From CAVQYV01 sp963718295 [NCBI: uncultured Methylomirabilota bacterium] (GTDB taxonomy: Bacteria; Methylomirabilota; Methylomirabilia; CAVQYV01), in assembly GCA_963718295.1 (NCBI GenBank), contig CAVQYV010000005.1, forward strand, positions 41,781-105,780: a stretch of 64,000 nt of DNA. Direction: 5' to 3'. The notes under the pieces were generated by a model that saw nothing but the letters and a program-made list of their open reading frames with translations, was not told where the DNA came from and made no database searches. Shown piece by piece: positions 1 to 64,000 of the stretch (within the stretch, counting starts at the first letter, position 1; each line of letters starts with the position of its first letter). The translations under genes were made by a program, and so were the position numbers.

Positions 1-105
1 CCGACCCGGCAACTCCTACAGCACTTGGTGCCATGGAGGCTGGGCGGTAGGGCTCATCTGGAAACGGGTGCGCCTCCCGTGCTTGGAAAGGAGTTCGAGT
101 AGCAG
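1..105 (+). promoter_or_regulatory. Moco-type riboswitch aptamer, copy 1
   Basis: The core CGCCTCCCGTGCTTGGAAAG resembles the Moco RNA motif (Rfam RF01055) found upstream of E. coli moaA, as I recall that sequence. A distal stem CATC/GGTG closes a loop containing GGAAACG, and AACTCCT near position 11 can pair with AGGAGTT near 89. The element is about 97/105 identical to the copy at 1992. It precedes the diheme gene at 364. The promoter must lie left of the window. Ligand identity (molybdenum or tungsten cofactor) cannot be read from sequence. Confidence 0.82.
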
Positions 106-113
106 CCGTGATC

Positions 114-150
114 GGCCGGCGTGAGACTCATCTCCGTCGGCCTTCTTTTT
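114..150 (+). terminator. Intrinsic terminator, expression platform of riboswitch 1
   Basis: GGCCGGCG-type arm, a loop, then CGTCGGCC followed by TTCTTTTT. It begins nine bases after the aptamer, so the switch probably acts by transcription attenuation. The 213 bases from here to the gene at 364 contain a purine-rich AAAGGAGGGATG near 291-302 that is also found in the leader of copy 2; no convincing gene is present. Confidence 0.8.
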
Positions 151-363
151 CGTGATCCGGATGAGATCCGCAGGATTAAGCTGCGAAGCGACTCACTTCC
201 CCACTCCCTCTCCTTTCCTCCCGGCGCGACCCCTTGTCTTCCTCCCAGAGAGCCCTCAGGCCTTTTCTCCCAACCAGCCTTAGTTGACAGAAAGGAGGGA
301 TGAAAGGAGATCACTGCATCCTCCTCCCGAAGAGGAAAACGTCATACTCACAGGAGAGGAATC

Positions 364-1761
364 ATGAAAAGAGCCAGATTGCTATCGATGATCGGTTTTG
401 CGTTACTTGCGATGGGAATTGCGGCTGCCATTGCCTGGTCAGCCTACAGTTCCCATCAGAATGATGAGGATATTGCCAAGTTTCTGCAAGTTTATCCCTT
501 TGCTCGCTCCACCAAGCTGGATGATTGCTCCCTTTGCCACCCGGGCGGAACCCTGAGTGGTAAGAGTTACGGAAGTTGCGATTATTGCCACGTCGCCTAT
601 GGGCTCAAGCCTCCTCATGGGCCAGTTCCTTTGAATCCCTATGGATTGGCTTACAAGGATGCAGGGCGAAGCGTAGAGGCCATCCGCAGCATCGAGAGCG
701 CCGACTCAGACGGAGATACCTTCGGCAACCTCGCTGAAATACAGGCCCTCGCTTTTCCGGGGGATCCCCGAGATTATCCGGGATTGGTTGCTGCCACTGC
801 CGTATCTTTGAATCCAAAGCAGATCGAGCAACTCCCTCGTCACCAACAGTTTCTTTTCTTGAATGCCTCCAAATCCCAGGATTTCTATGCACAATATGGG
901 GGGGTCAAGGTTGAAGACATCTTGAACAAGGTGCGTATTGCCCGGGGGGCAACCCAGATTACCGTCTTTGCCCCGGATGGCTTTTCCAAAACCTTCCCCA
1001 TCGACGCACCCGATCCCCAAATCCCTCCCAATATCAGCTACGACGTCTCGGGCCCTTATCCCAAGGGGGCCTACTACGGGGAATTGAATTTCGTGGATTA
1101 TCCTTTGTCGCCGGTCTATCCGACGGGAAAGAAGATCCCCGATGAGCTCCGTTTGATCCTCGCTTATCAGAGGGATGGCAAGCCATTGAGCGTAGGCAAG
1201 CTGGTGCCAGATTCGAGGAATCCGGCAAGATTGGTGCTGGAGGGAGAGGGGCCTTACCGTCTGGTAAATCCCCAGAAGATAGCCGGAAGTCCTGATCGTC
1301 CGTCTACCTCTACTCCCGTCGGCGACGGCTGGGACTACGATCCCAACAAGGACCACAACGCAGGCTCTTCGGTTCGCAGCGTGACGGCAATCCGGGTGGA
1401 GCCTCTTCCGAAAGGGACCACTGATTTCAGCTGGACGGAGGGGGGATGGAACCTCGTAGATCAAGGCAGAGTGGTGATTTATGGGGCCATCGACCCCGTC
1501 AAGTATCCCATCAGGGGATCGATTTTGGACCCCAAAGGAAATCCGGTGGCTGGTGTCCAGATCTCCTTTGCTTTGGCCTCCATGAGCCAGGTGGGGATGG
1601 CTACCTCAGGGGCTGATGGGAAGTTCTGGAAAGATCTGCCCCAAGGGCAATATGTCGTCGCTCCCATCAAAGTTGGATACATCTTCAAGCCTGACGCGGT
1701 ACGAATCGACCTCTCCCATGGGGCAGACAGAATAGACTTCAAGGCCTATCCTGTCCCGTAA
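364..1761 (+). CDS. Diheme cytochrome with molybdopterin-domain-like region (GEGP-motif diheme protein)
   Basis: A 465-residue exported protein. Residues 5-27 form a signal anchor. Two CxxCH heme c sites follow (CSLCH at 55-59, CDYCH at 72-76). Residues about 170-310 resemble the sulfite-oxidase-type molybdopterin-binding fold and carry GEGP at 294-297 followed by YRLVNPQK; the family is known as GEGP-motif diheme proteins. Residues about 380-465 look like a carboxypeptidase-regulatory beta domain. An SD (AGGAGAGGA) precedes ATG 364. The gene stands alone between a Moco-type riboswitch and a strong terminator. Inference: a periplasmic redox protein that binds or depends on a pterin-metal cofactor. 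I see no assigned substrate, and I cannot confirm the conserved cofactor cysteine of sulfite oxidases. Confidence 0.8.
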   Translation: MKRARLLSMIGFALLAMGIAAAIAWSAYSSHQNDEDIAKFLQVYPFARSTKLDDCSLCHPGGTLSGKSYGSCDYCHVAYGLKPPHGPVPLNPYGLAYKDAGRSVEAIRSIESADSDGDTFGNLAEIQALAFPGDPRDYPGLVAATAVSLNPKQIEQLPRHQQFLFLNASKSQDFYAQYGGVKVEDILNKVRIARGATQITVFAPDGFSKTFPIDAPDPQIPPNISYDVSGPYPKGAYYGELNFVDYPLSPVYPTGKKIPDELRLILAYQRDGKPLSVGKLVPDSRNPARLVLEGEGPYRLVNPQKIAGSPDRPSTSTPVGDGWDYDPNKDHNAGSSVRSVTAIRVEPLPKGTTDFSWTEGGWNLVDQGRVVIYGAIDPVKYPIRGSILDPKGNPVAGVQISFALASMSQVGMATSGADGKFWKDLPQGQYVVAPIKVGYIFKPDAVRIDLSHGADRIDFKAYPVP

Positions 1762-1800
1762 GCGTCTCAGGGCGTTGCTTGGGACCTGTATGGGATTCTG

Positions 1801-1844
1801 TCAATCCCGTCAGCTTCAGACCTGCTGACGGGATTGACTTTTTC
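1801..1844 (+). terminator. Strong intrinsic terminator after the diheme gene
   Basis: A 14-base perfect stem (TCAATCCCGTCAGC with GCTGACGGGATTGA), nine-base loop, then CTTTTTC. It isolates the diheme gene from the porin operon. Confidence 0.93.
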
Positions 1845-1943
1845 AGGGCGAGTGGAAGGTTTCATTTTCTTTTCTCTGAATTCCCCTGCTGTAAGCCCGT
1901 GATATCGGGTTCGAAAAAATGCCGGAGGCTATGGATTTATGGC

Positions 1944-1973
1944 TTGACAGTCCAGCAGGGGCGGAAGTATAAG
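1944..1973 (+). promoter_or_regulatory. Sigma70-type promoter for the porin/tupA operon
   Basis: TTGACA at 1944-1949 and TATAAG at 1968-1973, spacing 18. The predicted start of transcription falls about ten bases before riboswitch copy 2, as expected for a 5' leader element. Confidence 0.7.
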
Positions 1974-1991
1974 TGGACAAATATCGAAACT

Positions 1992-2096
1992 CCGACCCGG
2001 CAATTCCTAAAGCACCCGGTGCCATGGATGCCGGGCGGTAGGGCTCATCTGGAAACGGATGCGCCTCCCGTGCTTGGAAAGGAGTTCGAGTGGCAG
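1992..2096 (+). promoter_or_regulatory. Moco-type riboswitch aptamer, copy 2
   Basis: Near duplicate of copy 1 with about eight differences in 105 bases. Several changes keep pairing: the distal stem is CATC/GATG here and CATC/GGTG in copy 1, and a proximal CCCGG/CCGGG stem replaces a GU-rich CTTGG/CTGGG. The conserved core CCTCCCGTG...GGAAAGG is unchanged. It leads into the porin gene at 2379. Confidence 0.85.
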
Positions 2097-2103
2097 CTCA
2101 GAT

Positions 2104-2139
2104 TGGCCGACGTGGGGCTCAACTCCGTTGGCCTTTTTT
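2104..2139 (+). terminator. Intrinsic terminator, expression platform of riboswitch 2
   Basis: TGGCCGACG pairs with CGTTGGCC (one G-T pair), followed by TTTTTTG. Same position relative to the aptamer as in copy 1 with altered but still paired bases. The remaining leader (2140-2378) repeats the AAAGGAGGGATG signal of copy 1 and holds a 16-codon reading frame at 2291-2341 of unknown value. Confidence 0.85.
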
Positions 2140-2378
2140 GCTGTTACTCAGGTGCGGCCCGCAGCTGACACCCCCAGAGAATCCCTTCCCCTCTCCTTCC
2201 CAGCCCGGCCCTTTATCCTCCCGGCAAGAGAGCTACCCAGCTCTCTTCCGCCCATCCAGGCCTACGGCCTTAATTAACAAGAAAGGAGGGATGCCAAAGA
2301 GGAAAGAAAAACGGGCAGGGAATATCGTTTCAGAACCTTGACCTTTTGCCCCTAACAAGTGAGAGAAAGGAGTCTCTT

Positions 2379-3935
2379 ATGAAAGGCATCCGAGGCACCC
2401 TCATCGCAATCATTGCCTTGGCCCTTCTCTTCTTCCTCCCCGGCTCGGGATTCGCGGCGGAAAAGTCTCTGGCCGACATCCTCAAGGAAAAGGGGATCCT
2501 CACCGAGGAAGAATACCAACAAGTCAAGGAGTTGGAGGAATCCCAGAAGGCGGGAGAGGCCAAAAAGGCAGAAGAGGCGACCAAGCAGGCAGAGGAAGCA
2601 ACCAAGCAGGCAGAAGAGGCGACCAAGCAGGCCGAAGAGGCAACCAAGAAGGCAGAAGAGCTGGCCAAGAAGGCGGCGGCCGAGAAACCCGCCCCCGTGG
2701 TTGCCGGCTACAAGAAAGGGTTCTTCATTCAGACCCCGGATGAGAAGTACAAGCTGGTCTTCAACGGATACGTCCGGGGCATGCTTGAGCTTTACGAGAA
2801 CAACACCTCCCAGGACAACCAATTCGATATCAACCGGGCCCGCCTGAACCTCAAAGGATATTATGGGAAGTACTGGATGGGGGAGGTATCGGCAGAGCTC
2901 ACCACCGCCAGCGATAGCAGATTCCTCAAGTACGCCTATATCAATAACAGCTATCTCCCCTACTTGCAGGCTCGGGTCGGACAGTTCAAGGCCCCCTTCA
3001 GCCGGGAATATCTGATCACCCTGGCCGATGTGGAGACCATCATGCGGGCCATGATCACCGATGCCGGCGGAACCTTACCCAAGTATGACATCGGTGCCAT
3101 GCTGTGGAGCCCTAACGTCTTCAACGGGCTGCTCTGGTATGGAGCGGGAATCTTCAATGGCAACGGGGCCAATAATTTCGATTCCAACGATGACATGGAT
3201 TTCATTGGCCGCCTGGTCGTGGCCCCCTTTGCCCCCACCCAGATCTCCGCTTTGAAGGGCCTGGAATTCGGGGGTTCCGTGCAAACTGGAAGGCAGACCC
3301 CTAACCAGAGCTATTCGCCCAGGCTCCCCACCAATTGGTCCCTATTCGGGAACAACAAAACCAGCTTCAGTTACCGCGGACAGCGGGACCGCTACGCCCT
3401 GGAGGCATCCTACAAGTGGGGTCCCCTCACCCTGCGGGGGGAATGGATCTACCAGCGCCTGGAGCGGGAGAATCAGGTCAGGGTCGATCCGACTACCAAT
3501 GCCATCAGCTCCTCGGGAGAGCTGATGGATGCCCCGGATCTGATCTCCTGGGGCTGGTACGTCCTGGGCAGCTATTTTGTCTGGGGGAATCAGGATAAAG
3601 GCATCCAACTGGTAGCCCGCTACGAGCAGTTCGATGTGGATGATGATCCAGCCGCCGAGAAGTACCGTAAGGCCAATCCCATGGCGGAGAACTCGGTCAC
3701 CAACCCCTGGGGCAATGACCTCAACATCAGGGGAAATACGGCGGATGTCCTGACTCTGGGCATCAACTATTTCCCCTATCCCAATGTCCGATTGGCCTTC
3801 AACTGGTTCTATCAGACCCTCGACAACACGTACACCACCGATAAGATCAAGCACAACAACGATGGAGGTGAGTTCTTCACCGGTGGAGGGGGAGCCATGA
3901 ATTCCTTCTGGCTCATGGCCCAGGTGAAGTGGTAA
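2379..3935 (+). CDS. Outer-membrane porin (phosphate-selective porin O/P type) with N-terminal coiled coil
   Basis: A 518-residue porin. Signal peptide 1-26 ends in GFAA. It is followed by a short region LADILKEKGILTEEEYQQ typical of the N-terminus of these porins, then an alanine/glutamate/lysine heptad coiled coil (residues about 64-98), then a long beta-barrel ending in an aromatic/basic VKW. ATG 2379 is chosen over an in-frame upstream TTG because GAGAAAGGAG lies just before it and the signal peptide starts there. First gene after riboswitch copy 2 and ahead of two TupA-type genes, which suggests an outer-membrane channel for tungstate or molybdate rather than phosphate. Substrate is inferred from context only. 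Confidence 0.85.
   Translation: MKGIRGTLIAIIALALLFFLPGSGFAAEKSLADILKEKGILTEEEYQQVKELEESQKAGEAKKAEEATKQAEEATKQAEEATKQAEEATKKAEELAKKAAAEKPAPVVAGYKKGFFIQTPDEKYKLVFNGYVRGMLELYENNTSQDNQFDINRARLNLKGYYGKYWMGEVSAELTTASDSRFLKYAYINNSYLPYLQARVGQFKAPFSREYLITLADVETIMRAMITDAGGTLPKYDIGAMLWSPNVFNGLLWYGAGIFNGNGANNFDSNDDMDFIGRLVVAPFAPTQISALKGLEFGGSVQTGRQTPNQSYSPRLPTNWSLFGNNKTSFSYRGQRDRYALEASYKWGPLTLRGEWIYQRLERENQVRVDPTTNAISSSGELMDAPDLISWGWYVLGSYFVWGNQDKGIQLVARYEQFDVDDDPAAEKYRKANPMAENSVTNPWGNDLNIRGNTADVLTLGINYFPYPNVRLAFNWFYQTLDNTYTTDKIKHNNDGGEFFTGGGGAMNSFWLMAQVKW
2568..2672 (+). repeat. Five tandem 21-bp units encoding a coiled coil
   Basis: Five in-frame 21-base units each encode variants of AEEATKQ. The heptad period fits a trimeric coiled coil that would project into the periplasm from the porin barrel. 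Confidence 0.75.
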
Positions 3936-3997
3936 GGGGAAGGATTGCCACGAATTGAGGCTGCACAGTCCCATCTGAATTCATGGAGAGAGAGGGT

Positions 3998-4872
3998 ATG
4001 CTTCGAGACACCGGGAATATCTTGAAAGTGGGGTATCTGCTGTTGCCCATATGCTTCTGGCTGGTCCTGCCTGCCTTGGTGCAGGCCCAGGGCCAATATG
4101 ACGGGGCCTACGGGAGTGGCGCGAATCCTTTCATCCTGGCCACCGGCAGCCCGGGGGAATTGGGACTGCTGAAGGCGCTGGGAGAGGCCTACGCCACGAA
4201 GGAGAATGCTACGCTCCTCTGGAAGAAGGCGGGCTCGGGGGAAGCCCTGAAACTGCTGAAAGAAAAAAGGTGGACGCCATCATGGTCCACGATCCTGATG
4301 GGGAGAAGAAGGCCATTGCGGAGGGATGGGCGGTGGGGCGCACCCTGATCGGATCCAACGAGTTCTTCATCGTGGGTCCGGTCGGCGACCCTGCTGGCAT
4401 CAGCCAGGCCAAGTCTGCCGCACAGGTCTACCAGCGAATTGCAGCAAGTCGTTCCAAATTCTTCTCCCGAGGGGATCATTCGGGAACCCACAAGAAGGAA
4501 TTGGCGATCTGGAAGAAGGCGGGGATCGAACCCCAAGGTGAGTGGTACCTAATTGCGGGCGGATTTATGAGGGCAACCCTGAAACGAGCCAATGATGAAC
4601 AAGGATATTTCATGACCGATAGCAGCACCTGGATCATGGAAAAGGGCAATTTGCCCGGCCTGAAGGTCCTGTTCAGGGGAGACAAGTTCTTGGTGAACAC
4701 CTATCACGCCCTCTGCCAGCCGCCAAAGGCGACTCCGGGCGCTCCATGGGCTGCTGAATTCATTGAGTTCGTGGCCTCAGCGGATGGGCAGGAGATCATC
4801 CGCACTTACGGGAAGGAGGACTTCAAAGAGGCACTTTACAACGACGCCGTCTATGCCAAGCAATACGAATGA
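3998..4872 (+). CDS. TupA-like tungstate/molybdate-binding protein, one-base frameshift
   Basis: Paralogue of the intact tupA that follows. The first frame gives a signal peptide (MLRDTGNILKVGYLLLPICF to VQAQ) and the start of the binding domain, LATGSPGELGLLKAL. The second frame continues from DAIMVHDPDGEKKA through SRGDHSGTHKKELAIWKKAG to the end. The frames join if the A run at 4263-4268 had seven A instead of six (reading LLKEKKVDAIM). ATG 3998 follows GGAGAGAGAGGG. The family binds oxyanions in the periplasm; TTTSTENTG of TupA is replaced by ATGSPGELG, so specificity may differ. Either a sequencing error or a recent inactivation; the conserved second part favours error. Confidence 0.75.
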
Positions 4873-4891
4873 TGAGATGAAGGAGATCAAG

Positions 4892-5740
4892 ATGAGAACT
4901 CACCAATGGAGATTTATTCTCCTCGCGGTTCTTTCGTTGTTGCTGGTCTTCTCTCTTCCGGCCTTTGCCCAGGAGAGATTAAAGCTCGCGACCACGACCA
5001 GCACGGAAAATACCGGGTTACTAAAGGCCCTGCTTCCCCCATTTGAAGAGAAGAATCATTGTAAGGTGGATGTAATCGCCGTGGGATCTGGGCAATCCAT
5101 CAAGCTGGGCGAACAGGGAGACGTGGATGTCGTCCTGGCTCATGCCCCGGATCTGGAAGAGAAATTCATGAAGGACGGCTTCGGGGTGAATCGCCGCTAT
5201 GTCATGTATAATGACTTCATCATTGTCGGTCCCCCGGAGGATCCGGCGCAGATCAAAGGCCTGAAAGAGGCCAAGGTGGCCTTCAAGAGGATCGCCGACA
5301 CCCAGTCTTCCTTCATCTCCCGGGGAGACAAATCGGGGACCCATGTCAAGGAGCTCGCGATTTGGAAGGCCGCAGGGATCAAGGTGGAAGGCATGAAGGG
5401 GAAATGGTATCTGGAGGCGGGCAAGGGAATGGGAGAGGTCTTGAATATGGCCCATGAGAAAAAGGCCTATACCCTTGCCGATCGAGGGACCTACCTCGCC
5501 TATCAGGATAAGACCAGCTCGGTCATCCTATGTGAGGGAGACCCGATGCTCTTCAATCCCTATCACATCATGGCGGTGAACCCGGCCAAGTTCCCCCATG
5601 TGAAATTTGAATTGGCCACCAAGCTGGTCGAATGGGTCACCTCCCCCGCGGGACAGAAGATCATTCGAGAGTTCAAGGACAAGAAGGGAAATCCTCTATT
5701 CGTCCCCACCGCCGAGGTTAAAGGGACAGGCACCCATTGA
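4892..5740 (+). CDS. tupA: Tungstate ABC transporter substrate-binding protein TupA
   Basis: A 282-residue periplasmic binding protein. Signal peptide 1-26 ends AFAQ. TTTSTENTG at 34-42 is the characteristic TupA oxyanion-binding segment, and SRGDKSGTHVKELAIWKAAG is the second conserved loop. ATG 4892 is preceded by AAGGAG at seven bases. It follows the paralogue by 19 bases, in the porin transcription unit. It would hand tungstate to TupB/TupC encoded at 8245-9951; the three genes are split by a storage-protein block, an unusual arrangement. Molybdate binding cannot be excluded. Confidence 0.92.
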   Translation: MRTHQWRFILLAVLSLLLVFSLPAFAQERLKLATTTSTENTGLLKALLPPFEEKNHCKVDVIAVGSGQSIKLGEQGDVDVVLAHAPDLEEKFMKDGFGVNRRYVMYNDFIIVGPPEDPAQIKGLKEAKVAFKRIADTQSSFISRGDKSGTHVKELAIWKAAGIKVEGMKGKWYLEAGKGMGEVLNMAHEKKAYTLADRGTYLAYQDKTSSVILCEGDPMLFNPYHIMAVNPAKFPHVKFELATKLVEWVTSPAGQKIIREFKDKKGNPLFVPTAEVKGTGTH

Positions 5741-5821
5741 TCGCATAGTGCCCCCCAATCCCCTGGCTGGTGGGCGAGGTCAAGGGGCGCGGCACAAGTA
5801 GACCCTCTATCGCCTCGGGAG

Positions 5822-5847
5822 AAGCCCCGTCCCGGGGCAGGGGGCTT
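5822..5847 (+). terminator. Stem-loop after tupA
   Basis: AAGCCCC pairs with GGGGCTT across a GC-rich loop. There is no U-tract, so termination is only possible. It lies 80 bases after the tupA stop. Confidence 0.4.
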
Positions 5848-5926
5848 AATTGTCAAGGTAGTTCAGCCCTGCCCTTCACCTCCGAGGGCGGGCCGCCTTT
5901 CCGCCTGTACTCTATTCTGCCTTGAA

Positions 5927-5964
5927 GGATCACCCCGAGTATCGGCTGGTATTCGGGGTGATCC
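5927..5964 (+). repeat. Twelve-base inverted repeat in the tupA to 6196 gap
   Basis: GGATCACCCCGA and TCGGGGTGATCC form a perfect inverted repeat with a 14-base loop. No T-run follows. It may be an operator or a second transcription stop. Nothing else recognisable lies in 5741-6195 apart from the stem-loop at 5822. Confidence 0.6.
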
Positions 5965-6195
5965 CCTATCCTCCCGACACCTCTATTAATAGGATCTTTA
6001 TGTTCATTATGTTTATGTCCATTCTCTATGCTCTCTCATTCACCTCGTCAGAGCCCAAGCAGTTGCCCGCCCCACGAAAAGGACTTCCTTGGGAAGAGAT
6101 TATGATGTAATATGCAAGGAAGAGTATATCCGCTGCTTAGTGCCATATCTCAAATGGCGTAACATCCATTTCTGCCTCCCGCGGAGAATCAGAGC

Positions 6196-6924
6196 ATGCA
6201 ATTCTACATCGGCTTTGATGACACAGATACCGTCGATTCCGACCGTGGTACGGGAAAATTGGCTCGCTGGTTTGAGGGCCAACTGCCTCAGGCCTGCCGC
6301 ATGTGGGGTGTCGTTCGCCAACAACTCTTGATGGATGATTCCATTCCCTACACCTCTCACAATAGCTCGGCCTGTGTCGTCGTGGAAGCCCCCAACATGG
6401 ACATCATGAATGAGTTGCTTGCCAGGGCGATCGATCATATTGAGCGGCATTCCTTGCCGGGGAGCGATCCGGGGTTGTGCTTGAGCCATGAAGGCCATCC
6501 CTCATTGTCTGAATTGATCCACTTTGGACGAGCGTGCGCCACCAGGGTGGTTACCCAAAAAGATGCCCTTCGAGCCGCTAACGGGGTTCATCTCTCGGGC
6601 CATGGGGGTACCAATGACGGCATCATAGGGGCTGCTGCGGCCGTCGGTCTAACGGCCTACGGATGGGGTGGCAGATTCATTGAGTTCGGAAAATTGCGGG
6701 GTTTTCCTGAGCAGGTCTATGTATCAGATCTGGAAGGGGCGGGGATCGCGGTGGTCTCCATGGATCGGGACGCCCGAGTTCCGGGTCCGGAGGATGTGGT
6801 CAAGACCAATGGCTGGCTGCGCCCCCGGCTTTGGGGAGGGAGCCCGGGATTGCCGGTGACATCCAGAGGTGAAAACCTTTGGGAGACCTTGGGAGAGAAG
6901 AAAAGGAAGGAAAAGGAAACATAG
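6196..6924 (+). CDS. TiaS-like protein (tRNA agmatinylcytidine synthetase N-terminal domain family)
   Basis: A 242-residue cytoplasmic protein. The N-terminus IGFDDTDTVDSDRGTGKLAR matches the DDTDS-type nucleotide-binding signature of archaeal TiaS. Later conserved stretches are SSACVVVE and the glycine-rich LSGHGGTNDGIIGAAAAVGL. It is shorter than TiaS and appears to lack the C-terminal RNA-binding domains. GGAGAATC precedes ATG 6196. It sits 11 bases before a small gene and ahead of the molybdenum-storage gene, so a role in metal or nucleotide handling is more likely than archaeal-type tRNA modification. Function not assigned. Confidence 0.6.
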   Translation: MQFYIGFDDTDTVDSDRGTGKLARWFEGQLPQACRMWGVVRQQLLMDDSIPYTSHNSSACVVVEAPNMDIMNELLARAIDHIERHSLPGSDPGLCLSHEGHPSLSELIHFGRACATRVVTQKDALRAANGVHLSGHGGTNDGIIGAAAAVGLTAYGWGGRFIEFGKLRGFPEQVYVSDLEGAGIAVVSMDRDARVPGPEDVVKTNGWLRPRLWGGSPGLPVTSRGENLWETLGEKKRKEKET

Positions 6925-6935
6925 GAGGAATTGAA

Positions 6936-7163
6936 ATGGCTGGGAAGATCTTTTATCGAGAGAGAGGAAAGGTGGGCGAGGGGGAGAAGAAGCCGCGGTT
7001 CAAGTTAGTGGCCGTGGCAGATGTCAATCTAAAGGTCTATGGAAAGCACCTTCGCAGAAGCGAGCTCGAGCAGATCGCAAAGGGTGTCGGCGCTGATTTG
7101 ATACTGCTCTCTGGCGGCGAAGGGAAATACGAAAAAGAGGAAGAGGTGGAGGTCGCGGACTGA
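6936..7163 (+). CDS. Small hypothetical protein in the Mo/W cluster
   Basis: A 75-residue charged protein with no signal peptide or membrane span. ATG 6936 follows ATAGGAGGAATTGAA, a strong SD. The middle (FKLVAVADVNLKVYGKHLRR, then SELEQIAKGVGADLILLSGG) looks like a compact alpha/beta fold, and the tail is acidic. I do not recognise the family. Position between the TiaS-like gene and the storage-protein gene suggests a joint function with them. Confidence 0.65.
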   Translation: MAGKIFYRERGKVGEGEKKPRFKLVAVADVNLKVYGKHLRRSELEQIAKGVGADLILLSGGEGKYEKEEEVEVAD

Positions 7164-7232
7164 GGTCAAGCAGCCTCTTGCGGCTGTTGGCCCTTCCTTA
7201 CAACCCGTGAGATCCGAATAGGAGTCCATTCG

Positions 7233-8063
7233 ATGGCTTTAGTGCGCGAACGCGACGGGCGCCGCCTGCATGTCAAAAGCAAGTTGATGGGAGAGAGTCT
7301 GGTCAGCAAATCATTCGTTGAGGGGTTAGAAATAGCCCCTCAACAGCGTCTTTTCCCGGATGTGAATATCCTCAAGGTAGGAGGGCAATCCATTTGTGAC
7401 CGCGGGGTGAAGGCGGTCCCCGATGTGATTCAAGAGATCGTTGCCAATAAAGGGGAGCACAAGATGCTGGTGACCACCGGGGGTGGGACGCGGAGCCGCC
7501 ACATCTATTCCATCGGGCTGGAGCTGGGCATGCCCACCGGGATCATTGCCAAATTTGGAAGTTCGGTCTCGGAACAGAACGCCCTCCTCATCAGCACGCT
7601 CCTCTCCCCCTGGGGAGGAATCAAGATCGGCCACGACGAGATCGTCAAGCTCCCCACTTACTTTGCCCAGGGCTGTATTCCGGTCACCCACGGCATGCCT
7701 CCCTACGACTTTTTTGCCATTCCGCCCGAAAAGGGACGGATCCCCGTCCATCGAACCGATGTGGGCACATTGCTCTTGGCCGATCTGATCGGTGCCAGAA
7801 GCTGCATCTTCATAAAGGACGAGAAGGGACTTTACACGGACGATCCCAAAAAGAACCCCAAAGTGGAATTCATCGCTGAGATTGGGGCCAAGGAGCTTCT
7901 GCGCAGAGGTCTGGACGATCTGATCATCGAACGGCCCTGCCTGGAGATCCTTCAGAATAGCCAGGTAATCACCCGGATTTACATCATCAACGGTCTCGAG
8001 AAAGGGAATATCACCCGAGCCCTCCAGGGCGAAAATGTAGGGACCATCATTTACAAAGAATAG
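7233..8063 (+). CDS. Molybdenum/tungsten storage protein subunit (MosA/MosB type, UMP-kinase fold)
   Basis: A 276-residue amino-acid-kinase-fold protein. Matches to the MoSto family include VGGQSICDRG near the N-terminus, VTTGGGTRSRHIYSIGLELG, GSSVSEQNALLISTLLSPWG, THGMPPYDFF and the lysine-containing FIKDEKGLYTDDPKKNP. MoSto of Azotobacter is an alpha3beta3 cage that packs polyoxomolybdate or tungstate with ATP. Only one subunit gene is present here, so it may form a homohexamer. Its position between tupA and tupBC supports metal storage. It is not the housekeeping PyrH, which is shorter and lacks these loops. Confidence 0.85.
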   Translation: MALVRERDGRRLHVKSKLMGESLVSKSFVEGLEIAPQQRLFPDVNILKVGGQSICDRGVKAVPDVIQEIVANKGEHKMLVTTGGGTRSRHIYSIGLELGMPTGIIAKFGSSVSEQNALLISTLLSPWGGIKIGHDEIVKLPTYFAQGCIPVTHGMPPYDFFAIPPEKGRIPVHRTDVGTLLLADLIGARSCIFIKDEKGLYTDDPKKNPKVEFIAEIGAKELLRRGLDDLIIERPCLEILQNSQVITRIYIINGLEKGNITRALQGENVGTIIYKE

Positions 8064-8065
8064 TG

Positions 8066-8170
8066 GGCGACCCGAACCATTTCCTCTAAAGGCCTTGGGT
8101 CCATGAGGAATGGTCGATAGGGTATTGTGGGAAACGACAATGCCTCCCGTGTTTGGAAAGGGTGAAGACG
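8066..8170 (+). promoter_or_regulatory. Moco-type riboswitch aptamer, copy 3
   Basis: Diverged copy directly after the storage-protein stop. Core TGCCTCCCGTG.TTGGAAAGGG is kept. The distal hairpin has different bases but the same shape, ATTGT/ACAAT around a GGAAACG loop, which is clear covariation with copies 1 and 2. A separate long stem ACCATT..CCTC / GAGG..AATGGT lies at its 5' side. It controls the TupBC genes at 8245. Confidence 0.78.
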
Positions 8171-8180
8171 TGCTGAGTAG

Positions 8181-8225
8181 AATGCCAGTGCCTGATCCAA
8201 CGAGGCCACTGGCATTTGTTTCTTG
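8181..8225 (+). terminator. Intrinsic terminator, expression platform of riboswitch 3
   Basis: AATGCCAGTG pairs with CACTGGCATT, followed by TTTCTT-rich sequence, ten bases after the aptamer and about 20 bases before the GTG of tupB. Same layout as the other two switches with unrelated stem sequence. Confidence 0.78.
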
Positions 8226-8244
8226 CCCCAACTGAGGAATACAG

Positions 8245-8934
8245 GTGGACTTCATCATAGAGGCTATCGTTACGTCGTTTCGACTCATCATCACCTTGAA
8301 TCCTGAGGTGTTTGAGGTGGTCTACTTTACTCTCAAAGTATCCTTCTGGGGGACCCTGCTCTCGACGCTCTTCGGGGTTCCCATCGGGTTCCTCATAGGG
8401 ATCAGGGAATTCCCGGGGAAAGGGATGGTGCGCACCATCCTCAACACCCTCATGGCGCTTCCCACTGTGGTGGTAGGCCTCACGGTATATGCTTTCATCT
8501 CCCGACAGGGGCCGTTGGGACAATGGGGGCTTCTCTTCAGCCCCAAGGCGGTCATCATTGGCCAGTGGGTGTTGGCTGCTCCATTGATTACCGCCCTGAC
8601 TCTATCCGCCACCCAGTCCGTTGATCCGCGGGTTGCCCTTTCAGCCCAGACCCTGGGGGCCAGCCGCAGTCAAGAGGCAATCGCGGTCCTCAAAGAAGCC
8701 AAGTTTGCCCTTATGGCTGCCATAACGGCGGGATTCGGCCGAGTCATTGCGGAAGTGGGGGCTGCGATGATGTTGGGCGGCAACATCCGCGGTTATACCC
8801 GAACCATGACCACGGCCATCGCCCTGGAATCCAGCAAGGGGGAATTTGGCTTTGGTTTGGCCTTGGGCCTTATCCTGATGGCTCTGGCCTTAGCCATCAA
8901 CTTCTTCTTCACCTATCTTCAGGGGAGGAAGTGA
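8245..8934 (+). CDS. tupB: Tungstate ABC transporter permease TupB
   Basis: A 229-residue inner-membrane permease with about five hydrophobic segments. The cytoplasmic coupling loop FGRVIAEVGAAMMLGGNIRG contains the EAA-type motif of oxyanion permeases, and the TRTMTTAIALESSKGEF segment after it is typical of TupB/WtpB-like proteins. Start is GTG 8245 shortly after the riboswitch 3 terminator. The stop abuts the tupC start, so the two are cotranscribed and probably translationally coupled. Confidence 0.9.
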   Translation: MDFIIEAIVTSFRLIITLNPEVFEVVYFTLKVSFWGTLLSTLFGVPIGFLIGIREFPGKGMVRTILNTLMALPTVVVGLTVYAFISRQGPLGQWGLLFSPKAVIIGQWVLAAPLITALTLSATQSVDPRVALSAQTLGASRSQEAIAVLKEAKFALMAAITAGFGRVIAEVGAAMMLGGNIRGYTRTMTTAIALESSKGEFGFGLALGLILMALALAINFFFTYLQGRK

Positions 8935-9951
8935 ATGGTCTCGAATTCTTCCGGCGGTTTTGAACTTGAAGTCCACCAAATCAAGCACCTCTATAATGAT
9001 AGAGCCGCACTGGATATCGCTGAGCTTTCCTTCCAGAAGGGAAAGATCTATGGTTTAGCGGGATCCAATGGGGCAGGCAAGAGCACCCTGATGCTCATTC
9101 TCAGCCTCCTTCTCAAGCCAAGCTCGGGCCGTGTCCTTTTCCGGGGGGTGGAGGTCACCGATGGAAATCGGAGGGATCTGAGGGGGCGGATCAGTATGCT
9201 TCTCCAGGATCCCCTCCTCTTCCGCAATACGGTCGCCAGGAACGTGGAGTACGGCCTGAGGATTCGGCATATCGCGAGAACGGAGAGGAAGAAAAGGGTC
9301 ATGAAGAGTTTGGAAATGTTGGGGTTGGAAGATTTCGCCGACCGAAAGGCGAGGGAGCTCTCTGGAGGGGAGGCCCAGAGGGTCGCCATCGCCCGCGCCC
9401 TGGCGATCCAACCGGAAATCCTTCTTCTCGACGAGCTTACCGCCAATGTGGATGAGGGCAATGTCAAGATTGTGGAGGAGATCGTCCGATCCTTGAGTAG
9501 GGAATCGGGCGCCACCGTGATCTTTTCGACCCATGACAAAGATCAGGCCCACCGACTGGCCGATGAGACGATCATCCTCTTGGAAGGAAGGATCACTCCC
9601 TTTTCCCCGGAGAACATCTTCAAAGGGAAGACTATCCGGGATGGAGAAGGGACCTGGTTCGACACGGGCAGGATCAGGGTCTTCCTGCCCAATGGAGAAG
9701 AGGCCAGGGCCATCTCTATAAGCCCCGAGGAAATCGTGGTTTCTCTGTCCCCGTTCAACTCCAGTGCCCAAAACCGGGTGGAAGGCACAATTGAGAGTAT
9801 GGTCGTCGACGGGGACGGCGTGAGGCTCTTGATAAATGCCCCGGAGCAGTTCCACGTGCTCATCACCAAGAAATCCTTGTGCGAGTTGAACCTCAATGTG
9901 GGGATGCGGGTTTATCTCACCTTCAAGAGCACCGCAGTAAAGGTATTCTGA
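8935..9951 (+). CDS. tupC: Tungstate ABC transporter ATP-binding protein TupC with C-terminal TOBE/Mop-like domain
   Basis: A 338-residue ATPase that powers TupB. Walker A GSNGAGKST at 43-51, signature LSGGEAQRVAIARAL, Walker B ILLLDELTANVD and switch histidine in IFSTHDKD. After the ATPase core (about 1-230), residues about 265-338 form a TOBE/Mop-like domain (EGTIESMVVDGDGVRLLI), which in molybdate and tungstate ATPases binds oxyanion and gives feedback. ATG directly follows the tupB stop. No SD other than GGGGAGGAAG within tupB. Confidence 0.92.
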   Translation: MVSNSSGGFELEVHQIKHLYNDRAALDIAELSFQKGKIYGLAGSNGAGKSTLMLILSLLLKPSSGRVLFRGVEVTDGNRRDLRGRISMLLQDPLLFRNTVARNVEYGLRIRHIARTERKKRVMKSLEMLGLEDFADRKARELSGGEAQRVAIARALAIQPEILLLDELTANVDEGNVKIVEEIVRSLSRESGATVIFSTHDKDQAHRLADETIILLEGRITPFSPENIFKGKTIRDGEGTWFDTGRIRVFLPNGEEARAISISPEEIVVSLSPFNSSAQNRVEGTIESMVVDGDGVRLLINAPEQFHVLITKKSLCELNLNVGMRVYLTFKSTAVKVF

Positions 9952-10020
9952 AAGCGCTCCAGACTCTCCCCAGCTGCCTTTCCTTATCCTCTTTTCCATC
10001 ATCTTCTCCTCAACTTTTCC

Positions 10021-10050
10021 TTGACAAGCCAAAGCCAACGATTGTAATTA
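10021..10050 (+). promoter_or_regulatory. Candidate sigma70 promoter before the metallo-hydrolase gene
   Basis: TTGACA at 10021 and TAATTA at 10045, spacing 18, 32 bases before the GTG at 10082. The -10 match is moderate. Confidence 0.5.
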
Positions 10051-10081
10051 CCTCAGAGCGACGCTTTTTCAGGAGGGAATT

Positions 10082-10996
10082 GTGCCCGACTTTAAGATTC
10101 ATCCTCTGGATTTGCATTTCAATTACTGGCCGGAATCCATCGCCTCCTTTCTGGTGATCGGGCCGGAAGGCCCGGTGCTCGTGGAAACGGGCCCTGGCTC
10201 GACCCTCCCAACGCTCTTGGCCGATCTGGCCCGGCATCATGTGTCGCCCAGTGATGTGCGCCATGTCCTGGTGACCCATATCCATCTCGATCACGCGGGT
10301 GCGTCTGGCTGGTGGGCACAGCAGGGCGCCACCGTTCATGTCCATCGCTTCGGCGCGCAACACCTGATCGATCCCTCCAAGCTTCTTTCCAGCGCCCAAC
10401 GCATCTATGGAGATATGACGGACCGCCTGTGGGGAGGGATCATCCCGGTTCCCCCTGATCGCGTTCACCCCCTGCAGGATGGCGATCCGATTCAAGCCGG
10501 CGGCCTGACCTTCGTGGCCCTTGACACCCCGGGCCATGCGCGCCACCACATGACCTATGGCCTCGGTGATGTGGCCTTTACCGGCGATATGGCTGGGGTC
10601 CGTCTTCCTGGACGGGCACATATCCAGGTGCCGACCGTCCCTCCCGAATTTGATCTGGAGGACTGGAAGGCGAGCCTGGAGCGGGTGCGAGCTTGGGGTT
10701 TCGCCCGGATCTATCTCACCCATTTTGGCCCGGTGGACGAGGTGGAAGTTCACCTTACGACCACGGCTGCATTGCTCGCCGAATACGCCGAACGGGTTCG
10801 ACAGGAGATGGTTCGGGGAGCTACCCGGGGAGAGATCATCCAGCAGGTTGTGGAATGGGAAGCGGACAACCAGAACCGAGAGGGCTCTTGCGCCCAAGGA
10901 GAAGCGACCCAAACCGGCTTCGGCTCGATCAGCACCTACGTGGACGGGATCATGCGGTACTGGAACAAGCGCCTTGAACTGCCACCTGGCAGGTAA
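10082..10996 (+). CDS. MBL-fold metallo-hydrolase
   Basis: A 304-residue cytoplasmic protein. HIHLDHAG at 66-73 supplies the first zinc ligands (H66, H68, D70, H71). DTPGHARHH supplies the next histidine, FTGDMAG the bridging aspartate, and YLTHFG the last histidine. It has a helical C-terminal extension (about 220-304), as in glyoxalase-II-like proteins acting on acylated or phosphorylated small molecules. GTG start after CAGGAGGGAATT. Substrate unknown. Confidence 0.85.
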   Translation: MPDFKIHPLDLHFNYWPESIASFLVIGPEGPVLVETGPGSTLPTLLADLARHHVSPSDVRHVLVTHIHLDHAGASGWWAQQGATVHVHRFGAQHLIDPSKLLSSAQRIYGDMTDRLWGGIIPVPPDRVHPLQDGDPIQAGGLTFVALDTPGHARHHMTYGLGDVAFTGDMAGVRLPGRAHIQVPTVPPEFDLEDWKASLERVRAWGFARIYLTHFGPVDEVEVHLTTTAALLAEYAERVRQEMVRGATRGEIIQQVVEWEADNQNREGSCAQGEATQTGFGSISTYVDGIMRYWNKRLELPPGR

Positions 10997-11025
10997 CGGG
11001 ACCACCCGAAATGGAATGATGACCT

Positions 11026-12316
11026 ATGGCTATCGTCCGCCCCTTTAGGGGCCTTCGCTTTAACCCAAAGAAGATTGCCGATCTCGCCTCGGTCATGTCT
11101 TTGCCCTATGACGTCCTGACCGATAGAGATCGGGAGGAGCTCTATCAGGCCCACCCCTGCAATATCATCCGCATCATCTGGGGAAAGGATCTCCCGGGAG
11201 ATGGACCCCAGGAGAACAAGTATCTCCGGGCGGGCCGCCTCCTCAAGGAATGGGAGGCAGAAGAGATCCTGATCCAGGAGGTGCGCGAATCCTTCTATCT
11301 CTACGCCCAGGACTTCCCGATGGAAAAAGAGATGAAATCGCGCCAAGGGATCATCGCCCGGGTCAAACTGGGAAACAGAGACTCGGATGCCATTCTGGGG
11401 CACGAGAATACCTTTCTGGAACAACGGACCGACCGCCTCGATCTGATCCGTGCTACCGCGGCGAATCTCGACCCCATTTTCGCCCTGTATGAGGGGAAAG
11501 GCACCAGCCTGGAGGCGGGCATGAAGGAAGAAACAGGGCGATCTCCGCTCCTCGATATTCGAGATCGATGGGGCGTGCGGCAGCGCCTCTGGGCCATCCA
11601 GGACACGGACCAACACCGCCTCATCATGCAGGAGATGGCACAACGGCGATTATTCATTGCAGACGGGCATCACCGCTTTGACGCGGCCCTCCAATATCGC
11701 CGGGAGAGGATGGCGGGAGACAAGGGAGGGCCCAAGATAGACCCCGGATATCACTATACCCTGATGACCCTGGTCGCCATGGAGGATCCTGGTCTGATCG
11801 TCCTGCCCTACCACCGACTCCTCCGTGAAGTCCGGGGCTGGGATCTCCAGAAATTCCTGCCCCAGGCGCGAGGCGTTTTTTCCGTAGACGGAAGTGGCAC
11901 TTCCCTCCCAAGGAGAGGAAAGGGAAGCCTTTGTGCGCCAGCAACTGGAAAAGGAGGATCATCCGGCGCATCGTTTCGCCCTGTATGCGGGTGGAGATTC
12001 TCTATTTCTCCTCACCCGGACCCGCTCGGAAGCCTCTCCCCAGTTGGACGTGGCCATTTTGGAAGAGGTGATCCTGCAAGGACTCTTAGGGCTTCAGGGT
12101 CCCGATAAAGAAGGGAAAATCAATTACACTCACGATATGAAGGAGGCGTTGGGCCAGGTGGAGGGAGGAGCCGCTGATCTGGCCTTTCTTCTCCGGCCCA
12201 CCTCGCTGGAGGAGATCCAGTACGTCTCCTTGGCGGGAGAGAAAATGCCCCAGAAATCGACCTACTTTTATCCCAAGCTCCTCTCCGGGCTGGTGATCAA
12301 CCCCTTGGATCCCTGA
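11026..12316 (+). CDS. DUF1015 family protein, one-base frameshift
   Basis: The first frame encodes IVRPFRGLRFNPKKI to FFSVD, including the family hallmarks SLPYDVLTDRDREELY and LFIADGHHRFDAAL. The second frame, from about 11894, encodes EVALPSQGEE to the C-terminal signature INYTHDMKEALGQV and LLSGLVINPLDP. The frames join if the GG at 11890-11891 were a single G. Length after correction (about 429) is normal for DUF1015, a widespread family of unknown function sometimes called HTH-containing or SpoOJ-like. Likely an assembly error. Confidence 0.8.
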
Positions 12317-12344
12317 GCCAGAAGGAGGGAGGAAAGGAGGAATT

Positions 12345-13385
12345 ATGAACAGGCGTGAATTCTTGAAGAGTGCTGCCGTGGCCACCTTGATGATGGGTGC
12401 AGGCCCTGAGGCCTGGACGAAGTTGGCCCAGGCAAACGAATCACGGAAGGAAATCGTCAGCAGAAGCCGGGTGGTGGTGTCCCATCATCCGGAGGCCACC
12501 GATTCCGAGGGAAGGATAGACAGGAACACCTTGAGCAGCCTGTTGGGGGAGGCGGTGAAGGGTTACACGGAGAAGGATGATTTGCGGGATGCCTGGGCTT
12601 CCCTGCTGCAGCCCTTCAGCCCTTCGGATATCTTCGGCATCCGGGTCAACTGTATCGCCGCCAAATGCCCCACGCGTCCGGAAGTGGTCGAGGCCATCGT
12701 GGAAGGCCTCAGTCTGATTGGAATCCCCAAAGAGCAGATCATCGTGTGGGACCGCACCGGCTGGGAGATGACCAAGGCCGGGTATACCCTGAACCAGGGC
12801 GACAAGGGCGTCCAGTATTATGGTCTGGACGCGGAAGGCGTAGGCTTCGATGAGGGAGCTACGGTTGAGATTCCCAGCGCGGGATTGATTCTGCCCCTGG
12901 GAAGGCTCCTTTCCACCATCTGTGATCATATCATCAATGTCCCGGTCATCAAGGACCATTCCACTTCCGGATCCACCTTCGCCCTGAAGAGCGCCTATGC
13001 CTATCTCCCGCTCTACAAAGCGATTCCGAGGAATGACCAATGGGTCAAGGCGATGCATTCCCATCGTTGTGATCCTCAGATTGCGGAGTTGAACCTTTGT
13101 CCTACCATCCGAAAAAAGAATCGGGTGGTGATCGGCGACGCCCTGTTGGGGGTTTATGACAAGGGACCCATTGCCCCGGCCAATTGGAGGTCCAACCGCC
13201 TGATCATTGGAAAGGATATGGTGGCGACGGACGCCGTTGCATTGGATATTTTGGATGGAAAAAGGGCTGAGCAGGGCCTGCCTTCCGTCAGGGAAAAGGC
13301 CAGCCACATCCATACGGCAGCAAGCTACGGGCTGGGCCAGGATGATCCAGCCCAGATCGATAAGGTGGAGCTGAACCTGGGTTAG
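12345..13385 (+). CDS. DUF362 domain protein with twin-arginine signal
   Basis: A 346-residue protein starting MNRREFLKSAAVATLMMGAG, a Tat signal with RR followed by FLK, so it is exported folded and probably with a cofactor. The DUF362 core contains DIFGIRVNCIAAKCPTRPEV, VWDRTGWEM, INVPVIKDHSTSG and a late GKDMVATDAVALDILDGK. DUF362 proteins accompany iron-sulfur redox proteins; biochemical role unknown. AAAGGAGG precedes the ATG. First of four genes that form a redox cluster to 16607. Confidence 0.82.
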   Translation: MNRREFLKSAAVATLMMGAGPEAWTKLAQANESRKEIVSRSRVVVSHHPEATDSEGRIDRNTLSSLLGEAVKGYTEKDDLRDAWASLLQPFSPSDIFGIRVNCIAAKCPTRPEVVEAIVEGLSLIGIPKEQIIVWDRTGWEMTKAGYTLNQGDKGVQYYGLDAEGVGFDEGATVEIPSAGLILPLGRLLSTICDHIINVPVIKDHSTSGSTFALKSAYAYLPLYKAIPRNDQWVKAMHSHRCDPQIAELNLCPTIRKKNRVVIGDALLGVYDKGPIAPANWRSNRLIIGKDMVATDAVALDILDGKRAEQGLPSVREKASHIHTAASYGLGQDDPAQIDKVELNLG

Positions 13386-13477
13386 AGGGTGGGTCCTTGG
13401 GCGCCATGGGGATCGCACAATTTGACGCATGAAATGACGGCACGAAATAGCAACCAGGGAAGGGAGAGGTAGCAAGT

Positions 13478-14388
13478 ATGGAAAGAAGGGATTTCTTGAA
13501 GCTGTTGCTTGGCACCGGAGGAGGATTGCTGCTCCCGCCCATAGACTCCCTATGGAGCGGGGAGCAGGTGGGTGCGCAGCCGGACCTGCCGGCTCTGGCG
13601 GTGGCCACGGGATCCATCCCCTCCCGAACGACGGTGGCCGCGATCCAGGCATTGGGAGGGATGAAGCGATTCATCAAGACCGGTGATGTGGTGGTCGTCA
13701 AGCCCAACATCGGATGGGATCGCACCCCGGAGCAGGCTGCAGACACGAATCCGGAGGTCGTCGCCACGATTGTGGCTTTGTGTTTGGAGGCAGGAGCCAA
13801 ACAGGTGAAGGTTTTTGACAACTCGGTGAATGATCCGCGGCGAACCTACACCCGCTCCGGCATCGCGGAGGCAGCCAGAAAAGCGGGAGCTTCAGTCCTA
13901 TATGTGGATCACAGCAAGTTCAAGGACATGAAGATCCCGGGGGGAGAGGCCTTGAAGAGCTGGCCCATCTATACCGAGGTAATGGAGGCAGACAAGCTCA
14001 TCAATGTCCCCATTGGCAAGCAGCACGGTCTCTCCAAACTGACCCTGGGCCTGAAGAACTGGATGGGTGCCATCGGGGGACGCCGCTCCCTCCTCCACCA
14101 GCAGATCGATCTGGCCTTGGCGGATTTAGCCACGGTCATCAAACCCCATCTGGTCGTCCTGGATGCCATCCGCATCCTGGTGGCCAACGGCCCCCAGGGG
14201 GAAGCCCCAAGGATGTTCGCAATACCAATACCATTGTGGCGGGAACGGATCAGGTGGCCGTCGACTCTTACGGGGCCACGCTTTTCGGCTTGAAGGGCAG
14301 CGATCTCGGCTACCTCCGAGAGGCCCAGTCCCGAGGCCTGGGACAACTGGATTATAGGCGGCTGTCGATGAAGACCGTGAGCGCCTGA
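13478..14388 (+). CDS. Second DUF362 domain protein, Tat-type signal, one-base frameshift
   Basis: Starts MERRDFLKLLLGTGGGLLL, again a twin-arginine type signal. Core motifs are VVVKPNIGWDRTPEQAADTN, VFDNSVNDPRRTY, INVPIGKQHGLSKLTLGLKN and MGAIGGRR. The tail in the second frame (VRNTNTIVAGTDQVAVDSYG to KTVSA) is the conserved DUF362 C-terminus. One G missing from the G5 run at 14197-14201 explains the break. AGGGAGAGGTAGCAAGT precedes the ATG. Not a close duplicate of the 12345 protein. The stop lies nine bases before the next gene. Confidence 0.8.
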
Positions 14389-14397
14389 GGACAAGCA

Positions 14398-15006
14398 ATG
14401 CAGGCCAGGAGGTCTTCCCTGTTCCTTCTTTCTGCGCTCTCTGCGCTTGGGCTTATCGCCATGGCTCCGGTGGTCGCAATGGTTACCCCTTTCCCCGCCT
14501 ATGCCAACCAGATCGAGCCCTCGATCGCCGATTCTCTCCTCTCTGCAACTCCCAAGGACGGAGAAATGCCGGGCTGGGCTCGCGACGGGGCCCCGGCCCT
14601 CTGTTTCGATGAGTCCTCCCTATCCGAATATATCGACGGGGCGGCCCCCTACTATCTGGAGCGAGGGGCGGTAGCGGTCCTATTCCAGTATTATGTGGGC
14701 CCAACGGCAGGAGAGGACGTAAGGATTGAGATCTATCGGATGAGGGATGATACCTCGGCTCGCGGGCTTTTTGGGGACATCGTGAAGGACAGGCCCGCCT
14801 CGGAGCAAGACGAGACCAGGGAAATCGGCCAGGGTCGGCATCTGGATCAGGCTTTATTGGGCGTCTACCTCCTCGAATTCCATGAGGGTCCTTTCTTCGT
14901 TCGAGTGGACGGAAAGGGAGAGGGCCTCCAGGCGAAGAGGGCCGTGATCGAATTCGGCGGTCGAATCTCCCGCGCCCTCAGAGCCAAAGGGCCGGCCGGC
15001 CGATGA
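14398..15006 (+). CDS. DUF6599 family exported protein
   Basis: A 202-residue protein with a signal peptide (about 1-36, ending YANQ). Conserved features of DUF6599 are EYIDGAAPYYLERG, then VRIEIYRMRDDTSARGLFGD and a late GPFFVRVDG. The function of the family is not known; it recurs beside DUF362 and polyferredoxin genes. It overlaps the following gene by four bases (ATGA), so the two are coupled. Confidence 0.75.
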   Translation: MQARRSSLFLLSALSALGLIAMAPVVAMVTPFPAYANQIEPSIADSLLSATPKDGEMPGWARDGAPALCFDESSLSEYIDGAAPYYLERGAVAVLFQYYVGPTAGEDVRIEIYRMRDDTSARGLFGDIVKDRPASEQDETREIGQGRHLDQALLGVYLLEFHEGPFFVRVDGKGEGLQAKRAVIEFGGRISRALRAKGPAGR

Positions 15007-16607
15007 GGAACCTTCGGCGCATCTCCCAGGCCCTCTTCCTGCTCCTTTTCCTGCTCCTGGTCCTTGCCACGCGCTACGGGGGCAGCGACGAGATCCGCTA
15101 TCCGGTAAAGGCCTTCCTGGACTTTGATCCCCTGATTGCCCTCTCCACCTTCTTGGCCGCCCACTCCTTGCCCCGGGTTCTCCTCTGGTCTCTCACCATC
15201 GTGCTGCTGACGGCCCTATTGGGGAGGATATTCTGTGGGTGGATCTGCCCTCTGGGCACCCTTCATAACCTGATGAGCTCCCTGCGGAAGAAATCCTCCT
15301 GGGCGGATCAGGAGAAGCGGCTTCATCGATGGCAATCTCTCAAATACTATCTCCTCGTGGGCCTGCTCGTCTCCTCCCTCTTCTCGCTCCAACTGGTGGG
15401 ATTCTTCGACCCCCTTTCTCTGCTGATTCGATCCTTTGCGGTCTTCATCGACCCTGTCCTGAATATGATCAGCCAAACCCTCCTGGCCGCCCTCTCCCAC
15501 ACCGGAATTCCCCTCCTGGAGAGGACTGCGGGCACCCTCCAATCCTGGGGACTGGATACCTTTTTGGCCTATGAGCCGCCTCACTTTCGCCAGGCCGAGG
15601 TTATTGGCATCATCTTCCTGGCCATCCTGCTCCTCAATCTCCTGGGCGCTCGGTTCTGGTGTGTGACCCTTTGTCCATTGGGCGCCCTCCTGGGCCTTCT
15701 CTCTCGATTCAGCCTTCCTCGTCTCCAGATCTCGGAGAATTGCAGGAGCTGCCGAATCTGCAATCTTCATTGCCAGACAGCGGCGAGTCCTTTTCCCGTC
15801 GATTCCTGGAAGAAGTCCGAATGCGTTTATTGCTGGAATTGCCAGAAACTCTGCCCGGAAAAGGCCGTCCAAATCCATCTCCCGGGGAGAGCCCCGGGGA
15901 CGAAACAAGCCTCCTCCGGAGTAAACCTGGTAAATCTGGAGCGGAGGCGGCTCCTGGGATCCGCCCTTGGCGGCGCCCTCTTGGTGCCCCTGCTCAGGAG
16001 TGGCCCATTTATCACCCTTCCTTCTCCTCAGCTGATTCGACCCCCCGGCGCCCTGCCGGAGGAGGAATTTCTGCAGCGCTGCATCCGGTGCGGGGAGTGC
16101 ATGAAGGTCTGCCCCACTCATGGTCTGCAGCCTACCTTCTTCGAGGGAGGGCTCCAGGGCCTCTGGACCCCGGTCCTAGTTCCACGCATGGGTTACTGTG
16201 AATACTCCTGCACCCTCTGCGGTCAGGTTTGCCCCACCGGGGCCATTCAGCGGCTCCACCTTACTGAAAAGCAAAAGGTCCGCATCGGTCTGGCCTTCGT
16301 CGACCGCGACCGTTGCCTGCCCTACCATCAGGGCATTGCTTGCATCGTCTGCGAGGAGCTCTGTCCCACCCCTAAGAAGGCCATCTGGCTGGAGGAGGGC
16401 TCGGTGAAAGATCGAGTGGGAAGGGTGAAGAGGGTGAAACTGCCCAGGGTGGATCTGGATCTTTGCATCGGCTGTGGAATCTGCGAAGAGCGCTGTCCCA
16501 TCGTGGATTGCCCAGCAATCCGGGTCAGCAGCATCGGCGAATCCCGTTCCTCCCAGAATCAGCCTTTATTGCCTGGCGGGGGCATGACCCCGATCCCGCA
16601 AGATTGA
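15003..16607 (+). CDS. Membrane-bound polyferredoxin (NapH/RdxA-like 4Fe-4S protein)
   Basis: A 534-residue membrane redox protein. The N-terminal half has about five hydrophobic spans and two CxxxCP motifs facing the cytoplasm (CGWICPLG, CVTLCPLG), as in NapH. Then follow CRSCRICNLHC, CVYCWNCQKLCPEK, a hydrophobic ERRRLLGSALGG segment, and further cluster motifs CIRCGECMKVCP, CTLCGQVCP, CIVCEELCP and CIGCGICEERCP. Likely a multi-cluster wire passing quinol electrons to or from the periplasmic DUF362 proteins. It closes the DUF362-DUF362-DUF6599 cluster. The electron partner is inferred. Confidence 0.85.
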   Translation: MRNLRRISQALFLLLFLLLVLATRYGGSDEIRYPVKAFLDFDPLIALSTFLAAHSLPRVLLWSLTIVLLTALLGRIFCGWICPLGTLHNLMSSLRKKSSWADQEKRLHRWQSLKYYLLVGLLVSSLFSLQLVGFFDPLSLLIRSFAVFIDPVLNMISQTLLAALSHTGIPLLERTAGTLQSWGLDTFLAYEPPHFRQAEVIGIIFLAILLLNLLGARFWCVTLCPLGALLGLLSRFSLPRLQISENCRSCRICNLHCQTAASPFPVDSWKKSECVYCWNCQKLCPEKAVQIHLPGRAPGTKQASSGVNLVNLERRRLLGSALGGALLVPLLRSGPFITLPSPQLIRPPGALPEEEFLQRCIRCGECMKVCPTHGLQPTFFEGGLQGLWTPVLVPRMGYCEYSCTLCGQVCPTGAIQRLHLTEKQKVRIGLAFVDRDRCLPYHQGIACIVCEELCPTPKKAIWLEEGSVKDRVGRVKRVKLPRVDLDLCIGCGICEERCPIVDCPAIRVSSIGESRSSQNQPLLPGGGMTPIPQD

Positions 16608-16724
16608 GTCCGCAAGATTGAGATTGACCCTCAAGAGGCAATTGTGGTAAGGAGCAAAAGCGCGGGGCATGTAACGGCGACGGAATGCCCCGGTCGAAAT
16701 CGAATCGGAAAGGAGGTGAGATAG

Positions 16725-16970
16725 ATGCCGGTCAAGAAGGCGGAAAGCAAGACCAAGAAGGCGGGGACCAAGGTGGCCGCTCCAGCGAAGAAGACTGCCC
16801 CAGCAACGAAGAAAGCCTCGAGCCAGAAGAAGGTTGCGGTGGGCGACGGTTTCGAATGCAAGGTATGTGGGCTGGTCGTGTCGGTAATCGATGATTGTGG
16901 ATGCGTGGAGGTGTGCGATCTGATCTGCTGCGAGAAGCCCATGAAGCCCAAGAAGGTGAAGGCCGCTTGA
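16725..16970 (+). CDS. Desulforedoxin-like small protein with Lys/Ala-rich tail
   Basis: An 81-residue protein. Residues 1-38 are a basic, repeat-like lysine/alanine tail reminiscent of histone H1. Residues 43-75 carry FECKVCGLVVSVIDDCGC and ICCEKPMKP; the CxxC plus CC spacing resembles desulforedoxin or the N-terminal domain of desulfoferrodoxin, which bind one Fe(Cys)4, with two extra cysteines here. A near-perfect SD (AAGGAGGTGA, 16709-16718) precedes ATG 16725. The tail suggests nucleic-acid or polyanion binding; this is inference. Confidence 0.7.
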   Translation: MPVKKAESKTKKAGTKVAAPAKKTAPATKKASSQKKVAVGDGFECKVCGLVVSVIDDCGCVEVCDLICCEKPMKPKKVKAA

Positions 16971-16986
16971 GCCGATCGGGCCCAGG

Positions 16987-17508
16987 CTAAGCCTGAACGT
17001 CTGTGGAAGGCTCTTTGCCACGGGTGACCGAGGCCACGGTGAGCCGAGGACCTAAGATCTCCCGGAGGGAGCGGGGATCCAGAAGGATTTGACATCCCCA
17101 CCGCCCAGCACTGATGGAAATCTGATCCTGTTCCAGGACAGAGGAATCCATGATTAAAGGGAGGTCCCGGCGAGTGCCGAGGGGACTTACTCCCCCGATG
17201 AAATACCCAGTTACTTTGTACACTTCGTCTTTGGCGGCGAGATCGACTCGCTTTTCCTTCAATACGGGGGCAAGGGTCCTGAGGTCCACCTGGCGGTCAC
17301 CCGGGCAGAGGACCAGGAAAAATTCGTTGGCCGGAGTCTTCAGCAGGAGCGTCTTGACGACCTGGCAGAGGGGAATCTCCAGGCTTCGTGACACCTCTTC
17401 CGCATTTTTCTCCTGGGAGGGAAAGGTGGCCAGACGAAAACGGACCTGCCTCTCCGTCAGGATCTTCAAGGCCGGAGTGGAAGAGCTACTCTTCTTTTGC
17501 CCTTTCAT
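16987..17508 (-). CDS. ybaK: YbaK/EbsC family aminoacyl-tRNA deacylase
   Basis: A 173-residue cytoplasmic editing protein of the Cys-tRNA(Pro) deacylase family. Typical segments are VVKTLLLKTPANEFFLVLCPGD, with its central lysine, and the conserved glycine-rich GYFIGGVSPLGTRRDLP. ATG 17508 is preferred to an in-frame TTG upstream. The start lies inside the end of the thioesterase gene, so the two are probably cotranscribed. The N-terminal 15 residues are serine/lysine rich and poorly conserved. Confidence 0.85.
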   Translation of the reverse strand: MKGQKKSSSSTPALKILTERQVRFRLATFPSQEKNAEEVSRSLEIPLCQVVKTLLLKTPANEFFLVLCPGDRQVDLRTLAPVLKEKRVDLAAKDEVYKVTGYFIGGVSPLGTRRDLPLIMDSSVLEQDQISISAGRWGCQILLDPRSLREILGPRLTVASVTRGKEPSTDVQA

Positions 17509-17947
17509 GGCATGCGCCGTTCTCTTTGGACTTTCGATGGACAATTCCCTGACAGGAGGCTATCCGAATTCCCTCCCCGCTTGAGATCTCCATGAGATAG
17601 GTTCCGGTGCGGCGGCTGAGGTGAAGCTCGTGCGCCTCTGCCATCAGGGTGGATCCCGGAGGAGGAACGGAGAAATAGGTGATATCCAGATGGAGCGCCA
17701 CGGCAGGAACTCCGTGGCTATTGGAGGCGGCGGCAAAGGCGTGATCTGCCAGCGCGAAAATTGCGCCTCCATGAATTGAGCCCATGAAGTTAGACATCTG
17801 GGGTCCAAGCTCCATTTCAAGCTTCGCGAATCCCTCGCCCAATTCCAGGACGCGAATCCCCAAATGACGGGCGAAGGGATCGTCCTCCAGCCTCTCTTTC
17901 AGGCCCGTCAGGCTCCGGCCCCCCTCTCCTGCCTTTCCTTCTTCCAT
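17486..17947 (-). CDS. PaaI-type hotdog thioesterase
   Basis: About 153 residues with a single hotdog domain. NFMGSIHGGAIFALADHAFA is the signature of PaaI/YbgC-like thioesterases, with the HGG turn and an acidic residue that activates water. They hydrolyse aromatic or fatty acyl-CoA. ATG 17947 (MEEGKAGEGG) follows AGAGGAAAAAGAA; a longer form reaching 18031 is possible but has a low-complexity start. It overlaps ybaK by 23 bases. Confidence 0.85.
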   Translation of the reverse strand: MEEGKAGEGGRSLTGLKERLEDDPFARHLGIRVLELGEGFAKLEMELGPQMSNFMGSIHGGAIFALADHAFAAASNSHGVPAVALHLDITYFSVPPPGSTLMAEAHELHLSRRTGTYLMEISSGEGIRIASCQGIVHRKSKENGACHERAKEE

Positions 17948-18235
17948 TTCTTTTTCCTCTTTTCTCGTCACCGGACCTTTCGCCCAATGTCCCCGCGGCT
18001 GACTTCCTTTTCTGCCGGCCGCACCTCTCATCTCCTTATATCATCAACTCCTCTGCCAGGGCAATCCTGAGTCCATGGGAGTAATCGATCAGGGAAGCGG
18101 CCCGCGGCGGCCACAAGGCATGCCGGGGCGGCAAGACATCTCGGGGCGGTTGACAGCCCTTCTCCCTTGGGATAAGGTCTATCCGGATCGGTCTGCGTTT
18201 GCCAACTCCATTCCGATGAGAAAGGGCTTGCAAAG

Positions 18236-19270
18236 ATGATGAAAGGCCTAATGAAGACCCGTCTGGGAGCAGGAAATGTGGAGATCCAGGAGATCCCGGA
18301 GCCCAAGCCCGGTCCGGGAGAGGTGCTGATCGAGGTGAAGGCCGCCGGGATTTGCGGGACCGATATTCACATCTGGAAGGATGAATACAAGTCGGTCCCT
18401 CCCATGGTGATGGGCCATGAGGGGAGCGGCGTGATCGCAGCTCTGGGCGAAGGGGTGGAAGGCCTCTCGGTGGGGGATCGAGTCACCTCCGAGACCTTTG
18501 CCCGGTTCTGCGGAAACTGCTTCTTCTGCAAGCAGGGAAGACCCAACCTCTGCCCGGGGCGAAAGTCCATCGGCACCCACCTGAATGGCTTCTTCACCAA
18601 ATATCTCATCATTCGCGCCACAGCGGTCCATCGCCTCCCGGAAAATGTCAGCTTCCGGGCAGGCGCCCTGTCCGAGCCTCTGGCCTGCTGCACCCATGGG
18701 ATCCTGGAGAGGACTCCGGTCACTGCTGGGGATTGGGTCCTGGTCTCCGGGCCGGGGACCATCGGCCTTCTCAGCCTTCAGCTGGCCAAAGCAGATGGAG
18801 GAAAGGCCATCGTGTTGGGCACGGACAAGGACGAAGAGAGGCTGGCCTTGGCGAAGGAATTGGGGGCCGATGAGGCGATCAATGTGGACAAACAGGACCC
18901 CACTGCCCTGATCCAGGAACGGACCGACGGGCTGGGGGTGGATCTGGCGATCGAGTGCGCCGGGGCGGCCGCCTCTTTCAACCAGTGCTTGAAGCTGGTG
19001 CGTAAAGGGGGGCGGATCAGTCAGGGAGGCTTGTTTGGAAAACCCATCACCTCAGATGTAGAGCTCGTAGCCATGAAGGAGTTGGAGGTCTTCGGCTTCT
19101 TTAGCCACGTGCCGAGCGCATGGGATCGTGCCCTCAGGCTCATGGCGGAAGGGAAAGTGCTCACCGAACCCCTGGTCTCCCATCGTCTCCCCCTCACCGA
19201 GTGGCAAAAGGGATTCTCCCTGATGGAGAGGGGCGAAGGCCTGAAGATCCTCCTCTTTCCCGAGGATTGA
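18236..19270 (+). CDS. Zinc-dependent alcohol dehydrogenase (MDR family, threonine/sorbitol dehydrogenase type)
   Basis: A 344-residue NAD(P)-dependent enzyme. CGTDIHIWKDE supplies the catalytic zinc cysteine, GHEGSG the zinc histidine and glutamate. CGNCFFCKQGRPNLC is the four-cysteine structural zinc site. The Rossmann glycines appear in VSGPGTIGLLSLQLAK. Such enzymes oxidise polyols or threonine. The gene stands alone between a thioesterase on the other strand and the ApbE pair; substrate not predictable. Confidence 0.87.
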   Translation: MMKGLMKTRLGAGNVEIQEIPEPKPGPGEVLIEVKAAGICGTDIHIWKDEYKSVPPMVMGHEGSGVIAALGEGVEGLSVGDRVTSETFARFCGNCFFCKQGRPNLCPGRKSIGTHLNGFFTKYLIIRATAVHRLPENVSFRAGALSEPLACCTHGILERTPVTAGDWVLVSGPGTIGLLSLQLAKADGGKAIVLGTDKDEERLALAKELGADEAINVDKQDPTALIQERTDGLGVDLAIECAGAAASFNQCLKLVRKGGRISQGGLFGKPITSDVELVAMKELEVFGFFSHVPSAWDRALRLMAEGKVLTEPLVSHRLPLTEWQKGFSLMERGEGLKILLFPED

Positions 19271-19383
19271 CCCAGGAAGGTGGACCGCCCGCGAGTTTAC
19301 TCGCAGGCGGGGGATATGAGTCACATATGATTCGCGGTCCAGGCTGCGGGGCCGCCGGGCACGATCCGGTCAACCCGCTTCCC

Positions 19384-20451
19384 TTATTCTGCTTCCGTCA
19401 TGTCGAGGTGGGCAGGCAGAGGGGCCTCCAGAAAGCCTGAGAGGTTGGAGGTGGTGAGCACCCCTCCCTCGGAGGTGATGATCAGGCCCGCCATCTCGGG
19501 GCGATCCTGAAGCAGGGTCATCCCCCGATCTGGGCCCAGGAGAAAAACGGCCACCGAGGGCAGATAATCGTGGCTGAGCCGCGGGGCCAGGATGGTAACC
19601 GCCGAACAGCCGGGGGCAGGATATCCAGATCGGGCATCGATGATGTGGTGGTATCGCTTTCCATCGATCTGAAAATAGCGCTCATAATCCCCGGAGGTTA
19701 GAGAGCAGCCATCCTTGATCCACAGCATTCCGATGAGCTCTCCGCTCCTGCGGGGTTGTTGGATGCCGATTCGCCAGCCTTTTCCCTCTCTTCCCTCGCC
19801 TCTCGCCAGGATATCCCCTCCGATATTGACCAGGTAATTGTCCAGGCCTTGATCCTGCAACACTCCTCCGGCCCGAGCTACGGCATGGCCCTTGGCGATC
19901 CCCCCCAGGTTGATCCTCATCCCCGGCAGCATCAATTTGACCTCCTGGGTCTTTCGCATCAGACAGACCTTCCGGTAGTCCACCGAGGACTTGGCCTGAG
20001 CCAGCTCCATCGAAGAGGGGAGCCTCCTCTCCTTGGCGCACTTTCCCCAGAGCTCCCAGAGCGGAGCAAAAGTGATATCGAATGCCCCCTCGGTGAGGCA
20101 AGAGATGGTTTGGGCATGATCCAGGAGCCCAAATACCTCAGGTGACACCCTCACCTCTTGGCCGGCGGGGGCGGCGTTGATCCGCGAGACCTCGCTATTC
20201 GGCCGGTAGTAGCTCATCAGATCCTCGATGCGGCGGATTTCGGAAAAGGCCTGATCCATCGCCCTTTGAACCTTTGATTCATCCGGATCGATGACCGTGA
20301 TCTCTACCAGGGTGCCCAAGAGGGACCGGGCTTCCTTGACGATCGCAGCATGGCAAGGGACAACAAGGCCTAAAGAAATTGCCAGGAGAAGGGTGGCGAT
20401 CGCACTGGATCGCTTCTGATGGCCTCGAGGCTCACGCAATAGACGCCACAT
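19384..20451 (-). CDS. apbE: FAD:protein FMN transferase ApbE
   Basis: About 355 residues with a signal peptide (ends VVPCHA). ApbE attaches FMN covalently to threonine in exported flavoproteins. Recognisable are LMSYYRPNSEVSRIN, FDITFAPLWELWG, INLGGIAKGHAVARA, LVNIGGDILARG and the metal-binding HHIIDARSGYPA. ATG 20451 is used; an in-frame TTG at 20463 would overlap the upstream stop by four bases. The immediately upstream gene encodes its likely substrate. Confidence 0.9.
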   Translation of the reverse strand: MWRLLREPRGHQKRSSAIATLLLAISLGLVVPCHAAIVKEARSLLGTLVEITVIDPDESKVQRAMDQAFSEIRRIEDLMSYYRPNSEVSRINAAPAGQEVRVSPEVFGLLDHAQTISCLTEGAFDITFAPLWELWGKCAKERRLPSSMELAQAKSSVDYRKVCLMRKTQEVKLMLPGMRINLGGIAKGHAVARAGGVLQDQGLDNYLVNIGGDILARGEGREGKGWRIGIQQPRRSGELIGMLWIKDGCSLTSGDYERYFQIDGKRYHHIIDARSGYPAPGCSAVTILAPRLSHDYLPSVAVFLLGPDRGMTLLQDRPEMAGLIITSEGGVLTTSNLSGFLEAPLPAHLDMTEAE

Positions 20452-20459
20452 GGCGGATC

Positions 20460-21014
20460 TCAATTCGTCCCGGCACGCAGTTCCTTCTGGAAGATCCTCA
20501 TCGCCTCCGCCATGGCACCCATCACCGCCCGCGAAGATACGGTGGCGGAGGTGATGGCATCGATGTTTCCGGAGGGATCATCCCTCTTGAGGATGAAGGG
20601 ACCCTTCTTTCCCACGAATTGAGTCATGAATTGCCGCAAAACCCCATCGCCCGCCAGCGCAGGAGTCTCATTATGGGAGAGCGGGATGGCGCCGGTGATC
20701 TTTCCCTCCGAATCGATGCCGGTCATGACCTCCAGAGGGCCGGCGTAACCAATCCCCTGGGTTTTGAAGACCCCGCCTATCCGATCGGAGCCGCGGAAGG
20801 CCACCCAGTAAGGGGTCCCCATGTATTGGGCTGGCTCGAATCGCTCCGCTTCCGGCATGACTTGCTTGAGATGCCCTGCATCTTTCTTCCCCTGTTCCTG
20901 CTCCGCCGCGAGGGCGCCGGACCCGCATATCATGCCGCCTACCATGCCCAAAGCCGCCAGGAACAAGACACAGAGCGTCAGAGTTCTCAATGAAAAAAGA
21001 TGGGTGCCCCTCAT
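20460..21014 (-). CDS. FMN-binding (RnfG/NqrC-type) exported protein
   Basis: A 184-residue protein with a signal peptide (about 1-37, ending ALAAE). The motif DAITSATVSSRAV near residue 155 is the FMN attachment site; the threonine in SAT takes the flavin phosphate. GIGYAGPLEVMTGID is also typical. ATG 21014 follows AAGGAGGTCGTT, and the longer reading frame upstream has no RBS. It is paired with apbE, which would flavinylate it. No other Rnf or Nqr subunit is nearby, so it may serve a stand-alone extracytoplasmic electron path. Confidence 0.85.
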   Translation of the reverse strand: MRGTHLFSLRTLTLCVLFLAALGMVGGMICGSGALAAEQEQGKKDAGHLKQVMPEAERFEPAQYMGTPYWVAFRGSDRIGGVFKTQGIGYAGPLEVMTGIDSEGKITGAIPLSHNETPALAGDGVLRQFMTQFVGKKGPFILKRDDPSGNIDAITSATVSSRAVMGAMAEAMRIFQKELRAGTN

Positions 21015-21218
21015 AACGACCTCCTTCGCCTTGAAATGCCAGTGAATATAATACTGAACCTCCTTCGCTTCAAGAAAAATCCCTCTCCTCAGAAAAATCT
21101 CTCTCCGCCGTCTTTTTGCCGAATATCCCTTGACCAACTGGAGCGATCCCGATAATGATTGGGCCGGATTTCAGAAGGCACTGCGGCAGCCCAAAGGGCA
21201 AGAGGAGGAATCGGCTAT

Positions 21219-23141
21219 ATGGCGCAGTTGATCTGGGAAGGCAAAGAGGGCAAAGGGCGGAGGCGGCGCTCTGATCACCAGGTCCCCCTGCCCCTTCGTG
21301 CCGCAGAGATCCTCTGCCCGAATCGCTCAGGCCCCCCTGGCCTTTCCCCTGGGTACTCTCCCCCTGCGATGGAAGCGCGCCGGGACGCGGATTGGCGTAA
21401 CAAGCTGATCTGGGGCGATAACCAATATGCCATGGCCAGCCTCCTGCCCGCTTTTGCCGGCAAGATCGACCTGATCTACATCGACCCGCCCTTCGCCACC
21501 GGAGGCAACTTCTCCATTACCATCCCCGTGGGGGAGGCAAAGCATACCAGAAAAGGCTCGGTCATTGCGGAGAGGGCCTATTGCGATCAATGGGAAAATG
21601 GCATAGATTCCTATCTACAAATGATGCATGCCCGCCTGATCTTGATGCGGGATCTCCTGGCCGATACCGGATCCATCTATGTCCACCTGGACTGGCACGC
21701 GGGACACTATGTGAAGGTCCTCCTGGATGAGATCTTCGGCAAGGAGAATTTCCGGAACGAGATCGTATGGTGCTACCGGACCATGCAGACCACCAAGAGG
21801 GGATGGGCAAGGAAGCACGATGTCATCCTCTTCTATACTCAAGGCAAGAGATATGTCTTCAATCAGAATGCGGTCTTGGAGCCCTACCCCGAGGATTACC
21901 AGAGGCGCTTCCGATATGTGGATGATCATGGAAGAAGGTTCATGATTCGGGGGAAGGGAGGCCCATTCGGCTTTGGACAAGGCGATGTAAGCATCGAGGA
22001 CGAAAAAAAATACCCCCAATTCACCTATCGCCAATACATGCAAAATGGAAGCATCCCCAAGGACTGGTGGAAAATCGACATGCTCAATAGCAATTCCCGT
22101 GAGCGAGTGGGCTATGACACCCAGAAACCAGAGGCCCTGCTGGAGCGCATCCTCAAGGCCTCCTCCAACCCGGGAGACCTGGTGGCCGATTTCTTTTCCG
22201 GATCCGGGACCACTGTGGCGGTGGCGGAGAAACTGGGCAGGCGATGGATCGGGATGGACCTATCCAGACATGCCATCCACACCACTCGGAAGCGTCTGCT
22301 GCAGATCCCCGGATGCCAGCCTTTTGAGATCCTGGACCTGGCCAATTATCAAAAGGCGAAGCTCAAAGAGAATGGGGTTCATCATCCCACCGAATTCATC
22401 CTGAAACTCTATGGGGCCAGGCCGATTTTCGGCCACGCCACGCTACACGGGCAGAAGGCAGGCAGGATGGTGCATGTTGCGGATTCTGGATCGGCCGTAT
22501 CGGCGCCGGAGATCAACAAGGTGGCCAAGGAATGTGCCTCCGCGGAGATGAAGTCAGTGGACATCTTAGGTTGGGCATTCGAGCCTGGAATTGCTGATCT
22601 CGCTCATACAATCGGCAGCCAGCACTCGGTTAACATTAGCCTGGTAGAGATTCCGAGGGAAGCCCTGGAGGTTCAGCCGAGGGACGCTACCAGGAAACCA
22701 GAGGTCAGGTTTTCTGCCCTCGGCCGCCTCGAGGTGGAAGCCCGTTGGAATCACAAGACCCTGACCCTCACCCTCAAGGACTTCATCCCCTCCGACCCCG
22801 AGGTTCTCCCTCAAGGGCTCAGGGGCAAAGTAAAGCATTTCAGCGACTTCATCGATTACTGGGCCGTGGATTTCGATTACCAGGCGGGCGGGGCCTTTCG
22901 GCCGATGTGGCAGTCCTTCAGGACCAGGAGGAGCCATCGGCCGGAGACGAAATGCTGCCACACGTATGAACAAGAGGGGACCTATTGCGTTCTCATCAAA
23001 GTGGTGGATATCTTTGGGAACGAGACCACTGAATGGCTTGACTTGAACCCATCAGACTCAATCTCTCAGAAAGGAGAAAGGAAATGTCGGAGTCGGAAAG
23101 AAAAAGTGAAGGAGTTGGAAATCTGCAAGGGCAGGTCATGA
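21219..23141 (+). CDS. Orphan site-specific DNA methyltransferase (beta class, N6-adenine or N4-cytosine)
   Basis: About 640 residues. The catalytic DPPF lies near residue 88 (YIDPPFATGG) and the SAM site FFSGSGTTVAVAEKLGR near 325, the order of beta-class enzymes similar to type III Mod. WCYRTMQTTKRGWARKHDVI fits the target-recognition side. After about residue 385 comes a long C-terminal region ending in a beta-rich part (CCHTYEQEGTYCVLIKVVD) that resembles a PKD-like fold. ATG 21219 follows AAGAGGAGGAA. No restriction subunit is encoded on either side, so it acts alone or regulates. Confidence 0.82.
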   Translation: MAQLIWEGKEGKGRRRRSDHQVPLPLRAAEILCPNRSGPPGLSPGYSPPAMEARRDADWRNKLIWGDNQYAMASLLPAFAGKIDLIYIDPPFATGGNFSITIPVGEAKHTRKGSVIAERAYCDQWENGIDSYLQMMHARLILMRDLLADTGSIYVHLDWHAGHYVKVLLDEIFGKENFRNEIVWCYRTMQTTKRGWARKHDVILFYTQGKRYVFNQNAVLEPYPEDYQRRFRYVDDHGRRFMIRGKGGPFGFGQGDVSIEDEKKYPQFTYRQYMQNGSIPKDWWKIDMLNSNSRERVGYDTQKPEALLERILKASSNPGDLVADFFSGSGTTVAVAEKLGRRWIGMDLSRHAIHTTRKRLLQIPGCQPFEILDLANYQKAKLKENGVHHPTEFILKLYGARPIFGHATLHGQKAGRMVHVADSGSAVSAPEINKVAKECASAEMKSVDILGWAFEPGIADLAHTIGSQHSVNISLVEIPREALEVQPRDATRKPEVRFSALGRLEVEARWNHKTLTLTLKDFIPSDPEVLPQGLRGKVKHFSDFIDYWAVDFDYQAGGAFRPMWQSFRTRRSHRPETKCCHTYEQEGTYCVLIKVVDIFGNETTEWLDLNPSDSISQKGERKCRSRKEKVKELEICKGRS

Positions 23142-23434
23142 AGCTGGCCGCCCTGGTGGATTACCAGGGGGGATCGGTGGTGAGTCGAGAGATCGTCAAA
23201 AAGGACACCGGGACCGTGACCCTCTTTGCCTTCGATGCAGGGCAAGGATTGAGCGAGCACACCGCCCCCTTCGATGCCCTGGTTTACGTGGTGGAGGGTA
23301 CAGTGGAGATCAAGATCTCGGGAAATCCCCATCGAGTGCAGCAGGGTGAGATGATTATCATGCCCGCCCATGAACCCCATGGCTTGAAGGCCCTGGGAAA
23401 GTTCAAGATGCTGTTGGTGATGATCAGATCCTGA
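23084..23434 (+). CDS. Cupin-domain protein
   Basis: A 116-residue single-domain cupin. The metal-binding motifs are GQGLSEHTAPFDALVYVVEG and GEMIIMPAHEPHGLKA. The function of such small cupins is varied. ATG 23084 follows GAAAGGAGAAAGGAA. It overlaps the end of the methyltransferase gene by 58 bases in another frame and precedes the photolyase by ten bases, so all three are probably on one transcript. Confidence 0.85.
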   Translation: MSESERKSEGVGNLQGQVMKLAALVDYQGGSVVSREIVKKDTGTVTLFAFDAGQGLSEHTAPFDALVYVVEGTVEIKISGNPHRVQQGEMIIMPAHEPHGLKALGKFKMLLVMIRS

Positions 23435-23444
23435 GCCAAGGGAA

Positions 23445-24809
23445 ATGATTCGCGAGGAAAGGATCCAGCCTCTCAACCAGAAGCCCATCAGGCGCGGGAG
23501 AATCGTCCTGTATTGGATGCAGGCATCTCAGAGGACCGAATGTAATCATGCTCTGGAGTACGCCATCTTGCGGTCCAACGAGATGAAGCAGCCTCTGGTG
23601 GTCTATTTCGGGCTCACCGACCGGTTCCCCGAGGCCAACCAGCGACATTACCATTTCATGCTGGAGGGGCTCAGGGAGGTGCAATCTTCCCTGCGGGAAC
23701 GGGGCGTCAAGATGGTAGTGCGAGAGGAATCCCCCGAAGTGGGCGTTTTGAAGTTGTCCGGGGACACCTCCCTGGTAGTAACGGACCGGGGCTACTTAAG
23801 GATCCAGGGAAAATGGCGCAGCCATGCGGCAGAGCGAATCGATTGCCCCCTGATCCAGGTGGAGACCGATGTGATCGTCCCGGTGGAAGAGGCATCGCCC
23901 AAAGAAGAATATTCCGCCGCCACCTTCCGGCCCAAGATCAAGAAAAGGCTGGAGGCCTTTCTCACCCCTCTGAGCCAGCATGACCCGAAGGTTTCCTCCC
24001 TCGCTCTGGATCTCGATTCCTTGGACTTGAAGGATCCGGAGCGCCTCATCTCCCATCTCGACATCGAGCGCGGGGTCAAAAGGGCGAGAGACTTTCGCGG
24101 GGGGGCGGAGCAAGCGAAAAGCCGCCTGCGGGCCTTCCTGGAAACTCGACTGGACCGCTACCCTGAGGACCGCAACGATCCCAATCTCGATTCCCTCTCG
24201 GGCATGAGCCCCTATCTCCATTTCGGGCAGATCTCCCCCCTCCACATCGCCCTGGAAGTATTGAAAACGGGCAGCCCCGGGACAGAGAGCTATCTCGAAG
24301 AGCTGATCGTACGCAGGGAGTTGAGCATGAATTTCGTGTTCTACAATCCCAACTACGACTCCTGGGAAGGACTGCCCGGTTGGGCAAGGCGAAGCCTGCA
24401 GGAGCACGAAGGGGATCGCAGGGAGTTCGTCTATACGTTAGAAGACCTGGAGGGCGCCAAGACGCATGATCCTTACTGGAATGCGGCCCAGCGAGAGATG
24501 ACCGGCATGGGGAAGATGCACGGCTATATGCGGATGTATTGGGGCAAGAAGATCCTCGAATGGAGCCCATCCCCGGAGGAGGGACTCAAGAATGCCCTCT
24601 ATCTGAACAACAAGTATGAGATCGATGGAAGGGACCCCAACGGGTTTGCCGGGGTAGCCTGGTGCTGGGGCAAGCACGACCGCCCCTGGCAGAAGAGGCC
24701 AATCTTCGGCAACATCCGCTACATGAACGCGGCCGGCCTGAAAAGAAAGTTCGATGCAGATGGTTATGTGGAAAAGATCGAGCGGCAGATTGCGGGGGCT
24801 CCTGGATGA
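23445..24809 (+). CDS. phrB: Class II CPD photolyase
   Basis: A 454-residue flavoenzyme that repairs cyclobutane pyrimidine dimers with light. The C-terminal part is diagnostic of class II: DPYWNAAQREM, WGKKILEWSPSPEEGLKNAL, LNNKYEIDGRDPNGFAGVAW and CWGKHDRPW. The N-terminal alpha/beta domain (RRGRIVLYWMQASQRTECNH) would hold the antenna. Light-dependent repair is notable for an apparently anaerobic gene set and suggests exposure to light in the habitat. Confidence 0.9.
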   Translation: MIREERIQPLNQKPIRRGRIVLYWMQASQRTECNHALEYAILRSNEMKQPLVVYFGLTDRFPEANQRHYHFMLEGLREVQSSLRERGVKMVVREESPEVGVLKLSGDTSLVVTDRGYLRIQGKWRSHAAERIDCPLIQVETDVIVPVEEASPKEEYSAATFRPKIKKRLEAFLTPLSQHDPKVSSLALDLDSLDLKDPERLISHLDIERGVKRARDFRGGAEQAKSRLRAFLETRLDRYPEDRNDPNLDSLSGMSPYLHFGQISPLHIALEVLKTGSPGTESYLEELIVRRELSMNFVFYNPNYDSWEGLPGWARRSLQEHEGDRREFVYTLEDLEGAKTHDPYWNAAQREMTGMGKMHGYMRMYWGKKILEWSPSPEEGLKNALYLNNKYEIDGRDPNGFAGVAWCWGKHDRPWQKRPIFGNIRYMNAAGLKRKFDADGYVEKIERQIAGAPG

Positions 24810-25024
24810 GGTCGACCACCCGCGATGTCCTGATCCTACTCCTGATCCTACTCCACGTCTCCCCAAGAGGGGCGCGAAGACGTGATCTCCTCACCCTGCT
24901 GCGACCCTCTTGCCCCTCGCCGGCCGGGAGTCCATGCGAAGATGGCCCGTTTCTTTGGAGTGATTACTTCTGCCGTCGACCGCCTGGCAGCCACTTGGAA
25001 GGTCAAAGGGACGGAGCGTGCAAG

Positions 25025-25069
25025 TTCATAAGACGAGCCAAACAAGTTGTTTTAGAACCAACGTCCCCC
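25025..25069 (+). repeat. 45-bp direct repeat, copy 1
   Basis: 41 of 45 bases match 29759-29803, including 29 identical bases AACAAGTTGTTTTAGAACCA followed by ACGTCCCCC. Both lie in non-coding DNA in the same orientation 4.73 kb apart. No coding function; origin unknown. The rest of 24810-25124 holds a small duplication of CTGATCCTACTC at about 24830 and the hairpin below. Confidence 0.85.
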
Positions 25070-25084
25070 TTTAGTTTTCCCTTT

Positions 25085-25112
25085 ACGGGGCTGCTTGTAC
25101 GCGGCCCCGTTG
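25085..25112 (-). terminator. Stem-loop between photolyase and MBL gene ends
   Basis: ACGGGGC pairs with GCCCCGT around a 12-base loop. It lies between convergent genes; T-rich TTTTCCCTTT lies on its left side, which fits neither strand perfectly. Confidence 0.45.
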
Positions 25113-25124
25113 GGTGAGCTTTCC

Positions 25125-25994
25125 CTACTTGATCTCGGCCACTCCGTTGCCCGGGGTGGGCCATTTTTGGTAAACCTTGGGATCGTGGCCGGGGACAATG
25201 AGATCGGGAGAAGAGGCCACCTCCTTGATCCTTTCCAGAGTCTTGTAGGCTTCCCAACTGCCCTGACCCGTCCCGATAGGCGTCATGGTCTCGATGTTCT
25301 CAAACATATAGACGATGTCAGAGGCCAGGACGACCCTCCCTGATGCGGTGTTGACCGAGATCCACTGGAATCCGTAGGTGTGCTTTCCTCCGAGATAGCA
25401 CCTGATTCCGGGGATGATCTCCTTATCGCCTTCGATCAGCTTCACTCGCCCGTCCCAGTTCCAATTTACCAGGGCCAGGACATCCTCCCTGCTCAAGCCG
25501 ATCTTCCCGAAGTTGCTCTGAGCCGCCGCTCCGGCCGCGAACTCCAGTTCATCCTTTTGTATCCAAATGGTGGCCTTAGGATTGAAGTTCTTGATGTTGC
25601 CGGCATGATCCCAGTGGGCATGGGTGAGGATGATATCGGTAACTTCTTCCGGCTTCAGGCCGATCTTGGAGAGCAACTTGTCGGTTCGGGTCCAGTCCTT
25701 GATGCCCCACTTGGTCACGAGCTTCTCGTCGGAAAAGCCTGTGTCCACAACGATCACCTTGCCATCGCCCGTGATGACCCAGAAGGACCAGTCCAGGATC
25801 ATCTTCTCCCCGGGGTTGCCCAGGTTGAAGAGATAGCTCCTGTCATAGCCCTCCATCGTTCCGTAATGAATGGCGTAGACCTGGTATTGAGGTATAGAGG
25901 CATGTTTACAGGCGTGGGCTGCCCAAGCAGGACTGAAGGTCCCTACCGCCAAGACCACAAAGATCAGCGCCAGAACCACCCATATTCTCTTCAT
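25125..25994 (-). CDS. Exported MBL-fold hydrolase (N-acyl homoserine lactonase family)
   Basis: A 289-residue protein with signal peptide (MKRIWVVLALIFVVLAVGTF to WAAHA). TGDGKVIVVDTGF, then the zinc motif THAHWDHAGN, LGGKHTYGFQ, LASDIVYMFEN and LIVPGHDP match AHL-lactonase-like enzymes. ATG 25994 follows AAAGGAGCGAAG. It could degrade lactones or thioesters in the periplasm; quorum quenching is only one possibility. Confidence 0.82.
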   Translation of the reverse strand: MKRIWVVLALIFVVLAVGTFSPAWAAHACKHASIPQYQVYAIHYGTMEGYDRSYLFNLGNPGEKMILDWSFWVITGDGKVIVVDTGFSDEKLVTKWGIKDWTRTDKLLSKIGLKPEEVTDIILTHAHWDHAGNIKNFNPKATIWIQKDELEFAAGAAAQSNFGKIGLSREDVLALVNWNWDGRVKLIEGDKEIIPGIRCYLGGKHTYGFQWISVNTASGRVVLASDIVYMFENIETMTPIGTGQGSWEAYKTLERIKEVASSPDLIVPGHDPKVYQKWPTPGNGVAEIK

Positions 25995-26059
25995 CTTCGC
26001 TCCTTTTCGAAAGGGTTGTTGGCTCCCAGATGCAACACAATAGAGCACGCTGCCTTGCT

Positions 26060-26088
26060 TTTCTATGACAGCGCCTTCGATTTGTCAA
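26060..26088 (-). promoter_or_regulatory. Candidate promoter for the exported MBL hydrolase
   Basis: On the minus strand TTGACA (26088-26083) and TAGAAA (26065-26060), spacing 17. The -10 is weak. It lies 66 bases upstream of the ATG at 25994. Confidence 0.42.
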
Positions 26089-26346
26089 CCGCTAATCGGA
26101 TGGGGCCGCGGTGGAAAAGACTTTGAGAGAGTCAGAGAATCTAATTGGTATCCAGTCAAGATTCTATGGGCACCCCTCTCTCCCCTCTCTCCTTGACCAG
26201 GCCTTGGTCCTGCTCATTGATTTGATTGCCTCGACCATCAAGGACCGCCCCACCTAAGGCGATTTGAGACGATCAGCAAGATGAAGGCCTTTTGTGGTTC
26301 CCCCCGCCTGGCCCGATCCAAATGGCCCGAAAGCAGGGCAAAGGAT

Positions 26347-26373
26347 TTGACAAGGCAGACGGGGAGGTATAAT
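26347..26373 (+). promoter_or_regulatory. Candidate promoter for the mannonate dehydratase gene
   Basis: TTGACA at 26347 and a consensus TATAAT at 26368, but with a short 15-base spacing. It is 56 bases before ATG 26429. Nothing else recognisable lies in 26089-26346. Confidence 0.55.
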
Positions 26374-26428
26374 AAGAGAGGGGGGCGGCTTCTGCAGTCG
26401 GACGATCACCAACGAGGAGGAGCAAGAG

Positions 26429-27481
26429 ATGGCAGGTGGGATTCGGATCGCATTTGGCCAGTTCCGGGAGTTGACCGAGAAAGATCTCCTTTTTGCCCGG
26501 CAGTTGGGCGCGAGCGGGGTCACGCTGAACACACCCCTCTTCCAGGGGAAATCCCTTTATGGGGTGGACATCTTCATCAATGCCCGAAAAGGGGCGCCGG
26601 AGGCATCCCCGCCGGCAGCCCGATGGGACTTCATGGAGATCGTGCAGCTTTGCTCCATGGTGGAGGACTACGGGCTCAGACTGGAAGCCATCGAGAACAC
26701 GCCCATCTCTTTCTATGATAAGGCGATGCTCGGGCTTCCCGGCCGGGATGAGCAGATCGAGCATTACCAGGAGATCATCCGCATGCTGGGCAAGGCCGGG
26801 ATCCCCATACTGGGATATCACTGGATGCCTGCCCAAGTCTGGCGTACCTCCAAGAGCACCCCTGGCCGTGGAGGGTCGCTGGTGAGCTCATATGACCAGC
26901 GCCTGGCAAAGGATGCACCCCTTGCCTTCGCTCGAGCTATCACCGAGGAAGAGCTTTGGGCCAACTACAAGTACTTCATCCAGGCCGTCCTTCCCATAGC
27001 CGAGGAGGTCGGCGTGAAGTTGGCTCTCCATCCGGACGATCCACCCACGGAAGAGCCCCTGGGCGGTGTGGCGCGGATCATGGGAGGGCTCAAAGGTTTC
27101 CAGCGTGCCATGGAGATAGGGGACAGCCCGAATCACGGATTGGATTTTTGCATCGGGAGTTGGGCATCTAAATCCGTCGGTGAGATGATGGAAGGGTTGC
27201 AGTATTTTGGCCCTCGAGGGAAGCTCTTCTATGCCCACCTTCGAAACGTCAGGGGATCGGTCCCCAGGTTTCAGGAGACCTTCATCGACGAGGGGGACGT
27301 GGATGTAGTGGCAGTCCTGCGGGAGATGCTCGAGGTAGGATTTGACGGCTTCATCATCGATGATCACGTTCCCAAGATGGTGAACGATACCGCCTGGGGA
27401 CATCGAGGGCGAGCCTTTGCCACCGGGTACATCACGGGTGTGCTGAGGGCCATTCAGACTCCTGGCTCGCAACTGTCATGA
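26429..27481 (+). CDS. uxuA: Mannonate dehydratase UxuA-like
   Basis: A 350-residue TIM-barrel enzyme converting mannonate to 2-keto-3-deoxygluconate in hexuronate breakdown. Family features are VKLALHPDDPP, with metal-binding histidine, LDFCIGSWAS, YAHLRNVRGSVPRFQETFID and GFDGFIIDDHVPKM near the C-terminus. ATG 26429 follows GAGGAGGAGCAAGAG. No other uronate gene is nearby, so an allied sugar-acid substrate is possible. It is divergent from the MBL gene. Confidence 0.82.
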   Translation: MAGGIRIAFGQFRELTEKDLLFARQLGASGVTLNTPLFQGKSLYGVDIFINARKGAPEASPPAARWDFMEIVQLCSMVEDYGLRLEAIENTPISFYDKAMLGLPGRDEQIEHYQEIIRMLGKAGIPILGYHWMPAQVWRTSKSTPGRGGSLVSSYDQRLAKDAPLAFARAITEEELWANYKYFIQAVLPIAEEVGVKLALHPDDPPTEEPLGGVARIMGGLKGFQRAMEIGDSPNHGLDFCIGSWASKSVGEMMEGLQYFGPRGKLFYAHLRNVRGSVPRFQETFIDEGDVDVVAVLREMLEVGFDGFIIDDHVPKMVNDTAWGHRGRAFATGYITGVLRAIQTPGSQLS

Positions 27482-27607
27482 ATTCCTCTGGCAGCCACGA
27501 CCCCGATCGCTTCGGCTTGGCAACATGGGAAATATAACATCCATAACTTCATAAGTTTCTATCTCTTCCCCTCGCGAACCAGAAACTCCGAGTTGTATTT
27601 CGAAAAG

Positions 27608-28732
27608 CTAACCAGCCTCGGCCAAACGAATCTGATAGATCCGTGCGTCGTTGCCGTGGATAACGCCGAGTTGGGCACTCGGTTCTGTAACTGCAACGCC
27701 GCTTTCAGCGAGCGGATAGGTACAGTTCTCGATCCACGCGCCCAGATCCATTAAGAGCATTGGCCTTCCTCCACTCGGCCTGCATAGAGTCAGGGACGCC
27801 TTATGGGTGTGCCCCATCGTGACCACTCTCACATGCTGGCCTGGCAGGTCCCTCTCTTGTGCGATATCGATTGATCGATAGAGCTTTTGAAAATAGGGAT
27901 TGGCGGCGCTATCCGGCGATGGTATCTCCTGACAAACGAAAGGAGGGAGCGTCTTCTCCGGGATGACCTGAATCGCCCCTCCAGGAGCTTCGAGATTGTG
28001 TTCAGGATCTGTGATCGCCTTCTCGAGTTCCCTTATGGGTTTGTTAATCCCCGCGGTCTTCTTGCTCCACTCCATCACCGGATACTTATTCGGCTCAACC
28101 CATGCGCCGATAAAATATACCCCAAACTCCTCGATAGCATCGGGGAGGGTGGTTTCGAGGATATCAAAGGCGTCGCCGTGGGTGCCAAAGAGGAAGGGCT
28201 TTTCGTCCTGTGCCCTGTTGAAAAATTTGTAGCGAAAAGGAATCTCCTGTAAAGGGTCGCTTCTTTTCGTGTCATGGTTTCCCAAGAGCATAGTCGCTTT
28301 GAGGCATGGCCCTCCCCGGTCAATCCCCCGATAGAGAAGGTCCCGCAGGTCACCATGGGCATCATCGGGTATTTCCGCTGGCTTTGCCGATCCAGGAAAT
28401 TCCCTCCAGAGGTCAAAGAAATCTCCGAGTTGAACCGTGACCAGTTTCCTGATGCGATTTGACTCCCAGGAATTCCTCAGAGCAACCATGCCCTCCAACA
28501 GTGGTACAAGCAGCCCGGACTCGCTGTGATTGAAGCCGTACTTGAAACGCTGCCGTCTTTGCGGGGAGAGTAAATGGAGATCGGGGATGAGAAAGAACAC
28601 TTCCCTCTCCGAGGCATTTCCAAGGACAGGATCACTGACACGGCCGAGGAGCCTGATTTCCCCCCTGAGAGGGCCAAGGACTTCAAGCATTGCCGAGACT
28701 ACTTCGTCGTGGGGATTCATCGGCATCGTCAA
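27608..28732 (-). CDS. Metallophosphoesterase
   Basis: A 374-residue protein with all five metal-binding blocks of the calcineurin-like family in order: IPDLHL, LGDFFDLW, LLGNHDTKR, GTHGDAFD and MGHTHKASL. It has no signal peptide. The next gene upstream encodes a lipoprotein with only four bases between them. Substrate unknown. Confidence 0.8.
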   Translation of the reverse strand: MTMPMNPHDEVVSAMLEVLGPLRGEIRLLGRVSDPVLGNASEREVFFLIPDLHLLSPQRRQRFKYGFNHSESGLLVPLLEGMVALRNSWESNRIRKLVTVQLGDFFDLWREFPGSAKPAEIPDDAHGDLRDLLYRGIDRGGPCLKATMLLGNHDTKRSDPLQEIPFRYKFFNRAQDEKPFLFGTHGDAFDILETTLPDAIEEFGVYFIGAWVEPNKYPVMEWSKKTAGINKPIRELEKAITDPEHNLEAPGGAIQVIPEKTLPPFVCQEIPSPDSAANPYFQKLYRSIDIAQERDLPGQHVRVVTMGHTHKASLTLCRPSGGRPMLLMDLGAWIENCTYPLAESGVAVTEPSAQLGVIHGNDARIYQIRLAEAG

Positions 28733-28736
28733 CCTC

Positions 28737-29465
28737 CTATTGGGGTTTCTTGGCTGGGAAATCCTGGGCCTTTCCCTTTTCGGGAGCTACTACTAACCGC
28801 GAATAGCGGTTACTGCCGGGGAGCTGATAAAGAATGAACCAGAACTTTTCGAAGCGAAAGGCGAGCACGTCTGCAAAGGCACGGAGGCGATAACGGGAAT
28901 CCATCACAGCATCAGCAAAGTCGACATTCAGATTGGACAATTGACGGATCACCTGAGTCCTTCCTCCAGACAGCTGTTCTCGTGATCCGAGAAACTCCAG
29001 CACAGGCGAATAGGCGATCTGGGCGGATCTAATATCTCCCGTGGTTTCACCAGGCTGGACGCCTGCTTGTGCATAAGGTCCCTCGGCCAGGAAATCGATG
29101 AGGTCGTCACGATCGCTCCGTCCGTCCTGGATCGAAGCGGCGGCAAGGGGAAGGGGCACCCCGGTGAAGAGGGGAACGACATTCGCTGCGGGAAGGGCAT
29201 CGGGAGCAGATCCATTCTCTGAGTATTGCGCCTTCGGGAAATATTCCGAACCAGAGGGCCTATAGACCTCATCGACAGGTACCCTGCTCACCGTTTCCGC
29301 CGATCCAGCCGTTACTGAGGTAAGGATTGCCCTCGTCCTGTTATGGTCATACCTGTCATAAGGCGATCCCACATGAACGACTTTCGCAGCGCAGCCTGCA
29401 ACGAGAAACACAAAGATGAGAATGACTGCAAAGGGCCAGTTTCTGATGCGATGGTTTCCTGCCAT
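28737..29465 (-). CDS. Putative lipoprotein of unknown function
   Basis: A 242-residue protein with lipobox LVAGC near residue 25, so probably lipid-anchored. The mature part has no family I recognise. It pairs with the metallophosphoesterase gene four bases downstream. Start ATG follows a run of GGGAGGGAGGTC. Confidence 0.65.
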   Translation of the reverse strand: MAGNHRIRNWPFAVILIFVFLVAGCAAKVVHVGSPYDRYDHNRTRAILTSVTAGSAETVSRVPVDEVYRPSGSEYFPKAQYSENGSAPDALPAANVVPLFTGVPLPLAAASIQDGRSDRDDLIDFLAEGPYAQAGVQPGETTGDIRSAQIAYSPVLEFLGSREQLSGGRTQVIRQLSNLNVDFADAVMDSRYRLRAFADVLAFRFEKFWFILYQLPGSNRYSRLVVAPEKGKAQDFPAKKPQ

Positions 29466-29477
29466 GACCTCCCTCCC

Positions 29478-29757
29478 TCACCTGCGGAATTTCTTCCTCT
29501 TGGACTTTTTTCTCTTCATCTTCCCGCTTATGGTCTTCGCCAGCTCATCCATGAACTCAACCCTCCTCGGATACTCATAGGGTGCCGTGTGCTTCCACAC
29601 GAATTCCTGGAGCTTCCTTGCCGGCGCGCCCTATGGCTGAGGTCACCTCATGAGAACTGCAAAAGCCCTAACACATTATCCCTAAGTTCATCAGGATTTG
29701 CAATGACGGCGCATTCTTTCACCGCGGGATGCTTTGGTGGGATGGGCGCAGGGTACG
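29478..29757 (-). pseudogene. Relic of an AMP-forming acyl-CoA synthetase (C-terminal end)
   Basis: Two fragments in different frames. One (about 29640-29757) reads HPAVKECAVIANPDELRDNV, the start of the C-terminal AMP-binding domain. The other (29481-29630) reads [17 protein letters not shown] and then [16 protein letters not shown], its end with the catalytic lysine in SGK. The linking part is lost and the larger N-terminal domain is absent. It ends right next to repeat copy 2. No complete gene lies in 29466-29999. Confidence 0.75.
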
Positions 29758-29758
29758 A

Positions 29759-29803
29759 TTCATTTGACGAGTCTAACAAGTTGTTTTAGAACCAACGTCC
29801 CCC
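29759..29803 (+). repeat. 45-bp direct repeat, copy 2
   Basis: Partner of 25025-25069, 41 of 45 bases identical, same orientation. It borders the acyl-CoA synthetase relic. Bases 29804-29999 hold nothing I recognise. Confidence 0.85.
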
Positions 29804-29999
29804 AGGCCAAGGCCCCGTTCTCGGAACGAATAATCTACCCGGTGCCTTACTTTTCCACCTCCTGCCCGATGGGGGCTAAACTTCAACGTCGGCGTGGAAA
29901 TGGGGCGTGATCCTGCAAATGTTGACTGCCTGATTACTATCTGGTAACCTCATAGGCAAAAACATGGCCCCCTTGACTGGTTTTGTCAATACCTCTTGC

Positions 30000-30396
30000 C
30001 TACTCCTTCTCCCGCAGGCGCATGATCTCCTGGTAGATTGCCCTCGCCTGCTGCTCAGAGCAGCTTTCCGTCGAAAAGGGGGGCATGATGCTGTCGGATC
30101 CATCACGCGCCTTAGGGCTTCGGATATAGGACAGAAAGGTGTCGAAGTCCTCCAACTGAGGCGCTCCTTTCAGGGGCAGGTGGGGCTTGAATACATTGCC
30201 GCCATCGGGGTGACAGGCGCCGCAGGTTTGGTTGAATTGTTCCGCGGCGGGCTGGCCTTCCGGCACCTCCGCCGCCATCAGCTTCCCCTGGGCTTTTACA
30301 GGGCTTCTCCCCAGTGGGCAGGGAGATCAAAAAAAGAAGGGTGATGACAAATAGCATCACACACCGGGGGAAATCGGATAGAGTTCCCTTTCGCAT
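30000..30396 (-). CDS. Monoheme cytochrome c, one-base frameshift after the signal peptide
   Basis: The signal peptide (MRKGTLSDFPRCVMLFVITL to LPTGEKP) lies in one frame, preceded by GGAGGTCAATTCCA. The mature protein, from VKAQGKLMAAEV with TCGACHPDGG and a distal IMPPF methionine ligand, lies in another. Deleting one base of the GGG at 30301-30303 joins them. A single-heme c-type cytochrome of about 130 residues, last gene of the nir cluster; probably an electron donor. Without the signal peptide it could not receive heme, which argues for assembly error. Confidence 0.75.
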
Positions 30397-30449
30397 TGGA
30401 ATTGACCTCCGGGGCGATTTGTCAATCTACGGATAAGACCAAGCTGCGC

Positions 30450-31659
30450 TCATAGACCCAGGATGTGGGCTCGTACGGTGGAAAATATCCCGGAAGGGGT
30501 GAGGGCCGGGATTTCTTTGACCCGCTGAAATGTCTTGGTATCGAGGATAACTACTTTGTTTTCCTTGTAACAAGACACATAGATATTCTTTCCCTTGGGG
30601 GTGAATGCCATGTGGAAGACCCGATCACCGATCTCCAAGGTCTTGATGACCTCCAGCTTCAGAGAATCGATGACCTGCAAAAACCGGTGATTCTCGCCCG
30701 AGAAGTTGACCCACACATGGCGGCCATCTGGGCTGGCCATGGAGAACATGGGGGTGCCTGCCAGATCGATGGATTTCATAAGCTTCCAGGAACCTACCTC
30801 ATAAACCGCCAGACGCTCCTCCCCCACCACGGGCGCGAAGAGAAGATTGTTGGCGATGGCCCATCCGCCCAGATGAGGGACCTTCGTCACGGCCACCTTA
30901 GGGCTTTTCCCGTGAGGGCTCTTGCAGGGAAATCTCGTCCACCTTGTCGAGGGTCCATGTATCCAGCCTCGCCAGGTGATCGGAGTGATACAGGGCGGCG
31001 ATATAATATCGGCCGTCGGGAGTGAGTAACGCATCAAAAGGCATTCTGCCCACATTCCAGAACTTCTTGATCACCGGAAACTCGGGTTGATCGGCATCCA
31101 GAACCCAGATGCCGTCGGCATCCATCAGGGAAAAGATCAGAAGGTTCCCGGGAGCCTCCACTATACCCACGGCTCGGGAAGGGATCTCTCCCCCGCCCCC
31201 TTCCTTATCCTCTCTCAGCGCTGGAACGGTGTGCACGATGGTGAGATTTTCGGCATCGACGATCTTCACATCAGCCGGCTTATAGTTGGCTACGGCGACG
31301 AATCGGTTGTCTTGGGTCACCGCCAGACCGATGGAGCTCTCACCCACTTTGATCCTGGCGGTGCACTTCAGGGCCAGAAGATCCAGCTTATTGAGCCAGC
31401 CATCGCGAGTGACGAGATAGGCATAGCGGGCGTCGTGGGAAAAGGAGATTGTGGCATGGTGCAACACACCCAGATCGGGGATTCGCCCCAGGATTTCATG
31501 GCGAAGGGAGTCGACCACGACGACGCTGGAATTTTCTCGTTCGATGATGACCATCAGAGCCCCGGTCCCCCACTGGGCCCCGGAAATGGCGGGGAGAAGA
31601 AGGAGCCCGCAAATCACTGCCCAGACTGCCCACACGCCGATGCACAAGTATCGCTTCAT
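30450..31659 (-). CDS. nirF: NirF, heme d1 biosynthesis protein, one-base frameshift
   Basis: The first part begins with an export signal (MKRYLCIGVWAVWAVICGLL) and a beta-propeller start LMVIIERENSSVVVVDSLRH. It ends prematurely after EISLQEPSREKP. The second frame continues VAVTKVPHLGGWAIANN, hallmark of NirF, to the end. One base less in GGG at 30901-30903 restores PKVAVTKVPH. NirF is a heme-d1-domain protein needed for d1 formation in the periplasm. It starts four bases after the nirJ stop. Confidence 0.82.
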
Positions 31660-31662
31660 GGC

Positions 31663-32862
31663 TTACCTCAAGAGGATCAATGATTCCTGGTTCATAGAGA
31701 TCTCTTCATGGGTCAGATAGCACGAGGGATCGGATCCCCACCAATCGGAGGATTGGGCAAAGGCCCTGGCGCGGGAGTTTCCGCCGCACAAGTTCACGAA
31801 CCGGCACCCTCCGCAGCGTCCGTGAAATGGCCCTCTGCGCCCTCCCAGCCCGATGAAGAAATGTTCGGACGAATCGGACAAGATCTGTCCGAGCGGGGTT
31901 TGCCTCACGTTGCCCAGCGAGATTCCTCTGCAAAATGGATCAGGATGGACGCTGCCCCAGGGATCGATGTTGATCAATCGAACCCCGACCCCAGAGCCAC
32001 CTCCCCTGTCCTGTATCAGGAGATCGTGCATCCTCTTTGCCACCACTGGGCTTTCCCGCTCCACTGACAACAGGAGAAACGGGGCATCGGCCTCATTGTT
32101 ACCGGTTACGATTTCGCGGGGGGAGGATTCGTCTTGCACATAATCCATCGCCTTTCGAATGAGGAGGCTCATGGCTTCCCGCGTCTCGGCCTGCCCCAGG
32201 GCCATCCTCCCCATCGCTCTATCCGAGTAATTCAAGTGGGAAACATATAGCTTTCTCAGGTTTTCTCGTTCAAAAAGATCGATGACAAAGGGAAACTGGG
32301 AAGCGGTGTAGGAGTCAAGGAAAAGCGGAGCCCCACCTTGATCCCCGCATCCCGGCACAGCCGAATGCCTGCCAAGGATGCCTCGTAAGCCCCTGCCTGC
32401 CCGCGAAATGCATCGTGCTTCCCTCGCGATCCGTCGATGCTGATTCCCACATAGTCAATGCCGCTATCCGAGATCTTCCTCACTTGAGCTTCATCTATGA
32501 GGGTTCCATTGGTGGAAAGGGCGCAGGATATACCCTTGGCCCGTTGCATAGGCGGCCAATGGGTAAAGGTCCTGCCTGAGCATGGGCTCCCCGCCCGATA
32601 GGATCAGGACGAAAACATCCAGCCTGGCCAGATCATCGATGACAACTTTGGCCTCCTGGGTGCTCAGCTCGCCCTTGCCGCCCTCCCCTTCCCCCGAGCT
32701 GCCTGAGTTCGCATCTGCATAGCAGTGGCGGCACGCAAGATTGCAGCGGTTGGTCAGATTCCATATGACCACATGTCCAGACCGTCGATGTCTGGTTCCG
32801 GGCGCAGGCGATGGGGCGCAAGGATTATAGGCTTCTCTGAGCAGGCTGCTGATCCTCAACAT
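31663..32862 (-). CDS. nirJ: NirJ-type radical SAM protein of heme d1 synthesis, two one-base frameshifts
   Basis: Three frames together give one SPASM radical-SAM enzyme. Frame 1 has the cluster motif NRCNLACRHCYA (CxxxCxxC) and LILSGGEPMLR. Frame 2 has ISCALSTNGTLIDEAQV and GISIDGSRGKHDAFRG. Frame 3 has LYVSHLNYSDRAMGR and the C-terminal auxiliary-cluster cysteines in GRCGGCRFVNLCGGNSRARA. The breaks are one extra base in CCC 32533-32535 and one missing base at GG 32311-32312. NirJ removes propionate side chains during d1 synthesis. Confidence 0.83.
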
Positions 32863-32879
32863 CGATCTCTACCCTACCC

Positions 32880-33538
32880 TCATTTCTCTAAAGCGCGGAA
32901 GTGATACACATAGGCGCCCAAATTCTTGATTTCCTCGTCCGTCAGGTCGAATTTCGGCATCGTCTGCTCGGTGTAGCCGAGGATCTTGCTGCTGGTGTAG
33001 GGAAACTTGATCTGGCCTACGATGGCTCTGACGTCCCTCTGGCGAGCTACAGTTCTGTAGGCGGGGGCGAAGGCCTCGTATTCAGGGTGATGGCATCCCA
33101 TGCAATACTCGCCAAATAGGGAATTGCCTCTTTCAATGCCCCGGGGATCATCCCACCAGGCCGACGCCTCGGCCACTCCGAGGTTGCCATTCTCCTTGAC
33201 CCGGATCTCTTTCCTGCTTTCGGGGCGCGTGGTCTTGAAATAGTGAGCCAACAGGCGCAGCTCATCGAGGCTCAACCGGCAGTCCCAGGCGGGCATCAAG
33301 GTGTCCAGGATCCCATATCGAACCAATGATCGGATGCCAGCCTCGCTGAGCGCGCCCAGGTCTGCAGGAATCAGGGGAACGCCGACAAATCCCATCCGGT
33401 CAAAGCCATGGCAGCCAGCGCAGTTTTCCAGGTAGATCTGCCTTGCCGCCCATTCATCCCTCGAATCTTCCCCCCAGAGACCGCCAGAAAGATGAGAAGG
33501 ACGATCGCAGCGGACAGGAAAGGCAAGATTCCTTTCAT
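32880..33538 (-). CDS. Diheme cytochrome c, one-base frameshift
   Basis: The signal peptide MKGILPFLSAAIVLLIFLAV lies in one frame. The rest reads DEWAARQIYLENCAGCHGFD, continues with MGFVGVPLIPADL, and later has GNSLFGEYCMGCHHPEYEAF and the ligand region TMPKF. One base missing from the C6 run at 33470-33475 (minus-strand G run) joins them. Two CxxCH sites (CAGCH, CMGCH). Related to NirC and the cytochrome domains of NirN/NirS; likely donates electrons to the cd1 protein encoded ten bases upstream. Confidence 0.78.
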
Positions 33539-33548
33539 GAATGGATCC

Positions 33549-35129
33549 CTACTGGATCGATTTCTCCAAGCCCACCGTGATGATCTTGGGGCGGACATGG
33601 GAGAAGATCCCTGCAGGCACCTCCATCGAAAATTCCCCAACCCTCTCGAAGGTGTCGGACTTGTAGATCACGAGCTTGTCCCCCTGGTATCCGGCGCTCA
33701 CGTAGAGATAGTCGCCCCTGGCGGTGTACTCCGGGAAGTGAGCATGACCGCCGACCGTGACGGTCTTGACCACATCGAGGCTTTCCTTGTCAATGAGCTG
33801 GATCTTACCGGCATTAGGCCCCGTGCCCACGATATCCACCACGATGTACCGAGCTTGGGGATGAGCTGCGGGCGATTCCGTGGGTCCGAGCACCGGTATC
33901 TGCTTCACCACCTGCCAGGTATCCAAATCCCAGACGGAGACCACGCTCTTGTCGCAGCCACCGATGTTGGTCCCCACACCCAGAGTTCGGCCCCCCACCT
34001 TCACCACCGCACCTGAGCCGACATGGGGCTGGCATCCCCCGGGTATCTTCTGGACGATCTTCTTCTCCTTCAGATCAATGGCCGAATACACATTGTCCTC
34101 ATAGGAGGCGATCATCAAATAGCGCCCATCCGGGGAAAGAAATCCGTCGTGCAGGCGCCTACCCACGTTCTCCACCTTGGTGATGGGCATGCCAGGCTTG
34201 TTGTACTCGATGATCCAGACCTGGCCCGCATCCTTCAAGGCGATCACCAAATAATCCGCGAAGGGCGTCCCGGTCACCATTCCGGAGCGAGATTCGACCC
34301 TATTGCCGTCCGGGTCCGTCCCTTTCAGCTCCATGAACTTCACTGGCTCCAGCGTCTTGGCATCCAGGATGACTGCGGTTTGGGGGACAAACGAACCGGC
34401 CATCACATAGCGGCCATCCCTCGATACCGCAAGGGGAGGCCCGTTGAATCCGATGCGGACCCTTCGCACCGCCTGCAGGGAATAGAGGTCCATCTTGTAC
34501 ACATGGCCCGAGTCGGTCTTGATGTAGGCCCAGCGCGGGTCAGTGGGGTGGTAATCGACCAGATGGGGGGCATGGCTGGTGGGAATTTCGCCGACCTTCC
34601 GGTTGGTCTTTCCATCGAAGAATACCACCTTGCTGTTGCCAGTGGCGTAACGCCCTCGGGACATGACCGCCATCAGGTCATCCAGATCCTCGATGGGATA
34701 GGTCGGCTGGGACGGAAGTGCAGATTCATCCTCGACATAGACCTCCAGCGACTTCTGGATGTCTTCCATGCCCCAGGATACATTGGCCTTGGAAGTGCTC
34801 TTGAAAAGGGCGGCCAGCTTGCGGATGTCGGCTGGGGGAAGTTTGCCTCCCCAGGGCGGCATCAGGGTATCCATGACCCCGGTCGTGATCATGGTCCTGA
34901 GGGCAGCTTCACTCAATGGCTTCAGGGCTTCCTTCGTCAAAGCCGGCCCTATGAAACCGCCCCGGTCCGCACCATGGCAAACGGCACAGTTCTTGGCGAA
35001 GATCCCCTCGGCGTCCTCCAGGTCCCCAGCGATTGCCGTGGCCCAGGGAAAGACGAAAAGCGCCCCTACGATGACCGCTCCGTAAATGGCCTTTGTCAAC
35101 CGATCATAGGTTCCGCGATAGGTTCTCAT
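33549..35129 (-). CDS. Cytochrome cd1-family protein (NirS/NirN type)
   Basis: A 526-residue periplasmic protein, intact. Signal peptide 1-35. Heme c site CAVCH at 48-52. Methionine ligand region TLMPPWGG near 90. Heme d1 propeller about 150-520. By eye against Pseudomonas NirS from memory, the proximal d1 histidine matches HAPHLV (H189) and one distal histidine is kept in RRLHDG (H327). The other catalytic histidine (ASHYRP in NirS) aligns with VTGTPF, so it appears to be missing. That favours a NirN-like d1 dehydrogenase or a divergent reductase over classic NirS. SD AAAGGAGG before the ATG. Confidence 0.82.
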   Translation of the reverse strand: MRTYRGTYDRLTKAIYGAVIVGALFVFPWATAIAGDLEDAEGIFAKNCAVCHGADRGGFIGPALTKEALKPLSEAALRTMITTGVMDTLMPPWGGKLPPADIRKLAALFKSTSKANVSWGMEDIQKSLEVYVEDESALPSQPTYPIEDLDDLMAVMSRGRYATGNSKVVFFDGKTNRKVGEIPTSHAPHLVDYHPTDPRWAYIKTDSGHVYKMDLYSLQAVRRVRIGFNGPPLAVSRDGRYVMAGSFVPQTAVILDAKTLEPVKFMELKGTDPDGNRVESRSGMVTGTPFADYLVIALKDAGQVWIIEYNKPGMPITKVENVGRRLHDGFLSPDGRYLMIASYEDNVYSAIDLKEKKIVQKIPGGCQPHVGSGAVVKVGGRTLGVGTNIGGCDKSVVSVWDLDTWQVVKQIPVLGPTESPAAHPQARYIVVDIVGTGPNAGKIQLIDKESLDVVKTVTVGGHAHFPEYTARGDYLYVSAGYQGDKLVIYKSDTFERVGEFSMEVPAGIFSHVRPKIITVGLEKSIQ

Positions 35130-35187
35130 CCTCGTCCCCTCCTTTCTTTTCCTCTGCTCTCATGATTCCCCTTTGATTCGATTTGTC

Positions 35188-35203
35188 TATGATCCAAATC
35201 ATA
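35188..35203 (-). promoter_or_regulatory. FNR/Dnr-type palindrome upstream of the nir cluster
   Basis: TATGATCCAAATCATA is a perfect palindrome with the TGAT-N4-ATCA core of CRP/FNR-family anaerobic and NO regulators. It lies 59 bases upstream of the cd1 gene start. The regulator is not encoded in the window. Confidence 0.6.
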
Positions 35204-35384
35204 AGCGGCCTTTCCATATCCCCTTGATCAGGTCCACCACCAGGGCGACTTGGGCCTTGCCTGCCTGGTGGGACGGAAACGTACTTCTGGACATAGAGGT
35301 CCAAGGACTTGGGAGAGAGGGATTGGGTCATGATGGGGTAACAATATCCGCCGTTTGCCCTGAGCCTGTCAGGAAAGATGGCCA

Positions 35385-35610
35385 TCAGCCCATGAAAATT
35401 GCCTTTTCCGGCGGAATCGCCCTCAGATAGGGCGTAGCGCAATGGGCGGCGATGACCTTGACCCCCAGATCCAGGGCCTTTTTCAGCCTTCTTGGATCAT
35501 TGAATTTATGGGAGCCGGATTTGGAGGTCGACACAGCCAGTTCGGCACCGGTATGGCTGAGGAGGGGGACCTTTTATTGGGCGAGGATTTCATGGAAGGG
35601 GATACATCGG
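35385..35610 (-). pseudogene. Relic of an amidohydrolase-family gene
   Basis: One minus-strand frame reads PFHEILAQ, stop, KVPLLSHTGAELAVSTSKSG and then DLGVKVIAAHCATPYLRAIP. The HTGAE and VIAAHC segments match metal-dependent amidohydrolases. There is an internal stop at 35575-35577, no start and no N- or C-terminal domain. The rest of 35204-35848 contains nothing recognisable. Confidence 0.6.
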
Positions 35611-35848
35611 TCATCTTTGGGATCGATCTGCTGGCTGGATCGGATTCACTTGAAAAGCACGGCACCTTGGTCCAGGCATCGCCGGGTCTCCGTTACCTCA
35701 ATAATTACCCGCACCTTAGCTCATGATTTTAATGTAATCTCCTCTCTCGGCTGAGTCAATACCTTATTTTCATTTGATTTTCTGATCTCGCTGGAGCAAA
35801 GCATAAAAGCATTATGCATGATGGGAGTGGTCTGGTCCCCAAGGAGGG

Positions 35849-36583
35849 TCAGTGGGCGGGGGAGGAAGCTGTAGGCCGGGATTCCACGCGGGCGGAGGCG
35901 CGAGCCCTCAGGACGTCCTGCTGGATATCGATTTTCACCCCCGTCGGCTCCAGGTGGAGGAGATGATCGGATTCCCATCGGCTCTCCTGCAGGGAGAACT
36001 CCTGGGGGACCATGTAGGGTGAAAGGTCCAGGATCTCCAGCCTCATGCCTTGGAGGGCCTTGTTGACCTGGGATCTTACGATTCTCTCGAAACCCGGGAT
36101 GAGGCGAAGCACCTCATAGAATCCTTCGGAGCTCTTTAGATCGAGGCTCAATACCTCCACCTTCAGCAGGAGCTTCTTGGCAGCCTCATCGATCCACGGA
36201 ACCAAGGAGAGATCGGAGCTGAAGTCCACGCTGGTATTGACCTGCATCGGCTTACCCAAGGGGATGCCCAGCGCCTCGCCGGCTCGAAGGTCATAGAGGA
36301 TCCAAATGGTCCCCTCCAGGCCCGTGAAGATCTTTCCCTCCCCCATCTTGGTCACCCAGGTTCGGTGGATGAGCAGCCTCGCCGACTGAAGGTCATCGCG
36401 GCTTTTGCCCCAATAGGAAATGGTGGTCCCTTCGAGGGACTTCAGCAGCGTTGCCAGTGATTCCCGAGGGAAGGAGATATCGAAGTGAACCTCCTGAGCC
36501 AGCGCCACCGGGGCCACGGACAGGGCCAGTGCCGCTCCCGTCAAGGCCATGCTCATGCAGATCGCGATCCAACGAATTTTCAT
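35849..36583 (-). CDS. Exported protein of unknown function
   Basis: A 244-residue protein with a clear signal peptide (about 1-29, ending ALAQ). The mature part alternates beta and helix, with no cysteine or metal motif visible. Family not recognised. The gene follows the lipoprotein gene at 36590 by six bases, and that gene overlaps htpX, so the three may share a transcript in envelope maintenance. Confidence 0.65.
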   Translation of the reverse strand: MKIRWIAICMSMALTGAALALSVAPVALAQEVHFDISFPRESLATLLKSLEGTTISYWGKSRDDLQSARLLIHRTWVTKMGEGKIFTGLEGTIWILYDLRAGEALGIPLGKPMQVNTSVDFSSDLSLVPWIDEAAKKLLLKVEVLSLDLKSSEGFYEVLRLIPGFERIVRSQVNKALQGMRLEILDLSPYMVPQEFSLQESRWESDHLLHLEPTGVKIDIQQDVLRARASARVESRPTASSPAH

Positions 36584-36589
36584 GGAATC

Positions 36590-37294
36590 CTAATCCTTCT
36601 TTTCAGGTGAGAGGGCCTCGATACCGAAAGGAAATACGCATTCCTCCACCTCCAGGCCCTTGTCCGCCAAAACGAAAGAGGTCTTCAGGGCCGCTATCTT
36701 GGCCTTGGGGTGAAGAGAACCGAAGAGGACCAATCCTTGTCTGGACTCCCCGGGAAGGATGGGAGCGGGGGAAAAGAGCAGGCCGGCCAGGACCTTGATC
36801 TTCTGCTGCCCCCCTCCCTCTTCGGACAGATTCCGATAGAGCTCCGTATACTCGATGGGCTGCAGCTCGCTTCCCTTGTCGCCCCCGAAGGTGGCGAAGC
36901 GCCCTCCCGTGACCATGGGTACTTTGGAGCTGTTGGTCGCGGTGATGAGGAATGCGTTGGTGCCCTCAAACCAGGCGGGAGCGGGATCGAAGAGGGCGGG
37001 GTTCGGAGAGTGGGAGGCCAGATGGGCCTGCAACTCCGGCTTCTTGAGATATTTCACCTCCACCGTCGATCTCTCGGAGCCGCAGACCAGAAAGCCATCC
37101 TTGATCTCGTGGCCCGCTTCCACCCAGGCGGGGCTGGGGGCCAGCTGCCTTTCCCCTACGATCTGGGGGGCGCATCCCGAGAGGGCCGCGCCCAGGACGA
37201 GCGAAGAGAGGACGACAAAGGAGAGGAGAAGGAATCGGATCCGGGGAACCCGTCCCCGCCCTCCCCTGGCTCGCCTACCGGGCCCGCTCTTCAA
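36590..37294 (-). CDS. Putative lipoprotein of unknown function
   Basis: A 234-residue protein with lipobox LSGC near residue 41 after a basic N-terminus. It has one further visible cysteine pair region (FLVCGSERS). No recognised family. It overlaps the end of htpX by four bases, so it is translationally coupled to an envelope protease. Confidence 0.65.
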
Positions 37295-38145
37295 GCGATC
37301 CTCATGGCCCGCAGGCGTGCAACCCGTTCCTCGATGGGCGGATGGGTGGAAAAGAGGGAGAGAAAGCTTCTCCCTCTCAGAGGGTTCACGATGAAGAGAT
37401 GGGAGGTGGCGGGATTGGCAGCCATAGGAATCCTCTCCGCCCCTAACTCCAATTTCTGCAGGGCATCGGCCAGCCTCCCCGGGCTTTTGGTGATGCGGGC
37501 AGAGCCCTCATCGGCCAGATACTCCCGGGAGCGGGATATGGCCAACTGGATGAGCGTGGCGGCAACGGGGGCCAGGATCGCCATGAAGATAAAGCCCAGG
37601 GCCCCTCCGCCCCGGTCCTCCTCATCCCGCCCTCCAAACCCACCGAAGATGGCAGTCCACTTGGCCATATTAGCCAACATGACGATCACGCCCGCCATGG
37701 TGGCAGCAATGGTGGCAATCAGGGTATCCCGGTGCTTGATATGGGAGAGCTCATGGGCGAGAACCCCTTCCAATTCCCCGCTGGAAAGGATCCGGAGGAT
37801 CCCCTCGGTCACCGCCACCGCCGCGTGCTGGGGCGAGCGCCCGGTGGCAAAGGCATTGGGGGTTTCATTGGGCACGATATAGACCTTGGGCATGGGGATG
37901 CCGGCCCTCTGGGCCAAGCCCCGCACGACCCGAAACAGCTCCGGGGCATCTGCCTCCTGAACCTCCCGGGCACGATACAGGGCGAGAACGATCCGATCGG
38001 AGAACCAGTAACTCCCGAAATTCATGACCCCCGCAAAGATCAACGCAACCATCATTCCCTGCCGCCCCCCCAAGTAGTTGCCGAGCAGGACAAACAGCCC
38101 TGTCAGCAGTCCTAAAAGCAGAGCGGTCTTAAAGGTGTTCGACAT
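37291..38145 (-). CDS. htpX: Membrane zinc metalloprotease HtpX
   Basis: A 284-residue M48 protease. Two N-terminal membrane spans (10-24, 32-46). Zinc motif HELSH at 131-135, third ligand in SREYLADE. Additional spans in the middle. It degrades misfolded inner-membrane proteins. It follows hspR on the same strand with a 53-base gap, which makes heat-shock control likely. Confidence 0.92.
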
Positions 38146-38198
38146 CTTGACTCCTCCCTATTGTCAGCCTATCGTCAGCCTGATCGAGCTTGCGCTCC

Positions 38199-38594
38199 CT
38201 ATGCATCTTTTACCCTTCGCCTGAGGCCCATCTTCCCTACTGGCACCAGGGTTTCCTTGTTGTCCATATTAGCCGAATCGATCTCGTTTTTCAACTGTTC
38301 TCGGAGGACCAGAATGGTATTCTCCATCTGTCGTCCCATCTCCTCCATCCTCTCCCGCATATTGAGGACCACTTCCACGCCCGCCAGATTGACTCCCAAA
38401 TCGCGAATGAGGCGGGTGATCATCTCGATGCGGTCCACGTCCTCCTGAGAATAGAGGCGCGTGTTCCCCCCCGTCCGCGAGGGCCTGATCAATCCCTGCT
38501 TTTCATAAGCCCGGAGCGTCTGGGGATGAATCGAGAACATCTCTGCCACTATGCTGATCATGTAAAGCGGTTTCTTTTCCTGGTTCGATTTCAT
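38199..38594 (-). CDS. hspR: MerR-family heat-shock regulator HspR
   Basis: A 131-residue regulator. The N-terminal winged helix reads YMISIVAEMFSIHPQTLRAY and EKQGLIRPSRTGGNTRLYSQ, typical of HspR, followed by a coiled-coil dimer helix. HspR represses dnaK operons through HAIR elements with DnaK as corepressor. It lies 17 bases after dnaJ in the chaperone operon. A complete HAIR site was not found upstream of dnaK. Confidence 0.87.
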   Translation of the reverse strand: MKSNQEKKPLYMISIVAEMFSIHPQTLRAYEKQGLIRPSRTGGNTRLYSQEDVDRIEMITRLIRDLGVNLAGVEVVLNMRERMEEMGRQMENTILVLREQLKNEIDSANMDNKETLVPVGKMGLRRRVKDA

Positions 38595-38611
38595 CTCTGC
38601 CTCTCAAAAGC

Positions 38612-39790
38612 TCAAAAGATGCGGGGAATATCCCTGCGGGGGTCTTCCGGATTCAACCTTTCAAAATCCTTGAGCAATTGCTGGGAGCGATCGTCCAAGC
38701 CTTTGGGGACCACGATCTTCACCTCTACATATTGATCTCCCCGGCCTGAGCCCTTCAAATGAGGCACCCCCTTTCCCCGCAACCGAAATACCTGGCCACT
38801 GGAGGTCTCGGGAGGGATCCTCATCGAGGTCATCCCATCTACCGTAGGCACTTCGATCGCCGCCCCGAGAGCTGACTCCGATATGGAAATCGGCATCTTG
38901 CAATAGATATTATCCCCCTTGCGCTCGAAGAAGACGTGAGGACGAATGCGGGTAGTGATGTAAAGGTCCCCCGGGGGGGCTCCCATGGGACCTGCCTCCC
39001 CCTTTTCTGCCAATCGGACCTTCGATCCGTTATCCACGCCGGCGGGAATCTTCACCGAGAGGCGCTCGTTTTGCAGGGCGACCCCCCTGCCGGCGCAGGC
39101 GACGCAGGAAATCCTCTTTCTGCCCCGACCCCCACAAGCCGGGCAGGTCTGGCTCAAGCTCAGTGACCCCCTCGATACCTGCCTCTTCCCGGTTCCCCTG
39201 CATTCGGGACAGACCTGCTGGCTGGAGTCAGGTGCCTCCCCGGTCCCCTGACAGGCGGAGCAGGCCACATGCCTCTGAACATTGACCTGGGTGGTCAATC
39301 CCCGCACCGCGTCCATGAAGTCCAGGTCCACGGTGTAATAGATATCCTCTCCCCTTCCCGGCTGCTGCGCCTCCTCCTGATACGATGGATACGATCCGCG
39401 CGAACTGCGGCGAAAGAGATCGGAGAAGAGATCGGAGAAACCGCCAGCGCCGCCGCCACCTCCGCCTGCGCCGGCCTCAAATCTCAGGTTGGAAAAATCG
39501 ATATTGCTGAAATCGAAGCCCCCGAATCCGCCACCTGCGCCGGCGTCCGCCGGTCCCGGGCGATACGAGGGTCCCTGGTGTCCGAAGAGATCATACTGCT
39601 TCCGTTTCTCCGGATTGCTGAGGACTTCATAGGCCTCATTGATCTCCTTGAATTTCGCCTCGGCCCCTTTGTCATTGGGATTGACATCCGGATGGTGTTT
39701 GCGGGCCAACCTGCGGTAGGCCTTTTTGATTTCCTTTTCGGCAGCCCCCTTGGGAACCCCCAAGACCTCATAGTAGTCTCTTTTGGCCAC
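38612..39790 (-). CDS. dnaJ: Chaperone DnaJ
   Basis: A 392-residue co-chaperone. J domain 1-70 with the HPD tripeptide in KHHPDVNPN. Glycine-rich linker about 75-135. Four zinc-finger repeats [24 protein letters not shown] and CVACAGRG. Substrate-binding C-terminal domains follow. It sits between hsp20 and hspR on the strand of dnaK. Confidence 0.93.
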
Positions 39791-39961
39791 CCCACTTGCC
39801 CCTGTCGCTCCCGACGGTATGTTCGTTCGGTATTCCGCCTGACATCTGATGCTTAGGTATGATCGCTATGATAACGGGGGGAGGCCACGAAGGGAATGAA
39901 GTCGAGCCTTCTCGATCCCTCCTTCGTGGCCGCCGCCCCGAATCTTCAGTAACTCCTGCTC

Positions 39962-40441
39962 CTATTTGACTTGCACTTGGATCTGCTTCGGCTTCGCCTC
40001 TTCCGCCTTGGGCAGGGAGATCTCCAGGATACCATCTTTGAAGGTGGCCTCGATCCCTTCCTGCTTGACGGTATTGGGCAGCGTAAACGACCTCTGGAAG
40101 GTTCCGTAGGTCCGTTCCACCCGATGGTAATTCTCCTGCTGGACCTCCTTTTCGAACTTCTTCTTGCCCTTCAGGGTGAAGGTGTTGTCCTGAACCCGGA
40201 TGTCGATATCCTCCTTCTTCAGGCCCGGAAGCTCCGCCTTGAGCACCAGCTTCTCTTCCGTCTCATAGATATCCATGGCTGGAGCCCAGGCGCCGGCAGC
40301 CAGGCCCTCTTCCTCGGTTCCCTTCATCTTGCCGAAGTACTCGCTGAAGAGCCGGTCCATTTCCCTCTGCAGGGAAGAAATCTCCCCCAAGGGCCCCCAG
40401 CGCCTCAGCCCGCGAAAAGGTTCCCACCTGGTGATTGCCAT
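39962..40441 (-). CDS. Small heat-shock protein Hsp20
   Basis: A 159-residue alpha-crystallin-domain chaperone. N-terminal WEPFRGLRRWGPLGEISSLQ, core LKAELPGLKKEDIDIRVQDN and the A-x-x-x-n-G-v-L-type segment ATFKDGILEISLPK. Followed by a short tail rather than the IxI/V motif, ending KQIQVQVK. It prevents aggregation. Downstream of dnaK by 76 bases in the same operon. Confidence 0.93.
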   Translation of the reverse strand: MAITRWEPFRGLRRWGPLGEISSLQREMDRLFSEYFGKMKGTEEEGLAAGAWAPAMDIYETEEKLVLKAELPGLKKEDIDIRVQDNTFTLKGKKKFEKEVQQENYHRVERTYGTFQRSFTLPNTVKQEGIEATFKDGILEISLPKAEEAKPKQIQVQVK

Positions 40442-40517
40442 CTCCTTTCACCTCCCTTCTACTGAGATGATCGTTATAGGATCACAGGGCCGGTACGCCC
40501 CTCGATCTTCTTCAAAC

Positions 40518-42455
40518 TTACTTCTTACCCAGATCCTCGAATTCCGCATCCACTACGTCGCCGGCGGGCTTGCCGCCATCTCCGCCCGAAGAGGGGCCAG
40601 CACTCCGATCCTCCCCTCCAGCATCTTTGGGGGCGGATCCGGAGGCGGCGCGGGCCTGGGCCTCTTTGTACATCACTTCGGCCAAATTATGGGAGGCCTT
40701 GGTGAGCTGATCCATCGCCTTCTTGATCCGATCCATATCCTGGCTTTCCAGCGCCTTTTTCCCCTCGGAGATGCCCTCTTCAATCGGGGAGATCTCGCTG
40801 ATGGGGATCTTTTCCCGGTTCTCGTTAAGGGTCTTCTCCGTGGCGTAGATCAAATTATCGAGGTGGTTCCGGGTCTCGATGTCCTGGCGCCTCCGCTTGT
40901 CCTCCTCGGAATGGGCGTCGGCGTCCCTCACCATCTTCTTGATTTCCTCGTCGGTGAGGCCACTGGAGGCGGTGATGGTGATTTGCTGTTCCTTTCCGGT
41001 TCCCAGATCCTTCGCTGAGACATTGACGATGCCGTTGGCGTCGATATCGAATGTCACCTCCACCTGGGGGATGCCTCGCGGCGCCGGGGGAATTCCCACC
41101 AGATGGAACTTGCCCAGGGTCCGGTTATCGGCCGCCATCTCCCGCTCCCCCTGGAGCACATGGATCTCCACACTGGTCTGGCTATCCGCGGCGGTGGTGA
41201 AGATCTCGCTCTTGCGGGTGGGGATGGTGGTATTGCGCTCGATCAGGCGGGTCATCACCCCTCCCAGGGTTTCGATTCCCAGGGAGAGCGGGGTGACATC
41301 GAGAAGGACCACATCCTTCACATCACCCGCCAGGACTCCGGCCTGTATGGCGGCTCCCACCGCGACCACCTCATCGGGGTTGACCCCCTTGTGGGGCTCC
41401 TTCCCGAAGAGCTCCTTGACCACCTGCTGCACCTTGGGCATGCGGGTCTGTCCACCCACCAGGATCACCTCATCGATATCCGAGGACTTGAAGCCTGCGT
41501 CCTCCAGGGCCCTCTTGCAGGGCCCGACGCTCCGCTGGATCAGATCATCCACCAGCTGCTCCAGCTTCGCCCGGCTTAGCTTCATGGAGAGGTGCTTGGG
41601 GCCCGAGGCATCGGCAGTAATGAAGGGGAGATTGATCTCCGTCTCCATGGTGGTGGAGAGCTCGCACTTGGCTTTTTCCGCCGCCTCCTTCAGACGCTGC
41701 AACGCCATCCGGTCCTGGGAGAGATCGATACCCTGGTCTTTTTTGTACTCCTCGACGATCCAACGCATGACGCGCTCATCGAAGTCATCTCCACCCAGAT
41801 GGGTATCTCCATTGGTGGATTTCACCTCGAACACGCCCTCCCCGATCTCCAGGATGGAGATATCAAAGGTCCCGCCGCCCAGATCATAGACGGCTATCTT
41901 CTGATCCTTCTTTTTATCCAGGCCGTAGGCCAGGGCTGAAGCCGTGGGCTCATTGATGATCCGCAGTACCTCCAGTCCGGCAATCCTGCCGGCGTCCTTG
42001 GTGGCCTGCCGCTGGCTATCGTTGAAGTAAGCCGGAACGGTGATGACCGCCTGGGTAACTTTCTGGCCCAGGTAGGCCTCAGCAGACTCCTTCATCTTCT
42101 GCAGGACCATGGCCGAGATCTCGGGGGGGGAATACCCCTTCCCCTTGATCTCCACCGTGGCATCTCCGTTCTGGGCCCTGACGACCTTGAAGGGAACCAG
42201 CTTGATCTCCTGTTGCACCTCATCGTACTTGCGGCCCATAAATCGTTTGATGGAAAAGACGGTATTCTCCGAGTTGGTTACTGCCTGGCGCTTAGCCACC
42301 TGGCCTACCACTCTGTCCCCATCTTTGGTGAAGGCTACGACGGAAGGGGTTGTCCGGCCTCCCTCCGCACTGGGGATGACGACGGGATCGCCACCTTCCA
42401 TAACCGACACCACCGAGTTGGTAGTTCCCAGGTCAATTCCAATTACCTTGCTCAC
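40518..42455 (-). CDS. dnaK: Chaperone DnaK (Hsp70)
   Basis: A 645-residue Hsp70. Signature segments [28 protein letters not shown] and [14 protein letters not shown] in the ATPase domain, [16 protein letters not shown] at the linker and the acidic C-terminus AEFEDLGKK. No grpE lies between the chaperone genes. Strong promoter 100 bases upstream. Confidence 0.97.
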
Positions 42456-42556
42456 CGTAAACCTCCTTTTTTTCTCTTAAGAGATCCTGCTCTCTTGTTT
42501 TGGAGTCGATAAGAACAGCAGTTGCAAATGGAAATCGATGACTTCATTGAGTGGAT

Positions 42557-42585
42557 AATATAAAATATGAGCCCCATCTTGTCAA
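42557..42585 (-). promoter_or_regulatory. Promoter of the dnaK operon
   Basis: Minus strand TTGACA (42585-42580) and TATATT (42562-42557), spacing 17. An ACTCAA half-site lies just after the -10 and might belong to an HspR site, but the matching half is not evident. Confidence 0.72.
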
Positions 42586-42752
42586 GTCATTTTACAAAAA
42601 AATAGTAAACTTTTCAAATTGATGGCAGGAGGGGGCCTGGAGGGAGGAACGACGCTTTGAGTCTATGCCCAGTTCGGCGGGATTCCCGACCGCCCGTCCC
42701 AGAAGTTGCTGAGATCTCTTGCAGAAACCGCCATCCCTGCCCCTCGAAGCGC

Positions 42753-42781
42753 TTGACAAATGATCTTGGAAGCGGTATTAA
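42753..42781 (+). promoter_or_regulatory. Promoter of the phosphatase/nth transcript
   Basis: TTGACA at 42753 and TATTAA at 42776, spacing 17. It lies about 180 bases before ATG 42963, leaving a leader in which I see no gene. Confidence 0.65.
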
Positions 42782-42962
42782 GTTCCTGCCCTTTTCTGCC
42801 TCCCTCCGTGACCCAAAGAGATATTTTCTCTGCACCTCGAGGGAACTCGGATGGCCGAGGGAGGAGAAACCAAAATGGATTGGGGCTCCCCGCAGCGATC
42901 TGCGAGGATTGTGTGCGCCATGCACTTTCGTGCCCTGTAGTAAGGAGAGGAAGGAATCCCTC

Positions 42963-43628
42963 ATGACTTTCGACCCTGGGAGGAAACGGCCGGTTGACCT
43001 CCTGATCTTCGACCTGGACTGCACCTTGGCCGACACCAAATTTGATATCGCCCAGGCCACAAACTACGCCCTGAGGCATCTGGGCCTGCCGATGCTCCCC
43101 GTGGAAACGATCTATGGGTATATCGGCAATGGGGTGGAGAAGATCATCGAGCGGGCGCTGACCCAAGAACATGCATCTCTGCGGAAAGAAGCGCTGAACT
43201 TTTTCGGCGAGCACTACGATCGGCACCTTCTGGATCACACCCGCCTGTACCCCCGTGTTCGCGAGACCCTGGAGCATTTCCAGGGAAAGAAAAAGGCGGT
43301 AGCCACCAACAAGACCCTCAAATATACCTTGAAGATGCTCGAAGGTCTAAAAATACGGTCCCACTTCGAGATGGTGTTGGGTGGAGACAGCACCGAACAC
43401 AAAAAGCCCAATCCCGAACCCCTGGAGAAGATCATCCAGGGCCTGCAAGTGGAGCCCAACCGCGCAGTGATGGTGGGAGACAGTGTGCCAGATGTCTTGG
43501 CCGGCAAACGAGCTGGGTTGATTACCTGCGCCCTTAGCTATGGCCTGGGAAAGCGGGAGGATCTCCTTCAGGCGGCGCCTGATTACCTGCTGGATGACAT
43601 GTGGCAGCTTACGGAGATATTGGCCTAA
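42963..43628 (+). CDS. HAD-superfamily hydrolase (phosphoglycolate phosphatase type)
   Basis: A 221-residue phosphatase. Motif I is FDLDCTLADTK, with Cys in place of the more usual Gly after DxD. Motif II is VATNK, motif III lysine in EHKKPNPEP, motif IV MVGDSVPDVLAG. Helical cap between I and II. ATG 42963 follows AAGGAGAGGAAGGAATCC; an upstream extension lacks an RBS. Substrate probably phosphoglycolate or pyrophosphate. Confidence 0.83.
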   Translation: MTFDPGRKRPVDLLIFDLDCTLADTKFDIAQATNYALRHLGLPMLPVETIYGYIGNGVEKIIERALTQEHASLRKEALNFFGEHYDRHLLDHTRLYPRVRETLEHFQGKKKAVATNKTLKYTLKMLEGLKIRSHFEMVLGGDSTEHKKPNPEPLEKIIQGLQVEPNRAVMVGDSVPDVLAGKRAGLITCALSYGLGKREDLLQAAPDYLLDDMWQLTEILA

Positions 43629-43651
43629 GGGATTTAGCAAGGGGCTCACCG

Positions 43652-43975
43652 ATGTTCCAATGTGGCCATTGCGGCCAGGAGTTGAAGATTGAAGGGCAGA
43701 TCCGACGCGAGGAGGCCTGTCCGTCCTGCGGCGGCTACCTGCACTGTTGCCTGAATTGCAGGTTCTTCGCCGACGGCATTTCCCGCAGATGCAGCGAGCC
43801 CCAGGCGGAAGAGGTGCGGGATCGGTCGGCGGCCAATTTCTGCGGCTTCTTCGTCCTGGGTCGGGGCGGGGCTTCCTTTGCCTCGCTTCACTCGGATGCC
43901 AAGGCAGAAGAGGCCAAGGCCCGGTTCGAGGCACTCTTTCGCAAGGAGCCCAAGGGGGGCATGATACCGTCGTGA
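43652..43975 (+). CDS. Small zinc-ribbon protein
   Basis: A 107-residue protein beginning MFQCGHCGQE, with CPSCGGYLHCCLNCRFF and later CSEP and NFCGFF. Four CxxC-like pairs suggest two zinc sites. Its family is unknown to me. ATG 43652 follows AAGGGG. Its stop overlaps the nth start (GTGA), so the two are coupled, which suggests a DNA-repair link. Confidence 0.7.
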   Translation: MFQCGHCGQELKIEGQIRREEACPSCGGYLHCCLNCRFFADGISRRCSEPQAEEVRDRSAANFCGFFVLGRGGASFASLHSDAKAEEAKARFEALFRKEPKGGMIPS

Positions 43976-44730
43976 AAGAAGGCCCCCGCATCCGTGAGAT
44001 ATGGAAGAAGCTGGAGGCCGAATATCGTGGAACGACCGTCGCCCTTCATTTCCAGAATCCTCTCCAGCTCTTGATTGCCACGATTCTGGCCGCCCAGTGT
44101 ACCGATGAGAGGGTTAACGAGGTCACCCAGAGGCTCTTCCAGAAATATCCTACGGCGGAGTCCTTCGCCAACGCAGATCCGGCGGAGCTGGAAGTGGACA
44201 TTCGCCCCACCGGCTTCTTTCGCAACAAGGCGAAGGCGGTCATCGGCTCCTGCAGGAAGATCGTGGACTCCTTCGGAGGGCGGGTGCCGGCACGCCTGGA
44301 GGATCTGATGAATCTCCCGGGGGTGGGGCGAAAGACGGCCAATATCCTGCTGGGGAATGCCTTTGACCAGCAGGCGATTGCGGTGGACACCCATGTCTTC
44401 CGGGTCTCCCATCGCCTGGGCCTCACCCAGAGTTCGGATCCAGATCAGGTGGAGGAGGAGCTCACCCGCCTCATCCCCAAGCAGAATTGGACCCAAGCCA
44501 CTCACTGGCTGGGTTGGCATGGCCGCAAGATCTGCCAGGCTAAGAAGCCCCTCTGCACCGTCTGCATCCTTTATGATCTCTGCCCTTGGGAGGGAAAACC
44601 GGTCGAGGCGGGGAAGGATTTCCGAGCCAAGAAAGATTCAAAGGAAAGGGCAGCGATCCGATCGCAGAAGACTGCTTCTTGCCCCTCAACCCTTTGGGCA
44701 TTTGCCGGCAGACCTATCCATCCGATCTGA
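43972..44730 (+). CDS. nth: Endonuclease III
   Basis: About 252 residues. Helix-hairpin-helix LPGVGRKTANILLGNAF, then the catalytic aspartate in VDTHVFRVSHRLG. The 4Fe-4S ligands follow the C-x6-C-x2-C-x5-C pattern in CQAKKPLCTVCILYDLC. It excises oxidised pyrimidines. GTG start overlaps the preceding stop. The C-terminus extends about 40 residues beyond usual Nth, with no known motif. Confidence 0.9.
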   Translation: MKEGPRIREIWKKLEAEYRGTTVALHFQNPLQLLIATILAAQCTDERVNEVTQRLFQKYPTAESFANADPAELEVDIRPTGFFRNKAKAVIGSCRKIVDSFGGRVPARLEDLMNLPGVGRKTANILLGNAFDQQAIAVDTHVFRVSHRLGLTQSSDPDQVEEELTRLIPKQNWTQATHWLGWHGRKICQAKKPLCTVCILYDLCPWEGKPVEAGKDFRAKKDSKERAAIRSQKTASCPSTLWAFAGRPIHPI

Positions 44731-44800
44731 GGCACCCATTGTAGTACTAAGAGCAAGGCTACGTCTTACATCATCTCAGGAATAGAAAGGTAACCGAACT

Positions 44801-44893
44801 ATGGGGAGCGTGGTCAAGAAGAGGCGCAAGAAGATGAGCAGGCATAAATTCAAAAAGCGACTTCGCGCCACCCGCCACCAGCGAAAGAAGTAA
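44801..44893 (+). CDS. AURKAIP1/COX24-domain micro-protein
   Basis: Thirty residues, MGSVVKKRRKKMSRHKFKKR then LRATRHQRKK. The KKRRKKMxxHKxKKRxRxxR pattern is the bacterial AURKAIP1/COX24 family, related to mitochondrial ribosomal mS38 and thought to bind the small ribosomal subunit. GAAAGG lies upstream. A stem-loop follows 44 bases after the stop. Confidence 0.82.
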   Translation: MGSVVKKRRKKMSRHKFKKRLRATRHQRKK

Positions 44894-44936
44894 GGGGAAG
44901 TAACAGGCAGGGCAAAAAGACCCTGATGAAGCACTT

Positions 44937-44973
44937 CAGGGTGCGGGCTTCTCCTTTGAGGGCCCGCACCCTG
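44937..44973 (+). terminator. Stem-loop after the micro-protein gene
   Basis: CAGGGTGCGGGC pairs with GCCCGCACCCTG, 12 bases, loop 13. No T-run follows, so it may act as a rho-linked stop or mRNA 3' end. The remaining 44974-45348 shows no gene. Confidence 0.6.
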
Positions 44974-45348
44974 GCCGCCAGAGTTCCTTTCTCGAAATCT
45001 CGTCCGGCCATCGGCCTGAAATGACCACCCCTTGCTGATTGCAAACTCGTTTTTCCACCCATCCGTCAGATCCGACCTTTACTTCCGTAGATCCCATCTC
45101 TCGATGCCTCCCAATCCTCCTTCTTTTACGGTTGGGAGTCCGGAGCACAGAAGCTCGCGAAGGGCACTCCGGGGCAACCCAGGCCTCCCTCCCCCTTGAT
45201 GCCATCATGCGTAACATAAGGTTCGACATGGGATCGAACTCTTGGCATAGGTGATGCGCGGGCCATCCACCATTCGATTTTGATATCTTTCCTTCGCCCG
45301 GATGTGGTAGAGGAGAGTGGTAAGTCAGAAAGAAGGGAGGCAAGTGCC

Positions 45349-46257
45349 ATGGGTAATTGGGAAAATCGGATAGGAAGGGAGGAAGGGGCCATGATCGGTA
45401 AGGGAATCGAAGGACTCAGGGGAGCAGCGAACATCGGCAGGAGGATCGGAGGCAAGTCCCTGGTCCTGGCTGTGATCATCTTCGTCCTGTTGTGGGGCAC
45501 CTTCGTGCTCGTACCCGCCGGCCACCGGGGCGTGGTGTTGCTCTGGGGCTCCGTGGAAAAGCGGGTTATGGGGGAAGGCCTCAATTTCAAGGTTCCCCTC
45601 GCCGAACGGGTGATCAAGGTGGACGTGCGGGTCCAGCCCCATCCCTTCCGGGAGATCGACGCCGCTTCCAAGGAGTATCAGGCGGTGAAGCTCACGGGAA
45701 TGATGAACTTCCACATCGATCCGGCCTATGTAAATGAGCTCTACCAAAAGGTGGGATCCGATTTTGCCGACAAGGTGATCGATCCCGCCTTCAACGACTT
45801 CATCAAAGAGGTAGTCCCCACCTACACCGTCCAGGAGATCCTTCCCAAGCGGGAGGAGATTCGGAAAACAGCCATGGCCAAGCTGGGAGGAAACCTCTCT
45901 CGCTACCACATCATCGTGGACGATATCTATCTCTCCAATATCCGCTTCAGCCCCGAATACGAACAGGCCATTGAGGCGAAGCAGGTGGCGCAACAACAGG
46001 TGGAGACCCAGAAGCAGGTGCTCGCCCAGCGGGAGATCGAGGCCAAGCAAAAGGTGGCGTCGGCCAAGGGTGAGGCGGAGTCAACGGTCATCGTGGCCGA
46101 AGGTATGGCGAAGGGAAATGAGGTCCTGGCTCGCTCCATCAGCCCTCTCCTTGTCCAATACAAGAGCATCGAGAAATGGAACGGGAGCCTGCCCCAGGTG
46201 GCGGGAGGGGCTTTGCCCTTCATCAATCTGGGGAGGATGGGAGAAGCTTCCAAGTAG
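45349..46257 (+). CDS. SPFH/prohibitin-family membrane protein
   Basis: About 302 residues. One N-terminal membrane span (about 35-58, SLVLAVIIFVLLWGTFVLVP). SPFH domain starts AGHRGVVLLWGSVEKRVMGE. A long charged coiled coil follows, with the alanine/glutamate pattern EIEAKQKVASAKGEAESTVI. Prohibitin-like proteins form rings that scaffold membrane proteases. ATG 45349 follows GGGAGGCAAGTGCC. Stand-alone gene. Confidence 0.83.
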   Translation: MGNWENRIGREEGAMIGKGIEGLRGAANIGRRIGGKSLVLAVIIFVLLWGTFVLVPAGHRGVVLLWGSVEKRVMGEGLNFKVPLAERVIKVDVRVQPHPFREIDAASKEYQAVKLTGMMNFHIDPAYVNELYQKVGSDFADKVIDPAFNDFIKEVVPTYTVQEILPKREEIRKTAMAKLGGNLSRYHIIVDDIYLSNIRFSPEYEQAIEAKQVAQQQVETQKQVLAQREIEAKQKVASAKGEAESTVIVAEGMAKGNEVLARSISPLLVQYKSIEKWNGSLPQVAGGALPFINLGRMGEASK

Positions 46258-46289
46258 TCGGAGGGGCCGAGCGAGGATCTGGATCCAGT

Positions 46290-48450
46290 TTATTTGCCCA
46301 GGAGCACCACCGTGCTTCGCGGGTTGGCAAGGTAGAAATCCGAAGGATGAAGGGGGATCTCCTCGCCTGGATCCAGGAAATCCGCACCGGCTTCCAGGCT
46401 GGTATCGATCACCCGATACCACCTCTGCCCTTCTTGCGGCGGCGGAACGCGGATGTACTGAGGGGATGGATCGGCGTTCAGGATCACGAAGAGAAGATAA
46501 TCGCCGATTTCGGATGGCTCTTCGCTTCCATCCAGCAAATAGCACAGGGTACGAAGCTCAGGGTCTTCCCAGGATGGCGTTTCCAGGTCCTTGCCATACC
46601 AGGTGATATCAGGCAGATGGTCCGCTTCCAGGTCCCTCCCCAAAAAGAATTTCCTCCTCTGCAGGATGGTATGCCTCCTGGTAAAGGCGACGGCCTTCCG
46701 GTAGAATTCGAAGACGTCTGAGTTCTTCTGGATCTCATTCCAATCGAACCAGCTGATCTCGTTGTCCTGGCAATAGGCATTGTTATTGCCCCGCTGCGTC
46801 CTCAGGAATTCGTCCCCACCGAGGGCCATGGGGGTGCCCGCAGAAAAGAAGAGATAACAGAAATAGTTCTTCGCAAGTTGCTTTCTCAGCTGGATGATCC
46901 GAAGATCGTCGGTTTCCCCCTCCACCCCACAATTCCAGGAGTGATTGTCATTGCTGCCGTCTCGGTTATCCTCCAGGTTGGCTTGGTTGTGTTTGAAATC
47001 GTATGAGACCAGGTCCCACAGGGTAAAGCCGTCGTGGCAGGTAATGAAGTTGATGCTGTTGTATGCCGACCTACCGTCATCTCCATAGAGGTCCGCAGAG
47101 CCAGTAAGCCTCCATCCCAGGTCCTTGACCTGCCCTTTATCTCCCTTCCCGAACCTCCGCATGGTATCTCGAAACTTGCCATTCCATTCTAACCAGTCCA
47201 CCGGAAAGTTCCCCACCTCGTAGGTCCCGAGGTCCCAGGGCTCAGCAATGAGCTTGATCCGACTCAGCACCGGATCCTGGGAGATCACATCGAAGAAGGA
47301 GGCTGACTTCTGGAAAAACCCTTCCTGTCGTCCCAATACCGAGGCCAGGTCGAAGCGAAAACCATCCACATGCATCACTTCCACCCAGTAGCGCAGGGAG
47401 TCCATGACGAGTCGGATCACCGCGGGATGGGCCAGATTGAAGGTATTGCCGCAGCCCGTATAATTCATATAGCGGCGGTAGGGCTCGTGAGAGGCTCCCG
47501 TCAGACAGTAGTAGACCGGGTTATCGATCCCCTTGAAGGAGAGGCAGGGCCCCAGTTCATTCCCCTCCGCGGTATGGTTGTAGACCACATCCAGGATGAC
47601 CTCGATGCCGGCCTGGTGGAGCTCCCGCACTACGGTCTTGAACTCCTCCACCTGGCATCCGGGGAAGTTCTGGGTGCTGTAGGAGGACTCGGGGGCGAAA
47701 AAGCCGATCGTGTTGTATCCCCAGTAGTTCGTCAGGCCTTTCTCCAGGAGGAAATCCTCCACGTAGAGTTCCTGGAGGGGGAGAAATTCGACGGCATTGA
47801 TCCCCAAGCCCTGCAGGTAAGGGATCTTCTCGATGAATCCCCTATAGGTCCCAGGATGGGAAACCCCCGAGGAGGGGTGCGCGGTAAATCCCTTCAGATG
47901 CACCTCATAGAGGATCAGCTTCTCGGGGGGGATATGGGGGGACACATCGCCCTGCCAGTCGAAGCGATCGTCGATTACAATGGAAAGCGGAACCACATGG
48001 GTGTTATCCCGCTGATCCATGTACAGGTCCTTATCGGGTGCGTTAGGGTCATAGGGCAGGAGCAGGTTGTCGGCGTTTCTAAACTTGCCCGTCAGGGCCT
48101 TCGCATAGGGATCCATCAGGAGCTTGTTCTCATTGAATCGCATCCCATATTGGGGATGGTATTCCCCGCGGACCTTGTATCCATAAAGCTGCCCGGCCTT
48201 CACCCCTTCCACGAAAGCATGCCAGATATATCGGGTCCGATTTTCCAGCTGGATGATATCGGAAGGCATCCGCCCCCGGCGAATCGAAGAGGAGCAGATA
48301 GACCTCTGCCGCATGCTGGGAGTAGATCGCAAAATTCACCCCCTCCGGATGGAGCGTGGCCCCCAGAGGATAGAACTTGCCCTTGAAGACCCTCCTGGGG
48401 GTCAGACCTACACTCTTGACAAATGGTGGCTTCGGCTCATAATCCTTCAT
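46290..48450 (-). CDS. glgX: Glycogen debranching enzyme GlgX, one-base frameshift
   Basis: About 720 residues after correction. The first frame gives the CBM48-like start (GKFYPLGATLHPEGVNFAIY to YLLLFDSPG). The second continues RMPSDIIQLENRTRYIWHAF through the GH13 barrel, with nucleophile in GFRFDLASVLG, acid in LIAEPWDLG and FITCHDGFTLWDL. One extra base in the C5 run 48273-48277 causes the break. It hydrolyses alpha-1,6 branches of phosphorylase-trimmed glycogen. No other glycogen genes nearby. Confidence 0.87.
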
Positions 48451-48472
48451 ATCCCCTCCTCCCTCTCAGAGG

Positions 48473-49252
48473 TCAGTCCGCCAGCTGCTGCGCCTCGGCA
48501 AAGCTGAAATGGTCATCCTTCCCCACGATGATGTGGTCGAGGATTCGGATATCCAGCGCCCGCGTCGCCTCAATCAGGGCCCGGGTGAGCTGTCTATCCT
48601 CGGAAGAGGGGTCCGATTGTCCGCTCGGGTGATTGTGGACCAGGATCAAACCGGATGCATGATGGGCCAATGCCTCTTCGATGACGCGCCGGGGATAGAT
48701 GACCGCCCGATTCACCGTTCCTTCGTGGACGATCCGGTGATGCAGAACTTGGTTCTTCGTGTTCAGAAAGATCACCATGAAGCTCTCGTGGGGGCGCCCG
48801 GCCAGCTTGGCTCGAGCGAAATCCAGGACCGCTTGAGGAGAAGATAGCACATCCATCTGCTTCATCTTCTCGGAGAGGTAGGTCCCACAGGTTTCTTTTA
48901 CCAAGTGAATGAGCGAGGAGGAAGCAGGTCCCATCTGTGTAACCTTCTCCAGTTCTTGGGGACTGGCATCCAAGACTCCGGAGAGGCTACCGAAGCGCCC
49001 GATGAGCATCTTGGCGATGGGCTTCACATCCCTTCGAGGAATGGCATAGGTCAGGAGGAGCTCGAGCAGCTCATAATCGTGAAATCCTTCGACCCCCGCC
49101 TTCCGAAACCTCTCCCGCAGCCGCTTGCGATGGTCAATGTAGTCGGGCTTCCCTATCTCGATTCCAGCCGCCTTGCTTGAATCAGAAGGTTCGCCGGTCT
49201 TTCGATGCTTCTTCGGCAAGGATTCCTTCCCGCTCTTATTCCCAACGACCAT
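48473..49252 (-). CDS. radC: RadC/MPN-domain DNA repair family protein
   Basis: A 259-residue protein. Helix-hairpin-helix region about 40-110 (YELLELLLTYAIPRRDVKPI). The JAMM metal motif HNHPSGQSDPSSED lies near residue 205, after VIYPRRVIEEALAHHASG. RadC family; biochemical role still unclear. The N-terminal 35 residues are basic and low complexity. It lies just upstream of glgX on the same strand. Confidence 0.87.
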   Translation of the reverse strand: MVVGNKSGKESLPKKHRKTGEPSDSSKAAGIEIGKPDYIDHRKRLRERFRKAGVEGFHDYELLELLLTYAIPRRDVKPIAKMLIGRFGSLSGVLDASPQELEKVTQMGPASSSLIHLVKETCGTYLSEKMKQMDVLSSPQAVLDFARAKLAGRPHESFMVIFLNTKNQVLHHRIVHEGTVNRAVIYPRRVIEEALAHHASGLILVHNHPSGQSDPSSEDRQLTRALIEATRALDIRILDHIIVGKDDHFSFAEAQQLAD

Positions 49253-49285
49253 CGTGAACCTCGGTTCTCGAATGTTGTGTGGACA

Positions 49286-49440
49286 CCCCAGGCAAGCCTG
49301 GGGAAACTTTCTCTTGCCGGTGCGGCCGGCTCCTGAGCGACCTTGTGCGCTTAGGAGCGAGGAGGGCTCGGAGAAGTGAGGCCGAGCTGTCTGAGCCCTC
49401 CGATGGGCTATGAAGGAGGGCGAGTTCTCGGCCGCCGAGA
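49286..49440 (+). repeat. Cluster of four consecutive stem-loops
   Basis: CCCCAGGC/GCCTGGGG (49286-49303), CTCCTGAGCG/CGCTTAGGAG (49330-49357), GGAGGGCTC/GAGCCCTCC (49361-49401) and TCTCGG/CCGAGA (49426-49440). The region has no supported gene. The first hairpin could end plus-strand transcription; the others may be a structured RNA or a relic. Confidence 0.45.
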
Positions 49441-49615
49441 TCGCACGAGCGAATGCACGCGGGAGCGAAGGGGATGGCCAAACCGATGCGCCTTGGGTGC
49501 AAACAAGCCCATCCCCCCCAGCTCAAGCCGGAAAACTCAACGCGATACATTGGCAGTCAGAAATATATCAGGGTCGATTTCAAAGTAAAGCCTTTTCCTG
49601 TTATGGTTTTTGGGG

Positions 49616-49643
49616 TTGACAATTCTGCCGCTTGGTTGATAAT
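49616..49643 (+). promoter_or_regulatory. Promoter of the GT39/helicase operon
   Basis: TTGACA at 49616 and GATAAT at 49638, spacing 16. It lies 45 bases before the ATG at 49688. Confidence 0.62.
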
Positions 49644-49687
49644 CGGACAGGGAGGGACATCCAGAAACAGGGAAATGAGGCAGCGTT

Positions 49688-51217
49688 ATGGGATGTGAAA
49701 CGAGTCAGATCACCGGGAATGGCCAGTTGACGGGGAAGTGGGAGATTCCACTCGTCGCCCTAGTCTTTGCCGTGGCGGCGTTTCTCCTTTTCTTCCGCCT
49801 GGGCGCGGGCAGCCTCCATTCCTGGACCGAGGCGATCTATGCCCAGACCTCCAAGGAGATCCTCCAGACCGGGGATTGGAACACCCTCCATCACAATGGG
49901 ACTCCTTACCTGAAGAAGCCTCCCCTCTTCATGTGGCTTACCGCCATCGCCTACAAATTGTTGGGCATCCATGAGTTTTCTTCCCGTGTCTTTTCCCCTC
50001 TCTTCGCTTTAGGAATCTTCGTTTTCGTTTATCTCCTGGCGCGCCAGATGGGCTCCTGGCAAGTGGGGTTGGGGGCCATTCTCATCCTATTGCATGGCGT
50101 CAAGGACTGGAACTACGCACATCGCTACAATTTCCTGGCCCTCTCCCGCGCCTCCAATATCGACATCCCTCTCACCTTCTTCATCGCCTGGACCCTGTAT
50201 CTCCTCTGGAGGGGGCGCGAGAACCCTCGATGCCTGGCCTGGATGTGCATCCCATTGGGTTTAGGGATCATGACCAAGAGCGCGGTGGGGGGCCTTCCCT
50301 TTCTCATGACCCTTCTCTTCGTTTTCTTCACCCGTAAGCGGGTTTCCTGGAGTTACCGCCACTTGGCCGCCGGACTTGGCCTCGGGATTCTGATTGCGGC
50401 CCCCTGGCACATCGGCCAACTGCTCTTGCATAAGCAGCAATTCTGGAATGACTATGTCTCCAGGACCGTAGTCGCCCGGGTGGGCCACTACCTGACCCGC
50501 GTCAAGCACGAGACCTACTATCTGTCCGTCCTTCGAAAGGGATTCGGGCTATCGGCCTATCTTCTTCCGGTGGCAGTCCTCTATGGGCTCTACCAGGGGA
50601 CGCGGAAGCGACAGGACTCCAGCGTCCTGCTGCTCATCTGGGCACTACTTCCTCTATTGCTCTTCTCCCTGTCCCGCGATAAGAATGGTTGGTATATTTC
50701 CCAGGTCTATCCAGCCATGGCCCTGCTGCTCTGTCAATTCCTGCGGGGAATACTGAAAAGGCCTTGGGCTTTTGCTGCCGTGGTTGCCTTGCTGTTCGCC
50801 ACCGGCCTCCGTTTTCCCCCGCCCGCCGATCCTGCCCGAGAGATCAAGACCTTGATCCCCTGTCTCCAGAAATGGGTCAGGCCGGGAGAGATCCTTCATG
50901 TGTATGGGGCGAAATCTCGGGTGCCTGCCCCCAATCTGACCTTTTATGCGGACCGCCTCACTCGTTCGGTCAGGAGGAGACCCCTCGCCGAGGCTTTAAG
51001 GGAGAAGGGTTTCTTCCTGGTGACCACTACTGACCACTGGAGCGGGGAGAGGGATGGAGGCAGGTTAATCTGTCAGTCGGGGAAATGGGTGCTGTTAGAG
51101 GGCCAGGGGCGGGGAAATGGGAAGAACACCCATTCTTCAAATTACCGAAGTGAGAGGATGCCGTCCTTACCGCAGGCTGAGGAGATAAGGATTCTCAACC
51201 GGAGCCTTGATAGATGA
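49688..51217 (+). CDS. GT39-family (ArnT/PMT-like) membrane glycosyltransferase
   Basis: A 509-residue protein with about ten hydrophobic spans. The first periplasmic loop, LHSWTEAIYAQTSKEILQTG and then GTPYLKKPPLFMWLTAIAYK, is the ArnT-like catalytic loop. The usual DE pair (catalytic aspartate) reads TE here. Family members move sugars from polyprenyl phosphate to lipid A or proteins. The last four bases overlap the helicase start, an odd partnership. Loss of the aspartate could mean altered chemistry. Confidence 0.8.
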   Translation: MGCETSQITGNGQLTGKWEIPLVALVFAVAAFLLFFRLGAGSLHSWTEAIYAQTSKEILQTGDWNTLHHNGTPYLKKPPLFMWLTAIAYKLLGIHEFSSRVFSPLFALGIFVFVYLLARQMGSWQVGLGAILILLHGVKDWNYAHRYNFLALSRASNIDIPLTFFIAWTLYLLWRGRENPRCLAWMCIPLGLGIMTKSAVGGLPFLMTLLFVFFTRKRVSWSYRHLAAGLGLGILIAAPWHIGQLLLHKQQFWNDYVSRTVVARVGHYLTRVKHETYYLSVLRKGFGLSAYLLPVAVLYGLYQGTRKRQDSSVLLLIWALLPLLLFSLSRDKNGWYISQVYPAMALLLCQFLRGILKRPWAFAAVVALLFATGLRFPPPADPAREIKTLIPCLQKWVRPGEILHVYGAKSRVPAPNLTFYADRLTRSVRRRPLAEALREKGFFLVTTTDHWSGERDGGRLICQSGKWVLLEGQGRGNGKNTHSSNYRSERMPSLPQAEEIRILNRSLDR

Positions 51218-53556
51218 CCCCATCCCCTCCAGATCCCACACTTAGCACCCCAGCCGATCCGACCTCCTCCATGGTGGACGATTTTGTGGCCCGCTATCCT
51301 TTTCCTCTGGACGACTTCCAGCTCCAGGCCCTCCGCAAGATCGCCGAAGGATCATCCGTCATCGTCTCTGCCCCCACGGGCGCCGGAAAGACGCTGATCG
51401 CCGAATTTGCCATCTGGCTTGCCTTATCGCGCCAGCAACGAATCGGCTATACCACCCCTCTCAAGGCCCTCAGCAATCAGAAATATGCCGACTTTCAACG
51501 CCAGTTTGGGGAGCAACAGGTCGGCATCCTCACCGGCGATGTGAAGGTGAATCCCCAGGCACCCGTCCTGGTCATGACCACCGAGATCCTTCGCAATATG
51601 TTCTATGAGCGGGCCTTCCCCGAGATGGCCTATGTGGTGCTGGATGAATGCCATTTCATCGGGGATGAGAGCCGGGGGACGGTCTGGGAGGAGATCATCA
51701 TCAACTGCCCTCCCGAAATCCGGCTGGTGGCCCTATCCGCTACGGTCTCCAATATCCGGGAAATCGCAGACTGGATCGAGGAGGTGCACGGGCCCATGGA
51801 GGTCATCTACCACCCCGTTCGTCCGGTCCCGCTGGAATTTCTCTTCTGCGATCGAGAGGCCAAAATGGTCTCTCTGACCGGAATGGGCCAGCGCCAGCTG
51901 GAGCAAAGCCTCTACCGGGGGCAGATGCGAACCGAAAGGAGAGGTCGCCGGGGACGCGCCAAGGATGGGGGGAAGTTCTCCGCACCCCGGAGGCCTGCCA
52001 GTCCCTCCCTGGTCATACCCACCCTCGAGGGCCGAGGTTGGCTTCCGGTCATCTATTTCGTCTTCAGCCGGGCCGGATGCGAGCGATCCCTGCAGCAATT
52101 CCTGGAAGAGGGAGGCGATCTCCTCCGGGGGGATCAAAAGGGGCAGGTGGAGACGCTCATTGAGGAGACGCTGTTGGAGTATCCCAGCATCAGCCTGGAG
52201 AGCGAGCTCAACGCCACCCTCACCCAGGGCTTGAAGCGGGGAGTGGGGGTACATCACGCCGGCATCCTCCCTGCCCTCAAGCGCCTGACCGAGACCCTCT
52301 TCGAGAAAGGCCTGGTCAAAGTGGTGTTCGCCACCGAAACCATGAGCCTGGGGATTCATATGCCTGCGAAGTCGGTGGTCCTTCAGGGGCTATCCAAGAG
52401 GACGGACTATGGATTCCGGAATCTGACTCATAACGAGATCACCCAGATGGGAGGAAGGGCGGGAAGAAGAGGGATCGATCCGGAGGGCAAGTGCATTGTG
52501 GCCTTGGAATCGAAAGAGGCCATCGGTGAGACCCTCCGAGTGATCCGAGGAAGGCCAGAGCCCGTGGAAAGCCAGTTTCGCATCGGATATAGCTCCGCCG
52601 CTTTGCTGCTGCGCAGCTACGCCGACGATGAGGCCATCCGCAAGGTCATCGAATCCAGCCTGGGCCAATATCAGAATCGGAAGCGGATCGAGGCCATGGA
52701 ATTCGAGATCGACCAGTTAGAAGAGAGGGTCAAAGAATGCCAATCCTATCGACCCTTCTGCGGGGATCTGCAACAGATTCAAAGATATCGCCAGCTGAGG
52801 GAGGAAGGGGGAGGCAGAAAGGCGAAGGGAGTGACTCCTGACCGGGAAGAGAGGGCCTGTCATGGTTGCCCCAAGAGGGGGGACTGCGAGCGGCAGATAA
52901 GACGGTGCCGCCGGGCAGAGCGGAGCCTGAATGCCAAGAGGCAGGATCTCGATGTCCTCGCCAACTCCTACTGGGAACAGTTCGTACGGGTGACCGGAGT
53001 CCTGCGGCACTTCGGCTACGTGAAAGGCCATAACCTGACCCCGGAAGGGCAGCTGATCGCCTCATTGCGACACGACAATGAGCTGCTCGTGGCCCGCATC
53101 ACCTTCTCGGGTATTCTGAAGGGGCTGAAGACCGCGGAAATGGCGGCCATGCTGTCCTGCGTGGTGGATGAGCCGCGGAGTCGGGACGCCCTCATCGCCA
53201 AGGCATTTTTGAGGAGCCATCCCCACCTCAAGAGGCGATATCGAGAGATGGAGGCCCTGGCCGAGGAGATCTTCGGAGTGCAGCGGGAAAGGAGGGTCTC
53301 TCTGCCCCTGAACCTGCATACCAACTTCATGGCCGCAGCCTACGAATGGGCCTCAGGGCAGGACGATTGGATAGGACTGGTGCAGGGGAGCTTTGGGGGA
53401 CACGAGGGCGACCTGATCCGCTCCTTCCGGAGGCTCATCGATCTCTGCCGCCAACTCATCGATGCCCCCAACCTCCCCCCTGACCTGGAAAGGGAACTCT
53501 GGCAGGCCACAGAGATATTAGATCGGGATATCGTCTGGGAAAGCGCGCTGATCTAA
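51214..53556 (+). CDS. Ski2-like DEAD/DEAH-box RNA helicase
   Basis: A 780-residue SF2 helicase. Q-like FQLQALRKI, motif I APTGAGKT, Ia TPLKALSNQKY, II DECH, III SATVSN, IV region VIYFVFSRAGCER, V VFATETMSLGIHMPA, VI QMGGRAGRRG. A cysteine cluster CHGCPKRGDCERQIRRC near residue 550 may bind zinc. The C-terminal helical DSHCT-like part resembles Ski2/Mtr4 and cyanobacterial relatives. Probably RNA turnover or processing. Starts four bases inside the GT39 gene. Confidence 0.88.
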   Translation: MTPSPPDPTLSTPADPTSSMVDDFVARYPFPLDDFQLQALRKIAEGSSVIVSAPTGAGKTLIAEFAIWLALSRQQRIGYTTPLKALSNQKYADFQRQFGEQQVGILTGDVKVNPQAPVLVMTTEILRNMFYERAFPEMAYVVLDECHFIGDESRGTVWEEIIINCPPEIRLVALSATVSNIREIADWIEEVHGPMEVIYHPVRPVPLEFLFCDREAKMVSLTGMGQRQLEQSLYRGQMRTERRGRRGRAKDGGKFSAPRRPASPSLVIPTLEGRGWLPVIYFVFSRAGCERSLQQFLEEGGDLLRGDQKGQVETLIEETLLEYPSISLESELNATLTQGLKRGVGVHHAGILPALKRLTETLFEKGLVKVVFATETMSLGIHMPAKSVVLQGLSKRTDYGFRNLTHNEITQMGGRAGRRGIDPEGKCIVALESKEAIGETLRVIRGRPEPVESQFRIGYSSAALLLRSYADDEAIRKVIESSLGQYQNRKRIEAMEFEIDQLEERVKECQSYRPFCGDLQQIQRYRQLREEGGGRKAKGVTPDREERACHGCPKRGDCERQIRRCRRAERSLNAKRQDLDVLANSYWEQFVRVTGVLRHFGYVKGHNLTPEGQLIASLRHDNELLVARITFSGILKGLKTAEMAAMLSCVVDEPRSRDALIAKAFLRSHPHLKRRYREMEALAEEIFGVQRERRVSLPLNLHTNFMAAAYEWASGQDDWIGLVQGSFGGHEGDLIRSFRRLIDLCRQLIDAPNLPPDLERELWQATEILDRDIVWESALI

Positions 53557-53647
53557 GCCAGGCGACCCTCCCCCGCCTCAGGCCTGAAGCCGGCCTACGT
53601 CACTACCCATCCGGGCTGGTCCAAATAGCCGAAAAGGCCAAGGGCAA

Positions 53648-53962
53648 TTAATGCCTTCTGCCGCCGCCTCCGCCGCCTCCGCCGCCTCCGCCTCTTCGAC
53701 CGGAATCCCTACGTTCTTCGGAGCGGGCTTCATTGACCAGAATACTGCGGCCATCGAGGGATTGCCCATTCATCTTGCGGATGGCTTCGTCGGCCTCCTT
53801 CTGGCTTGCCATCTCGACAAAACCGAATCCCCTCGACTGCCCTGTGGATCGGTCTGTGACGAGATTGACGGATTCCACCGTGCCAGCCTTCGAGAATAGC
53901 TCCTCAAGAGCCTCCCTGGTGGTCGTATAAGAAAGGTTACCCACATATAACTTCTTCCCCAT
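53648..53962 (-). CDS. RRM-domain RNA-binding protein with Gly-rich tail
   Basis: A 104-residue protein. RNP2 KLYVGNLSY at 4-12 and RNP1 RGFGFVEM near 46. The tail is arginine/glycine with a run of eleven glycines before RRH. Similar to cyanobacterial Rbp and proteobacterial cold-linked RNA chaperones. ATG 53962 follows ACAGGAGGACCGGACC. The gene lies convergent with the helicase gene. Confidence 0.93.
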   Translation of the reverse strand: MGKKLYVGNLSYTTTREALEELFSKAGTVESVNLVTDRSTGQSRGFGFVEMASQKEADEAIRKMNGQSLDGRSILVNEARSEERRDSGRRGGGGGGGGGGGRRH

Positions 53963-54197
53963 GGTCCGGTCCTCCTGTCTGTTTACAGCGCGAAAGGCCA
54001 ATGAAGCAAGGAAATGCTCGGTCCGAAGAAAACCATGGGGATGCGCCAACCCCCCAAGGAGTTCAAGGGTCGGTGAATCAATATCCGATTTGCCGGGAAA
54101 TGTCAAAGGAAATTCTGTCCGCCGCGCCTCTTCTCCTTGACCGGAGGAAATCCAACGTGTTATCGTTCCCGTGAGGAAACCCAGAAAGGAAACATCC

Positions 54198-55589
54198 ATG
54201 AGATACATCAGTACTCGGGGAGGAGTCGCGCCGATTCCCTTCCGAGAGGCCGTCATGACAGGGCTCGCCCCCGATGGGGGTCTCTTGCTCCCGGAGGAAA
54301 TCCCCGTCCTCTCTCCTAATGTCCTTTACTCCTGGCAGGGGCTTTCTTATCAGGATCTCGCCTTTCAGATCCTCTCCCGCTATGCCGACGATTTGCCATC
54401 CCCGGCACTTCGCGATCTCATCGATCTTTCCTACTCCTCCTTCTCCCATCCCCAGATTACCCCCGTGGTCAAGAAAGGGGAGGTGTACATCCTGGAGCTT
54501 TTCCATGGCCCCACCCTGGCCTTCAAGGATCTGGCGCTCCAATTCCTGGGAAACCTATTTGAGTACCTGCTCAAAGAGAGCGGACAGAAGATGAATATAT
54601 TGGGCGCCACCTCCGGGGATACGGGCAGTGCGGCCATTTACGGAGTGAAGGGAAGGGACAACATTCACATCTTCATCCTCCACCCCCACAAGAAGGTCAG
54701 CCCCATCCAGGAATTGCAGATGACCACGGTTCCCGATGCCAATGTGTTCAATATCGCGATCCGGGGCACCTTCGACGATGGCCAGGGGATTGTGAAGTCC
54801 ATTTTCAATGACCACCCTTTCAAGGAGCGGTACGCCCTGGGAGCCGTCAATTCCATCAACTGGGCGCGGGTGCTGGCTCAGGTGGTCTATTACTTCTATG
54901 CCTATTTTCGGGTGGCAGAGGAGACGGGGAGGGGTGAAGTGCTCGTCTCGGTGCCCACCGGGAATTTTGGGGACATCTTTGCGGGATACCTCGCCCAGAG
55001 GATGGGTCTGCCCATCAAGCGCCTGATTCTGGCCACCAATGAAAATAATATCCTCACCCGCTTCGTACAAAGCGGCGATTATTCCATGGGAGATGTGGTT
55101 GCCACCTACAGTCCCTCCATGGACATCCAGGTAGCCAGCAATTTCGAGCGCTATCTCTATTACCTGTATGGCGAGGACGCGCTGTCGGTGCGAGAGGCCA
55201 TGAGGGTCTTTCAGAGGGAGGGCAGACTCCATTTCTCGGAGGAGGAGCGCAAGAGGGCGCAGGCGGACTTCGTTTCCGCCTCGGTCAGCCAGGAGGAGAC
55301 CCTGGACACCATACGCAAGTTCCACCGAGAGGAAGGCTATCTCCTGGATCCCCATACCGCTGTGGGCGTGAAGGCCGGCCTGCGTTGCCCCGAAGATCAC
55401 CTTCCCCTCATCTGTCTGGCGACCGCCCATCCCGCAAAATTTGGAGAGGCGGTCAAGCGGGCCATCGGAGCCGATCCGGAGCTACCGCCCCCATTGGCTG
55501 GCCTTCAAAGTCGACCGGCTCGATGCGCCATCCTCCCCGCCGGGGTGGATGCGGTAAAGGCCTATATCGAGACTCACGCCATCAGGTGA
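54198..55589 (+). CDS. thrC: Threonine synthase
   Basis: A 463-residue PLP enzyme making threonine from phosphohomoserine. N-terminal YISTRGGVAPIPFREAVMTG, PLP lysine in HGPTLAFKDLALQFLG, ATSGDTGSAA phosphate loop and SVPTGNFGDIFAGYLA. Long, E. coli-like form. ATG 54198 follows AGAAAGGAAACATCC. Convergent or unrelated neighbours. Confidence 0.95.
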   Translation: MRYISTRGGVAPIPFREAVMTGLAPDGGLLLPEEIPVLSPNVLYSWQGLSYQDLAFQILSRYADDLPSPALRDLIDLSYSSFSHPQITPVVKKGEVYILELFHGPTLAFKDLALQFLGNLFEYLLKESGQKMNILGATSGDTGSAAIYGVKGRDNIHIFILHPHKKVSPIQELQMTTVPDANVFNIAIRGTFDDGQGIVKSIFNDHPFKERYALGAVNSINWARVLAQVVYYFYAYFRVAEETGRGEVLVSVPTGNFGDIFAGYLAQRMGLPIKRLILATNENNILTRFVQSGDYSMGDVVATYSPSMDIQVASNFERYLYYLYGEDALSVREAMRVFQREGRLHFSEEERKRAQADFVSASVSQEETLDTIRKFHREEGYLLDPHTAVGVKAGLRCPEDHLPLICLATAHPAKFGEAVKRAIGADPELPPPLAGLQSRPARCAILPAGVDAVKAYIETHAIR

Positions 55590-55724
55590 CCCAACCCAAC
55601 CCTCCCGGCCTCACCAGCTGTTGCATTGCGCATTGCCGGCATCGCTGCCAGCGCTCTCTGGGCATCTGAGACGGGTGGAAGATGTCTCCGTCTCCCCCAG
55701 GCGGAACGACAAGAGAGATCTTTC

Positions 55725-58223
55725 ATGAAGCACCCAGAAGCCCCACGCGCCGCAAAAGCCGAAACCTTGACCCTGGCTATCTCCGGCATGCACTGCGCCT
55801 CCTGCGTGAAGGCGATCGAAAACGCACTGCAAAGACTGGAAGGAGTAGAGGACGCCAGCGTCAATTTCGCCTCGGAGAAGGCCAAAGTCACCTTTGATCC
55901 GAAGCGGGTAACGCCCAGGGCCTTGGAGGAGGCCGTGGAGGCAGCCGGTTATCAGGTGATTCGGGCGCCGGGGCCGGCAGCCCACCTCCTTCGCCTGAAG
56001 ATCATCGGCATGGACAATCCCCATTGTCTGGGGACCGTGGAGGGTGCGCTGGAAAACCTGCCCGGGGTTATCTCCCAGGAGCTCTCGCTCAACGAGCGGG
56101 CCATGATCCACTTCGATCCGCAGGTCATCACCCCGGATGGGATCAAGGCCGCCATCCTCCGGGCAGGCTATACGCCCCTGGAGGAAGAAGAGGCGACCCC
56201 CGATTGGGAGAAGATGGCCCGGGAGAAGGAGATCCGAGGCCTCCAAACGCGCTTCAGGGTAGCCATCCTCTTCGCCCTTCCGCTCCTCTATGTGGCGATG
56301 GGACCACATCTCGGGCTTCCCTTCCCCGCCTGGAGTCCTCCCGCAATCGCCCTGCTGCAGTTTTTCCTCGCCACCCCCATCATCCTGGCCGGATCCCTGT
56401 TCTATCGCCGGGGGATATTCTCCCTGCTTCAAACCCACACCTCCAACATGGATACCCTGGTGGCCCTGGGCACGGGCTCGGCCTACCTCTGGAGTCTCTA
56501 CGTCTCCATCTCGATCTGGGTGGGTGCAGGTAACCGAAGCAGCGAGGACCTCTATTATGAAGTGGCGGGCCTGCTGATCGCCTTCATCCTCCTGGGAAAA
56601 TGGATGGAGGCGAGGGCCAAAGGCAAGACCTCGGAGGCGATCCGGGCCCTCATGGGACTCCGGCCCAAGACCGCTACCGTGGTAGGCGGGGACAAGGAGC
56701 GGGAGATCCCCATCGAAGAGGTGAAGGTGGGCGATCTCCTCCTCGTCAAGCCCGGGGAAAAGGTCCCGGTAGATGGGCGGATTGTGGAGGGGCACTCGGC
56801 AGTGGACGAATCGATGATCACCGGCGAGAGCATCCCCCGGGAAAGAGGGCCTGGCGATTTCGTCATCGGGGCCACCCTCAACAAGATGGGAAGCTTCACA
56901 TTCCAGGCCACCCAAGTAGGAAAGGATACCGCCTTGGCCCAGATCGTTCGATGGGTAGAAGAGGCCCAGGGCAGCAAGGCCCCCATCCAGGAGTTGGCGG
57001 ATCGGATCTCCGCCTATTTCGTACCCACAGTGGCGGGGATCGCCGGGTTAGCCTTCCTCTTTTGGCTATTGGCTGGACAGGGATTCCTTTTCTCCCTCAC
57101 CATCTTCATTTCCGTGTTGATCATCGCCTGCCCTTGTGCCCTGGGGTTGGCAACCCCCACTGCGATCATGGTGGGAACTGGGATCGGAGCCCAAAACGGA
57201 ATCCTCATCCGCAGTGCCGAGGCCCTGCAGAGGGCTCATCGCATCCAGGCCGTCGTCTTCGATAAGACCGGCACGCTCACCCAAGGCCAGCCGAGGCTGA
57301 CCGATGTGATCGCCGTGGGCGGAATGCAAAGGAAGGAAATCCTGAGCTGGGCGGCCACCCTGGAGAGGCGGTCAGAGCACCCGCTGGCTGAGGCAATCCT
57401 GAAGGCGGCGGAGAGAGAGGAGATTCCATTAACGGAAATCAAAGATTTCGAGGCCGTTCCGGGGAAGGGCGTACGAGCTCACCTGGAGGGAGCGGAGATC
57501 CTCTTGGGGAATCGCAGGCTCATGGAGGAGGAAAAGATTGACCTCTCCTCGGTAGAGGGTGATCTGAGGCGTCTTGAAGAGGAGGGCAAGACCTCTGTGC
57601 TGCTGGCCAAGGAGGGAAAGATAGCCGCAATCCTGACCGTGGCTGACCCGCTCAAGGATCACTCCCGTGAGGCCCTGCAGGAGCTGCAAAGGATGGGCAA
57701 AGAGATTATGATGATCACCGGGGATAACGAGAGGACCGCCCGGGCCATTGCGAACCAATTGGGAGTCAGCAGGGTCCTGGCAGAGGTCCTACCCCAGGAA
57801 AAGGCTGAGCAGATCAAAAGACTTCAGCAGGAAGGGCTTCGGGTCGCCATGGTGGGAGATGGAATCAATGACGCCCCCGCTCTCGCCCAGGCCCATCTCG
57901 GAATTGCCCTGGGCAGCGGTACCGATGTTGCCATCGAGTCCGGGGACATCGTGCTGATTCAGGATGATCTGCGGGACGTGGTGGTGGCCTTGGATCTTTC
58001 GAGATATGTGATGCGGAAGATCAAGCAGAATCTCTTCTGGGCATTCATCTACAATCTGGTGGGCATCCCGGTTGCGGCCGGGATCCTCTTTCCCCTCACC
58101 GGATTCCTCCTCAATCCTGTGATTGCCGGCGCGGCCATGGCGTTCAGCTCGGTCTCAGTCGTCTCCAATTCCCTCCTCATGAGGCGATATCACCCTGCGA
58201 TCAAAAAGGCCGCCATGGCTTGA
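55725..58223 (+). CDS. copA: Copper-exporting P-type ATPase
   Basis: An 832-residue pump. First HMA domain with GMHCASC near residue 21. Second HMA-like domain has GMDNPHC, lacking one cysteine. Eight membrane spans with the metal-binding CPC in IIACPCALGLATP. Phosphorylation site DKTGTLT, HP motif in SEHPLAEAI, GDGINDAPALAQA hinge. IB-1 subclass for Cu(I). ATG 55725 follows AAGAGAGATC. No adjacent metal regulator is seen. Confidence 0.93.
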   Translation: MKHPEAPRAAKAETLTLAISGMHCASCVKAIENALQRLEGVEDASVNFASEKAKVTFDPKRVTPRALEEAVEAAGYQVIRAPGPAAHLLRLKIIGMDNPHCLGTVEGALENLPGVISQELSLNERAMIHFDPQVITPDGIKAAILRAGYTPLEEEEATPDWEKMAREKEIRGLQTRFRVAILFALPLLYVAMGPHLGLPFPAWSPPAIALLQFFLATPIILAGSLFYRRGIFSLLQTHTSNMDTLVALGTGSAYLWSLYVSISIWVGAGNRSSEDLYYEVAGLLIAFILLGKWMEARAKGKTSEAIRALMGLRPKTATVVGGDKEREIPIEEVKVGDLLLVKPGEKVPVDGRIVEGHSAVDESMITGESIPRERGPGDFVIGATLNKMGSFTFQATQVGKDTALAQIVRWVEEAQGSKAPIQELADRISAYFVPTVAGIAGLAFLFWLLAGQGFLFSLTIFISVLIIACPCALGLATPTAIMVGTGIGAQNGILIRSAEALQRAHRIQAVVFDKTGTLTQGQPRLTDVIAVGGMQRKEILSWAATLERRSEHPLAEAILKAAEREEIPLTEIKDFEAVPGKGVRAHLEGAEILLGNRRLMEEEKIDLSSVEGDLRRLEEEGKTSVLLAKEGKIAAILTVADPLKDHSREALQELQRMGKEIMMITGDNERTARAIANQLGVSRVLAEVLPQEKAEQIKRLQQEGLRVAMVGDGINDAPALAQAHLGIALGSGTDVAIESGDIVLIQDDLRDVVVALDLSRYVMRKIKQNLFWAFIYNLVGIPVAAGILFPLTGFLLNPVIAGAAMAFSSVSVVSNSLLMRRYHPAIKKAAMA

Positions 58224-58264
58224 GCCCTGCAATTGCGAGAGGACACTCCCCCTTCGAGCAGACA

Positions 58265-58462
58265 TCAGGCCTGAGAAGGCGGCTCTTTCTCTTCCTCCTC
58301 GGGGGCAGAGGCATCCTTCTCGCGTTTTTCCTCCAAGGCACCCTTGAATTCCCGAATGGCCTTCCCCACAGAGCTGCCCACCTGGGGAAGTTTCCCTGCT
58401 CCGAAGATCAAAAGGGCGATCACCAGTACGATGATCAGTTCCGGCATTCCAAGTCCCAGCAT
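58265..58462 (-). CDS. tatA: Twin-arginine translocase subunit TatA
   Basis: A 65-residue protein with N-terminal membrane helix (PELIIVLVIALLIFGAGKLP), amphipathic helix VGSSVGKAIREFKGA and acidic tail. Standard TatA/E. Stand-alone, with tatC elsewhere. It would serve the Tat-signal DUF362 proteins encoded at 12345 and 13478. AGGGAGGTG precedes the start. Confidence 0.93.
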   Translation of the reverse strand: MLGLGMPELIIVLVIALLIFGAGKLPQVGSSVGKAIREFKGALEEKREKDASAPEEEEKEPPSQA

Positions 58463-58566
58463 TGGCTTTTCACCTCCCTCTCGCCATGATACCTATCGCG
58501 CCTCGACTATTTCGTTCTTTCTTTCTGGGCTTTTCCCTCGAAGCCCTTCCCCCCCTCCCGATCCAT

Positions 58567-58860
58567 TCAACTGGGCCCCTTGGGGTCCAGCGGATCTCCC
58601 ATCGCCTGGTTTTCTAACCTCCTCATCCGCGAATAGAAAGCCCTCCGGGTCTCCGAGATATCGAAGACGGGGCAGAGAAAGAGCCAGGCCACCAAGAGGA
58701 GGATGATCCCCCAGTAGGCAAAGAGCCGACCCTGTGACTGGGAAAAGTCAAAAAGATGAATCCCCCCAAAGATCATCACCCCTAAGAGGAAGAGGACAGC
58801 TCCGGTGAATAGTCTCCGGACCATCCGCCGGGGAAGAGATGAATGGACCGGCGTGCCCAT
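58567..58860 (-). CDS. Small two-span membrane protein
   Basis: Up to 97 residues; ATG at 58824 (MVRRLFTGAVLF) is an alternative start. Two hydrophobic helices (LFTGAVLFLLGVMIFGGIHL and AYWGIILLLVAWLFLCPVF). No family recognised. A second short frame, at 58748-58969, with one span (LPWSLVFCLGLLALGIG) overlaps its 5' end and may be a coupled membrane peptide; its support is weak. Confidence 0.5.
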   Translation of the reverse strand: MGTPVHSSLPRRMVRRLFTGAVLFLLGVMIFGGIHLFDFSQSQGRLFAYWGIILLLVAWLFLCPVFDISETRRAFYSRMRRLENQAMGDPLDPKGPS

Positions 58861-58999
58861 TCTTTCTTCCCCGCGCTCGGAGGATTTCTGCCGCAGCGGA
58901 GCCGATGCCCAAGGCCAACAGACCCAGACAGAACACCAGGCTCCAGGGCAGCAAAGCCCCGTTCCTCACGCACCTACCCTCGCATGACTTGCCATCTCA

Positions 59000-59689
59000 T
59001 CAACGGTGATGATGCCCCTGACGCCCGTGACCGTGATGCCCGCGCCCCTGATGCCCGTGGTGGTACCCATACCAGGGAGTTCCAAAAGGATAGCTGTTGT
59101 AAAAGGACCAGCCGAAAGACAAACCAAAGTACGGATACCAGGGGTAATACGGATAGTAGTAGGGAGACCTGTATGGATAGTAGTATCCATCATATTCGCT
59201 GGGATCGGACCACAAATAGAGAAACTTGGAAGCGACGAGGGGAGCGGTGAACTCTGCCTCCCCGACCTCGATCGATTCACCTCCGATGACCTCCCCCACC
59301 ACCGTAACAGATCGGCCACTTCGGTAGATGGCCGGGTCCAGATAGCCGCCGTAGTCGACCAGGAATCGGCCCTCCGATTCATCCGTCGCCTGCGGCACAT
59401 CTCCACGCCCCAAGGGCTTCTGTAGGATCTGGAGTCGGGTCTCCTCCTTGAGATTCTCCATATTGACGATCTGGCCGCCCAACAGGACTTTTCTTCCCTG
59501 ATAAAGATCGGGATTCTCCTTCAGCTCCTGGAAGGATAGGGAGGGATCGATCTCTTGGCGCAGCTCCCGGGGGACGACGGAGGCGCATCCCCCCAGAAAG
59601 AGAAGAAAGCAAATCAAGACTGCAAGGGAGAGTCCGAGGAGCACAAAGGGAGGCCTATCGTGCGGCCCGGGGGGTTCTGTGTTTCTCAT
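59000..59689 (-). CDS. Slp-family outer-membrane lipoprotein with Tyr/His-rich tail
   Basis: About 229 residues. Lipobox FLGGC after a hydrophobic stretch. The Slp-like domain follows (FQELKENPDLYQGRKVLLGG, later RSVTVVGEVIGG). The last 60 residues are unusual: first dominated by tyrosine and proline, then by histidine and glycine (HHGHQGRGHHGHGRQG). The histidine part may bind metal ions. ATG 59689 is five bases downstream of the stop of the gene before it. Confidence 0.75.
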   Translation of the reverse strand: MRNTEPPGPHDRPPFVLLGLSLAVLICFLLFLGGCASVVPRELRQEIDPSLSFQELKENPDLYQGRKVLLGGQIVNMENLKEETRLQILQKPLGRGDVPQATDESEGRFLVDYGGYLDPAIYRSGRSVTVVGEVIGGESIEVGEAEFTAPLVASKFLYLWSDPSEYDGYYYPYRSPYYYPYYPWYPYFGLSFGWSFYNSYPFGTPWYGYHHGHQGRGHHGHGRQGHHHR

Positions 59690-59693
59690 TTCC

Positions 59694-60155
59694 TTAGCTC
59701 TCCACCTCATACTTCACCACCTTGTAAGAACGTGAGACCTCCAGCGCCACGTAGACGACCCCCGTCAGCACCAATGCGATGCCGGCCACAAAAAAGGCAA
59801 TGGCAAGGAGAATCAGGCCAAAGTAGCCGAAGTATGCAGGGGCGATCAGGAGTGAGGTCAGGATGAAAGAGATGATGGCCAGATAAAGGCTGAGAATGCC
59901 GTTTCGATCCAGTTTCGCTCGAATCAGCAGCTTCTCAATCTGGACCTTGAGGCTCCTCATTCTCCTATCCTGAGCCGCATCCATCGATTCTGTCGATTCC
60001 AGGCGCCTTTTCTCGTCATTCAGCTCCCGAATGCGATCGATGATATTGGAATATTTGCTTTGCACCCCCAGGAGGATGAGTCCACAACTGGAGATCATGA
60101 TGGCTGGTGCCAGCAAGCCGCTGATGAATTGAATCGCCTGATTGATGTTCGCCAA
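59694..60155 (-). CDS. DUF2721 membrane protein
   Basis: About 153 residues. Three hydrophobic segments (ISGLLAPAIMISSCGLILLG, LYLAIISFILTSLLIAPAYF and a long C-terminal one) flank a charged helix starting RIRELNDEKRRLES. This layout is DUF2721, of unknown function. TTG 60155 is chosen because GGGAGG lies nine bases upstream; a GTG at 60185 is possible. Cotranscribed with the Slp-like gene. Confidence 0.75.
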   Translation of the reverse strand: MANINQAIQFISGLLAPAIMISSCGLILLGVQSKYSNIIDRIRELNDEKRRLESTESMDAAQDRRMRSLKVQIEKLLIRAKLDRNGILSLYLAIISFILTSLLIAPAYFGYFGLILLAIAFFVAGIALVLTGVVYVALEVSRSYKVVKYEVES

Positions 60156-60388
60156 ACTCAATTTCCTCCCTTCTTTTTGTACCACTGACTCCCACCCCTG
60201 TCAAATTCTTTGCGGTCCAAGGCTGAATGGGTGGAGGCAGAACTGGAGGGAGTTGGAGAATGGAGGATGCAATGGACGGAGGGATTGGACCCAGAGATGG
60301 GACTGGACGATCAAGAAGGGGGGGGGCAAGAGGCCCTCACCGCCCTGCCCCCCCGGGATTGAATGGTCGCGACCAGATCTCAGGGGAC

Positions 60389-60514
60389 TCAGGGAACAGT
60401 CAATACGACCGTATTGTTGCCCTCATCGGACTCCACGATCTCATTCTGGGGGTCAATGGCAAAGTTGACCTGGTTTCCCTCGATGCCGGTGAAACCCAAG
60501 ACCATCTTCTTCAT
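60389..60514 (-). CDS. Small ORF, CARDB-domain C-terminal fragment
   Basis: Forty-one residues, including QVNFAIDPQNEIVESDEGNN. The ESDEGNN-type ending is the last strand of CARDB adhesion domains. GAGGGGGAATC precedes the ATG, so it may be translated, yet the domain is incomplete. Probably a relic. The rest of 60186-60549 shows no gene. Confidence 0.4.
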   Translation of the reverse strand: MKKMVLGFTGIEGNQVNFAIDPQNEIVESDEGNNTVVLTVP

Positions 60515-60549
60515 GATTCCCCCTCTTCGGAAATGAAAGTCGATATGGC

Positions 60550-61905
60550 TCATGCCGCGATCTCCTCCAAGCTCTTGCCTTTGGTCTCCTCCCCCAGTAC
60601 GGCCACATTCAGGGCCCCCACGAGAAGGACCACGGTGAACATCCCAAAGATCTCCATATGGCTCCTACTCCCGGCTCCCAGCATGGCACCGACCACGGCA
60701 GGCGCAACGATCCCCCCCAGTCGGCCAAAGGCCGCCGCCCAGCCAGATCCCGTCCCTCGAAGTCGTGTGGGATACAACTCGGGAGTATAGGTATACACCA
60801 CCCCCCAGGCCCCCAGGTTGAAGAAGGAGATGAGACTTCCCCACAACAGGATCTCCCCTACCGAATTCGCCCTGCCAAAGAAATTCGCGGCCAGGGCGCA
60901 GAGAAAGAGGTAGGAGGTGAGGACCCATTTCCTGCCGATCCGGTCCACCAGCAAGGCAGCGCTGAAATAGCCCGGGATCTGGGCCAAAGTGATGATCAGG
61001 ACGAAGCGGAAGGATCGAATCAACGTGTAGCCGCTTTCCACCAGCAGGGAGGGGAGCCAGATGAAGATCCCGTAATAGGAATAGACCATACAAAACCACA
61101 GGATCCAGAGGCAGAGGGTACGACGAAGATAGGAAAATGACCAGAGCTCGCGAAAACCCACCTTTGCGGGACTGGGCTGGCCAGAGTCGCCAGAGATCTG
61201 CTGCCCACTCCCCAATCCACTTCCCGATTCTTCGCCTCCTGCTTCCTCTCCTCCCCACCTCTGGAGGATCTTCTCCGCCTCTGCCTCCTTGCCCCGGCTC
61301 AGGAGGAATCGAGGGGACTCCGGCATGGCCCGCCGCAGGACAAAGACATAAAACGCTGGCAGGGCTCCCAGGAAAAAGGCGGCTCTCCAACCCCAGCGGG
61401 GGATGACAAAGTAGCCAATGATGGCCGCCAACACCCAACCATAAGCCCAGAAGCTCTCCAGAAGGGTGAGCATCCGCCCTCGGTACCGCGCGGGAGAAAA
61501 CTCGCTGACCAGAGTGCTGGCTACCGGCAGCTCTCCACCCAAACCCAGGCCTACCAGAAAACGGAAGAAGAGGAGGGAGCCATACCCCCAGGCGAGGCCG
61601 CAGAGCCCGGAGGCAATGCTGAAGACAAATAGCGTCCCCTGAAAGGCCATTTTCCTTCCGATCCGGTCGGAAAGGGTCCCCGCGAAGGCCGCCCCAATGA
61701 ACATCCCCAACAGTCCCACGCTGGCGATGTTCCCGATTTGCTGATGAGTCAGGGACCAGCTGGTCTTGAGACTGGCCAGGACAAAGGTCACGATCCCTAC
61801 GTCCATGGCGTCGAACATCCAACCCAGTCCACTCACCCAAAGGAGACGCCAGTGAAACGCAGAGAGGGGAAGACGATCAAATCGCTCAATGATCCTGGAA
61901 GTCAT
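60550..61905 (-). CDS. MFS transporter (sugar/aromatic-acid porter type)
   Basis: About 451 residues with twelve membrane spans. MFS signature GTLSDRIGRKMAFQG in loop 2-3 and the repeat VDRIGRKWVLTS in loop 8-9. The TM1 motif GWMFDAMDVGIVTF with aspartates is typical of proton symporters for organic acids. A central soluble loop is extended and low complexity (GSGLGSGQQISGDSG). ATG 61905 is used. Substrate unknown. Confidence 0.85.
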   Translation of the reverse strand: MTSRIIERFDRLPLSAFHWRLLWVSGLGWMFDAMDVGIVTFVLASLKTSWSLTHQQIGNIASVGLLGMFIGAAFAGTLSDRIGRKMAFQGTLFVFSIASGLCGLAWGYGSLLFFRFLVGLGLGGELPVASTLVSEFSPARYRGRMLTLLESFWAYGWVLAAIIGYFVIPRWGWRAAFFLGALPAFYVFVLRRAMPESPRFLLSRGKEAEAEKILQRWGGEEAGGEESGSGLGSGQQISGDSGQPSPAKVGFRELWSFSYLRRTLCLWILWFCMVYSYYGIFIWLPSLLVESGYTLIRSFRFVLIITLAQIPGYFSAALLVDRIGRKWVLTSYLFLCALAANFFGRANSVGEILLWGSLISFFNLGAWGVVYTYTPELYPTRLRGTGSGWAAAFGRLGGIVAPAVVGAMLGAGSRSHMEIFGMFTVVLLVGALNVAVLGEETKGKSLEEIAA

Positions 61906-61922
61906 GATCCCGATCGCCAAGC

Positions 61923-61949
61923 AAAAACCCCGCTCTCAGCGGGGTTTTT
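61923..61949. terminator. Bidirectional intrinsic terminator
   Basis: AAAAACCCCGCT and AGCGGGGTTTTT around a three-base loop. It separates the ferredoxin transcript from the MFS gene on the minus strand. Confidence 0.9.
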
Positions 61950-61973
61950 GACCAAGCCCGACCTTTGACCTCT

Positions 61974-62006
61974 AAAATGAAAACTCCCCGCAGCCGGCTG
62001 CCGGGG
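61974..62006 (-). terminator. Intrinsic terminator after the ferredoxin gene
   Basis: CCCCGGCAGCCGGCTGCGGGG on the minus strand followed by AGTTTTCATTTT. It lies 40 bases past the stop. Confidence 0.82.
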
Positions 62007-62045
62007 TTGTCTGGGCTGTTTATCTCCATGGGCCAACACCCAAGC

Positions 62046-62216
62046 TTAGGCGGGAACGCAGGCACCCACGGGGCAGACCTCAGCACAGGTGCCACAGTCG
62101 TTGCACTTGGCAGGGTCGATCACAAATTTGGGGTCTCCCTCGCTGATCGCCTCTTCCGGGCACTCGGACCGGCAAGAGTCGCACATAGTACAATCATCGG
62201 TGATCTGGTAAGCCAT
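62046..62216 (-). CDS. 2[4Fe-4S] ferredoxin
   Basis: A 56-residue clostridial-type ferredoxin. CTMCDSCRSECP and CNDCGTCAEVCP give two clusters, with one longer inter-cysteine segment in the first motif set. Low-potential electron carrier typical of anaerobes. ATG 62216 follows AAAGGAGGAGACTTACG. Monocistronic, with own promoter and terminator. Confidence 0.95.
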   Translation of the reverse strand: MAYQITDDCTMCDSCRSECPEEAISEGDPKFVIDPAKCNDCGTCAEVCPVGACVPA

Positions 62217-62255
62217 CGTAAGTCTCCTCCTTTGGGAAATTAAAAAATTTGCCCC

Positions 62256-62284
62256 CTTGTAGCACGATAGGGGGACTTTGTCAA
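62256..62284 (-). promoter_or_regulatory. Promoter of the ferredoxin gene
   Basis: Minus strand TTGACA (62284-62279) and TACAAG (62261-62256), spacing 17. CCCCCTAT...AAGGGGG, an inverted repeat across the -10, may be an operator. Confidence 0.62.
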
Positions 62285-62344
62285 ACGAAATGAGCGGCCC
62301 TTCAAGGCGGATCTGGCTTTGCTTGCACCGGCTTTGCTTGCAAC

Positions 62345-62373
62345 TTGACAGCCACTCTTGCGCATGATACAAA
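62345..62373 (+). promoter_or_regulatory. Promoter of the lipoprotein pair
   Basis: TTGACA at 62345 and TACAAA at 62368, spacing 17, 31 bases before ATG 62405. Confidence 0.6.
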
Positions 62374-62404
62374 CCCTGTACCTTTGACCCATTATGGAGA
62401 TCCG

Positions 62405-62983
62405 ATGAAAAATTCAGAGAAGACGAAGATAGGGCTTTTTCCCGCGCGCATCGGGCTATGCTGGTTCTTGGTCCTCTTATCGGCATCGCTCATCTCTGCC
62501 TGTGCCACCAAGAGGTACGAGGGACCTGGGAGTGGGCGGTCTGCTGACTCCCAATTGGCGACCTCCTATGCCCTGGACAAGGTAATCTCCTCCACCTCAC
62601 TGACGGCCTTGGCCGGGAAGCGGGTCTATATCCAGGCTTTTTCGCTCACGGTGCGGATGGGAGAAGGAGACAGCCCCGAGGAGGCCTTGCTCCGTGCCTG
62701 GTATTCCGAAAAGCTGAGAAAGGATGGAGCCCAGGTGGTGGAGGAAAAAGGACAGGCCGAAATCATCCTTTCCATCGCAGCCAGGGCCATGGGGGTGGAT
62801 GTGGTGAGGCGGGACTTTCCCTTTATCGTCTACATCGAGTCGACGCGAGGACGAGTGGATTTGCACCTGGTAGCCTACGATTCCCAGGGCCAGATCCTCT
62901 TCAGTGAGGATAAACGGGAAAAGGTAATCTTCCGCGACTACTATCTATTCTATCTGATTGGTCCCATCACCACCATAGAGTAA
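62405..62983 (+). CDS. Putative lipoprotein
   Basis: A 192-residue protein with lipobox ISAC (near residue 33), then ATKRYEGPG. The mature domain has alternating strands, ending in hydrophobic YYLFYLIGPITTIE. Unknown function. The following gene shares CATK-type start and a similar end (WFWVLGPFET), so the two are distant paralogues. Confidence 0.72.
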   Translation: MKNSEKTKIGLFPARIGLCWFLVLLSASLISACATKRYEGPGSGRSADSQLATSYALDKVISSTSLTALAGKRVYIQAFSLTVRMGEGDSPEEALLRAWYSEKLRKDGAQVVEEKGQAEIILSIAARAMGVDVVRRDFPFIVYIESTRGRVDLHLVAYDSQGQILFSEDKREKVIFRDYYLFYLIGPITTIE

Positions 62984-63005
62984 TTCGCCCAGCAATCGAC
63001 TCCCC

Positions 63006-63575
63006 ATGAAGAGCATGACTCTGTCCTTCATCATGATCGGTCTCCTCCTCTTCCTGCTTCTCGGCTGCGCCACCAAGATGTACGACAACGCCAAGACCGG
63101 GGAATCGGCCGACCTGCAAGAGCTGCTGGCCAAGAGCATAGAAGAGGCCTTTGCCTCGATTCCCGAGGAGATCTGGTCTCATCGAATCTCTCTGGAGATC
63201 GCTGCCCCTCGGGGAGATGGAAGGGGGCTATCCGCATACATCCGCCAGCACCTGACGGAAAAGATCTATTGCCATGGAGGCACCCTGGAATCCCCCCATG
63301 AGGTGTATATGCGGGTTGTGGTCCCCGCATCGGGAACCCTGATTACGGAGAGGAGGCTCAGCCTTACGGCAAGTGTAGGAGGGATTGGGAATGTGCGGCT
63401 CCCACTCTTCTACGGGGAGACCTTCAAGGGCCTCACCCGGACCCTGATCTTCTGCCGCGATGAAGAGGGCAGATTGCACCAGGTCCTACGAGGGGAGCAG
63501 AAGAAGACCTCCCACGAGATCTATTGGTTCTGGGTGCTGGGCCCCTTCGAGACCGATGCCCTGCCCCAATTCTAA
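63006..63575 (+). CDS. Putative lipoprotein, paralogue of the preceding gene
   Basis: A 189-residue protein with lipobox LLGC at about 18-21 followed by ATKMYD. It shares general layout with the 62405 protein. Starts 22 bases after it and is probably cotranscribed. Function unknown. Confidence 0.72.
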   Translation: MKSMTLSFIMIGLLLFLLLGCATKMYDNAKTGESADLQELLAKSIEEAFASIPEEIWSHRISLEIAAPRGDGRGLSAYIRQHLTEKIYCHGGTLESPHEVYMRVVVPASGTLITERRLSLTASVGGIGNVRLPLFYGETFKGLTRTLIFCRDEEGRLHQVLRGEQKKTSHEIYWFWVLGPFETDALPQF

Positions 63576-63581
63576 ATGAGG

Positions 63582-63610
63582 TTGACAAGCCAGGCAATTG
63601 GACTTATATA
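63582..63610 (+). promoter_or_regulatory. Promoter of tRNA-Thr
   Basis: TTGACA at 63582 and TATATA at 63605, spacing 17, 14 bases before the tRNA. Near-consensus, as expected for a stable RNA gene. Confidence 0.82.
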
Positions 63611-63624
63611 CTTTGTGGGACTTG

Positions 63625-63699
63625 GCCGGCGTAGCTCAGTGGCAGAGCAGTTGATTCGTAATCATCAGGTCGGGGGTTCAAGTCCCCCCGCCGGCTCCA
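63625..63699 (+). tRNA. tRNA-Thr (anticodon CGT)
   Basis: Full cloverleaf: acceptor GCCGGCG/CGCCGGC, D stem GCTC/GAGC, anticodon loop TTCGTAA, T arm GGGGGTTCAAGTCCCCC, encoded CCA. The anticodon stem GTTGA/TCATC has one T-T mismatch at 28-42. Reads ACG. Confidence 0.9.
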
Positions 63700-63707
63700 A
63701 TGAAATC

Positions 63708-63747
63708 AAGGGGTTATGAGATCTATGGTTCTCTCATAACCCCTTTT
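63708..63747 (+). terminator. Intrinsic terminator after tRNA-Thr
   Basis: AAGGGGTTATGAGA pairs with TCTCATAACCCCTT, followed by TTCTG. Fourteen-base stem. Followed by TGTACCCTTTTTGTACA, a short inverted repeat. Confidence 0.85.
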
Positions 63748-63813
63748 CTGTACCCTTTTTGTACACCTCGCTTCGTTGAGCCGAGTCCAACAGATCAGCC
63801 GCCGTGTCCCCTT

Positions 63814-63999
63814 GCTAACCCATCTTCCGCAGTTTGCCTTTGATTTCCCCTAAATCCACTCGGATTCCCTGCCCCAAGGCCCATGGAATCAACCTTTGAT
63901 TGGCAGAAAGGGGATGTAATGCAGAAAAATGCCCCATTTCCATCGTAACATTCTAAATTTGCTCGTTTTGCAATTTATAACTGCGGAAGATGGGCTAGC
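63814..63999. repeat. Inverted repeat pair at the window edge, possible mobile-element ends
   Basis: GCTAACCCATCTTCCGCAGTT at 63814-63834 and, inverted, AACTGCGGAAGATGGGCTAGC at 63979-63999; 20 of 21 bases match. The 144 bases between hold no gene. This could be a short non-autonomous element or the end of an insertion sequence that continues beyond the window. Confidence 0.6.
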
Positions 64000-64000
64000 T

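What the first reader, a model, noticed from the sequence alone, without database searches (positions are those of the whole stretch)
1..8225. Three Moco-type riboswitches with terminators in one 8-kb locus
Three copies of the CCTCCCGTG...GGAAAGG core lie before three transcription units of Mo/W function. Each is followed within ten bases by an intrinsic terminator. The distal hairpin covaries (CATC/GGTG, CATC/GATG, ATTGT/ACAAT) while its GGAAACG loop is fixed. Three such switches in one locus would form a compact cofactor-responsive regulon. Whether they sense the molybdenum or tungsten cofactor is open; linkage to Tup genes makes tungsten plausible.
Basis: partly seen in the sequence, partly recalled or inferred. 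Interest (0 to 1): 0.85.

Follow-up and report, generated by a model that had tools for sequence, protein, structure and literature searches.

The report
Tungsten-type riboswitches over uptake genes
Three copies of a known RNA switch that probably senses the tungsten form of a metal cofactor sit among tungsten uptake and storage genes, and two of them stand directly before a heme protein and an outer-membrane pore.

Summary
RF01055 (Moco RNA) matches at 1-109 (58.4 bits, cut by the window edge), 1978-2100 (76.0) and 8058-8178 (63.6); gathering score 36. A terminator hairpin starts 2-4 nt after each model end (z -4.5, -3.9, -5.7). All three lack stem P3, the form tied to the tungsten cofactor by Regulski 2008 (PMC2408646), which also reports three P3-less copies in series in Syntrophomonas wolfei; kind and clustering are therefore known. 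Neighbours fit tungsten: TupA (E 4.5e-95 to a tungstate-binding protein), TupB/TupC-like genes and a molybdenum-storage-protein beta homologue (E 4.4e-66). Less expected are the first genes: switch 1 precedes a GEGP diheme protein, switch 2 a Porin_O_P porin. Switch-porin-diheme recurs in six related genomes; in 8 of 11 genomes having both the diheme gene and any switch, one lies within 3 kb upstream on the same strand. Three-switch loci with the storage gene recur in L042, L053 and L061. Ligand identity is untested. Verdict: new member of a known kind, with a testable extended regulon.

The parts
1..109 (+). Switch 1: P3-less Moco/Tuco aptamer, 5' end (model positions 1-14) cut off by the window edge
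   Evidence: RF01055 58.4 bits; 10-nt P2-P4 linker, no P3
114..150 (+). Terminator 1: hairpin 114-142 and U-tract 143-150
   Evidence: -21.1 kcal/mol for 110-152, z -4.50
364..1761 (+). GEGP motif-containing diheme protein, 465 aa, two CXXCH motifs, N-terminal hydrophobic segment
   Evidence: NF041762 376.7 bits, cut-off 300; motifs
1800..1843 (+). Terminator-like hairpin 1800-1838 and T-run that close unit 1
   Evidence: -29.2 kcal/mol followed by T5
1944..1973 (+). Sigma-70-like promoter TTGACA-18-TATAAG; the start it predicts lies within a few bases of the first base of switch 2
   Evidence: only + strand site with at least 10 of 12 matches in 1-9951; mean 0.52 in 50 mononucleotide shuffles; not listed, which demands T at the last base of the -10
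1978..2100 (+). Switch 2: P3-less Moco/Tuco aptamer
   Evidence: RF01055 76.0 bits; no P3
2105..2139 (+). Terminator 2: hairpin 2105-2133 and T6
   Evidence: z -3.91
2379..3935 (+). Outer-membrane porin, Porin_O_P family, 518 aa
   Evidence: PF07396 E 2.6e-19
3983..4872 (+). TupA-like paralogue split by a frameshift near an A-tract (ORFs 3983-4348 and 4270-4872)
   Evidence: C-terminal ORF: TupA model E 1.3e-29
4877..5740 (+). TupA, tungstate-binding protein homologue (287 aa from the ATG used)
   Evidence: PDB 3lr1 E 4.5e-95; NF041772 247 bits, cut-off 400 not reached; TTTS motif present (its role in TupA is recalled)
6196..6924 (+). p242, weakly like the N-terminal part of TiaS / methanogenesis marker 11
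   Evidence: E 0.002-0.004 only; found near MosB-like genes in many of the 66 loci
6936..7163 (+). p75, conserved small protein upstream of the MosB-like gene
   Evidence: found upstream on the same strand in 63 of 66 loci; alignment; no PDB match
7233..8063 (+). Homologue of molybdenum storage protein beta subunit (MosB-like, amino-acid-kinase family)
   Evidence: 2ogx_B E 4.4e-66, alpha subunit E 8.1e-42; PF00696
8058..8178 (+). Switch 3: P3-less aptamer that begins at the stop codon (8061-8063) of the MosB-like gene
   Evidence: RF01055 63.6 bits; no P3
8181..8224 (+). Terminator 3: hairpin 8181-8216 and imperfect U-tract
   Evidence: z -5.66
8245..8934 (+). TupB-like permease
   Evidence: NF041773 217.9 bits, cut-off 320; NF038017 239 bits, cut-off 100
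8935..9951 (+). TupC/WtpC-like ATPase with TOBE domain
   Evidence: NF040840 218 bits, NF041774 159 bits, both below cut-off; TOBE

Best explanation
The locus is a tungstate acquisition and storage cluster under three P3-less Moco-family riboswitches that most likely sense the tungsten cofactor and act by transcription attenuation. Shown by computation: three aptamers above threshold, no P3, a terminator hairpin after each, a promoter-like site just before switch 2, a terminator-like hairpin closing unit 1, and homology of the genes. Inferred: when the cofactor is plentiful the aptamer is stabilised, the terminator forms and transcription stops before the diheme gene, the porin-TupA unit and tupBC; when it is scarce, the 3' side of the aptamer pairs with the terminator and transcription goes on. 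Switch 2 heads a transcription unit, and switch 1 probably does too (its upstream lies outside the window). Switch 3, which starts at the stop codon of the storage-protein gene and has no strong promoter before it, would be an internal attenuator that gates tupBC separately from the upstream genes. The porin would bring tungstate through the outer membrane; the diheme protein's role is unknown, but it travels with the porin and often with TupA.
For: RF01055 matches; P3 linker of 10 nt in all three, within the 8-12 nt of 102 of 108 matches; published P3-less/Tuco correlation, 17 of 19 organisms (PMC2408646 section 11); terminators and 79 of 100 against 50 of 300; own aptamer-terminator pairing -19.3 kcal/mol mean against -15.7 (sd 0.34) permuted and -16.4 (sd 0.34) permuted in GC blocks, 0 of 5000 as low, 73 of 100 switches used; TupA and MoSto homologies; tup/p242/p75/MosB clusters in relatives; switch-porin-diheme order in G001, G013, G016, G023, G066, G071; 8 of 11 genomes linked, 0.03 expected under random placement; promoter-like site and hairpin that bound unit 2.
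Against: No ligand binding or expression data exist here, and for the class the authors could not demonstrate direct binding (PMC2408646 section 12). P3-less switches are not purely tungsten-linked: in L006 one precedes a ModA-like gene (382 bits, cut-off 264); 5 of 83 first ORFs match the ModA model at E up to 1e-10, some of which are the WtpA-like ones. TupA-, TupB- and TupC-like proteins score below the curated equivalog cut-offs. For the window's own switches the antiterminator is not special: 41, 24 and 43 of 73 terminators pair as well or better with switches 1, 2 and 3. The wider segment was chosen, where a control segment 18 nt upstream was also better than permuted (0 of 1000 as low; controls 36 and 60 nt upstream were not). 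For switches 2 and 3 the predicted minimum-energy folds hold P1 and terminator together, which fits the OFF state but shows no switching. The generic scans found promoters (6 against 5.6 expected) and terminators (16 against 12.1) near chance, with only part of terminator 2. 35 of 65 genomes reached through a MosB-like gene have no RF01055 match above cut-off (with stricter filters).
Confidence: 0.72

Rival explanations
1. The switches sense the molybdenum cofactor, or both cofactors without discrimination; absence of P3 is a lineage trait, not a ligand code.
For: A P3-less switch precedes a ModA-like gene in L006 (L006:8322-9143, 382 bits, cut-off 264). Deleting P3 from the E. coli RNA abolished regulation and did not switch specificity (PMC2408646 section 11). 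MoSto is named for molybdenum.
Against: Tup genes border the switches in the window and in L042; published near-perfect P3/ligand correlation.
Confidence: 0.25
2. The porin and the diheme protein are not for uptake: they form an electron conduit or an enzyme partner that is swapped in when tungstoenzymes cannot be made, so that the switch chooses between metabolisms rather than controlling metal supply.
For: Two CXXCH motifs; the porin has a weak match to ExtI of a selenite/tellurite reduction operon (E 2.7e-6, 26 bits against a cut-off of 150).
Against: In relatives porin-diheme is followed by TupA (G001, G016, G023) or diheme by TupA (G070, G088, G013 C276), which fits uptake better.
Confidence: 0.2
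3. Relict or neutral duplication: switch 1 and its leader are a recent copy of switch 2 and carry no selected function.
For: 98 of 109 identical positions; the leaders downstream are alike too; the TupA-like paralogue is frameshifted.
Against: The changes between terminators 1 and 2 keep the stem paired (two one-sided changes, G-C to G-U and G-U to A-U; sequences). In a Syntrophaceae MAG (L046, G046) a switch also lies directly before the diheme gene.
Confidence: 0.08

Closest known systems
Moco RNA motif / Molybdenum-Tungsten riboswitch aptamer (RF01055), P3-less group
   Same: Sequence, structure, GAAA loop, terminator platform, link to transport genes
   Different: Targets here include a Porin_O_P porin and a GEGP diheme protein, and one copy lies 3' of a storage-protein homologue; the words porin, storage, cytochrome, heme and outer membrane do not occur in the main text of PMC2408646 (its supplements were not seen)
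Triple P3-less Moco RNA series of Syntrophomonas wolfei (PMC2408646, section 11)
   Same: Three P3-less copies in one locus, terminators after the first two, transport genes
   Different: There three in a row within one seven-gene operon; here each copy gates a different gene group in 8 kb
Molybdenum storage protein MoSto (PDB 2ogx)
   Same: Beta-subunit homology over residues 16-273 of 276
   Different: A single gene in this locus, beside tup genes; p75 next door and no alpha-subunit gene in the locus
Tub, tungsten storage protein of Eubacterium limosum (PMC11980592; abstract and passages seen)
   Same: Role proposed: tungstate storage
   Different: TOBE-domain protein; the MosB-like protein matched the amino-acid-kinase family, not TOBE

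Membership tests
RF01055 Moco/Tuco riboswitch | Covariance-model score above the gathering threshold | tested here: met
   76.0, 63.6, 58.4 bits, cut-off 36
RF01055 Moco/Tuco riboswitch | Conserved helices with covariation | tested here: met
   91.5% of cells paired, covariation 0.560 against 0.208, 0 of 500 shuffles (alignment fitted to the model, so it leans towards it; slid controls at most 0.126)
RF01055 Moco/Tuco riboswitch | Expression platform (terminator or RBS) next to the aptamer | tested here: met
   three terminator hairpins; the third has a weaker U-tract
RF01055 Moco/Tuco riboswitch | Ligand-dependent gene control | not testable with these tools
   needs reporters or cell extract
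P3-less (Tuco) subgroup | No P3 stem | tested here: met
   10-nt linker in all three; the six matches with room for P3 show 25-31 nt
P3-less (Tuco) subgroup | Tungsten genes in the same organism | tested here: met
   TupA-, TupB- and TupC-like genes in the window; equivalog cut-offs not reached
P3-less (Tuco) subgroup | Selective response to the tungsten cofactor | not testable with these tools
   inferred, not shown, in the sections read of PMC2408646
MoSto | Sequence homology to the MoSto subunits | tested here: met
   E 4.4e-66 and 8.1e-42
MoSto | Two subunits, alpha and beta | tested here: inconclusive
   only one such gene in this locus; the rest of the genome cannot be searched and assembly was not tested. 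I therefore say homologue, not MoSto
TupABC | Curated NCBIfam equivalog cut-offs | tested here: not met
   247 of 400, 218 of 320, 159 of 400 bits; best PDB match of TupA is nevertheless a tungstate-binding protein. I therefore say Tup-like for B and C and do not claim specificity

The most novel reading that the evidence does not exclude
P3-less switches command a complete envelope-to-store tungsten route: an outer-membrane porin and a GEGP diheme protein for tungstate entry, TupABC for inner-membrane transport and a MoSto-like store, with separate gates on its stages; the porin-diheme pair would be a dedicated outer-membrane uptake module for tungstate, the first that I know of.
Probability: 0.33. 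Interest if true: 0.65.

Novelty: new member of a known kind. Interest (0 to 1): 0.45.

Why it matters
If the switches answer to the tungsten cofactor, the genes behind them become candidate tungsten genes. That gives functions to test for a porin, a diheme protein family (NF041762) and two conserved neighbours (p242, p75), and offers a multi-copy system for the open question whether P3-less Moco RNAs read tungsten rather than molybdenum.

Tried and rejected
Rejected: the 9-mer core as evidence in itself (a fourth exact copy at 36903 is no aptamer). The generic terminator scan gave 16 sites against 12.1 expected and recovered only part of terminator 2, so hairpins were folded directly. The antiterminator test limited to 18 nt of the P1 strand was dropped as main evidence because a neighbouring control segment was also significant; the extended version with GC blocks is used, and its segment was chosen. 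A profile of p75 against solved structures found nothing. No match of 1-9951 in plasmids. Paper searches listed no paper that I recognised as describing a porin or GEGP diheme gene under this switch. That speaks only for the open-access library and the rows listed (for example 15 of 107), plus passages of PMC3766115, PMC2700814, PMC2996986, abstract and passages of PMC11980592, and abstract, sections 5, 11, 12 and passages of PMC2408646. Structure prediction was not used.

Rows dropped before counts: 8 of 108 matches were the same DNA held under a second locus and were left out (100 used); one search used 72 and one search used 73 of those 100 (in one search: 21 without a hairpin of -8 kcal/mol or better, 6 without a recognised core). 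Of 100 switches 90 had a first ORF by my rule; 7 repeats were removed and 83 scanned. Rfam was run on 14 of the 66 loci; all 66 were searched with my own model, which was built from 32 sequences, two of them from the window. One MosB locus (L056) was not sent as a handle, so 65 of 66 were. Of the many matches only 30, 30 and 6 new loci and the 20 regions were fetched; one search did not list all its matches.
Full report
What is there. The Rfam scan of the whole window finds three RF01055 matches above the gathering score, all on the + strand: 1-109, 1978-2100 and 8058-8178, with 58.4, 76.0 and 63.6 bits against 36. The first is cut by the window edge and lacks model positions 1-14. In the cmscan alignments nearly all P3 positions of the model are deleted in all three. 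In an alignment of 108 matches from this window and other genomes, the linker that would hold P3 is 10 nt in the three window copies, 8-12 nt in 102 of 108, and 25-31 nt in the other six. Switches 1 and 2 are near-copies (98 of 109).

Structure. On 100 distinct sequences the model's 26 pairs are 91.5% standard pairs, 21 pairs change on both sides, and the covariation score is 0.560 against 0.208 for shuffles (0 of 500 as high) and at most 0.126 for slid controls. The alignment was fitted to the model and so leans towards it.

Expression platform. Hairpins at 114-142, 2105-2133 and 8181-8216, each followed by a U-rich tail, fold better than all 200 shuffles (z -4.50, -3.91, -5.66). The third tail is imperfect. 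Of 100 switches, the window's three included, 79 have a terminator-like hairpin within 90 nt, against 50 of 300 random positions on the same loci. For an antiterminator I asked whether the 3' part of each aptamer pairs better with its own terminator than with those of other switches: mean -19.3 kcal/mol, against -15.7 (sd 0.34) for permutations and -16.4 (sd 0.34) for permutations within GC blocks, 0 of 5000 as low in both (73 of 100 switches usable). In several relatives the terminator carries the exact complement of the conserved aptamer core (CCGTGTTTGG with CCAAACACGG in L160 2581-2701 and L171 4034-4155). Relatedness was not modelled, and the segment tested was chosen, in which one of three control segments was also better than permuted. 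The window's own switches are not outstanding: 41, 24 and 43 of 73 terminators pair better with switches 1, 2 and 3 than their own; with the shorter P1 segment the numbers are 13, 7 and 33 of 72. So the antiterminator is supported for the set and only plausible here.

Units. A TTGACA-18-TATAAG site at 1944-1973 is the only + strand site with at least 10 of 12 matches in 1-9951 (0.52 expected from mononucleotide shuffles), and the start it predicts falls within a few bases of the start of switch 2; a -29.2 kcal/mol hairpin followed by a T-run at 1800-1843 closes the unit before it. The stricter generic scan does not list this promoter, and its promoter count was at chance. A second strong hairpin (5927-5964, -31.3 kcal/mol, no T-run) lies between TupA and p242, so whether p242, p75 and the MosB-like gene belong to the switch 2 unit is open. 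Switch 3 begins at the stop codon of the MosB-like gene (stop 8061-8063, aptamer from 8058) and has no comparable promoter before it, which suggests an internal attenuator for tupBC. What lies upstream of switch 1 is outside the window.

Genes. Unit 1: GEGP diheme protein (NF041762, 376.7 bits, cut-off 300) with two CXXCH motifs. Unit 2: Porin_O_P porin, a frameshifted TupA-like paralogue, then TupA, whose best solved relative is a periplasmic tungstate-binding protein (3lr1, E 4.5e-95). Then p242, p75 and a homologue of the molybdenum storage protein beta subunit (E 4.4e-66), switch 3, and TupB- and TupC-like proteins. TupA, TupB and TupC all stay below NCBIfam equivalog cut-offs, so tungstate specificity is an inference.

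Relatives. A scan with the MosB-like protein gave 66 loci; by their record titles most are from deltaproteobacterial (Syntrophaceae and similar) MAGs, others from Synergistaceae, Firmicutes lines such as Syntrophomonas and Pelotomaculum, Spirochaetia and one Actinomycetota MAG. Five (L007, L008, L020, L030, L037) carry TupA-TupA-TupB-TupC-p242-p75-MosB in full and in that order, others parts of it; p75 lies upstream of MosB on the same strand in 63 of 66. 15 of the 66 loci hold at least one switch, and three hold three (L042, L053, L061). L042 (a Synergistaceae MAG) has one before p242-p75-MosB, one between MosB and TupABC, and one before a WtpA-like gene. L053 (a Thermoanaerobacteraceae MAG) has one before p242-p75-MosB, one before an ECF-type transporter, and one after it. 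L061 (a Syntrophomonas MAG) has one before p242 and two in tandem before a TupA-led gene group on the other strand. The clustering is therefore recurrent, not peculiar to this window. Against a tight link, 30 of 65 genomes reached through a MosB-like gene have a switch above cut-off and 35 have none.

The diheme and porin link. NF041762 is above cut-off in 13 of 98 genomes, the same 98 being given as relatives of G006 and of G001, and in 4 of 25 other genomes that were picked because they have switches. Of these 17 genomes, 11 have a switch above cut-off anywhere, and in 8 of the 11 a switch lies at most 3 kb upstream of the diheme gene on the same strand (G001, G013, G016, G023, G046, G057, G066, G071); G003, G062 and G070 do not. 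About 0.03 such cases would be expected if switches were placed at random; the genomes are related, so the nominal probability is not to be taken at face value. In G013 the linked diheme copy is a contig-end piece below the cut-off (248.8 bits). In six of the eight the order is switch, porin, diheme; in three of these TupA follows (G001 and G023 only as pieces at a contig end), two end at a contig end, and in G071 TupBC lies upstream instead. Six further genomes have the diheme gene without any switch found (stricter filters). Among the 13 relatives a TupA or TupB relative lies in the fetched stretches in 7. The diheme gene thus belongs with Tup more widely than with the switch.

First genes behind the switches. 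Of 83 first ORFs scanned, 14 match the formate dehydrogenase alpha model (12 also or instead match NuoG), 6 MoaA, 5 TupA, 4 a WtpA model and 5 ModA at E up to 1e-10, the last two overlapping, and 6 match Porin_O_P at E up to 1e-5, the window's own included. This is largely a Mo/W gene set with a clear tungsten share, but not a pure one.

Comparison with the literature. Regulski et al. 2008 (PMC2408646; abstract, sections 5, 11, 12 and passages read) described the RNA, the P3-less group with its correlation to tungsten use, terminator platforms, tandem copies and a triple series in S. wolfei. The window is therefore a new member of that kind. The words porin, storage, cytochrome and heme do not occur in its main text (supplements not seen), and the paper listings showed me no other account. 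That paper gives at least 15 copies for S. wolfei; more per genome occur here, 30 in G055 and 26 in G048.

Conclusion. The structure and platform are established by computation, the tungsten reading is likely but untested, and the attractive new part is the recurring switch-porin-diheme order next to tup genes.

Noticed in passing
window 3983-4872: A TupA-like paralogue is split into two frames near an A-tract; it could be a sequencing slip, slippage or decay. Loci with two TupA-like genes in a row occur in relatives (L007, L008, L020).
   Followed up: partly
window 6936-7163: p75: a conserved protein of about 58 aligned residues (invariant R8 E9 R10, P20, H38, R40 in 22 sequences), upstream of the MosB-like gene in 63 of 66 loci; no structure match and no Pfam match.
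   Followed up: partly
window 6196-6924: p242 is weakly similar to TiaS and methanogenesis marker 11 and recurs near MosB-like genes.
   Followed up: partly
G055 (L054) and G048 (L048): A Pelotomaculum MAG with 30 and a Desulfoscipio MAG with 26 RF01055 matches; both also have several long open frames with short weak matches to the diheme model.
   Followed up: no
L053 5603-8266: A switch lies before an ECF-type transporter (two ATPases and a CbiQ-like component) next to the MosB-like gene.
   Followed up: no
L006 5494-9146: A porin of another family (Porin_5) lies between a switch-led TupA and a switch-led ModA-like gene.
   Followed up: no
window 8058-8075: A ribosome ending at the MosB-like stop codon could cover the P1 5' strand of switch 3, so translation might interfere with aptamer folding (inference from positions).
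   Followed up: no
window 150-360 and 2140-2378: The long leaders after terminators 1 and 2 are also alike in part, with a shared AAAGGAGGGATG stretch, pointing to duplication of the whole leader.
   Followed up: partly
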